This document shows positions 1 through 33,879 of a DNA stretch of 33,879 nucleotides, one piece after another (the stretch's first letter is position 1; every line of letters begins with the position of its first letter). A program made the translations under genes and the position numbers. The DNA is taken from the NCBI RefSeq assembly GCF_001929375.1, contig NZ_MSGO01000003.1, positions 1 to 33,879 of the forward strand, written 5' to 3'. Under the pieces are notes generated by a model, which was not told the DNA's origin, ran no database searches, and saw only the letters and a list, made by a program, of their open reading frames with translations. This DNA is from Actinomyces oris (GTDB lineage Bacteria; Actinomycetota; Actinomycetes; Actinomycetales; Actinomycetaceae).

Positions 1-581
1 GCGGTCAGGGGGTGGTAGCCGAACCCCTTCTTGAAGGTCGGGGCCGCACCCTCATTTGTCTGAGTGGACGCCCACCAGGGTGGCGTCGATGTCGATCACC
101 AACGGACGCTCAGCGCTGATTCCAGCCGTTGGTGAGTGCTCGCCGGCCAGGTCCCACACCCGCTGCCGCACCGTCTTGCGGGCCCGGCCTCGGCGGCCTC
201 GGCAGCCTCGACGTGGTCGGCCAGGGCCCCCACAAGTCGCGAGACCGTCGGGTCAGAGGCAACAGGCCCGAAGACCTCCTTCTCGCGCCGCAGCAGCGAA
301 AGGTCAGACAGGCACCGACCTCCCAGGGCCACGCACACCGCCAGATCCAAAATGATCTTGCCCGGGTCGTGCACCGACCCCGGCCGCCGCCACGCAGACA
401 GGACCTACGAGAGCTCGTCGCCCAGGCCCGTGACCCCGCTCGTCTCGGTCAGCAGCCTCGCCCCGGCCAGACCCACCGCCGGCACCTGACCGGACTCCAC
501 ACCCACAACCGGGTACAACCCGCTATTCTTCACCACGAAGGTGTCCTTCCCCTGGAGTTCTCGGATCTCAGCAACCCGCAT
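1..581 (-). pseudogene. IS1380-family transposase remnant, frameshifted and truncated by the window edge
   Basis: Read on the minus strand from an ATG at 581, conceptual translation gives an IS1380-like N-terminus (KNSGLYPVVGVESGQVPAVG), then VHDPGKIILDLAV, a CLSDLSLLR stretch, VFGPVASDPTVSRL, and near the window start PLVIDIDATLVGVHSDK, which carries DDE-type acidic residues, followed by GAAPTFKKGFGYHPL. These blocks are typical of the family in order and spacing. The frame is broken at least three times: an in-frame TAG at 405-407, a shift near 180-190, and one surplus base at 54 that separates HSDK from the next block. The gene cannot make an active transposase. It continues beyond the left edge. 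Family assignment is from recalled motifs; exact element and terminal repeats were not identified. Confidence 0.8.
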
Positions 582-666
582 TATTCCAGGCGAAGCGACA
601 CCTTCACCCCACTTTCACCACCTCAACGATGAAAACTCGAGGTTAGGGCGTGAGTTGAGGGGTAGG

Positions 667-698
667 GGTACGACCTCGAGGCTTACGGTACGACCTCG
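667..698. repeat. 12-bp direct repeat in the 582-757 spacer
   Basis: GGTACGACCTCG occurs at 667-678 and again at 687-698, a 20-bp period. It lies between the transposase remnant and the 3' end of the glycosyltransferase gene. No terminator or gene is evident in the 582-757 spacer. The repeat may be a binding site or debris from the insertion sequence end. Confidence 0.4.
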
Positions 699-757
699 CG
701 GAGGCCGGCACCGCCCTGGTCGCCCCAACCGCCCCGGGCCCGCCTCACCCCCGCTCC

Positions 758-2128
758 TTAGAAGACCAGCCGGCGCTGCGCCACATAGCTGGCCACGTAG
801 ATGGCCCCATCGCCGAGAACCTTGGCGATCCCCAGCGGGATCCCCACCGTGGTGAGCGCCTTGAGCACCAGGTAGCTGGCCGCCAGCAGGCTCACCGCCA
901 GGATCACGTAGCGCACCGCCGTGCGCACCACGGTGCCGCGCCGCGCCCGGAAGACGCGGCGATTCATGAAGAAGTTCGCCGTCCCGGACACCAGCCGCGC
1001 CCCCACGACCGCCGCCAGCAGGTTGCCCGTCATCGCGAAGATGACCATGACACCCAGCCAGTCGATCCCGAAGCTCGCCAGCGACGCCCCCATGAACCGC
1101 AGCAGCGGAGCATAGATCCGCGCTGAGTCCTGCAACGGCCGGAAGTGGGAGGAGGTGTTGCCCGGCTCGTAGACCGTGGCGATCTCGACCTGCTCCACCA
1201 CCATCCTCAGCTCATGGGCGCGCAGCAGGGCGGAGAGCTCGTACTCGTAGCGGTCGCCGCAAACCTCCTGCAACCACGCCAGCTGCCCGGCGGGGTAGCC
1301 GCGCAGACCCGTCTGGGTGTCGCCCAGCCTCCAGCCGGTCGCGCCCCGGAACAGCAGGGCGGTCACGTCGTTACCGATCCGGCTGCGCAGCGGTACTGGC
1401 CCGGTGAAGCGCCGCACCCCCAGGGTCATGTGCCCGGTCTCGCGCACCCTTGCGGCCACGGCCTCGATGTCCGACGGCGTGTGCTGCCCGTCGGCGTCGG
1501 CGCACACCACGTCCGCGTCGGGCCAGGTGGCGGCCGCGTGAGCCAGGCCCGTGCGCAGCGCCTGCCCCTTGCCCTGGTTGACCGGGTAGCTGACCACCTG
1601 GGCGCCCCGGGCGCGGGCGGCGGCGAAGAAGGGCGCGTAGTGCGGCCCCGAGCCGTCGTCGACGACCAGCACCGCGCAGTCCCGGCGCGCTGCGCGCAGA
1701 CGGGCCACGAGCACGGCCAGGCGCTCATCGGGCTTGTAGGCCGGGATGAGAATCACGAGCGTCACCGCCGTCCGGGGACGGGGCCCGCTACCGGTCCGCG
1801 CCGCCGTCCGGTTGCCCGCCGTCCGATTGGCGGCGGTCCGGTTCGCGGGGGCGATGACCCGCGGCAGGATGCGCGGCGAGGTCGCCGCGGCCGTGCGGTT
1901 CCCGGCGGCCCGGCCCGGTGTCTCTCCCGCCCGGCGGGGCGCCTCGCCCACGATGATCCGTGCAGTCGCCTGCTTGCCGCCTCCGGAGCGACTCAGTCGC
2001 GTCGTCGGGTACGCCGTCGGGTAGGACTGCGGGTACTGCTGGTCGGAGGAGCGGCGCGTGACCGCCTGCGCGGTCGCCGGGGTCCTCGGGGGCTGGGCCG
2101 TGCCGGTGAGGTTGTCGGTGCCGCTCAT
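758..2128 (-). CDS. GT2 glycosyltransferase fused to a C-terminal GtrA-like membrane domain
   Basis: 456 residues. Residues 1-120 are low-complexity and basic, with four NRTA motifs (77-109). Residues 123-330 form a GT-A fold of family GT2: VILIPAYKP at 125, VVDDGS at 155-160, a DADGQH metal/nucleotide motif at 211-216, and GDTQTGLRGY at 269-278. Residues 343-456 hold about four membrane segments with the GtrA signature SGTANFFMNRRVF at 381-393. GT2 enzymes of this kind usually load a sugar onto a polyprenyl phosphate, and GtrA domains are thought to help flip such carriers. The fusion suggests synthesis and translocation of a lipid-linked sugar for a cell-envelope glycan. The ATG lies one base after the stop of the upstream phosphodiester glycosidase gene, so the two are co-transcribed. 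An internal start near residue 120 would remove the tail, but coupling favours the given start. Confidence 0.85.
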   Translation of the reverse strand: MSGTDNLTGTAQPPRTPATAQAVTRRSSDQQYPQSYPTAYPTTRLSRSGGGKQATARIIVGEAPRRAGETPGRAAGNRTAAATSPRILPRVIAPANRTAANRTAGNRTAARTGSGPRPRTAVTLVILIPAYKPDERLAVLVARLRAARRDCAVLVVDDGSGPHYAPFFAAARARGAQVVSYPVNQGKGQALRTGLAHAAATWPDADVVCADADGQHTPSDIEAVAARVRETGHMTLGVRRFTGPVPLRSRIGNDVTALLFRGATGWRLGDTQTGLRGYPAGQLAWLQEVCGDRYEYELSALLRAHELRMVVEQVEIATVYEPGNTSSHFRPLQDSARIYAPLLRFMGASLASFGIDWLGVMVIFAMTGNLLAAVVGARLVSGTANFFMNRRVFRARRGTVVRTAVRYVILAVSLLAASYLVLKALTTVGIPLGIAKVLGDGAIYVASYVAQRRLVF

Positions 2129-2129
2129 C

Positions 2130-3158
2130 TCAGGCTCCGTTCGCGATGTAGAGGATGTCGGAGGTGTCGCGCTCGCCCCCGTTGGAGGGCTGGTTGATGA
2201 TCGAGCCGTTGAAGTACATGGCCGACGAGCCGCCGCCGTCGATGTTGTAGGCGCAGGCGCACCCCAGGTCGGCCATGATCTGGGCGAGCTCGGTCATGGT
2301 CACGCCGCGCGAGTGGCCCTCGCTGCGGCCGTCGACGACGACGAGCTTGAGGTGGTTCGTCTCCACCCACCCCACGGCGGTGCGCGGCTGCTTGCCCTGG
2401 ATGGAGTGGTTGCCGACGTTGGTGTCCACCTCGACCTGGTCGATGCCGGAGAGCACCTTGGAGCTGTTGACCAGCGCCGGCCCGAAGGACAACGTGTTCC
2501 ACACGCCCGCGTCCAGAAGCGTCTGGGCCTTGGTGGTGGTCTCGTCGTAGACCTCCACGCGCCCGTCGCTGTAGAAGGCCATTCCGTCGCGCGTGCCGCT
2601 GTCGCGGTAGATGACGCCGTTGCGGATGAGGATGCCGTCGCTGCGGAAGCCGTAGTAGTCGCCGTTGATGGCCAGGACGGCGTTGTGCTCGGAGGCCATC
2701 GTGGTGGGCTTGGCGACGATGTTGGTGCCGTAGGAGTTGTTGGCGAAGGCGCTGCGCAGGTCGGTGGCGTTGGTGAGCTTGACGTCGGCCACGTAGTAGG
2801 TGACGGTGTCGCTGCCCGAGCCGGTGGAGACCTGCTGGATCCCGATGCTCGTGTTGGATGAGGAGTAGGAGTCGTCCCCGACCGTCACGTTCGTGGCCGG
2901 GGTCGCCGAGGCGGCCGCGTTCTGCGCCTTGGCCTCCAGGGCGGTGACGTCGCCGACCTCCACGTGCTCGATGACGAAGCGGTTGAGCGCCCAGGCGCTG
3001 GTGCCGGTGGCGGCCAGCCCCAGGACGGCGGCGCCGCCCAGCAGGAAACGACGGCGCGGGTGCTTGCTGGACTTCGAGGAGAGGCCGGGACGGCCGGACT
3101 GGTGGTCCTGGCCGGACTGGGGCGACTCGGGCGGGCTGAGGGCGTCGGAGCTGTGCAT
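2130..3158 (-). CDS. Exported phosphodiester glycosidase family protein (NAGPA/DUF2233-like)
   Basis: 342 residues. A 35-residue polar N-terminus leads to a twin-arginine-like anchor, RRRFLLGGAAVLGLAA (35-50), so the protein is likely exported or membrane-anchored. The C-terminal two thirds match the family named for the mammalian uncovering enzyme (N-acetylglucosamine-1-phosphodiester alpha-N-acetylglucosaminidase): AVLAINGDYYGF at 160-171, GILIRNGVIYRD at 175-186, RTAVGW at 259-264, LVVVDGRSEGHSRGVTM at 272-288, and the hallmark YNIDGGGSSAMYFNG at 304-318. Family members hydrolyse glycan phosphodiesters. The downstream GT2-GtrA gene suggests a role in wall or exopolysaccharide turnover, which is inference. 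The gene starts about 140 bp past a hairpin terminator (3299-3331), so it probably has its own promoter. Confidence 0.88.
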   Translation of the reverse strand: MHSSDALSPPESPQSGQDHQSGRPGLSSKSSKHPRRRFLLGGAAVLGLAATGTSAWALNRFVIEHVEVGDVTALEAKAQNAAASATPATNVTVGDDSYSSSNTSIGIQQVSTGSGSDTVTYYVADVKLTNATDLRSAFANNSYGTNIVAKPTTMASEHNAVLAINGDYYGFRSDGILIRNGVIYRDSGTRDGMAFYSDGRVEVYDETTTKAQTLLDAGVWNTLSFGPALVNSSKVLSGIDQVEVDTNVGNHSIQGKQPRTAVGWVETNHLKLVVVDGRSEGHSRGVTMTELAQIMADLGCACAYNIDGGGSSAMYFNGSIINQPSNGGERDTSDILYIANGA

Positions 3159-3298
3159 GACTCAACCGTGTCGGCGCCGTGTGTGCCAGGCGTAGGTTGA
3201 CCTTGTGGGCCTCCTGTGAAGCCGCGGCGGGTGGAGGGGCCACCCGAGCGCAGGGCTGTCGTGATGGATGCTCGAGCCGGTCCCGGGGCACGATGAGA

Positions 3299-3331
3299 GG
3301 GAGCCGCCCAGCGGCTATCCGGGCGGCTCCC
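3299..3331 (-). terminator. Intrinsic-type hairpin after the small ORF at 3340-3513
   Basis: GGGAGCCGCCC (3299-3309) and GGGCGGCTCCC (3321-3331) form a perfect 11-bp stem with an 11-nt loop. On the minus strand it starts nine bases past the stop of the 57-residue ORF and is followed by TCTCATCG, a weak U-poor tail. Confidence 0.65.
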
Positions 3332-3339
3332 GAAGGGGC

Positions 3340-3513
3340 TCAGCCCCTCAGGAGCTGAATCAAGCCGATCAGGACTCCGACGGCGGTTGCGAGTGAGCCG
3401 ACAATCTCGCACCACGTCGGGGTTCGGGGATCGACACCCTGCTGAATCAAGCAGGAAGGTGCCAGGGCAGACCCGCCGTTGAAGGCCTTCCCACCATGCC
3501 GCCATGCCGCCAT
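3340..3513 (-). CDS. Candidate 57-residue membrane peptide, unknown function
   Basis: Not recognised. An ATG at 3513 is preceded, seven bases upstream, by a good Shine-Dalgarno sequence (GGAGGG). The ORF runs 57 residues to a TGA at 3340-3342 and is followed almost at once by a GC-rich hairpin. The N-terminal half is polar (MAAWRHGGKAFNGG...). Residues 37-54 (IVGSLATAVGVLIGLIQL) form one clear membrane-spanning helix, followed by LRG. Cysteines are at 21 and 35. The combination of ribosome site, single-helix protein and terminator is what a real short gene looks like; the size resembles small toxic or regulatory membrane peptides, but no homology was recognised. Without conservation data it could still be a chance ORF. 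Confidence 0.5.
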   Translation of the reverse strand: MAAWRHGGKAFNGGSALAPSCLIQQGVDPRTPTWCEIVGSLATAVGVLIGLIQLLRG

Positions 3514-3686
3514 GCCGCGTCCCTCCGACGTCGCGCCGGTTGCCGAAACGACCGCACGCCCCCGAGCTCATGAGCGCCGTCGAGCTCGCGGCGTAGCGGG
3601 TGAGCGGCCGACGTCGGCCCGCTCGGCCTGCGGCGGCGCGTCACGAGCGGGCCGCTGCGCAAACCTCCACGCATCCGCCACGATAT

Positions 3687-3746
3687 TTGTCCAACCTCAC
3701 TAAAATTAGATAAATCACCTTGGCAAATTAACCGAGGTGGACCTAA
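3687..3746 (+). promoter_or_regulatory. Promoter and DtxR/IdeR-like dyad for the iron ABC operon
   Basis: TTGTCC (3687-3692), 17 bases, then ATAAAT (3710-3715) makes a plausible promoter in an unusually AT-rich stretch. Just past the expected start of transcription, the 19-mer at 3728-3746 begins TTA, ends ACCTAA and agrees at about 12 of 19 places with the DtxR/IdeR consensus. A shorter perfect dyad, GGACCTAAGGTCC (3739-3751), overlaps its right end. The position fits iron-dependent repression of the transporter. The match is moderate only. Confidence 0.4.
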
Positions 3747-3791
3747 GGTCCTGGGTGATTCGTTCCGCCCTCGCGTCACCGAAGGACTTCT

Positions 3792-4964
3792 ATGCGCCGT
3801 CGTACCCTGCTCATGGCCCTCCCACTCACCGCCGTCCTCGCCAGCTGCGGAGTCACCTCCCGCGCCGGCAAGGGCTCCAGCGCCGGCGCCTCCGCGGGCG
3901 CCTCCAACGGCGGCTTCGAGGTCACCGACATCGTCGGCCGCAAGGTCACCTTCAGCGCCCAGCCCCAGAGAATCGTCCTGAGCGAGTCCCGCCACGTCTA
4001 CTCCCTGGCCTTCCTCAACAAGACCAACCCCATCGACAAGGTGGTCGCCTGGGGCGAGGACCTCCAGAAGGCCGCCCCCGACTTCTACGAGAAGGTCCTC
4101 TCCGTGGCGCCCAAGGCCGCCGAGCTGCCGAAGATCGGCAACATCGCCAAGGACGGCCTGCCCATCGAGACCCTGGTGAGCCACAAGCCCGACGTCTTCA
4201 TCATGACCCTGGACGCCTACAACTCCGCCAAGGAGAAGGGCTACCTCGAAAAGCTGGACAGTCAGAAGATCACCTACGTCGTCACCGACTTCCGCCGCGA
4301 CCCGGTCAAGAACACCGTCCCCTCGGTCACCCTCATGGGCGCCGTCTTCGACAAGCGCAAGGAGGCCGAGGCCTTCGTCGCCTTCTACAAGAAGCAGGTC
4401 GACCCCATCGTGGCCAAGGCGAAGTCCCTGACCTCCAAGCCCACCACCTTCCTGTGGCGCGGCCCGGGCGTCAACGACCCCGGCTCCACCTACTCCACCG
4501 CCAACCTCGGCGCGATCGTCACCGCCACCGGCGGCACCAACATCGCCGACAGCCTCCTGTCCGGCGAGGAGGGCGTGCTCACCCCCGAGCAGGTCATCGC
4601 CTCCAACCCCAAGAACATCATCGCCACCGGCGGCGAGTGGCAGCAGCAGAAGATCAAGGACACCGCCCAGACCAGCTACGTCCACCTCGGCTACAAGGCC
4701 GACGAGGCCTCCGCCAAGGCCAGCCTCGAGCAGCTGAAGGACCAGCCCGGATACGACCAGATCCAGGCCTTCACCGACCGGCACGTCTACGGCATCTACC
4801 ACCAGTTCTACGACGCCCCCTACAACTTCATCGCCTACCTCACCTTCGCCACGTGGCAGAACCCCGAGGCCTTCTCCGACGTCGACCCCGCCAAGGTCTG
4901 GAAGGACTTCCACGAGCAGTACATGCCCTGGAAGGCCGAGGGCGCCTTCTTCGCCGCCATCTGA
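3792..4964 (+). CDS. Iron-complex-type ABC transporter substrate-binding lipoprotein
   Basis: 390 residues. A basic start and hydrophobic segment end in the lipobox LASC (Cys19), giving a lipid-anchored extracellular protein. After a Ser/Gly/Ala linker, the fold begins with FEVTDIVGRKVTFSAQPQRIV (about 38-58), the typical opening of the FecB/BtuF/FhuD class III binding proteins; later blocks include LVSHKPDVFIMT (about 132-143), TPEQVIASNPKNII and a C-terminal AYLTFATWQNPE. The substrate is probably a ferric siderophore, haem or similar chelate; the sequence does not say which. The permease ATG overlaps this gene's stop by one base (TGATG), and an ATPase follows, so the three form one operon. 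An in-frame ORF in another phase overlaps the whole gene but is a shadow. Confidence 0.9.
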   Translation: MRRRTLLMALPLTAVLASCGVTSRAGKGSSAGASAGASNGGFEVTDIVGRKVTFSAQPQRIVLSESRHVYSLAFLNKTNPIDKVVAWGEDLQKAAPDFYEKVLSVAPKAAELPKIGNIAKDGLPIETLVSHKPDVFIMTLDAYNSAKEKGYLEKLDSQKITYVVTDFRRDPVKNTVPSVTLMGAVFDKRKEAEAFVAFYKKQVDPIVAKAKSLTSKPTTFLWRGPGVNDPGSTYSTANLGAIVTATGGTNIADSLLSGEEGVLTPEQVIASNPKNIIATGGEWQQQKIKDTAQTSYVHLGYKADEASAKASLEQLKDQPGYDQIQAFTDRHVYGIYHQFYDAPYNFIAYLTFATWQNPEAFSDVDPAKVWKDFHEQYMPWKAEGAFFAAI

Positions 4965-6139
4965 TGGCAGCCCCCAACGTCACGGCTCCTTCCGACGACG
5001 TCGCAGCGCACCAGTCCGATACCGGCCGGGTACCGGACGGTGCGGCGTCGGTGACGAAGGCCGGCGGGCCGGCCGGTACGTCCACGGACACGGCGGCGTC
5101 GGCCTACACCTCCTACCGCCGTCGAACCGCGCGGCGCGTCGCGATGCTCATGGGGCTGGCCACGCTGCTCCTGGCCGTCTTCCTCGTGGCCCTCATGGTG
5201 GGGCCCCTGGGATTCAGCCCGGCCCAGGTGCTCGGATCCCTCTTTGACGCCGACTACGACCCGTGGGTCGCCAACATCGTCATCAACCTGCGCCTGCCGC
5301 CGGCGCTGCTCGCGGTCCTGGTGGGCGGGGCGCTGTCCCTGGCCGGTGTGCAGATGCAGACGATCCTCGACAACCCGCTGGCCGAGCCCTTCACCCTGGG
5401 GATCTCGGCGGCCTCGGCCCTGGGGGCGGCGCTGGCCATCGTCACGGGCCTCGTGCTGCCTGTGGCCACCGGCGCCACCCTGCCGATCGTGGCCATGACG
5501 GCGGGGCTGGCGGCCTCCCTCACCATCGCGATGGTCTCGAGGCTGCCCTCGGTGACCAAGGAGATGACGATCCTGCTGGGCATCGCCCTGGTCTTCAGCT
5601 GTCAGGCGCTCCTGGCGCTCGTGCAGTACCGGGCCTCCACCGAGAGCCTCCAGCAGATCGTCTTCTGGTCGCTGGGCTCCCTCATGCGCGCCACCTGGCC
5701 GGCCGTGGTCACCGTCTCGGTGGCCCTGCTCGTGGCCACGCCCGTCTTCTGGGTCAACGGCTGGCGGCTGACCGCCATCACCCTGGGGGAGGCGCGGGCC
5801 GCGGCCATGGGCATCAATGTGGCGCGCCTGCGCGCGTGGACCCTGGTCGGCGTCTCCCTGCTGGCCGCCCTGTCCGTGGCCTTCGTCGGGATCATCGGAT
5901 TCGTGGGACTCGTCGGGCCGCACATGGCCCGCGGCCTGGTGGGGGAGGACCAGCGCTTCCTCGTGCCCGCCTCCATCCTGTGCGGCGCCACCCTGCTGAC
6001 TGCGGCCCACACCGCCAGTCAGCTCATCGTGCCGGGTGTCGCTGTGCCGGTCGGCATCCTGACCGCCCTGGTGGGCGTGCCGGTGTTCCTCACTATCATC
6101 TTCGGACGCCAGCGCTCGGCGGTCAGGAGCGGTTCATGA
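4964..6139 (+). CDS. FecCD-family ABC transporter permease
   Basis: 391 residues, starting at the ATG that overlaps the previous stop. A polar tail of about 58 residues (Thr/Ala/Gly-rich) precedes the membrane part. Family blocks are clear: RLPPALLAVLVGGALSLAGV near 110-130, NPLAEPFTLGISAASALGAA near 138-157, a long multi-helix core, EARAAAMGINVARLR (the cytoplasmic coupling region) near 274-288, and GIIGFVGLVGPHMARGLVG near 308-326. The FecCD/BtuC family forms homodimers of about ten helices per subunit that pass iron chelates or cobalamin. The stop overlaps the ATPase start (ATGA), so expression is tightly coupled. Confidence 0.93.
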   Translation: MAAPNVTAPSDDVAAHQSDTGRVPDGAASVTKAGGPAGTSTDTAASAYTSYRRRTARRVAMLMGLATLLLAVFLVALMVGPLGFSPAQVLGSLFDADYDPWVANIVINLRLPPALLAVLVGGALSLAGVQMQTILDNPLAEPFTLGISAASALGAALAIVTGLVLPVATGATLPIVAMTAGLAASLTIAMVSRLPSVTKEMTILLGIALVFSCQALLALVQYRASTESLQQIVFWSLGSLMRATWPAVVTVSVALLVATPVFWVNGWRLTAITLGEARAAAMGINVARLRAWTLVGVSLLAALSVAFVGIIGFVGLVGPHMARGLVGEDQRFLVPASILCGATLLTAAHTASQLIVPGVAVPVGILTALVGVPVFLTIIFGRQRSAVRSGS

Positions 6140-6894
6140 GTCTCATCCTGGACGACCTCACCTTCTCCTACGGCAGGCGGGCCGTCCTGAAGGGCGTTGA
6201 CGCCACCTGGGAGACGGGGCAGACGGTGGGCCTGCTGGGCCCCAACGGCGCCGGCAAGTCCACCCTGGTCACCTGCGTGGCCCAGCTGCGCCGCTACCTG
6301 GGGGAGGTGACCTTCGCCGGGCGCCGGGGCCACGACCTGCGCGGCATGATCGGCTACATGCCGCAGGGCCTTCCCGGCGACGCCGCCCTGACTGCCCTGG
6401 AGTCAGTGCTCACGGCCTCGCGGCGCGGCATGACCTGGCACACGAGCCGGGCCGACATCGACCTGGCCTGGAACGCCCTGGACGAGCTCGGGGTGGCCGA
6501 GCTGGCAGACCGCCCACTGGGCCAGCTCTCCGGCGGTCAGCGTCAGCTCATCGCCCTGGCCCAGACGCTCGTGCGCGAGCCCGGACTCATCCTGCTCGAC
6601 GAGCCCACCTCCGCCCTCGACCTGCGCCGCCAGGTCTCGGTGCTCTCCCACGTGCGGCGGATCTGCCACCGGGACCCCGGGCGCCTCGCCGTCGTCGCCC
6701 TGCACGACCTCAACCTGGCCGCCCGCTTCTGCGATCGCCTCGCCATCCTCGCCGGCGGGACGATCCTCGCCGAGGGGCCGCCCGTCGAGGTGCTTGAGCC
6801 CGACATCCTCGCCGAGGTCTACGGGCTGCGGGTGCGGATCGTGCCCGACGGCGACCACGTCATGGTCGCCCCCGAGGCCGAGCAGGGGGCTTGA
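6136..6894 (+). CDS. ABC transporter ATP-binding protein of the iron-complex importer
   Basis: 252 residues. Walker A GPNGAGKS at 35-42, Q-loop Gln77 (MPQG), signature LSGGQ at 131-135, Walker B LILLDEP at 151-157 and switch histidine at 190 (ALHDLNLAARFCD) identify a complete FepC/FecE-class ATPase. It powers the permease encoded immediately upstream, with which it shares a four-base ATGA overlap. It is the last gene of the operon. The 95-bp spacer that follows holds only weak dyads before the convergent TPR gene. Confidence 0.93.
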   Translation: MSLILDDLTFSYGRRAVLKGVDATWETGQTVGLLGPNGAGKSTLVTCVAQLRRYLGEVTFAGRRGHDLRGMIGYMPQGLPGDAALTALESVLTASRRGMTWHTSRADIDLAWNALDELGVAELADRPLGQLSGGQRQLIALAQTLVREPGLILLDEPTSALDLRRQVSVLSHVRRICHRDPGRLAVVALHDLNLAARFCDRLAILAGGTILAEGPPVEVLEPDILAEVYGLRVRIVPDGDHVMVAPEAEQGA

Positions 6895-6989
6895 GCCGGC
6901 CGGTTGCCAGGAGCCGCCGTACGACGTGGCCGGGTCACGTGACGTCCTGCAGAATGATCCTGCCGGAGGCCTCGCGAACGCGGCCGGTG

Positions 6990-8045
6990 TCAGCTGACCC
7001 TCAAACGGGCGAAGATCCAGCTGCCGATCAGCAGCAGAAGCCCCGCTCCGAGAGCCCCGGCAAGGATGGTGACGCCACCCATCAGGAGCTGGATGGTGCC
7101 CACCCCGAAGGCTGTCCACATGAGCAGGAGCAGCAGCGCCCAGGCGGTGGTGAGCCGCTGACGTCGGATGAAGGAGCGCATCATGATCCGACCGCGGCCG
7201 GCGAAGGCGATACGCAGTGCCTGCACCCGCCGTCCCACCGCCCGGAAGGTCAGTGTCGCGCACAGGGCCAGAGGCAGCAGGAGAAGCCAGGTGGGTAGCT
7301 TCACCAGCCACACGAAAGCGGCCGACATGAGCATGAGCAGGGAGCACGCGAGCGCTCCGAGGTGAAGGACGAGCACGGTGCTGAAGAAGATGGTGTCAAC
7401 GGCCGCACGCGCCTGGAGCGGATCTGAGGTTTGAGCCGCGTATGCGGCTGCGGCCTTGGCCGCACCGACATGGTCCCGTCGGTTCTGGTGCAGCTGCGCG
7501 AGCTGGAGGAGGGCGCCATCGTGTGCGGGTTCCAGGGCGAGCGCCTCCTGCAAGGAGGCCTCCGCCGCCTGAGCGTCGGTGTCCATCTGCAGCTGTGCCA
7601 GAAGCGCGTGGTGATCGGCCGAGACCGGCGAGAGCCTGACCGCCTCACGCGCGTAGAACAGCGCCTCCTCCTCGCGCTCCATCCCGGCCATCGCTATGGT
7701 CATGAGATGGAAGAGCGTGCTGCTCTCCGGGTCCAGATCCAGGGCGGTCCTCAATGAACGCTCCGCCTCCGGCTCCCTGTCCTGGTCGATCAGGGAACAG
7801 GCCAGAAGCCGGTGGGCGTCGGGGCTGTCCGGCAGCGCCGCGACGGCTCGGCGGGCCGCGGCCTCGGAGTCCTCGAGTCGATTCACACTGTTGTGAGCGG
7901 CCGCCAGGGCGATATAGGTGGAGCCGGCCTCGTCCGGGTAGTTGGCAAGCAAGCGGGTCAGGATCTGCGTGGCCCGCTCGTACTGGCCGGCGTCGACGAG
8001 CCACTCGGCCCGGTCCATCTCCTGGCGGTAGAGGTCGTCGCTCAT
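6990..8045 (-). CDS. TPR-repeat integral membrane protein, partner of the AAA ATPase
   Basis: 351 residues. Residues 1-210 are a chain of about five to six tetratricopeptide repeats, with units such as YERATQILTRLLANYPDEAG, DSPDAHRLLACSLIDQDREP and AEASLQEALALEPAHDGALL. Residues about 217-351 contain four hydrophobic helices in two pairs separated by a basic loop (RAVGRRVQALRIAFAGRGR...). There is no signal peptide, so the TPR part should face the cytoplasm. The start chosen (MSDDLYRQ) overlaps the AAA gene stop by four bases (ATGA), marking translational coupling; a longer in-frame reading would run deep into the AAA gene. The likely role is a membrane scaffold or adaptor for the ATPase. Confidence 0.8.
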   Translation of the reverse strand: MSDDLYRQEMDRAEWLVDAGQYERATQILTRLLANYPDEAGSTYIALAAAHNSVNRLEDSEAAARRAVAALPDSPDAHRLLACSLIDQDREPEAERSLRTALDLDPESSTLFHLMTIAMAGMEREEEALFYAREAVRLSPVSADHHALLAQLQMDTDAQAAEASLQEALALEPAHDGALLQLAQLHQNRRDHVGAAKAAAAYAAQTSDPLQARAAVDTIFFSTVLVLHLGALACSLLMLMSAAFVWLVKLPTWLLLLPLALCATLTFRAVGRRVQALRIAFAGRGRIMMRSFIRRQRLTTAWALLLLLMWTAFGVGTIQLLMGGVTILAGALGAGLLLLIGSWIFARLRVS

Positions 8046-9484
8046 AGCATGCGGTGCCGTTTCATCCACTCGCGCAGCTCCGCATACTCCCCGGAGATGT
8101 CGGAGTACTCGACGACGGCGCGTGCGGTCTCGAACCAGGGGCCGCTCGAGGGGCGGACCTCCTTGAGGGCGGCGTACATGTCCTGCATGTTCATGAGCCG
8201 AGGACGGCCGGTGCGCACCGAGTCCATGAGCGCGTTCTCCGCGGCGGAGTCGCACACGTGCGACAGGTCCGCTCCGGTCAGCCCCTCGGTGGCCCGCGCC
8301 AGGGCCTGCAGGTCGATGCCCTCCACGGGGCGCTCGCGCAGGTGAGTGTGCAGGATGGCGGCACGCGCCGGCTCATCCGGCGGCAGGACGAGCAGGGTCC
8401 GGTCCAGTCGCCCCGGCCGGCGCAGCGCCGGATCGATGTCCCAGGGGGCGTTGGTGGCGGCCAGCAGGTAGACGCCCTCGTTGTCGCTGCTGACGCCGTC
8501 GAGCTCCTCGAGGAGCTGGTTGACGGTGCTGCGCATGCTCGAGTTGCGTGCCAGTGAGCGCTTGATGCCGATGGCGTCGAGCTCGTCGAGGAAGAGGACG
8601 CAGGGGGCGTGGTCGCGTGCCTGCTGGAAGATGTTGTGGAGATTGGCCTCGGAGTTGCCGATATAGGGGTCGAGGATGTCGGAGATCGTCACCGACAGGA
8701 ACCCGGCTCCCATCTCGCCGGCCACGGCGCGGGCGATGAAGGTCTTGCCCGTCCCCGGCGGACCGTACAGAAGCAGGCCGCCGCGCAGGCTCTTGCCGTA
8801 GAGCCGGCGCAGCTCAGGATTGCGCATCGGGGCCAGGAACGACGCCTCCAGGCGGTTCTTGACCTCGGTCATCCCGCCGACGTCGGCCAGACGGACGCCA
8901 GCCCGCTCCACCTCCCAGTCCGTGGGGGCGCCGGGGCCGTCGGCCTGGACCGAACGGGGCTCGGAGAGAGCCGGGTCGGCATCGGGGGCCCCGGGGGACT
9001 GCGAGGACCCTGAGGACACGAAAGGTGCGGCCGGTCCGTCGCCGAGGTCCTCCTCGGCCCGCCGCCAGTCGAAGTCTTCGGTGCTCCGGGGGGTCCCAGG
9101 GGTCCCAGCGCCGTCCGGCGTCGTCGAACCGGTGGCCGCCGGCTCCTGCGGTGGGACGGGCGCCGGAGGGGTCGAGGCTTCCGCGGGAGGTGGTGAGTTC
9201 AGTGAGGAGACCGTCGGCTCCGGTGCTTCGGTTACCGGCTCTGCCGCCGTGCCTGCCGTCCGTTCGGCGGGAGCCTGAGCGGCCTGCGGCGAGAGCGCCC
9301 TGGACATGAGGGCTCGGGCGGCCTCGTCGGTGGGGGCGTGCTGAAGGGCGATGGCGCAGTGAGCCACCGCCTCAGCGCTTCGACCGGCCCCGATGAGGAG
9401 CTCAGCCAGATGGGTGCGCAGCCGGACATCGTCCGGAGCGGCCTCCACCGCACGTGTCAGGGAAACAATCAGTGGGTCAGTCAC
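8042..9484 (-). CDS. AAA+ ATPase, CDC48/VPS4-like, with N-terminal TPR-like segment
   Basis: 480 residues. Residues 1-65 resemble two TPR helices pairs (VRLRTHLAELLIGAGRSAEA). Residues 66-190 are a Pro/Ser/Thr/Ala-rich disordered linker. The AAA module starts at about 198 (LADVGGMTEVK): Walker A GPPGTGKT at 241-248, Walker B VLFLDELDA at 296-304, sensor-1 ATNAPWDID near 343-351, arginine fingers in RRPGRLDR at 355-362, and a sensor-2 helix GLTGADLSHVCDSAAENAL at 401-419. The C-terminus (TARAVVEYSDISGEYAELREWM) resembles the VPS4-type end helix. Members unfold or remodel protein complexes as hexamers. The overlapping downstream TPR membrane protein suggests a membrane-localised remodelling machine. 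Target unknown. Confidence 0.85.
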   Translation of the reverse strand: MTDPLIVSLTRAVEAAPDDVRLRTHLAELLIGAGRSAEAVAHCAIALQHAPTDEAARALMSRALSPQAAQAPAERTAGTAAEPVTEAPEPTVSSLNSPPPAEASTPPAPVPPQEPAATGSTTPDGAGTPGTPRSTEDFDWRRAEEDLGDGPAAPFVSSGSSQSPGAPDADPALSEPRSVQADGPGAPTDWEVERAGVRLADVGGMTEVKNRLEASFLAPMRNPELRRLYGKSLRGGLLLYGPPGTGKTFIARAVAGEMGAGFLSVTISDILDPYIGNSEANLHNIFQQARDHAPCVLFLDELDAIGIKRSLARNSSMRSTVNQLLEELDGVSSDNEGVYLLAATNAPWDIDPALRRPGRLDRTLLVLPPDEPARAAILHTHLRERPVEGIDLQALARATEGLTGADLSHVCDSAAENALMDSVRTGRPRLMNMQDMYAALKEVRPSSGPWFETARAVVEYSDISGEYAELREWMKRHRML

Positions 9485-9700
9485 TCGGCCAGTCTAGAGG
9501 CGGGCAGTGACACGGGTAGTGGTGCCAAGGCGTGGAACAGCCCGTCAGCTCCGTGCGCTTGCGCACTCGCGCACTTACGCCTCGGATGGAGGCTCTCCCG
9601 CACTCAGGCGCCGAGATGGTTTCACCGGTTGGGGCGAGGGGGCTTTACACGCTCCCCATCTCCCCGGCCGTGCTTGCGCGCATCAGCCGGCAGCGCGCGC

Positions 9701-10120
9701 TCAGGAGGCTGAGCGCAGCCGAGTCGTCGGGAGGGGCAGCTCGATGGCGTCGATGAGGTCCACGGACTTGGCGATGCCGGTGGCCGACAGGTCCTCCACC
9801 GCCCTGGCGACGATGACGCGGTCCCGGTGGATCTCGCGGATCCTGACCCGGGCCCAGCTCTCCTCGCCCGTCTGCGGATCCTCCCCCTCAAGGAGCCAGT
9901 CCTCCGCCAGGAGCCGCAGGCCGATCGCGTCCAGGACCGCCTCGGCCTCATCGAGATCCATGGCCTCGCCCCGCCGGACCCACAACCGGTCATAAGGGAT
10001 GAACCGGCCGTCCGCACTCATCTCGATATAGCCCACGTGCTCCCCGTCCTCGCGACGCAGGTGGTCGAAGACGTCCTCGGGATCGGGCGGGCCTCCCGGT
10101 GGCGTGGGCGGGGCACTCAT
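9701..10120 (-). CDS. Hypothetical acidic protein, 139 residues
   Basis: Not recognised. The start at 10120 (MSAPPTPPGGPPDPEDVFDH) is chosen because a longer in-frame reading to 10342 would cover most of the HTH gene at 10149-10472. No strong ribosome site is visible. The product is acidic and soluble, with no signal peptide or membrane segment. Readable blocks are HVGYIEMSADGRFIPYDRLW near 33-52, MDLDEAEAVLDAIGLRLLAE near 59-78 and ARVRIREIHRDRVIVA near 96-111, suggestive of a compact alpha/beta domain. It ends at TGA 9701. The spacer to the AAA gene (9485-9700) shows nothing I can name. Confidence 0.65.
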   Translation of the reverse strand: MSAPPTPPGGPPDPEDVFDHLRREDGEHVGYIEMSADGRFIPYDRLWVRRGEAMDLDEAEAVLDAIGLRLLAEDWLLEGEDPQTGEESWARVRIREIHRDRVIVARAVEDLSATGIAKSVDLIDAIELPLPTTRLRSAS

Positions 10121-10148
10121 ACGCGCCAGGCTACCGGGCCCGGGGAGC

Positions 10149-10472
10149 TCACCCCGGCTCGGTAGGTTTGTGGCCACTGGCGTGGTCGGCTCTTCCTCGA
10201 GCCACGAGTGGCTGATAACGCTGACGGGCGGCCTCACCGGAGGTTCCGACCATATTTCCAATGGCTGCCCAGGACATCCCAGCATCCCGAGCGCCTCTGA
10301 TGGCATCAAGGACATGTCGTTCGGCCCGGGCCTGTTCAACAACCGCGTCTCGCAAGGCCGCTAATGCGGCCACGTCGACCTCATCGGCCTCGACCGGGTC
10401 GTAGCTCTCGAAGCGAGCGGCCAGCTCATCGGCATGCGCCAGAATCTCGTCAACAGTACGGGGCATCATCAC
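10149..10472 (-). CDS. Small helix-turn-helix protein, probable antitoxin
   Basis: 107 residues from GTG 10472 (two ATG codons follow immediately at 10469 and 10466, either of which may be used). The N-terminal half is acidic and helical (VDEILAHADELAARFESYDP); the C-terminal half carries a helix-turn-helix, AGMSWAAIGNMVGTSGEAAR (about 64-83), followed by QRYQPLV. The start overlaps the end of a toxin-like gene on the same strand, the classical toxin-antitoxin arrangement. Because the toxin frame is broken, the antitoxin may be an orphan or have taken on another role. The family has no name I can give with certainty. Confidence 0.7.
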   Translation of the reverse strand: MMMPRTVDEILAHADELAARFESYDPVEADEVDVAALAALRDAVVEQARAERHVLDAIRGARDAGMSWAAIGNMVGTSGEAARQRYQPLVARGRADHASGHKPTEPG

Positions 10473-10696
10473 CTCAGAAGCTTCTCTCGGGCACGCATGG
10501 CGTGGACGATGACGATTGTGGTTACGCCTTGAATGTAGCCAATCTCGAGAACAAGGGCAGCCCGGTTGGCTCCCAGGAGCATAGTGAAACCATCTCCCGT
10601 GTCTCAGGCTCGGTTGGGGTGGTGATGGGCGTGAAGGATGTCAGGCTCTCTGAGGCCGTGCTTCAGCGCCGATCTGGCAATGATCGGATCGTCCAC
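10469..10696 (-). pseudogene. Toxin-like small gene interrupted by one in-frame TGA
   Basis: A single minus-strand frame from GTG 10696 reads VDDPIIARSALKHGLREPDI then LHAHHHPNRA, a TGA (10604-10606), and continues in the same frame with DTGDGFTMLLGANRAALVLE and a final VIVHAMRAREKLLR ending at TGA 10469-10471. The pattern (ARxxxKHGV..ADILHA...P.R.(W/F)...DGFTMLIGANRAG.LLEIG...IVHAMRAR) is that of a widespread actinobacterial BrnT-like putative toxin as I recall it. The stop sits where the family has Trp or Phe, so TGG to TGA is the simplest explanation. The rest of the frame is intact, so the loss looks recent. The HTH antitoxin-like gene overlaps its 3' end. Confidence 0.7.
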
Positions 10697-10969
10697 AGAT
10701 CCAAGGTAACTTGTGATGTGCTGTTCAGCCGAGGGGTGTGGTCCTGGGGCGGCGCCGGCGGCTGTTGCGGGAATGCGCGCCCGGTGAGCGTGCGGGTGCC
10801 GCTGCCCTACCCATGTTGTGTCCTCTTCCAGTCGAGTGTGCCCGGTGAGCGTGCGGGTGCCGCAGATGTGTTGGCTGAGATCGGCGTCGAGCGGGGTGCG
10901 CATGCGTGCTGGGCTGCCGGGCTGGTGAATGCCGCCACGTCGGCGCAGGGCTGTCGCTTCTGCTGGCTG
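10697..10969. other. Intergenic stretch with a 24-bp direct repeat
   Basis: No gene is supported here. The only clear structure is a perfect 24-bp direct repeat, at 10779-10802 and 10840-10863 (core CCGGTGAGCGTGCGGGTGCC), separated by 37 bp. Short ORFs in this stretch read through the repeat and look like noise. Confidence 0.6.
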
Positions 10970-11115
10970 GTGTCACGATTGGCGACTATTCGGGGGCCGT
11001 ACGGCCTCGGCCGGCTCTCTTGCTGAGGGGGTTGAGGACGTTGGCGCTGGTCAGGACTGGTTATGGAGAAGCGGGTCAAGGCTGGTCGACTCTGAAAAGT
11101 CGCCAATCGTGACAC
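10970..11115. repeat. Inverted-repeat element, copy A (18-bp arms, about 146 bp)
   Basis: GTGTCACGATTGGCGACT at 10970-10987 and its exact reverse complement at 11098-11115 bound a 110-bp interior with no ORF worth naming. The same arms, with one substitution, recur as a pair at 33749-33879. Features fit a MITE, a solo insertion-sequence-end pair or an intergenic palindrome. No clear target-site duplication was found at the outer edges. Confidence 0.7.
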
Positions 11116-11357
11116 TTTCGGCAGTGTGTGGGGCTGGGGGGGCTGATCGAGAACGTACTGACGAGGACTGCGTTCGCAGAACTCGTGGGTGGGACCTCAG
11201 TCATCTACAGGAAAGCGCAGTCCTCGCCGGGTATCGCAGTCCGTGCGGCTGGGGCGCATCGCTCTGACGCGGCCGGAACCGTCCGCGGGCGGCGGCTCAC
11301 GCCGCGTCCGTGTCGCAGGTCACTATCGGCTCCGGGAATGGACTGCGGCCCATCGAG
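11116..11357. other. Non-coding stretch with alternative hairpins upstream of dnaK control region
   Basis: No gene supported. CGAGGACTGCG (11162-11172) can fold locally with the nearby CGCAG..CTCG (11176-11185), or with its perfect complement CGCAGTCCTCG at 11216-11226; the two pairings exclude each other. Whether it is transcribed is unknown. Confidence 0.4.
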
Positions 11358-11378
11358 GTTGAGCCAGTCAGACTCAAG
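11358..11378 (+). promoter_or_regulatory. HAIR box 1 (HspR operator) upstream of dnaK
   Basis: GTTGAGC, seven bases, ACTCAAG. Known HspR operators read CTTGAGT-N7-ACTCAAG; the left half matches 5 of 7 and the right half 7 of 7. Confidence 0.8.
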
Positions 11379-11393
11379 GTTGTATGCAGTCAA

Positions 11394-11414
11394 GTTGACA
11401 GAGCCTGACTCAAT
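11394..11414 (+). promoter_or_regulatory. HAIR-like box 2, overlapping the -35 element
   Basis: GTTGACA, seven bases, ACTCAAT. The right half matches the operator at 6 of 7; the left half is diverged because it also forms the TTGACA promoter element. A repressor here would directly block polymerase. Confidence 0.6.
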
Positions 11415-11423
11415 CACAATCCT
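11395..11423 (+). promoter_or_regulatory. dnaK operon promoter
   Basis: A perfect TTGACA (11395-11400), 17 bases, then AATCCT (11418-11423), a weak -10. It lies among the three HspR-type boxes, about 95 bases ahead of the dnaK start. The strong -35 with weak -10 fits a vegetative promoter held down by repression. Confidence 0.55.
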
Positions 11424-11441
11424 GAGTGCATACGACTCAAC
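11421..11441 (+). promoter_or_regulatory. HAIR box 3 upstream of dnaK
   Basis: CCTGAGT, seven bases, ACTCAAC; each half matches the HspR operator at 6 of 7. It lies over the expected transcription start region. Confidence 0.75.
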
Positions 11442-11518
11442 CTGAAGGCGCCGGAACCTCCGGCCCTCACCTCGAACATCGACTGACCACAACTCAGCAA
11501 GCACAAGGAGCACACCAC

Positions 11519-13384
11519 ATGGCACGCGCTGTCGGTATCGACCTGGGTACCACCAACTCTGCTATCGCCGTCCTCGAGGGTGGCGAGCCCACCATCATCC
11601 CGAACGCCGAGGGCGGCCGCACCACCCCCTCCGTCGTCGCCTTCTCCAAGTCCGGCGAGATCCTCGTCGGCGAGATCGCCAAGCGCCAGGCGGTCACCAA
11701 CGTCGACCGCACCATCTCCTCGGTCAAGCGCCACATGGGCACCGACTGGTCCGTCGAGATCGACGACAAGAAGTACACCGCCCAGGAGATCAGCGCCCGC
11801 ATTCTGGCCAAGCTCAAGGCCGACGCCGAGGCCTACCTGGGTGAGCCCGTCACCAACGCGGTCATCACCGTCCCGGCCTACTTCAACGACGCCGAGCGCC
11901 AGGCCACCAAGGAGGCCGGCACCATCGCGGGCCTGACCGTGGACCGCATCGTCAACGAGCCCACCGCCGCGGCTCTGGCCTACGGCCTGGACAAGGGCAA
12001 GGAGGACGAGCTCATCCTCGTCTTCGACCTCGGTGGCGGTACCTTCGACGTCTCCCTGCTCGAGGTCGGCAAGGACGACGACGACTTCTCCACCATTCAG
12101 GTGCGCGCCACCAACGGTGACAACCGCCTGGGCGGTGACGACTGGGACGCCCGCGTCGTCGAGTGGCTGGTCAAGCAGGTCAAGAGCAAGGACGGCGTGG
12201 ACCTGTCCAAGGACAAGATCGCCATGCAGCGCCTCAAGGACGCCGCCGAGCAGGCCAAGAAGGAGCTGTCCTCGGCGACCTCCACGAACATCAACCTGCA
12301 GTACCTCTCCATGAGCGAGTCCGGCCCCATCCACCTCGATGAGAAGCTCACCCGCTCCAACTTCCAGGAGATGACCGCGGACCTGCTCGAGCGCACCAAG
12401 ATCCCCTTCCACAACGTCATCAAGGACGCCGGGGTCAAGGTTTCCGACATCGACCACGTGGTCCTCGTGGGCGGCTCCACCCGTATGCCCGCCGTCGCCG
12501 ACGTGGTGCGCGAGCTGACCGGCCGGGACCCCAACAAGGGCGTCAACCCCGACGAGGTCGTCGCCGTCGGCGCGGCCCTCCAGGCCGGTGTCATCCAGGG
12601 CGACCGCAGTGACGTCCTGCTCATCGACGTCACACCGCTGTCCCTGGGCATCGAGACCAAGGGCGGGGTCATGACCAAGCTCATCGAGCGCAACACGGCC
12701 ATCCCGACCAAGCGCTCCGAGGTCTTCTCCACCGCCGAGGACAACCAGCCCTCCGTGCTCATCCAGGTCTACCAGGGCGAGCGCGAGTTCGCCCGGGACA
12801 ACAAACCGCTGGGCACCTTCGAGCTGACCGGCATCGCCCCGGCCCCCCGCGGCGTGCCCCAGATCGAGGTCTCCTTCGACATCGACGCCAACGGCATCGT
12901 CCACGTCTCGGCCAAGGACCGCGGCACCGGCAAGGAGCAGTCCATGACCATCTCCGGCGGCTCCGCCCTGCCCAAGGAGGACATCGACCGCATGGTCAAG
13001 GAGGCCGAGGCCCACGCCGAGGAGGACAAGAAGCGCCGCGAGGACGCCGAGACCCGCAACTCCGCCGAGCAGCAGGCCTACTCCATCGACAAGCTCCTCA
13101 AGGACAACAAGGACAAGCTGCCCGAGGACGTCCACTCCCAGGTCTCCGAGGCCGTCGCCGACCTCAAGAAGGCCCTCGAGGGTGACGACATCGAGCCGGT
13201 CAAGACCGCCCAGGAGAAGCTGAGCTCGGTGGCCCAGAAGGTCGGCGAGGCCCTCTACCAGGCCGACGCCGCCGCCCAGGCCGCGGGTGAGGCCTCCGGC
13301 TCCTCCTCCGCCGGCGGCTCCGCGTCTTCCGACGACGAGGACATCGTGGACGCCGAGATCGTCGACGAGGAGGACTCCAAGTGA
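11519..13384 (+). CDS. dnaK: Molecular chaperone DnaK (Hsp70)
   Basis: 621 residues. ATP-dependent chaperone that binds exposed hydrophobic segments, working with DnaJ and GrpE encoded downstream and with ClpB in disaggregation. The nucleotide-binding domain shows GIDLGTTNS (6-14), ITVPAYFND (116-124), [16 protein letters not shown] (168-183) and [11 protein letters not shown] (314-324); the interdomain linker is [13 protein letters not shown] (365-377); the lid ends in the conserved acidic tail [14 protein letters not shown]. Length is that of the Gram-positive type. The start has AAGGAG eight bases upstream; a longer in-frame ORF from 11426 lies in the operator region. The stop overlaps the grpE GTG (GTGA). 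Heat induction through HspR is expected from the HAIR boxes. Confidence 0.98.
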
Positions 13385-14010
13385 CCTCGGCCGGCCCCAC
13401 CCCTGAGAACGAGGGCATCGACCCCGAGCTCCAGGCGGCCGTCGAGTCGGCCTTCGAGGAGGTGTCCGAGGACGTCCGCGAGGAGCTCGCCCAGGGCGCG
13501 TCCGAGGGCGAGGCCGGCCAGGCCGACGCCGCCTCCGAGGAGGCGGCGGGGGAGGACCTCTTGGCCCAGGCTCAGGCCCAGGCCGCTCAGGCGGCCGACG
13601 ACCTGGCCCGGGCCCGGGCGGACCTCTACAACCTCCAGCAGGAGTACCAGGGCTTCGTGCGCCGCTCCCGCGAGGGCGCGGCCTCCCACCGGGAGGCCGG
13701 TGCCGCCGGTGTCGTCGAGGCCCTCATCCCGGTCCTCGACGAGATCGAGCTGGCCCGCCAGCACGGCGACCTGACCGGCACCTTCGAGACCACGGCCGGC
13801 AAGCTCGAGACGATCCTGGCCGAGAAGTACTCCCTGGAGCGCTTCGGCGCCGTGGGCGAGGTCTTCGACCCCACGCTGCACGAGGCCCTCATGGCCACCG
13901 AGTCCAGCGAGGTCACCGAGCCCACCATCGCCACGGTCCTCCAGCCCGGATACCGCCTGGGTGAGCGCGTCGTGCGCGCCGCCCGCGTCCAGGTCGCCAA
14001 CCCGGCCTGA
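13381..14010 (+). CDS. grpE: Nucleotide exchange factor GrpE
   Basis: 209 residues from GTG 13381, overlapping the dnaK stop by four bases. GrpE releases ADP from DnaK. The N-terminal 60 residues are highly acidic and disordered; residues about 62-105 form the long dimerising helix ([20 protein letters not shown], then [12 protein letters not shown]); the C-terminal beta domain carries [16 protein letters not shown] (about 161-176) and the ending [19 protein letters not shown], a family signature. A 190-bp gap with a long hairpin separates it from dnaJ. Confidence 0.96.
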
Positions 14011-14035
14011 TACCCACCGCACCACTCACCCCGGC

Positions 14036-14086
14036 CCGACGGCGGACCCGAGCCAGCAGCTCTGGCGGGTCCGGGTCCGCCGTCGG
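14036..14086 (+). other. Long stem-loop between grpE and dnaJ
   Basis: CCGACGGCGGACCCG (14036-14050) pairs perfectly with CGGGTCCGCCGTCGG (14072-14086); the loop contains a further GCCAG/CTGGC pairing. There is no U tract, so it is more likely an mRNA-stability or attenuation element than a full terminator, since dnaJ and hspR lie downstream in the same direction. Confidence 0.6.
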
Positions 14087-14200
14087 CCGGGAGGCGCACC
14101 GGGACGCCCGAGGCCCCAGGGCCGCGGCGACGCCCCCCCATCTTCAGCTTCAGCAAGGAAACCCCCACGATCACCCAGATAAGGAGGCGGTGACGCGACC

Positions 14201-15232
14201 ATGGCCAGTCAGGACTGGATGACCAAGGACTTCTACGCGGTCCTCGGCGTGAGTAAGGACGCCGACGCCGCCGCAATCAAGAAGGCCTACCGAACGCTCG
14301 CCAAGAAGTACCACCCCGACCGCAACCCCGACGACGCCGCAGCGGCGGAGAAGTTCAAGGAGGTCGGCGAGGCCTACGCCGTCCTGTCCGACGAGGCCGA
14401 GCGCAAGCAGTACGACGCGATCCGCTCCATGGCCGGAGGCGGTGCCCGCTTCCAGGCCGGCGGCCCGGGAGGGTCCGGCGGCGCCGGCTTCGAGGACATC
14501 CTCTCCTCCATGTTCGGCGGCCAGGGCGGCGGTGTCCGCTTCGAGACCGGTGGCGGCGCACAGCCCGACCTCGATGACCTGCTGCGCATGTTCGGCGGCA
14601 CCCCCAGCCCCACCCGCTCCGGCGGCCGCCCCGGCCCCTTCGGCTTCGGCGGCTTCGGCTCCCAGCCCCAGCCTCAGAAGGGCTCCGACGTCCTGACCTC
14701 GGCCACGCTGGACCTGCGCGACGCCGTCGCCGGCACCACCGTGGAGCTCACCGCGGACGGGCGCACCATGAAGGTCCGCATCCCGGCGGGCGTGCGCGAC
14801 GGCCAGAGGATCCGCCTGCGCGGCAAGGGCCGAGCCGGCCTGAACGGCGGCGAGAACGGCGACATGGTGGTGACCATCAGCATCAAGAAGCACCCCGTGT
14901 ACTCCGTCGACCCGGTCGACGGCACCAACCTGCGCATGGACCTGCCGGTCACCCTGCGCGAGGCGGCCCTGGGCGCCACGGTCGAGGTCCCCCTGCTCGA
15001 CGGCGGAACCTCCAAGATCAAGATCAAGCCCGGCACCTCCTCGGGCACCGTCATGCGCCTGCGCGGCAAGGGCGCCACCACCCGCAAGAAGACCGGCGAC
15101 CTGCTGGTGACCATCGAGGTGGCCGTCCCCAAGAAGCTCTCCAAGGCCGCCAAGGAGGCCCTCGAGGCCTTCGATGAGGCCATGGGCGACACCGACCCGC
15201 GGGCCACCCTCATGGAGGAGGCGGCGACATGA
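14201..15232 (+). CDS. dnaJ: DnaJ-type co-chaperone lacking the zinc finger
   Basis: 343 residues. J domain at about 9-75 with the HPD motif ([11 protein letters not shown], about 29-39), which stimulates DnaK ATP hydrolysis. A Gly/Phe-rich region (about 80-160, with FGFGGFGSQ) follows, then the two C-terminal beta domains ([57 protein letters not shown]). The CxxCxGxG zinc-finger region of classical DnaJ is absent and the protein has no cysteine at all, so it is a class B, CbpA-like protein by architecture. AAGGAGG-like sequence precedes the ATG. Position in the dnaK operon justifies the symbol. Its stop overlaps the hspR start (ATGA). Confidence 0.93.
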
Positions 15233-15744
15233 GCCGGCGCCGGGCCGGGCAGGGCCTGGGGCACCTGGCCGACGACGCGGCCGAGCGCGCGGTCTACGTG
15301 GTCTCGGTGGCGGCCGAGCTCGCCGGGATGCACCCCCAGACCCTGCGCCAGTACGACCGGCTCGGACTGGTCAGCCCCGCCCGGACCCGCGGGCGGGGCC
15401 GGCGCTACTCCCACCGCGACGTCGAGCGCCTGCGCCGCATCCAGTCCCTGTCCCAGGAGGGCATCAACCTCGAGGGCATCCGCCGCATTCTCGCCCTGGA
15501 GGCCCGCGTGGAGGAGCTGGAGGCCGACAACGCCCGCATGCGTAGCCGCGAGGCCGTCGTCCAGCGGATCTTCGCGGCGGCCGCCGACGGCGAGGTCCAG
15601 GTCGTCGCGCCCGGCCGCCAGGGCCGGGGACCGGCAGGACGCCGCCCCGAGGCGGGGCGCGGACGCGCCGCCGGCGCGGCGGGAGCAACGGGCACTGCGG
15701 GAGGCGTGAGCACTGCTCTCGTGCCCATGCGCCGGTGGCACTGA
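15229..15744 (+). CDS. hspR: HspR, MerR-family heat-shock repressor
   Basis: 171 residues. A MerR-type winged helix at about 22-90: [20 protein letters not shown] then [19 protein letters not shown] and [20 protein letters not shown]. Next is a coiled coil ([20 protein letters not shown]), and a Gly/Ala/Arg-rich tail. The PQTLRxYxxxGLVxPxRTxGxxRRYS pattern is that of HspR. Known HspR proteins bind HAIR boxes together with DnaK and repress dnaK and clpB. Four such boxes are present in this window (three before dnaK, one before clpB), so this protein should regulate its own operon and clpB. Last gene of the operon; 4-base overlap with dnaJ. Confidence 0.94.
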
Positions 15745-15912
15745 CGGGGCAGGCGGGCGCGGCCGGGCACTGACGAGCGCCGGCGGGTCCTGGACGCGGG
15801 TACTGATACGGCACTGAGCCCGTCGGCCGCTGCGGCAGAACAGATGGCCCACCCCGTGCATCATTCTCCGGGCGGATACCGCCGGTCCTCGACCGGCCGT
15901 AAGGTCCTGCCC

Positions 15913-17391
15913 ATGCGGATGACAACCTCCTTCACCGGCTCGCGGGGCGTGCGATACCCCGCCCCTGACGTGGCCCGTGGCTTCATGCTCCTGCTCATCG
16001 CGGTCGCCAACGTTCCGTCATGGAACAAGATGCCGAACGGGGCCGAGCCGCCGGTGTCCTCCGTCGACGCCTGGTGGATGTTCGTCCGCACGCTGGTGGT
16101 GGACCACCGGGCCTACCCGCTGTTCGCGATGCTCTTCGGCTTCGGGCTCATGACCATGGTCAACCGGCGCATCGCCTCCGGGACCCAGACCTACCTCGCC
16201 TGTCTGCCCGGCGCGCCGGAGGGCCGCGAGCCGATGCCGCACGAGGCGGCCTGGGCCCGCGAGATGGCCACCATTGACGCCTACCGCCTGGTACGGCGCC
16301 GCGGCTGGTGGATGATCCTGTTCGGATTCGTCCACGGCATCGTCTTCCCCGGCGACATCATCGGAGCCTATGGGCTGGTCGCCGTCCTCCTGGCCAACCT
16401 GCTGGCCCGCAAGAACTACTCGGCGCTCTATCTCACCGCGGGCATCATCACCGTGGTGGCGCTGGGGACGTACCTGGCCACCGGGACCCTGTCGGCGGAC
16501 ATCCCGACGGCCTCCGGGGAGCAGTCGATCTCGCTCACAGCGGCGCTGCTCTGGGCCGGCGGCAACATCGCGCAGTGGGTGGTCGTGCTGGTCGTGCAGA
16601 TCCTCATCGCACTCATCATCCCCGCCGCGGTGATCGGCGCCCGCCTGGCCGACACCGACCTCCTCACCCAGCCGGAGCAGCACCGGCGCCTGCTGATCTC
16701 CGTGGGCCTGGGCGGTCTGGCGCTGGGGGCGCTCGCGGCGCTCCACGGCGCGCTGACGCTCGTGACGTCGATGGAGCTCTGGCCGACGGACTTCGCCGCC
16801 AAAGAGTTCTTCGGCCTGGCCGGCGCCTGCGGCTGGCTGGCACTGCTGGTGCTGTATGCCGGGGGGCCCAGGCCGGACGGCCGTCTGACGGGGCTGCGCC
16901 GGCTGGCCTCCGCCGTCGGCCGCCGCTCCATGACCGTCTACCTGAGCCAGACGATCCTGTTCGGCATCATCTTCGGCATCATTCCGCTCCTGGTGACGGG
17001 CAGGCGCCTGTGGGTGGGGCAGGCCGCGGCCGCCCTCATCGCCCTGGGCGTCTGGCTGGCAACCGTGGTCCTGTGCGTCCTGCTGGAGCGCGGCGGTCAT
17101 GCCGGTCCCTTCGAGACCCTGCTGCGCACTGCTGTTGCCCGCAGCGAGCGCAGGAGGACGACGCCGCCGCCCCCGCCCGCCGTCTGGCCCGGGATGCAGC
17201 CGGGACCGTGGCCGATGGGGCAGATGGGAGTTCAGCCGGGGGCGCCGGTGCCGATGCAGCCGGGCGTGCCGCCGATGGGACACCCGGGGGCGCCGGTGCC
17301 GATGCAGCCGGGTATGCCGCCGATGGGGCAGCCAGGAGTTCAGGCGGGTATGCCGCCTGCGACCCAGCCGGGATCGCAGCCGGCTCCCTGA
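15913..17391 (+). CDS. DUF418 family membrane protein with Pro/Met-rich repeat tail
   Basis: 492 residues from ATG 15913 (preceded by AAGG); an upstream ATG at 15844 would add 23 residues, but the downstream paralogue begins in the same way as the chosen start. The N-terminus carries the family opening PDVARGFMLLLIAVAN; LFAMLFGFGLMTM, LVRRRGWWMILFGFVHG and a C-terminal half with SAVGRRSMTVYLSQTILFG and LERGGHAGPFETLLR follow. About ten membrane segments. DUF418/YeiB proteins are thought to be acyltransferase-like, but function is unproven. The last 70 residues are cytoplasmic low complexity rich in Pro, Met, Gly and Gln, with two 16-residue repeats. Confidence 0.85.
   Translation: MRMTTSFTGSRGVRYPAPDVARGFMLLLIAVANVPSWNKMPNGAEPPVSSVDAWWMFVRTLVVDHRAYPLFAMLFGFGLMTMVNRRIASGTQTYLACLPGAPEGREPMPHEAAWAREMATIDAYRLVRRRGWWMILFGFVHGIVFPGDIIGAYGLVAVLLANLLARKNYSALYLTAGIITVVALGTYLATGTLSADIPTASGEQSISLTAALLWAGGNIAQWVVVLVVQILIALIIPAAVIGARLADTDLLTQPEQHRRLLISVGLGGLALGALAALHGALTLVTSMELWPTDFAAKEFFGLAGACGWLALLVLYAGGPRPDGRLTGLRRLASAVGRRSMTVYLSQTILFGIIFGIIPLLVTGRRLWVGQAAAALIALGVWLATVVLCVLLERGGHAGPFETLLRTAVARSERRRTTPPPPPAVWPGMQPGPWPMGQMGVQPGAPVPMQPGVPPMGHPGAPVPMQPGMPPMGQPGVQAGMPPATQPGSQPAP
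17236..17331 (+). repeat. Two tandem 48-bp repeats in the DUF418 tail
   Basis: Units at 17236-17283 and 17284-17331 differ at only a few bases and encode PGAPVPMQPGVPPMGH and PGAPVPMQPGMPPMGQ. Partly degenerate copies flank them. Such in-frame tandem repeats can change copy number by slippage. Confidence 0.8.
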
Positions 17392-17517
17392 GCCGGCGCA
17401 GCCCCCGGAACCGTCCACCGGAAGAACGGCCGGGCGTCAGGCTCCTCCTTTCGGTGGGGACGATCTCGGCGCTTAAGGCGGACGCCGCGGAACCACTGGT
17501 TCTCATGCGGTCGAGTT

Positions 17518-18312
17518 GTGAACACGACTTCCTCCGCTGCCTCCGCGACCTCATTCAATGGTTCCCGCGGCCTGCGCTACCCCGCCCCGGCGGCTGCGGC
17601 ACCCGCCGGAGCAGGTCAGTCCGTGGCGTCAACGCTGCCCTGGTTCGTGACCAACGTGAACGGGTGGTTCACCACCGCCCTGGGCGCTGCCTTCACCTCG
17701 ATGGTTCTTCCCGCCGCCTTCCTCGGTGCCCGCCTGGCCGACACCGACCTCATCGCCCACCCCGAGCGCCACCGCGGTCTGCTGACGGTTGCCGGGATCG
17801 GTGGTCTGGCCCTGGGGGCGCTCGGCGCGCTTCACGAGATCCTGGTCCCGCTCACCAGTGCTCAGGCCTGGGAGGCCGACTCCGCCTTGATCGCGGTCCT
17901 GGGCCTGGCCGGGGGCTGCGGCTGTCTCGCCGTCCTGGCCCTCTACGCCGGCGGACCGCGGCCGGATGGCCGGCTGACGGGCCTGCGCCGGCTCGCCTCC
18001 GACGTGGGGCGCCGCTCCATGACCGCCTACCTCAGCCAGTCCTTCCTCTTCGCCGTCATCTTCATGGCCCTGCCCGCCCTGACCGGTATCGGGCTCCACC
18101 TGGGGGAGGCCCGGGCCGCAGGGATCGCGCTGGCGGTCTGGCTGGTGACGGTCGGGCTGTGCGCCGCCCCGGAGCGCGGCGGTCACGCCGGTCCCTTCGA
18201 GACCCTGCTGCGCACCGCCGTGGCCCGCAGCGAGCGCATACGCCGGCTGCCGGCCCCTCCGTCCCCGGCCTCACCGGTGGGTACCTCCAGCACCTACGAC
18301 CCGGCGCGCTGA
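17518..18312 (+). CDS. Internally deleted DUF418 paralogue
   Basis: 264 residues from GTG 17518. The first ~25 residues (TSFNGSRGLRYPAPA) match the start of the preceding DUF418 protein, then the sequence jumps to the middle of the family: AAFLGARLADTDLIAHPERH, LTGLRRLASDVGRRSMTAYL, and PERGGHAGPFETLLRTAVAR. Roughly 200 residues, including the first four or five membrane helices, are missing. The remaining frame is open and well conserved. It may be a degenerate tandem duplicate or a functional half-size protein. The 3' repeats of the first copy are absent. Confidence 0.7.
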   Translation: MNTTSSAASATSFNGSRGLRYPAPAAAAPAGAGQSVASTLPWFVTNVNGWFTTALGAAFTSMVLPAAFLGARLADTDLIAHPERHRGLLTVAGIGGLALGALGALHEILVPLTSAQAWEADSALIAVLGLAGGCGCLAVLALYAGGPRPDGRLTGLRRLASDVGRRSMTAYLSQSFLFAVIFMALPALTGIGLHLGEARAAGIALAVWLVTVGLCAAPERGGHAGPFETLLRTAVARSERIRRLPAPPSPASPVGTSSTYDPAR

Positions 18313-18571
18313 GACACCGAGGCACGGGTGGGTTCCCCAAGCGATGGGGAGGGCTTCCCCCGCGGTCCGGCGGGTGCGTGCCACCACGTCCTCCAGGGAT
18401 TTTGTATGGTGGGGCGGCCCGGCGACCGCCTCGATGGCGCGTCATCGCACCATGTCCTGAGGACTGTGAGTCGCCTCGCAGAATGCGAGGGCTGACCTGA
18501 TCGTTTCACAGGGCATCGTTGACGCGGTAGCCTGCCAGCGTCCCCAACTCTGAAGGAAGCGAACAGCCCTC
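18313..18571. other. Intergenic stretch with a short hairpin
   Basis: No gene supported. CCTCGCA-GAA-TGCGAGG (18474-18490) forms a 7-bp stem with a GAA loop. TTGACG near 18519 is a possible -35 for the next gene but no good -10 follows. Confidence 0.4.
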
Positions 18572-18750
18572 ATGACTCAGCCCCCAACCCCGGTCAGCCC
18601 TTCTACCAGCAGCAGCCCTCGGCCCCCTCGGCTCCGGTCCCGGGACAGCCCTACCCGCCCCAGCAGCAGTTCCAGGGCGCTCCCGGCGCCCCTACCGCTC
18701 CCGGCGTCCCCGGCCAGCCCTTCGCGCAGGCTCCGGCGGGGGACAGCTTC
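18572..18750 (+). other. Frameshifted 5' part of the DUF4282-like gene
   Basis: An ATG at 18572 has GAAGGAAG upstream at a normal distance and starts MTQPP. One base is then missing relative to the frame that continues as NPGQPFYQQQPSAPSAP, a Pro/Gln-rich leader joining without a stop to MGNFFDTAKPF at 18751. The break falls in CCCCC-AA-CCCC at 18581-18591; a sixth C would restore a single reading frame to 19026. This could be a sequencing error, a decayed start or a slippage switch. Confidence 0.6.
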
Positions 18751-19026
18751 ATGGGCAACTTCTTCGATACCGCCAAGCCCTTCGCCGAGAAGTTCGGCAA
18801 GGTGGTCTTCTACATCGCCGCCATCGCCCTGGTCGTGAGTTGGGCCTACTCGGCTTACAACGCCGGTGACCTCAACGCTGCCTATGACGTCGAGTCGCAT
18901 AGCCGGAACTTCAACGCTGGTTGGTTCTTCGCGAGCCTGTTCTTCAACGCCCCCTGGACCGTTGCTGAGATCGGCCTCATCCGGCTCTTCGTCGAGCTGG
19001 TCATCAACTCCGGCAAGAAGAACTAG
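18751..19026 (+). CDS. DUF4282-like small membrane protein
   Basis: 91 residues from the first in-frame ATG, 18751. Two membrane segments are evident: VVFYIAAIALVVSWAYSAY (18-36) and a second region WFFASLFFNAPW to the end, including LIRLFVELVINSGKKN, which resembles the DUF4282 C-terminus (IRLxxELxxV). The in-frame sequence upstream of this ATG is clearly coding in character (QPFYQQQ, PYPPQQQFQ), typical of the Pro/Gln tails on actinobacterial DUF4282 proteins, and reaches an ATG at 18572 if one base is restored. Whether 18751 is used as a start is doubtful because no ribosome site is seen there. Function unknown. Confidence 0.7.
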   Translation: MGNFFDTAKPFAEKFGKVVFYIAAIALVVSWAYSAYNAGDLNAAYDVESHSRNFNAGWFFASLFFNAPWTVAEIGLIRLFVELVINSGKKN

Positions 19027-19106
19027 TCGCTGCCCGGCGGGGTCTCGTCTCCGCCGCAGCCAGCTGCTCGATCCTGACGGTCGCCGGCCCGCGTGGCCGG
19101 CGACCG

Positions 19107-20390
19107 TCAGTCGTTGGCGCCGGTTGCGCTTGAGGTGTCCTCGGCCTCCCCCACCGGCAGCTCGAGGACAGCCGTCAGCCCGCCGTCGGGGTTGGCGCTC
19201 AGACGCAGCTCGCCGTTGTGCGCGGTGGCCACGGCCGTCACGATGGCCAGGCCCAGTCCGTGCCCGGATCCCCGGGTCCGCCCCCGACCCTCGCCGCGAA
19301 CGAAGGGCTCGCACAGGGACTCCACGCTCTCGGGCGACACTACGGGGCCCTCGTTGCGGATCGTCAGGCGAACACCGTCGTCCAGACACGCCATGCCCAC
19401 CGTGATGCGGCCGCCCTCGACGTTGTAGCGGGCCGCATTGCGCAGCAGGTTGGAGACGCTCTGGCGCAGCAGCACCGGGTCGCCGGGCACCCGGGCGGGC
19501 AGCAGGTGGGTGGAGACGTGAAGCCTGTGCTCGGCGACCTCCGGCGCGATGAGGCTCAGGGCGTCACGAACCGTGACCTCCATGTCCACGTCCTCGTGGG
19601 CCAGCTTGCCGGACTGGGCGTCGGCCAGGTCCAGCAGGGCGTCGATCGTCTCCCGGTTGGCGCGGTTGGTCTCCAGGACCCGGGTCAGAACCCGGCGCAG
19701 GTCCTCGGCCGAGGCCTGAGGGTCGGACAGGGCGACGTCGATCATCGTCTGCGTGGTGGCCAGGGGAGTGCGCAGCTCGTGGGAGGCGTTGGCCGCGAAC
19801 CGGCGGTGGACGGAGAAGGAGCGCTCCAGGGAGTCCAGCATGTTGTCGAAGGTGTCCGCCAGGTCGTGGATCTCGTCACGCGGGCCGGACAGGTCCAGCC
19901 GCTGACTGAGGTCGCCCGAGGCGGCGAGCTTGGCCGCCGCATTCATCGAGGACAGCGGCTGCAGCATCCGCCCCGCCAGGATCCAGCCGACGGTCCCGGA
20001 GAGCACCACGAGCAGCGCCAGTACGCCGACGGCTGAGCGCATGATGGTGCCGAGCAGATCGAACAGGTTCGTGTCCACCTTGGCGGCCTCGCCGACCTGC
20101 GAGACCGGCACGGCGGCGGTCTCCCCGACCGGACCACCGATCTGGATGCTCAGCGTGACGTAGCGCGTGTAGAAGGAGACCAGGGCGATGAGGACCACGC
20201 CGGCGGCCGTCACCATCCCGGCGTAGGTCAGGGTCAGGCGGGTCCGGATACTCAGGTGCCGGGGGCGACGCAAGCGCTCCTGGCGACCCGACCGGGCGTC
20301 GCGGGCTTTACGGGCGCCGTGGGTCTCGCTGTCGGCTCCTGCGGCCGCGGCGTCGTCGACCCGGGTCTGCGCATCCCCCTGCCCACTCAT
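19107..20390 (-). CDS. Sensor histidine kinase
   Basis: 427 residues. A cytoplasmic basic N-tail (1-50) precedes membrane helix 1 (about 55-76), a short extracellular loop (77-112), helix 2 (about 117-139), HAMP (140-193), a HisKA helix with the phospho-acceptor His204 in FAANASHELRTPLATTQTM, and a HATPase domain with N-box SNLLRNAARYN (313-323) and G-box GSGHGLGLAI (375-384). The small sensing loop suggests it senses the membrane or a partner protein. Start overlaps the response regulator stop by four bases (ATGA), so the pair is one operon. Confidence 0.93.
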   Translation of the reverse strand: MSGQGDAQTRVDDAAAAGADSETHGARKARDARSGRQERLRRPRHLSIRTRLTLTYAGMVTAAGVVLIALVSFYTRYVTLSIQIGGPVGETAAVPVSQVGEAAKVDTNLFDLLGTIMRSAVGVLALLVVLSGTVGWILAGRMLQPLSSMNAAAKLAASGDLSQRLDLSGPRDEIHDLADTFDNMLDSLERSFSVHRRFAANASHELRTPLATTQTMIDVALSDPQASAEDLRRVLTRVLETNRANRETIDALLDLADAQSGKLAHEDVDMEVTVRDALSLIAPEVAEHRLHVSTHLLPARVPGDPVLLRQSVSNLLRNAARYNVEGGRITVGMACLDDGVRLTIRNEGPVVSPESVESLCEPFVRGEGRGRTRGSGHGLGLAIVTAVATAHNGELRLSANPDGGLTAVLELPVGEAEDTSSATGAND

Positions 20391-21046
20391 GCGCTGAACC
20401 TGTAACCCGCGCCGGGGACCGTCTGGATCACACGCGGCTCACCGAGCTTGCGACGCAGGTGGGAGATCGTCACCCGCGTGGAGTTGGTGAAGGGGTCGGC
20501 GTTGGCGTCCCAGGCCTTCTCCAGGAGCGTCTCAGCGCTGAGGACCCCGCCCTCGGCCTCCATGAGGACCTGGAGGACCGCGAACTCCTTGGGGCTGAGG
20601 CGAATGAAGCGCCCGTCGCGGTAGACCTCCCGGCGGAAGGGGTCCAGACGCACCCCGTGGGCCTCGATGACCGGGGTGCGCGCCGGCTGGCTGCGTCGCC
20701 CCAGGGCCCGCAGCCGGGCCACCAGCTCGGGGAACTCGAAGGGCTTGGTGAGGTAGTCGTCCGCCCCCAGCTCGAAGCCGCCCACGCGCGCGTCCAGCGT
20801 CCGGGACGCGGTGAGCATGAGGACCCGCGTGCTGGGGTGGTCATTGACCACCCGGCGGCAGACCTCGTCGCCGTGGATCACGGGCAGATCCCGGTCCAGG
20901 ACGATGATGTCGTAGTCGTTGAACTCCACCTGCTCCAGGGCGCTGGCCCCGTCGCCGACGACGTCAACGGCCATCGCCTCACGCCGCAGCCCAGTGGCGA
21001 TGGCCTCAGCCAGGTACTCCTCATCCTCCACAACGAGCACGCGCAT
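20387..21046 (-). CDS. OmpR-family response regulator
   Basis: 219 residues from ATG 21046, which has AAGGAGAT at six bases; a longer in-frame reading to 21199 crosses the divergent promoter and lacks support. Receiver domain with acidic pocket VVEDEE (5-10), phospho-acceptor Asp51 (IVLDRDLP), switch Thr79 and Lys101 (YLTKPFEFPELVARLRALGR). The winged-helix domain ends with the usual TNSTRVTISHLRRKLGEP and TVPGAGYRFSA. It is transcribed away from the lipoprotein/exporter operon, and the shared region carries nested dyads, so autoregulation and control of the exporter are likely. Confidence 0.94.
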   Translation of the reverse strand: MRVLVVEDEEYLAEAIATGLRREAMAVDVVGDGASALEQVEFNDYDIIVLDRDLPVIHGDEVCRRVVNDHPSTRVLMLTASRTLDARVGGFELGADDYLTKPFEFPELVARLRALGRRSQPARTPVIEAHGVRLDPFRREVYRDGRFIRLSPKEFAVLQVLMEAEGGVLSAETLLEKAWDANADPFTNSTRVTISHLRRKLGEPRVIQTVPGAGYRFSA

Positions 21047-21101
21047 TGCCCTATCTCCTTCACTGTGTGTCTTCGGCCGGTCCCTGAGCGAACCAGCCCC
21101 C

Positions 21102-21145
21102 GTGTTGCCACAACTTAAGCGAAATTGTGAACCCCATGGCAACAC
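21102..21145. promoter_or_regulatory. Nested dyads in the divergent promoter region
   Basis: GTGTTGCCA (21102-21110) and TGGCAACAC (21137-21145) form a perfect 9-bp inverted repeat; inside it, CACAA (21109-21113) and TTGTG (21125-21129) form a second dyad around an AT-rich centre. It lies between the response regulator and lipoprotein genes. A binding site for the response regulator is the natural reading, but not shown. Confidence 0.5.
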
Positions 21146-21222
21146 CGCTCCCGGTTGGCTGTTCCCCGAACGAACGGACGCCACCGCGTTCCGACCCACG
21201 TGAGCCGAAAGGACCCTCTCCC

Positions 21223-21690
21223 ATGAAGCAGCCCCTCAACACCCGGATCCTCACCCGTGCCGCTACGGTGCTGACCTGCGCCGTGTGCGCCGTCGGACTC
21301 GTGGCCGGATGCTCCCAGGGCTCGAAGGCGGACTCGGCCGCCTCCGCCTCCGCCACCAGCGGGGACGACTACCTGCTCAAGATGGCCAAGTGCATGCGCG
21401 ACAAGGGCATCGACGTCTCCGACCCCGACTCCAACGGCAACGTGCAGTTCCCCGACAACGAGGCCGCCAACAAGGCCGCCCAGGAGTGCGAGCAGATCGT
21501 CGGCCCCGCCCCCGGCACCGAGGACCTCGCCAAGCCCGAGACGCAGCAGGACCTGGTCAAGGCCGCTGAGTGCCTGCGTAAAGAGGGCTACGACGTGCCC
21601 GACCCCGAGGCCGGCAAGGGCATCCAGCTCAACGGCGACATCCCCCAGGACGTCATGAGCAAGTGCTTCTCCCAGGTCGGGAACAAGTGA
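21223..21690 (+). CDS. Small lipoprotein linked to the MacB-type exporter
   Basis: 155 residues from ATG 21223 (GAAAGGA upstream); an in-frame start at 21127 falls inside the dyad region. The signal peptide ends in lipobox LVAGC (Cys29). The mature protein has two similar units: YLLKMAKCMRDKGIDVSDPD and LVKAAECLRKEGYDVPDPEA, each with one Cys before a DPD/DPE motif, plus Cys in QECEQIVG and SKCFSQVG. This looks like an internal duplication stabilised by two disulphides. Proteins of this kind often precede efflux adaptor genes in Actinobacteria. Ligand unknown. Confidence 0.8.
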   Translation: MKQPLNTRILTRAATVLTCAVCAVGLVAGCSQGSKADSAASASATSGDDYLLKMAKCMRDKGIDVSDPDSNGNVQFPDNEAANKAAQECEQIVGPAPGTEDLAKPETQQDLVKAAECLRKEGYDVPDPEAGKGIQLNGDIPQDVMSKCFSQVGNK

Positions 21691-21773
21691 CGCCGCGCCC
21701 TTCCGGGCGCCAACAGACCACAGGCTCGCGCGGCCCGGCTGCCGCGCAGACACACACTCAGACAGGCAGACAC

Positions 21774-22973
21774 ATGGATCAGATCACCACCTCCCCGCAG
21801 GTCGACGACGGCTCGACCGGTACCGCGGACAAGCCGGGTACAACCCACCGCACCCGACGCCGGGCCTTCCTGGCCATGGGGGCCGCCGCGATCCTGGCTG
21901 CGGGCGCTGGTGCAGGCGCCTTCGCCTCCAGATCGGGCCCCTTCGCGGCCAAGGCCAAGCCGACGACGTCGACCTTCAACGGCGCCACCGACACCATCAC
22001 CAAGGGGGACCTCCAGGGGCACACCTCCGTGACCGGCACCCTGCGCTACTCAGACTCGCGCAAGTTCAAGTCGGGCTTCGAGGGCGTTCTCATCCAGGTG
22101 CCCGCCGCTGGGACCGTCCTGACCCAGGGGGACGTCCTCTACCGCACGGGCTCCGGGACCGCCTACCTCATGCGTGGCTCCCTGCCCGCCTGGCGCAACT
22201 TCGAGGCCGGCATGGAGGACGGCGAGGACATTCGCCAGCTCGAGACGGCCCTGAGGGACCTGGGGTACTTCGACTACGATCCCGACGACCACTTCAGCTG
22301 GGCCACCACCAGCGCCATCATGAAGTGGCAGAAGGACCTCGACCTGCCCCAGACCGGGACCATCCCACTGGGACGGGTGGTCTTCGCCCCCGGGGACCTG
22401 CGCGTGGGGAAGGTCGCTGCCCGGGTGGGTGACCGCGTCGCCGCCGACACCGAACTCTTCGACGTCACCTCCACCACCCAGGTGGTCGACGCCAACATCA
22501 AGCTCTCCGACCAGAAGCTCGCCGTCGCCGGCACCGTCGTGACCATCAAGCTGCCCGACGCCAAGACCACTCAAGGCAAGATCACCTCCGTGGGCACCCC
22601 CACCGAGAAGTCCTCCGGCTCCGAGTCGGGTTCCGGCTCCGGCTCCGGTTCTGGTTCTGGGTCTGGTTCCAGCGAGTCCAAGGAACGAGTCATCCCCATC
22701 ACCGTGACCCTCACCGACGCCTCGGCGACCACCAACTTCCAGGAGGTCTCCGTCACCGTCGACCTGCCCAGCGAGAAGCGGACGGGTGTCCTGTCGGTGC
22801 CGGTCGGCGCCCTGCTGGCCCTGAGCGCCGACCAGTACGGCGTCGAGATCGTCGAGTCCAATGGCACCACCCGCAAGGTGCCGGTCACCATCGGGCTGTT
22901 CGCGGGCGGGCGCGTGGAGATCTCCGGTAAGGACATCTCCGAGGGACAGCGAGTGGTGGTGCCGCAGACATGA
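21774..22973 (+). CDS. Efflux adaptor protein with peptidoglycan-binding domain
   Basis: 399 residues. One membrane anchor (RRAFLAMGAAAILAAGAGAG, about 30-49) places the rest outside. A barrel-like segment (about 70-140: GDLQGHTSVTGTLRYSD, then AAGTVLTQGDVLYRTG), a PG_binding_1-type domain (about 150-200: IRQLETALRDLGYFDYDPDD to IMKWQKDLDLPQTG), then adaptor barrel repeats (VAARVGDRVAADTELFDVTS). A Ser-Gly tract occupies about 280-300. The C-terminal VPVGALLAL and GLFAGGRVEISG fit HlyD/MacA-like membrane fusion proteins. It probably couples the MacB-type ATPase and permease downstream to the cell wall. Its stop overlaps the ATPase start (ATGA). Confidence 0.87.
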   Translation: MDQITTSPQVDDGSTGTADKPGTTHRTRRRAFLAMGAAAILAAGAGAGAFASRSGPFAAKAKPTTSTFNGATDTITKGDLQGHTSVTGTLRYSDSRKFKSGFEGVLIQVPAAGTVLTQGDVLYRTGSGTAYLMRGSLPAWRNFEAGMEDGEDIRQLETALRDLGYFDYDPDDHFSWATTSAIMKWQKDLDLPQTGTIPLGRVVFAPGDLRVGKVAARVGDRVAADTELFDVTSTTQVVDANIKLSDQKLAVAGTVVTIKLPDAKTTQGKITSVGTPTEKSSGSESGSGSGSGSGSGSGSSESKERVIPITVTLTDASATTNFQEVSVTVDLPSEKRTGVLSVPVGALLALSADQYGVEIVESNGTTRKVPVTIGLFAGGRVEISGKDISEGQRVVVPQT

Positions 22974-23683
22974 GCCGCATCCTGTCCCTGCGTGACGTGA
23001 AACGCACCTACGGGGAGCCGCCCGTGGCCGCCTGCGCGGGCGTGAGCCTGGAGATCGACTACGGCGAGTTCGTCGCCATCGTCGGCCCCTCGGGCTCGGG
23101 CAAGTCCACGCTCCTCAACCTCATCGGCACCCTGGACCGGCCCAGCGCCGGCACCGTCGAGATCGACGGCGTCGACGTCGGCTCCCTGTCCGACGCCAAG
23201 CTCTCGGCCCTGCGGTCCAGCCGCATCGGCTTCGTCTTCCAGCAGTTCCACCTGGCTGACGGCGTCAACGCGGTCGACAACGTCGCCGACGGCCTGCTCT
23301 ACAGCGGGGTCCCCCGCTCCGAGCGGCGCCGACGCGCCCGAGCCGCCCTCAGGCGCGTCGGCCTGGCCCACCGGCTCGACCACCGCCCCCACCAGATGAG
23401 CGGCGGCGAGCGCCAGCGCGTGGCCATCGCCCGGGCCGTCGTCGGCGAGCCCCCACTGCTGCTGGCCGACGAACCCACCGGGAACCTCGACTCCACCTCC
23501 GGGGCCTCGATCGTCGAGCTCCTCCACGAGCTCCACGCCCAAGGCACCACGATCATCGTCATCACCCACGACAACGAGCTGGCCGCCCAGCTCCCCCGGC
23601 AGATCGCCATCCGCGACGGCCGTATCGTGGGGGACTCAAGCCTGAAGGAGATCGTCCATGACGACGTCTACGCTCCGGCGTGA
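22970..23683 (+). CDS. MacB/LolD-type ABC ATPase
   Basis: 237 residues. Walker A GPSGSGKS (39-46), Q-loop (FVFQQFHL, 88-95), signature MSGGE (143-147), Walker B LLLADEP (163-169) and His200. The ADEPTGNLD ending and compact size identify the mechanotransmission-type MacB/LolD class. It works with the FtsX-like permease whose gene overlaps its 3' end by 26 bases, and with the adaptor just upstream. Such complexes export peptides, macrolides or lipoproteins; the substrate here is unknown. Confidence 0.93.
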   Translation: MSRILSLRDVKRTYGEPPVAACAGVSLEIDYGEFVAIVGPSGSGKSTLLNLIGTLDRPSAGTVEIDGVDVGSLSDAKLSALRSSRIGFVFQQFHLADGVNAVDNVADGLLYSGVPRSERRRRARAALRRVGLAHRLDHRPHQMSGGERQRVAIARAVVGEPPLLLADEPTGNLDSTSGASIVELLHELHAQGTTIIVITHDNELAAQLPRQIAIRDGRIVGDSSLKEIVHDDVYAPA

Positions 23684-24911
23684 CCGGTCCACGGCCGAGC
23701 GGGCCGGCAACGCCCCGGCCCGGCGGCTCCAGCGCTCGCGGCTGCGCCTGGCCGACGTGCTGCGCCTGGGAGGCACCGGCATCAGGGCCCGCCCCACCCG
23801 TGCCTTCCTGTCCGCACTGGGGATCGCCATCGGTATCGCCGCCATGATCTCGGTGGTGGGCATCTCGGCCTCCAGCCGCGCCCAGCTCTCCGCCCAGCTC
23901 GACTCCCTGGGGACCAACCTGCTGACGGCCACCGCCGGCCAGGACCTCTTCGGCAACTCCTCCTCCCTGCCTCAGGACAGTGTCGGCAAGGTCCGCCTCA
24001 TCGACAACGTCCAGAGCGCCTCGAGCACCGGGCTGGTCAAGAACTCGCTGGTCTACCGCACCCCGCTCATCGACAAGAACGCCTCCGGCGGCATCACGAC
24101 CCTGGCCGCGGACAAGTCGCTGCTCGACGTCGTGGCCGGACAGGTGGACAAGGGCACCTGGCTCAACGAGGCCACCAGCAAGTACCCGGCCACGGTCCTG
24201 GGGCAGACGGCGGCCCAGCGCCTCGGCGTCGTCTCGCCGGGAAGCAAGGTGTGGATCGGTGGCAACTGGTTCACCGTGGTCGGCATCCTCAAGCCGGTGG
24301 TGCTGGCTCCCGAGCTCAACAACGCCGCCCTCATCGGTCAGGGCGTGGCCAGTAACCTGCTGGGGCACGACGCCAAGCCGACGACGGTCTACACGCGCAG
24401 CCAGGACGCCGCCGTTCCCACGGTGCGCAAGGTGCTGGCGCCGTCGATCTCGCCGCAGGCCCCCAACGAGGTCAAGGTCTCGCGCCCCTCGGACGCGCTG
24501 GAGGCCAAGAACGCGGCCGACAAGGCCTTCACCGGCCTGCTGCTGGGCGTGGGCTCGATCGCCCTGCTCGTCGGTGGTATCGGGGTGGCCAACACGATGA
24601 TCATCTCGGTGCTCGAGCGCCGTCGGGAGATCGGGCTGAGGCGGTCCCTGGGCGCGATGCGCGGACACATCCTCGTGCAGTTCATGACTGAGGCGCTGCT
24701 GCTGGCCTCCCTGGGAGGTGCCCTGGGGTGCATCATCGGGATCGGGGTGACTGCCGGAATGTCGGCCGCCAACGGCTGGCCCTTCTCCCTGCCGGTGGTC
24801 GCCGTCGCCGGTGGGCTGGGCATCACCATCGCCATCGGCGCCCTGGCCGGCGTGTACCCGGCGGTTCGGGCCTCCCGCACTCCTCCGACCGCCGCGCTCA
24901 ACGCTCAGTAG
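23658..24911 (+). CDS. MacB/FtsX-type ABC permease
   Basis: 417 residues. A 45-residue basic N-tail, then helix 1 (TRAFLSALGIAIGIAAMISV, about 47-66), a large extracellular MacB_PCD domain (SLGTNLLTA... to about 290), and three C-terminal helices beginning LLLGVGSIALLVGGIGVANT. The cytoplasmic coupling motif ERRREIGLRRSLGAMRGHI (about 321-339) is characteristic of the family, as is the end YPAVRASRTPPTAALNAQ. The topology is four helices. The start overlaps the ATPase gene by 26 bases. Likely the last gene of the exporter operon; a strong terminator lies at 25046-25081. Confidence 0.93.
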   Translation: MTTSTLRRDRSTAERAGNAPARRLQRSRLRLADVLRLGGTGIRARPTRAFLSALGIAIGIAAMISVVGISASSRAQLSAQLDSLGTNLLTATAGQDLFGNSSSLPQDSVGKVRLIDNVQSASSTGLVKNSLVYRTPLIDKNASGGITTLAADKSLLDVVAGQVDKGTWLNEATSKYPATVLGQTAAQRLGVVSPGSKVWIGGNWFTVVGILKPVVLAPELNNAALIGQGVASNLLGHDAKPTTVYTRSQDAAVPTVRKVLAPSISPQAPNEVKVSRPSDALEAKNAADKAFTGLLLGVGSIALLVGGIGVANTMIISVLERRREIGLRRSLGAMRGHILVQFMTEALLLASLGGALGCIIGIGVTAGMSAANGWPFSLPVVAVAGGLGITIAIGALAGVYPAVRASRTPPTAALNAQ

Positions 24912-24961
24912 GCGAGCGCCGGCAGCCCGAGGGGAGGCCGATGAGACGTCCCGGTGGGAGA

Positions 24962-25034
24962 CAACTGGGCCCCGCGGTGGCGGCACCGGACTGTGGCGGT
25001 CGGTGCCTGAGAGAAATGGGGGATAGCCCAGTTG
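24962..25034. other. Nested inverted repeats, possible structured RNA
   Basis: CAACTGGGC (24962-24970) pairs with GCCCAGTTG (25026-25034) and encloses GGCACCG (24982-24988) / CGGTGCC (25001-25007). On the minus strand the sequence CTCTCAGGCACCG (25013-25001) resembles the 3' conserved strand of glycine riboswitches, but the GAAGG core expected upstream was not found. The exporter operon terminator follows at 25046. Confidence 0.35.
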
Positions 25035-25045
25035 GCCGGGATCGC

Positions 25046-25081
25046 GTGAGGGCCCCGCACTGAAATGTGCGGGGCCCTCAC
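25046..25081. terminator. Strong bidirectional hairpin after the exporter operon
   Basis: GTGAGGGCCCCGCAC (25046-25060), loop TGAAAT, and the exact complement at 25067-25081 give a 15-bp perfect stem. It sits between the convergent exporter permease and MT0933-like genes and can serve both. Confidence 0.85.
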
Positions 25082-25133
25082 TCCTGCGATCAGAAGACCG
25101 CGGTGCCTGGGGTCAAGCAGGCTCTCAGCCGGA

Positions 25134-25316
25134 TCACTCCGTGCCGAGCTTGCCGTCGACGGCGTCGCGGGCGGCGTCGATCTTGTCGTCGAACTTGCCG
25201 CCGGTCGCCTTCTTGGCAGCACCGGCTGCGGCGTCCAGCGCCTTGTCGCTGATCGCCTCGGCCTTGTCGGAGCTGAGAGCATCACCGGCCTTCTTCGCCA
25301 GGTCATCAAGTCCCAT
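25134..25316 (-). CDS. MT0933/Rv0909-like antitoxin family protein
   Basis: 60 residues from ATG 25316, with AAGGAGA at a normal distance; longer in-frame readings lack a ribosome site. The product is a charged, Ala/Lys/Asp-rich helical protein: MGLDDLAKKAGDALSSDKAE near the start, then an AAAGAAKKATGGKFDDKID stretch and RDAVDGKLGTE at the end. The KATGGKFxDKIDxxxDxVD pattern matches the MT0933 antitoxin family of Actinobacteria. In mycobacteria the partner is an SRPBCC-type toxin; none is next to it here. It may instead act as a stress or CsbD-like protein. Confidence 0.8.
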   Translation of the reverse strand: MGLDDLAKKAGDALSSDKAEAISDKALDAAAGAAKKATGGKFDDKIDAARDAVDGKLGTE

Positions 25317-25430
25317 CTGTGTCTCCTTCCGTCGGGTGGCCAGACGTCGGATGACGACGGCCTCGCCTGAATAGTGCCAGGTTTGCGCACCTGCGTCATC
25401 TGAGGGCGGCTCGGCCCCTGGGCTGCGCCC

Positions 25431-25566
25431 GGGGACAAGTGACGCGCTCGGGGACAAGTGACGCGGCCGGGGACTTTCTCTCCCCGCCGGGGACCGGAAT
25501 TCCGTCCCCGAACGCGCAGGACGCCCCGTAGGGAAGCTTGCGCACCCCTACGCGCAGAACGTCCCC
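25431..25566. repeat. Left GGGGAC/GTCCCC periodic dyad array
   Basis: GGGGAC starts at 25431, 25450, 25469 and 25489 (steps 19, 19, 20). The complement GTCCCC starts at 25504 and 25561, with degenerate copies near 25523 and 25543. The units mirror each other about a GGAATTCC palindrome at 25496-25503: each forward unit has its partner at the same distance from the centre. Spacers are 13-14 nt and mostly do not pair, so this looks like an array of protein sites rather than one hairpin. It abuts the 3' end of the MmcQ gene. Confidence 0.8.
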
Positions 25567-25600
25567 GGCCGTTCTGCTGGAGCGCCAGCGGTGCCGGGCC

Positions 25601-26065
25601 TCACCACTGCCAGGTGGGGCGGGCGGGGGAGCCCGCGGCGTCGGCCAGGAGGACGGCCTCACGCACACGGCGGGTCAGGAGAGACAGGACGAGCCGGTAG
25701 GAGTCCTCCACCATGGCGGCGGCCTCGTCCGCCCGGTAGCCGGGGCTGGTGAGGTCGATGCTCACCCAGTGCCGCTTGGACTGGTGGAAGCCCGGTTCCA
25801 CCCACTCGAAGGCGGCCCGTACGGCGACGACGTCCTCGGGATCGAGCTTGACATTGGCCAGGAGGCGGCCGTCGGTGTGGGGGATGAGCAGCAGGAAGAG
25901 GCGGGGGCCCACCGAGGCGACGGGGATGTCCCACTCGGGCTTGTGCCCCGCCCAGGCCCCGGGCAGCGTGGCCGCCTTGGCCAGGAGCTCGTCTCGGCGG
26001 GCGGCCACGTTGACGCACCCGGAGGGATCGTTGGGGTGAGGGCTGCGGCGGCATGGTGCGGTCAT
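25601..26065 (-). CDS. MmcQ/YjbR family protein
   Basis: 154 residues. The family core is evident: LPGAWAGHKPEWDIPVA (about 34-50), a strand GPRLFLLLIPHTDG (about 53-66), LANVKLDPEDVVAVRAAFEW (about 69-88), and PGFHQSKRHWVSIDL (91-105), followed by a helical DEAAAMVEDSYRLVLSLLTR. These CyaY-like fold proteins are annotated as DNA-binding, but their role is unproven. The start at 26065 lacks a ribosome site; a GTG about 19 codons later (before AARRDELLAKA) is an alternative. The gene is flanked on both sides by periodic GGGGAC arrays, which may be functionally linked or coincidental. Confidence 0.85.
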   Translation of the reverse strand: MTAPCRRSPHPNDPSGCVNVAARRDELLAKAATLPGAWAGHKPEWDIPVASVGPRLFLLLIPHTDGRLLANVKLDPEDVVAVRAAFEWVEPGFHQSKRHWVSIDLTSPGYRADEAAAMVEDSYRLVLSLLTRRVREAVLLADAAGSPARPTWQW

Positions 26066-26095
26066 CGACGTCGAGCCTACGGTCTCCCCGCGGCG

Positions 26096-26252
26096 GGGGA
26101 CATTGCGTGCGGCCGGGTGCAGATCACTCCGGGCGGGGACGTCCTGCGCGGAGGGTGACAGGATTCCGGTCCCCGACGGCGTCGAACGCCCCCGGCTGAA
26201 CGGAAAAGTCCCCGACCGTGCGACGTGTCCCCGCCCGGAGTGGTACGTCCCC
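26096..26252. repeat. Right GGGGAC/GTCCCC periodic dyad array
   Basis: GGGGAC starts at 26096 and 26135 with a degenerate GGGTGC between at 26115; the complement starts at 26169, 26208, 26227 and 26247 with a degenerate GCCCCC at 26188. Steps are 19, 20 and 19, 20, 19, 20. The three forward units mirror the first three reverse units about 26154. GGATTCCGGTCCCCGA (26161-26176) resembles the GGAATTCCGTCCCCGA centre of the left array. It lies between the start of the MmcQ gene and the end of the next lipoprotein gene, so it could affect the promoter of the former. Confidence 0.8.
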
Positions 26253-26260
26253 GGCTGTGC

Positions 26261-26974
26261 TCAGTGGATCGTCTCGAGGACGGTCGTCCTCAGCTCCTCG
26301 ATGGTCTGACCGCTGGAGCCGGCGTTGATGGCGATGATGGCGTACTTCCCCTTCTCCTTGGTGGGAGCCGCGATCAGGGAGCCGTTGACCGTCTGGCCGC
26401 CGATGTTCGCGGTGTAGTTGAGCACGGCCGCTTCACCATTGGCGGTCTGCTCGGTGGAGTAGCCGGTCGGGGTCCCTCCGGGGATCGAGGAGAGGGCAGG
26501 GCTCAGCTCAGCCTCGGTCGGGGGCTTGGTGGCGGGGACGGTGGTCTTGGAGACGTTGGCGTTGCCGAGGTACGGATCGGTGCCGGTGTCGGGGGCCTTG
26601 TAGTAGACGTCGGATGTGGCGTCCAAAGGGGTGGTCTGCCAGCCCTCGGGCACCGCGAAGGTGATGCCGACGGTGGGGGCGGTGATCTCCTGGTAGCCCG
26701 CGGGCGTCGCCTTGGGGAGGTCGCTCTTCGTGGCGCTGGTGCTGGCGGAGGCCTTGTCGTCGCCCTTGCTGGTCTTGTCAGCCTCGGCGTCCTTCTTACT
26801 GTCCTTGGTCTCACTGTCCTTGTCGTCGCCCTCGTCCGATGCTGACGAGCTGTCGGAGGCGGCTGAGCTGGAGGAGCCGGAGCCCTCAGTGCTCTGAGAG
26901 CAGGCGGTCAGAACAGGGGCTGCTGCTAGTGCGAGAGCGGCGAACAGGGCTGCGGTGTTGCGTGTGGTTCTCAT
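26261..26974 (-). CDS. Lipoprotein of a three-gene paralogous group (third in order of transcription)
   Basis: 237 residues. Signal peptide with lipobox LTAC (Cys25), then a long Ser/Asp/Lys/Glu linker to about residue 90. The folded part begins PAGYQEITAPTVGITFAVPE and continues with W, then DPYLGNANVSKTTVP, GGTPTGYSTEQTANGEAAV and a final TIEELRTTVLETIH. The pattern of a strand, GW, and a late two-strand plus helix ending resembles LpqN/LpqT-like actinobacterial lipoproteins. Shares GGTPTGYSTxQ with the gene at 27833. TTGGAG precedes the ATG. Function unknown; surface-exposed. Confidence 0.82.
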   Translation of the reverse strand: MRTTRNTAALFAALALAAAPVLTACSQSTEGSGSSSSAASDSSSASDEGDDKDSETKDSKKDAEADKTSKGDDKASASTSATKSDLPKATPAGYQEITAPTVGITFAVPEGWQTTPLDATSDVYYKAPDTGTDPYLGNANVSKTTVPATKPPTEAELSPALSSIPGGTPTGYSTEQTANGEAAVLNYTANIGGQTVNGSLIAAPTKEKGKYAIIAINAGSSGQTIEELRTTVLETIH

Positions 26975-27138
26975 GATGCTCCAAGATGAACGAATGACCT
27001 ACGTCATAAGAAGATCATGATCTTCTGGGAATTTTCTTGATGCGTTGGTTTCGCTCACGGTTCATCGAGCGCGGGGCTGGGGCAACGCCCATTCCGGGAC
27101 TCTGGCGGCGGCGAGCAGTCGCTTTGGAGGGGAGCCCC

Positions 27139-27810
27139 TCAGTGCGCCGTCGCGATGATGACCTCGGTGATCCTCTTCGCGTCGTCCTGGGAAACGGAGA
27201 AGACGAACACGCGGGCGTAGTCCCCCGATGAGGTGGGCAGGTAGAGGACGGACCCGTAATCCGCCTTGCTGCGCGGGGAGTGGGTGAAGGTCCCCCGGAT
27301 CCCCTGCCCGTTGCGGGTCTGGATCGCCTCGACCGCATCGATCGACACCTGGTCCTGCTTCGCGGCGTCGACGAAGACGTCCCCGACGTTCATCTTCGCG
27401 TTCTCCTGGCGCTCATTGTCGATGTAGACCCGCGGTGAGAACGGCTGCCCCGGGGCGGAGCCGGCGGTCTTGAACACCTCGTAGGAGTCGAGGTTCGCCT
27501 TGAGTGCCCTGTTGTCATCCGTGCCCAGGTCCTCGGCCAGGGGGATGAGCTCGGTGGCGGAGTAGCTGGAGATGTCCCTCCAGTCGGCGGGTAGCGCGAT
27601 GGTGATGTTGGCCGAGGTGGAGGTGACCTCCGCGTAGCCCGGGGGGATGGCTGAGGGGGTGGGGCCGGTCGGAGGGGCTGCCGGTGCCTCAGGGGCCGAC
27701 GACGCGGCGGAGCCCCCGGAGGCGCGGCACCCACCCAGCGCGGCCGGACTGACAAGTGCCAGGGCGGCCATGGCGGCGCTGAGGAGTCGAAGCGGTGATC
27801 TCGTCGCCAT
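27139..27810 (-). CDS. Lipoprotein of the paralogous group (second)
   Basis: 223 residues. Signal peptide ends LGGC (Cys28). A short Ala/Pro/Ser linker leads to IPPGYAEVTSTSANITIALP followed by ADWRDIS, the same opening as its neighbours; then NLDSYEVFK, FSPRVYIDNERQENAKMNVG and a C-terminal FVFSVSQDDAKRITEVIIAT. It has a strong GGAGG ribosome site. It differs most from the other two and lacks their GGTPTGYST block. Spacing of 22 bp to the upstream paralogue's stop suggests co-transcription; 164 bp separate it from the downstream one. Confidence 0.82.
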   Translation of the reverse strand: MATRSPLRLLSAAMAALALVSPAALGGCRASGGSAASSAPEAPAAPPTGPTPSAIPPGYAEVTSTSANITIALPADWRDISSYSATELIPLAEDLGTDDNRALKANLDSYEVFKTAGSAPGQPFSPRVYIDNERQENAKMNVGDVFVDAAKQDQVSIDAVEAIQTRNGQGIRGTFTHSPRSKADYGSVLYLPTSSGDYARVFVFSVSQDDAKRITEVIIATAH

Positions 27811-27832
27811 CGCGGTCCTCCGGGGGAGTCCC

Positions 27833-28495
27833 TCAGCGGGCCGTCGTGAGGATGGTGGACACGATGGTGTCGACCTCCTCGGCGCTGCCGGCCGTCACGG
27901 CGATGCGCACGTAGGTGCCCGACGACGTCGGAACGGCGACGACCGCGCCGGCCGTCTGGACCCCCTGGACCTGCGCGGTCGAGGTGTCGACGGCGGCCTG
28001 CCCGTGGGTGGACTGCTTGGTGGAGTAGCCCGTCGGCGTGCCTCCCTGCCGGGTGATGGTCTCATCCAGGCTCTCCTGGGACGGGGGCGTCGAGGAGGCT
28101 TCGGCCTCCTTGGCGACTGCGACGCTGTTGAAGGAGATTCCGGCGCTCTGCGAGAACCGGCCGTAGAAGGCGTCGGTGCTGCTCAGGCGCTGGGTGAGGG
28201 CGGAGGGATCCTGCCCCTGAGCCCGGGCGAGCAGCGCCTTCTGGGCCTCGGGAAGGGCATTGAGGTCCTGCCAGTCCTCAGGGATCGCGAAGGTGAGGCC
28301 GGATGTCGGTGCGGTGATCACCTGGTGGCCCGCCGGGATGGAGGCGCTCGCGCCGCCCCCGCCCGCCGACGTCGCCGCGGCCGCGGGGGCCGAGCCGGTC
28401 GCTGCGGCCGAGCCCGCCGACGAGGGGCTGCCCTGTGAGCAGCCCGCCAGGATGAGGATGGTGGCCAGAGCCAGGGTGGCGCGCGTGGTTCTCAT
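27833..28495 (-). CDS. Lipoprotein of the paralogous group (first)
   Basis: 220 residues from ATG 28495 (CGGAGA upstream); an in-frame extension to 28618 has no ribosome site. Starts MRTTRATLALATILILAGC with lipobox LAGC (Cys19), then an Ala/Ser/Gly linker. The domain opens IPAGHQVITAPTSGLTFAIP then EDWQDLNALPEAQ and has GGTPTGYSTKQSTHGQAAV, matching the third paralogue closely, including the shared MRTTR start. It ends VDTIVSTILTTAR. Divergent from clpB, sharing the 28496-28739 region. Confidence 0.84.
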   Translation of the reverse strand: MRTTRATLALATILILAGCSQGSPSSAGSAAATGSAPAAAATSAGGGGASASIPAGHQVITAPTSGLTFAIPEDWQDLNALPEAQKALLARAQGQDPSALTQRLSSTDAFYGRFSQSAGISFNSVAVAKEAEASSTPPSQESLDETITRQGGTPTGYSTKQSTHGQAAVDTSTAQVQGVQTAGAVVAVPTSSGTYVRIAVTAGSAEEVDTIVSTILTTAR

Positions 28496-28657
28496 GATGT
28501 CTCCGGAGTCATGGCGGGATTGTGACGTGACCATAGCGGCGGCGTCGAACAGTGGTGTGTCACGTGGTCGACTGGCATGTCGCGGTGGGTGCGGTGAGCG
28601 GCGGGATTCCGGCAACAACGGCCTCAGGAGTAGCCCACGTCACTGCCGGTCTCGGAA

Positions 28658-28678
28658 GTTGAGTGGAATAGACTCAAC
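28658..28678 (+). promoter_or_regulatory. HAIR box (HspR operator) upstream of clpB
   Basis: GTTGAGT, seven bases, ACTCAAC: a perfectly palindromic pair of half-sites, each matching the HspR consensus at 6 of 7. It lies 61 bases ahead of the clpB ATG. The spacer GGAATAG contains a possible -10 overlap, so binding should block transcription. Confidence 0.85.
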
Positions 28679-28739
28679 TCTGTGAAGGTTCTGGTGACCA
28701 GAAGACGCAACACGTCACCACCTCTCGAAGGAGATCCGT

Positions 28740-31421
28740 ATGGACACCAACTACACCACCAAGTCGCAGGAGGCGATCTCCGGCGCCATGCAGGCCGCCG
28801 CCGCGGCCGGCAACCCCCAGATCGAGCCCGCGCACCTGCTCGTTGAGCTCCTCTCCCAGCCCGACGGCGTCGCCGCCGGACTCCTGGCCGCCGTCTGCCC
28901 CGACACAGCGACCCGCCAGGCCGTCGGCGCCTCCGCGCGCCGCATCCTCACCCAGCTGCCCGCCTCCTCGGGCTCCTCCATGACCCAGCCCCAGCCCTCG
29001 CGCTCCCTGCTGGCCGCCCTGGAGGCCGCCTCGACGGTCGCCAAGGAGCTGTCCGACGAGTACATCTCCACCGAGCACCTGCTCATCGGCCTGGCCCAGG
29101 GCGACGCCTCCGGCTCGGCCCCCACCGTGGCCCGCATCCTGGCCGACGCCGGCGCCACCCCGCAGGCCCTCATCGAGGCCCTGCCCCAGGTCCGCGGCTC
29201 CTCGCGCGTCACCTCCGCCAACCCCGAGGGCACCTACAAGACCCTCGAGAAGTACGGCACCGACCTCACCGAGGCCGCCCGGGAGGGCCGCCTCGACCCG
29301 GTCATCGGCCGCGACGCCGAGATCCGTCGCGTCGTACAGGTCCTGTCCCGACGCACCAAGAACAACCCGGTTCTCATCGGTGAGCCGGGCGTCGGCAAGA
29401 CCGCCGTCGTCGAGGGCCTGGCCCAGCGCATCGTCGCCGGCGACGTCCCCGAGTCCCTGCGCGGCAAGCGCCTCATCGCCCTGGACCTGTCCGGGATGGT
29501 GGCCGGCGCCAAGTACCGCGGCGAGTTCGAGGAGCGGCTCAAGGCCGTCCTCAAGGAGATCAAGGACTCCGACGGCGAGGTCATCACCTTCATCGACGAG
29601 CTGCACACCGTCGTCGGCGCCGGCGGTGGCTCGGAGGGCGCCATGGACGCCGGCAACATGCTCAAGCCCATGCTGGCCCGCGGCGAGCTGCGCATGGTGG
29701 GTGCCACCACCCTGGACGAGTACCGCGAGAACATCGAGAAGGACCCCGCCCTGGAGCGCCGCTTCCAGCAGGTCTTCGTCGGTGAGCCCAGCGTCGAGGA
29801 CACCGTCGCCATCCTGCGCGGCATCGCCCCCAAGTACGAGGCCCACCACCAGGTGACCATCTCCGACGGCGCCCTCGTGGCGGCCGCGACCCTCTCCGAC
29901 CGCTACATCACCGGCCGTCAGCTGCCCGACAAGGCCATCGACCTGGTCGACGAGGCCGCCTCCCGGCTGCGCATGGAGCTCGACTCCAGCCCCGTCGAGA
30001 TCGACGAGCTGCGCCGCCGCGTGGACCGCATGCGCATGGAGGAGGCCTACCTGGGCGAGTCCATCGAGGACGTCTCCACGGCCGACCCCGCCGACGTCGA
30101 GCGCCTCGAGCGCCTGCGCGCCGAGCTGGCCGACGCCTCCGAGGAGCTGGCCTCGCTCAACGCCCGCTGGGAGGCCGAGAAGGCCGGCCACAACAAGGTC
30201 GGTGAGCTGCGCGCCGCCCTGGACGAGATGCGCACCCGCGCCGACCTGGCCGAGCGCGAGGGGAACTTCGAGGAGGCCGGCCGCCTGCGCTACGGCGACA
30301 TGCCCGCCCTGGAGCGCCAGATCCGCGAGGCCGAGGCCGCCGACGACGCCGCCGAGCAGGCGGCCGGTGAGCCGATGATCGCCGAGAAGGTCGGCGCCCC
30401 CGAGATCGCCGAGGTCGTGGGGGCCTGGACCGGCATCCCCGTGGGCAAGCTCCTCCAGGGTGAGACCGAGAAGCTCCTGACCATGGAGGAGGTCATCGGC
30501 GAGCGCCTCATCGGGCAGAAGGCCGCCGTGGCCGTCGTGGCCGACGCGGTGCGCCGCTCGCGGGCCGGCATCTCCGACCCCGACCGCCCCACCGGCTCCT
30601 TCCTCTTCCTGGGCCCCACGGGTGTGGGCAAGACCGAGCTGGCCAAGGCCCTGGCCGAGTTCCTCTTCGACGATGAGCGCGCCATCGTGCGCATCGACAT
30701 GTCCGAGTACTCCGAGAAGCACTCCGTGGCGCGCCTCGTGGGCGCCCCTCCCGGGTACGTCGGCTACGAGGAGGGCGGCCAGCTCACCGAGGCCGTGCGG
30801 CGTCGGCCCTACTCCGTGGTCCTGCTCGACGAGGTCGAGAAGGCCCACCCCGAGGTCTTCGACATCCTCCTGCAGGTGCTCGACGACGGCCGCCTCACCG
30901 ACGGCCAGGGGCGCACGGTCGACTTCCGCAACGTCATCCTCGTGCTCACCTCGAACCTGGGCAGCCAGTTCCTCACCGACCCGCTCACCAGCCCCGAGGA
31001 GAAGCGCAATGAGGTCATGAGCGTGGTTCAGGCCTCCTTCAAGCCGGAGTTCCTCAACCGCCTCGACGACATCATCGTCTTCGAGGCCCTCTCCAAGGAG
31101 GAGCTGGGCGAGATCGTCGGCATCCAGCTGGCCCGGATCGCCACGCGCCTGACGGACCGGCGCCTGAGCCTGGAGGTCACCGACGCCGCCCGAAGCTGGC
31201 TGGCCGACGAGGGCTACGACCCCGCCTACGGGGCCCGGCCGCTGCGCCGCCTCGTCCAGCGCGAGATCGGCGACCGCCTGGCCCGCATGCTGCTGGCCGG
31301 GGAGGTCCTCGACGGCCAGAGCGTCGTCGTCGACAAGGCCGACGGCTCCGAGGGACTCACGCTGCGGGCCGAGGGCGAGGCGCACCTGTCGTCGGCCTCC
31401 TCGGCGGCGTCGCCGGCCTGA
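28740..31421 (+). CDS. clpB: Disaggregase ClpB (Hsp104 family)
   Basis: 893 residues, slightly longer than the usual ~860. Two N-terminal Clp_N repeats (about 1-150), NBD1 with Walker A GEPGVGKT (214-221) and FIDE (284-287), a coiled-coil middle domain (about 410-540: [20 protein letters not shown], then [20 protein letters not shown]), and NBD2 with GPTGVGKT (625-632), pore loop YVGY (673-676), and [10 protein letters not shown]. The Ser/Gly/Ala tail after about 875 is low complexity. It extracts and unfolds aggregated proteins together with DnaK. AAGGAG precedes the ATG. The HAIR box upstream puts it in the HspR regulon with dnaK. The long antisense ORF over the gene is a GC shadow. Confidence 0.98.
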
Positions 31422-31491
31422 GCCCGGAACCCGACTGAGGCGGCCGCCTGAAGCGGAGGCTGTGATGGGCCGGTGACAGGCCAGTGATGAG

Positions 31492-31526
31492 GGGGGCGGG
31501 CCCACCTGAGTGGTGGGCCCGCCCCC
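31492..31526. terminator. Strong hairpin between clpB and the DUF3152 gene
   Basis: GGGGGCGGGCCCACC (31492-31506), loop TGAGT, and its exact complement (31512-31526) form a 15-bp stem between two convergent genes. Confidence 0.85.
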
Positions 31527-31553
31527 TTCGCGCTGCCGGCGTCGTCGTGGGCC

Positions 31554-32585
31554 TCAGCCGGGCTGGTTGTCCTGGGTGGGCCAGGCGTTGTACACGCAGC
31601 CGCCGGCCAGGTCGTGGCTCTGCTGGGCCATGAGCGGGGCCTTGAGGCCGGCTCCGGCGCAGAACTCGTGCTCGTGGCCGAGGAAGTGGCCCACCTCGTG
31701 GTTGGTGACGTAGATGCGGTAGGAGTCGACGTCGGGGTAGGTGATGGCGCCCCAGTTCCACCGGTCGGAGTTGATGACCACGTTGTCCCCGTTGCGGCAG
31801 CTCCACATGCCGCCGGTGTCCAGCGGTGAGCACAGGGCGTCGGCGCTGGGCGGCGTGGCGATGTTGAAGGTGAAGTCCGCGCTCGCGGGGTCGGCCACCG
31901 GCTGGAAGGACGTGTTCTGCGCGGTGGGCCAGCCGCGCTCGTCATTGAGGATGCGCTCCACGATGGGGGCCGCCGTCGCGGCGTCGACATGCGTGCCGCC
32001 CTCGACTCGCAGCACATAGCGGTAGACGGTGGTGGCCGCGGGCCGGGAGACGGGCACGGCCGGCGCGATCGTCCAGGTGCCGTTGCCGACGGCGCCGGAG
32101 TGCGCGAAGCCCTCGGAGTCCAGCCGCGGGGACGGGAGCGCCGAGGCGGACGGCGTCGGTGAGGCGGAGGGGGCGGCCGAGGCCGACGGCGAGGCCGCGC
32201 GGCTGGCGGACGCCCGGGCGGAGGGCACGGCGGTGGCCTGCGACGGCGTCGTCGACGGCTTGGGGGAGGAGCCCAGCGGCAGGGCGAAGCCGGGGCGGAG
32301 CCCCCAGGCTCGCAGGCCGACGACGATCAGGGCCAGCGCCACGACGAAGGCCGTGCCGTAGAGGAGCCGGTTACGGGCGCGACGCCGACGCCGCTCTCGG
32401 CGGGCGATGGCGAGTGCTCGCCGGCTGGTGGGATCGGGTGCGTCCGACGAGGGACGCTGCGGGGAGGGCCGGCCCTCGGGGCTGCGTCGATGACCGGCGG
32501 AAGGTCGACGGCGTCCGGACGCCGACGACGAGCCGCGGCCGGGACGGGCGGGGCGCCGCGGCTGCTGCGGGGTCGAGGGACGCAT
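31554..32585 (-). CDS. DUF3152 family protein with metzincin-type zinc motif
   Basis: 343 residues from ATG 32585; a GTG at 32651 would add 22 residues, and neither has a clear ribosome site. The first 70 residues are Arg/Pro-rich and cytoplasmic, followed by one membrane helix (RLLYGTAFVVALALIVVGLR, about 73-92) and a Ser/Pro/Ala stalk. The extracellular domain holds RYVLRVEGG, CSPLDTGGMWSCRNGD, VVINSDRWNWG and the motif HEVGHFLGHEH (296-306), which fits HExxHxxGxxH exactly, with a following Met at 319 (APLMAQQS) like a Met-turn. It is therefore a probable zinc peptidase or a close relative, tethered to the membrane. Substrate unknown. Confidence 0.85.
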   Translation of the reverse strand: MRPSTPQQPRRPARPGRGSSSASGRRRPSAGHRRSPEGRPSPQRPSSDAPDPTSRRALAIARRERRRRRARNRLLYGTAFVVALALIVVGLRAWGLRPGFALPLGSSPKPSTTPSQATAVPSARASASRAASPSASAAPSASPTPSASALPSPRLDSEGFAHSGAVGNGTWTIAPAVPVSRPAATTVYRYVLRVEGGTHVDAATAAPIVERILNDERGWPTAQNTSFQPVADPASADFTFNIATPPSADALCSPLDTGGMWSCRNGDNVVINSDRWNWGAITYPDVDSYRIYVTNHEVGHFLGHEHEFCAGAGLKAPLMAQQSHDLAGGCVYNAWPTQDNQPG

Positions 32586-32809
32586 ATGACCATCGTAGGG
32601 GCGCGTACCCGACCAACCCTCCGGAAGGTGCCGCCGCGCGCCCAAGGTCACATGCGGCGGGTCTTTGTGGGGATCCGTCGATCTGCCCGGAGTGCGCTCA
32701 TCTCCGGGCGTCAGCCGCGATGCTGTGGGCTGAACCTCCCCAAGATGTCGCTGGGAGCATGTGACCTGCTACTACAAGGTGATCCACCGCGCCCCAACCA
32801 GGAGTACCG

Positions 32810-33109
32810 ATGAAGACGTACTCAACCGCAACCTACCTCAAGGTGAATGATAAGACTCGCGCGAACTATCTGTGCGAGTTGCTCAGTAGTGTTCTAAAAA
32901 GCGCAGCCGAGACCGTTGACCATGTCGATTATGATGAGGTGCGGCTGCTTCCGTCTGCAGGCTCAATCTATGTGGGCTTACTTGTCCAAGCGGATAGTGC
33001 TCAGGGGGCTGCCGAGCTTGCGGAGGTAGTCTATTCAAGCGCGCTTAACCTGATGGGTGAAGCTGCTGAAGAAGTATCGCGTCGGCAGACTTCCCTTTCT
33101 TACGCCTGA
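32810..33109 (+). CDS. Hypothetical protein, 99 residues, AT-richer island
   Basis: Not recognised. ATG 32810 follows a good AGGAG. Product is a small soluble alpha/beta protein: MKTYSTATYLKVNDKTRANY, a helix with VLKSAAETVDHVDYDEVRLL, a strand GSIYVGLLVQADS and a final helix NLMGEAAEEVSRRQTSLSYA. Codon use is visibly lower in third-position G/C than its neighbours, suggesting acquisition from elsewhere. It precedes a membrane gene pair by about 20 bp and probably shares a transcript. Confidence 0.65.
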   Translation: MKTYSTATYLKVNDKTRANYLCELLSSVLKSAAETVDHVDYDEVRLLPSAGSIYVGLLVQADSAQGAAELAEVVYSSALNLMGEAAEEVSRRQTSLSYA

Positions 33110-33129
33110 TATTCTGCTCGCCTGGGAGA

Positions 33130-33339
33130 ATGTCGAAGGTGACGAAAGAGCTGTCGGGAGATCTTGAAGATAAGATACTGACATTGACGTTTCGGCGTCA
33201 CTTGAAAAGTCACTTCGGGGAAGTTGCGGCTACATTCTCCAGTATCACCTCCTCTATTCCAGTCTTTCCGGCTCTCGTCGTTTTCCCGGCAGTGAAGTAC
33301 TGTGGTGGATTTGCATTATTCTTGGTGTTCTGGGGGTGA
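33130..33339 (+). CDS. Hypothetical small protein with hydrophobic C-terminus
   Basis: 69 residues, not recognised. Residues 1-38 are charged (MSKVTKELSGDLEDKILTLT and following), residues 43-69 hydrophobic. The only Shine-Dalgarno-like GGGAG is too close to the ATG. The stop overlaps a GTG of the next ORF (GTGA). The other reading frame through 33200-33336 is also open and encodes a good membrane helix continuing into the next gene, so this may be the broken 5' half of a single gene. Confidence 0.4.
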   Translation: MSKVTKELSGDLEDKILTLTFRRHLKSHFGEVAATFSSITSSIPVFPALVVFPAVKYCGGFALFLVFWG

Positions 33340-33644
33340 TTTTATCGCTTATTCACACCCTTAGGGTGCGGCCGACAAGAGAAGAGCTCTTGCGGGGGGC
33401 TGACCGTCTTGGTGAGCAGCAAGAGCAGTGGGAGGGCGAACTTCGTGACGCCCTCAACGTGGTTGCACAGCGTCTCTTCGATGAGACGGTCTCTAAAGCA
33501 AATGCTAGTGCGAGCGAAGCTCGTCTCACGAAGGCTTATTCATGGGGTGAATATGAATATGAGTCCGAGGATGGCGGTGATGGAGGCTTATTCAAAGCAT
33601 CCGTTGAAGGTGCTGTGGCCTGCGCAGATGCTGGCGTCGACTAG
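33336..33644 (+). CDS. Hypothetical protein with N-terminal membrane segment and helical tail
   Basis: 102 residues from GTG 33336. Begins ILSLIHTLRVRPTREELLRG, then a coiled-coil-like stretch (DRLGEQQEQWEGELRDALNV), and an acidic end. The frame is open upstream without a stop back to about 33175 and encodes VLWWICIILGVLGVILSLI, a convincing membrane helix cut by the chosen start. The true start may therefore lie upstream, reached by a frameshift from 33130. Low G+C in third positions, like its neighbours. Function unknown. Confidence 0.5.
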   Translation: MILSLIHTLRVRPTREELLRGADRLGEQQEQWEGELRDALNVVAQRLFDETVSKANASASEARLTKAYSWGEYEYESEDGGDGGLFKASVEGAVACADAGVD

Positions 33645-33748
33645 TCCTGTGAATAAGTCTCAAGGGTACGACTGCGGCATCTCCCCTACGAATGCGTGCG
33701 CCGGGCGGGCTCAGTGGTGGGTCTCGGCGGTGTGCTGTGAGGCCCTTG

Positions 33749-33879
33749 GTGTCACGATCGGCGACTTTTAGGGCGTCCATTGGCCGACGTGCCTGAGCCT
33801 GTGCCGTCTCTGACCTGCGTATACGTGCCAGGGCGCGATGGTCATCGGCCAGGTGAGCCCCCTAAAAGTCGCCAATCGT
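33749..33879. repeat. Inverted-repeat element, copy B (cut by window edge)
   Basis: The left arm starting GTGTCACGATCGGCGACTTT (33749) runs to TTTTAGGG at 33773. The right arm, CCCTAAAAGTCGCCAATCGT (33860-33879), complements it with one mismatch and is cut by the end of the window. The interior of about 85 bp shows no similarity to copy A. Arms match those at 10970-10987 and 11098-11115. The stretch 33645-33748 before it shows no gene. Confidence 0.7.

Follow-up and report, generated by a model that had tools for sequence, protein, structure and literature searches.

What are two arrays of evenly spaced hexamers doing on either side of a YjbR-family gene, and what might bind them? In the window, by which we mean the whole stretch of 33,879 nucleotides from Actinomyces oris that was analysed, GGGGAC or its reverse complement GTCCCC recurs at steps of 19 or 20 nt across both intergenic regions that enclose this gene. 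An earlier note on this DNA had taken the hexamers for phased contacts of a protein and had proposed the flanked gene as the possible source of that protein.

The arrays in the window and the intact element

The features of the locus are collected in Table 1. Each array had been credited with eight hexamers. Six in each are exact (from 41 exact hexamers across the window) and the remainder are degenerate. The centre of array 1 had been placed correctly at 25499, while that of array 2 lies at 26164 and not at 26154. The phasing itself is real: exact hexamers spaced by the steps of the family form a chain of up to six in the window, and 300 windows simulated with a first-order Markov model yielded chains of two at the most. 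A loose two-hexamer pattern with two mismatches was found 14 times in the window with 15.9 expected, which is not above chance, so the signal resides in the hexamer chains.

Table 1. Coordinates of the arrays, their cores and the neighbouring genes in the window
Feature	Coordinates	Strand	Details
Array 1	25431..25566	.	Hexamers 25431, 25450, 25469, 25489 (all exact GGGGAC) / 25504 (exact GTCCCC), ~25523 (degenerate, GCCCCG), ~25543 (degenerate, CACCCC), 25561 (exact GTCCCC)
Array 1 core palindrome	25489..25509	.	GGGGAC-N9-GTCCCC
Array 2	26096..26252	+	Eight-hexamer standard geometry: 26096 (exact), 26115 (degenerate, GGGTGC), 26135 (exact), 26154 (degenerate, GGTGAC) / 26169 (exact), 26188 (degenerate, GCCCCC), 26208 (exact), 26227 (exact); extra ninth hexamer 26247 (exact)
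Array 2 core	26154..26174	+	One mismatch (GGTGAC)
Apparent recombination junction	26089..26218	.	Comparison with G009 arrays
YjbR-family protein, between arrays	25601..26065	-	154 aa; Pfam PF04237, E 7e-15
Left neighbour, MT0933-like antitoxin family protein	25134..25316	-	60 aa; PF14013; ATG at 25316; frame scanned 25134-25346
Right neighbour, putative secreted lipoprotein	26261..26974	-	237 aa; lipoprotein call by eye

The form of the intact element was read from G006, the complete genome (one contig, 3.04 Mb) whose arrays are the best preserved. In 50 gap-free aligned G006 copies the element is 137 bp long and has eight hexamers, four facing four, which start at -58, -39, -19, 0, +15, +34, +54 and +73 (steps of 19, 20, 19, 15, 19, 20 and 19). 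It is built from a 21-bp core with three units of 19/20 bp on either side. The consensus core reads GGGGAC aggattcct GTCCCC, and the units are A (GGGGAC attccgcgcggcc), B (GGGTGC attttcttccggcc) and C1 (GGGGAC atcctgcgcgtcc); oriented by its inner units, the element runs A, B, C1, core, and then C2, B and A reversed. Hexamers are better conserved than spacers among these 50 copies, and the geometry is nearly fixed: the two hexamers one step away from the core sit at their exact offsets in 48 and 49 of the 50 G006 copies and in all 44 of those in G009.

Judged by sequence, the window arrays are imperfect copies of this 137-bp eight-hexamer element. Array 2 carries a right-hand core-adjacent spacer of the C2 type, and array 1 seems, from comparison with the G009 stretch L231, to have lost the left inner 19-bp unit and to have one outer unit doubled. 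The array set of the window's own genome is partly decayed, more so than that of G006: all six outer hexamers keep their exact offsets in 2 of 19 copies here, compared with 31 of 50 for G006 and 25 of 44 for G009. In the stretches covered, the mean number of exact hexamers out of eight is 7.0 in both G006 and G009, 5.5 in G003, 5.2 in G000 and 5.1 in G026.

Genes were called with a home-made codon-score script rather than a trained gene finder. A family search with the right neighbour (26261..26974) gave nothing above its curated cut-off. This gene is the first of three adjacent putative lipoproteins on the minus strand (26261-28618) with 26-36% mutual identity over the aligned stretches (E 5e-6 to 2e-23), which are perhaps tandem paralogues.

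Distribution in the genus and along the chromosome

A BLAST search with array 1 found 12 places in its own genome, array 1 itself and array 2 included, and the pattern GGGGAC-N13/14-GGGGAC occurs 23 times in the whole genome, where its reversed control occurs 3 times. A survey for the core GGGGACNGGNNTNCNGTCCCC, in which one mismatch was allowed, covered 37 genomes of the same genus and 22 of other genera. Nine of the 37 have between 5 and 51 forward matches: G009 (51), G006 (48), G003 (17), G000 (16), G026 (15), G022 (14), G001 and G010 (7 each) and G025 (5). The remaining 28 have 0-3, and none of the 22 genomes outside the genus exceeds one match per strand. Reversed-pattern controls gave 0-2 matches in all genomes, and 0 or 1 per strand in the nine positive ones. 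A class-wide BLAST of 394 genomes, of low sensitivity (2 own copies recovered), matched the window's own genome alone.

The scan of the genome and its relatives that the earlier note had proposed thus bears out a dispersed repeat family. The arrays are also intergenic, as all 49 classified arrays of G006 lie outside confident genes: 34 are situated between codirectional genes, 9 between convergent and 6 between divergent ones, and array-free intergenic stretches above 100 bp in the same DNA divide into 46, 14 and 21. Array orientation is unrelated both to the direction in which codirectional neighbours are transcribed (12/10 and 5/5) and to that of the fork (22/24). A transcription- or fork-polar motif was rejected on this ground, and a structural site fits better than an RNA or a polar motif.

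Similar sequences were seen elsewhere. A 415-kb sequence of Actinomyces oris WVU627 that is labelled a plasmid (NZ_CP116225.1, L151) has seven array places, and a 10-kb stretch of it is ~95% identical over most of its length to a chromosomal stretch of G006 (L256); it is perhaps a piece of chromosome. Tandem GGGGAC repeats were found in at least 119 stretches from other phyla, with motif and period fixed by the search pattern. Repeats of 19-20 bp occur in L057, L077, L134, L136, L045 and L115, some of them hairpin-like, and palindromic forms in L051, L049, L056, L108 and L110. A phage origin was rejected: the core is present in 13 viral contigs, of which 10 have no arm hexamer and the other 3 carry arm-like hexamers on a single side. 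No published account of a phased GGGGAC repeat was found in a search whose reach mostly stopped short of the subscription literature, and the main text of the RepRanger paper (PMC12306157) mentions neither Actinomyces nor GGGGAC.

The copies are not spread evenly over the chromosome. In G006, the 45 exact TT-centred cores, a set smaller than that of all copies, lie at 341-345 kb (4), 731-1437 kb (40) and 1813 kb (1), dnaA being at 1186 kb. Of the 45 cores 36 (10.4 expected), and of the 23 array clusters 19 (5.3 expected), are no more than 350 kb away from dnaA. G026 has its dnaA at base 94 and 14 of its 20 places within the same distance (p 8.5e-6), or 14 of 17 when presumed chance places are dropped (p 3e-7); its place at 466542 is the orthologue of a G006 array, and its pair near 865 kb matches a distant G006 cluster. 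Eight of the nine places listed for G010 are at 2.38-2.76 Mb around dnaA (2.60 Mb) and one is at 0.34 Mb, some of the nine being maybe due to chance. In G006 and G026, then, there is enrichment on the origin side with scarcity near the terminus, as for sites of the Noc, SlmA and RacA type. The distribution is not centred on dnaA itself, with a single one of the 45 G006 cores in the interval of 1.03-1.23 Mb that holds dnaA (1.19 Mb) and four lying 0.85 Mb away from it. Like parS, the site of ParB, the arrays are palindromic and belong to the origin region. Unlike them, canonical parS (one mismatch) forms, in each of four genomes, a separate group of 6-8 copies no more than ~15 kb from dnaA, and the parS sequence TGTTTCACGTGAAACA is absent from the arrays, by which parS identity is rejected.

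Hexamer conservation and the competing readings

To gauge the conservation of the hexamers, orthologous arrays were compared between G006 and G009 (30 of 31 pairs; a G006 duplicate mapping to an already paired G009 array was left out). Substitutions amount to 4.8% in hexamers, 13.6% in spacers and 10.0% in the inner nine bases of the core, against 10.3% in non-coding and 6.3% in coding flanks. Outside CpG, G/C positions changed in 1.9% of cases in hexamers versus 7.6% in non-coding flanks, whereas A/T positions are no better kept in hexamers (12.2%) than in flanks (10.3%). On this comparison the hexamers are conserved within the family. In many of the pairs the spacers diverge beyond the flanks, which suggests exchange between copies, and such exchange would keep the hexamers alike without selection on each copy. 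As proof of selection copy by copy, hexamer conservation is weakened by these signs. In the subsets of 6, 8 and 11 pairs whose spacers have changed little, there is no difference between hexamers and spacers (p 1, 0.52 and 0.17), but one between hexamers and non-coding flanks remains (p 0.002 to 2e-5).

Among the readings considered, we think that a docking element for a protein is the most likely and that a decaying mobile repeat is its main rival. The latter would be a non-autonomous palindromic repeat of the MITE or ERIC kind, which after a local spread in an ancestor is now in decay, with the hexamers as former contacts of a transposase. We regard this as unlikely, though a serious contender. 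ERIC, REP/BIME and MITEs are dispersed intergenic imperfect palindromes, ERIC being similar in length, and the arrays are likewise dispersed, intergenic and patchy between strains. Moreover, copies less than 3 kb apart are more alike (0.82) than those more than 300 kb apart (0.70), and, at two of the five orthologous sites that were aligned, apparent fragments of arrays remain in the "empty" sites of G026 or G000. Clean empty sites were rejected on account of these remnants, and the patchiness is accordingly taken partly as loss. What the arrays have beyond the known repeats is the phased build of eight hexamers, arms that are not kept complementary, and an origin bias that a mobile repeat would not lead one to expect. 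The Y1_Tnp/RAYT family (PF01797) was found in none of the 37 genomes of the genus at E 0.001, in a search that detected it in 5 of 14 control genomes, and REP/RAYT identity was rejected on this ground. Thirty reading frames (29 between arrays and one from an orthologous stretch) gave no hit to any family of transposases or recombinases at E 0.01, with 10 of the 30 matching nothing; neither a target duplication nor a clean boundary was seen in the five site alignments. The pattern of change also tells against former transposase contacts, in that the core hexamers change least and the outermost right hexamer most. At one G006 array position, G000 has a different hairpin repeat (GAGCCGGGCATTTCTCGCGTA ... 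TACGCGAGAAATGCCCGGCTC; G000:C28, L200 ~1046-1092).

Several genes that lie between arrays are present in some strains and absent from others. Five loci show a single array in some genomes and array-gene-array in others: the HTH and 257-aa genes are absent there from G000 and G026, an OsmC gene from G000, and a DUF817 gene, a 5.6-kb segment and a 4.1-kb segment from G006. The first of these is the locus of the window. Here G009 and G006 have the order array, YjbR gene, array, HTH gene with a further gene, array; G003 lacks the first two arrays, and G000 and G026, without the HTH gene and the one that follows, have one array versus two in G006/G009. The window itself lacks the HTH and 257-aa genes that lie between the G009 arrays L231:6009 and L231:7378. 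Its array 2 matches the former on its left side and through the array, and the latter through the array and on its right side, so that its flanks, one from each G009 array, appear to be the product expected from recombination between those two. Related segments, each bounded by arrays, were also seen in G006:C1 at 933-939 kb (L246) and G003:C19 at 23-28 kb (L209); the L209 segments in G003 share ~70-80% identity, and the L246/L209 cluster has a Fic-family gene in one interval.

Such differences raise the question of whether the arrays are recombination sites of the gene-cassette type, at which a recombinase or RecA joins direct arrays and thereby moves single genes in and out. In integrons, single cassette genes lie between repeated imperfect palindromes (attC). 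The two states of the five loci fit this, as do the shared orientation of neighbouring arrays (18 of 20) and the small accessory nature of some of the cargo (Fic, PIN, OsmC, GNAT, glyoxalase and a Phd-like antitoxin whose match is below its curated cut-off). We nevertheless consider it improbable. Many arrays are solitary or, unlike attC sites, flank core-like genes such as an MgsA-type gene, which we take to be core. In the 5.6-kb case the flank past the array is alike as well and the junction is therefore not confined to the array, and some clusters are tandem duplications with their flanks included. Ordinary homologous recombination would suffice. A common mobile cargo was likewise rejected, the interiors matching mainly their own orthologues or tandem paralogues.

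Far less probable still is a hairpin of RNA or DNA, acting as a terminator, an mRNA stabiliser or a cruciform. It is true that the consensus is self-complementary (59 of 68 pairs) and that each of four copies, taken singly, folds better than shuffled controls do (z -3.3 to -5.8). However, in 46 G006 copies (4 of the 50, with damaged arms, were dropped) arms that belong together pair worse than arms combined from different copies, and this held in every one of 500 shuffles; for spacers, pairing is 0.517 within and 0.578 between copies. C1 is opposite C2 in 42 of the 46 copies, and the two B hexamers (GGGGAC, GGGTGC) differ in type in 35 of 50, agree in 9 and are tied in 6. When the 42 copies with unequal C units are oriented, the deficit persists in the hexamers, the core and the B spacers; it is weak in the A spacers, where 18 of 400 shuffles gave as low a value, and is gone in the C spacers. 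Copies that do not keep their arms complementary favour protein contacts and disfavour a hairpin, or a simple palindrome, and the compensatory arm pairing of an ERIC-like hairpin repeat was not found in these shuffles. Adding to this the indifference of array orientation to transcription and an Rfam search of the window that gave no match to a known RNA family at gathering score, a conserved hairpin is unlikely.

That the arrays are an operator of the YjbR gene they flank, with YjbR as the binder, is barely credible: the gene does lie between two arrays in the window, G006 and G009, but most arrays are situated elsewhere, only 1 of the 23 array clusters in G006 adjoins YjbR, and in G025, which has the gene, no array was found in the 3.5 kb that surround it, so that the supposed tie to MmcQ/YjbR falls away.

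A putative docking element on the origin side

The reading of the hexamers as phased protein contacts gains indirect support from the near-fixed geometry, the lower rate of change of hexamers than of spacers and flanks, and the arm pairing, which is not favoured. We tentatively propose, at somewhat less than even confidence, that the arrays are a lineage-specific, multi-site chromosomal docking element for a putative DNA-binding protein on the origin side. The predicted protein would occupy the hexamers side by side and form a compact complex, and some tens of such complexes across the origin-side chromosome would serve chromosome organisation or division control, in the way of Noc, SlmA and RacA sites. 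Copies in direct orientation may in addition, by side effect or in a second role, act as junctions between which DNA is present or absent by strain. The function would be a dispensable one, since the family was found hardly or not at all in 28 of the 37 genomes of the genus and is less intact in G000, G003 and G026.

The sites of Noc (Bacillus, Staphylococcus) and SlmA (E. coli) are single short palindromes. The arrays resemble them in having tens of sites on the origin side and few near the terminus, a likeness of site layout alone; they differ in being phased sets of eight hexamers, restricted to a lineage and partly decayed. For Staphylococcus aureus Noc, 41 loci are reported, all except one of which are in the origin-proximal half (PMC5540599). 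The arrays are also comparable to the RacA-binding ram sites of B. subtilis in being dense near the origin. The ram sites are inverted repeats, and we know of no phased arrays among them. The ram sites are described as dense near the origin and as binding an oligomerising protein, and, in a departure from the arrays, as also spread over the rest of the chromosome (PMC6593407).

Taken as a whole, a larger picture can be drawn, which we consider unlikely in its entirety: an undescribed system of chromosome organisation or division control, in which a predicted protein coats the origin-side arrays of eight hexamers independently of ParB-parS. This system would be gone, or on its way out, in sister species, and its sites would double as breakpoints for the turnover of single genes.

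To our knowledge, sequence-specific systems by which a chromosome's origin side is marked have been described in few cases, and in Actinobacteria there is little beyond ParB-parS. With about 50 alike and nearly strictly phased arrays in one genome, the binder should be findable by pull-down. The less intact sets of sister genomes would allow one to follow, inside a single genus, how such a system is gained or lost, and the array-bounded differences suggest a route by which single genes may come and go.
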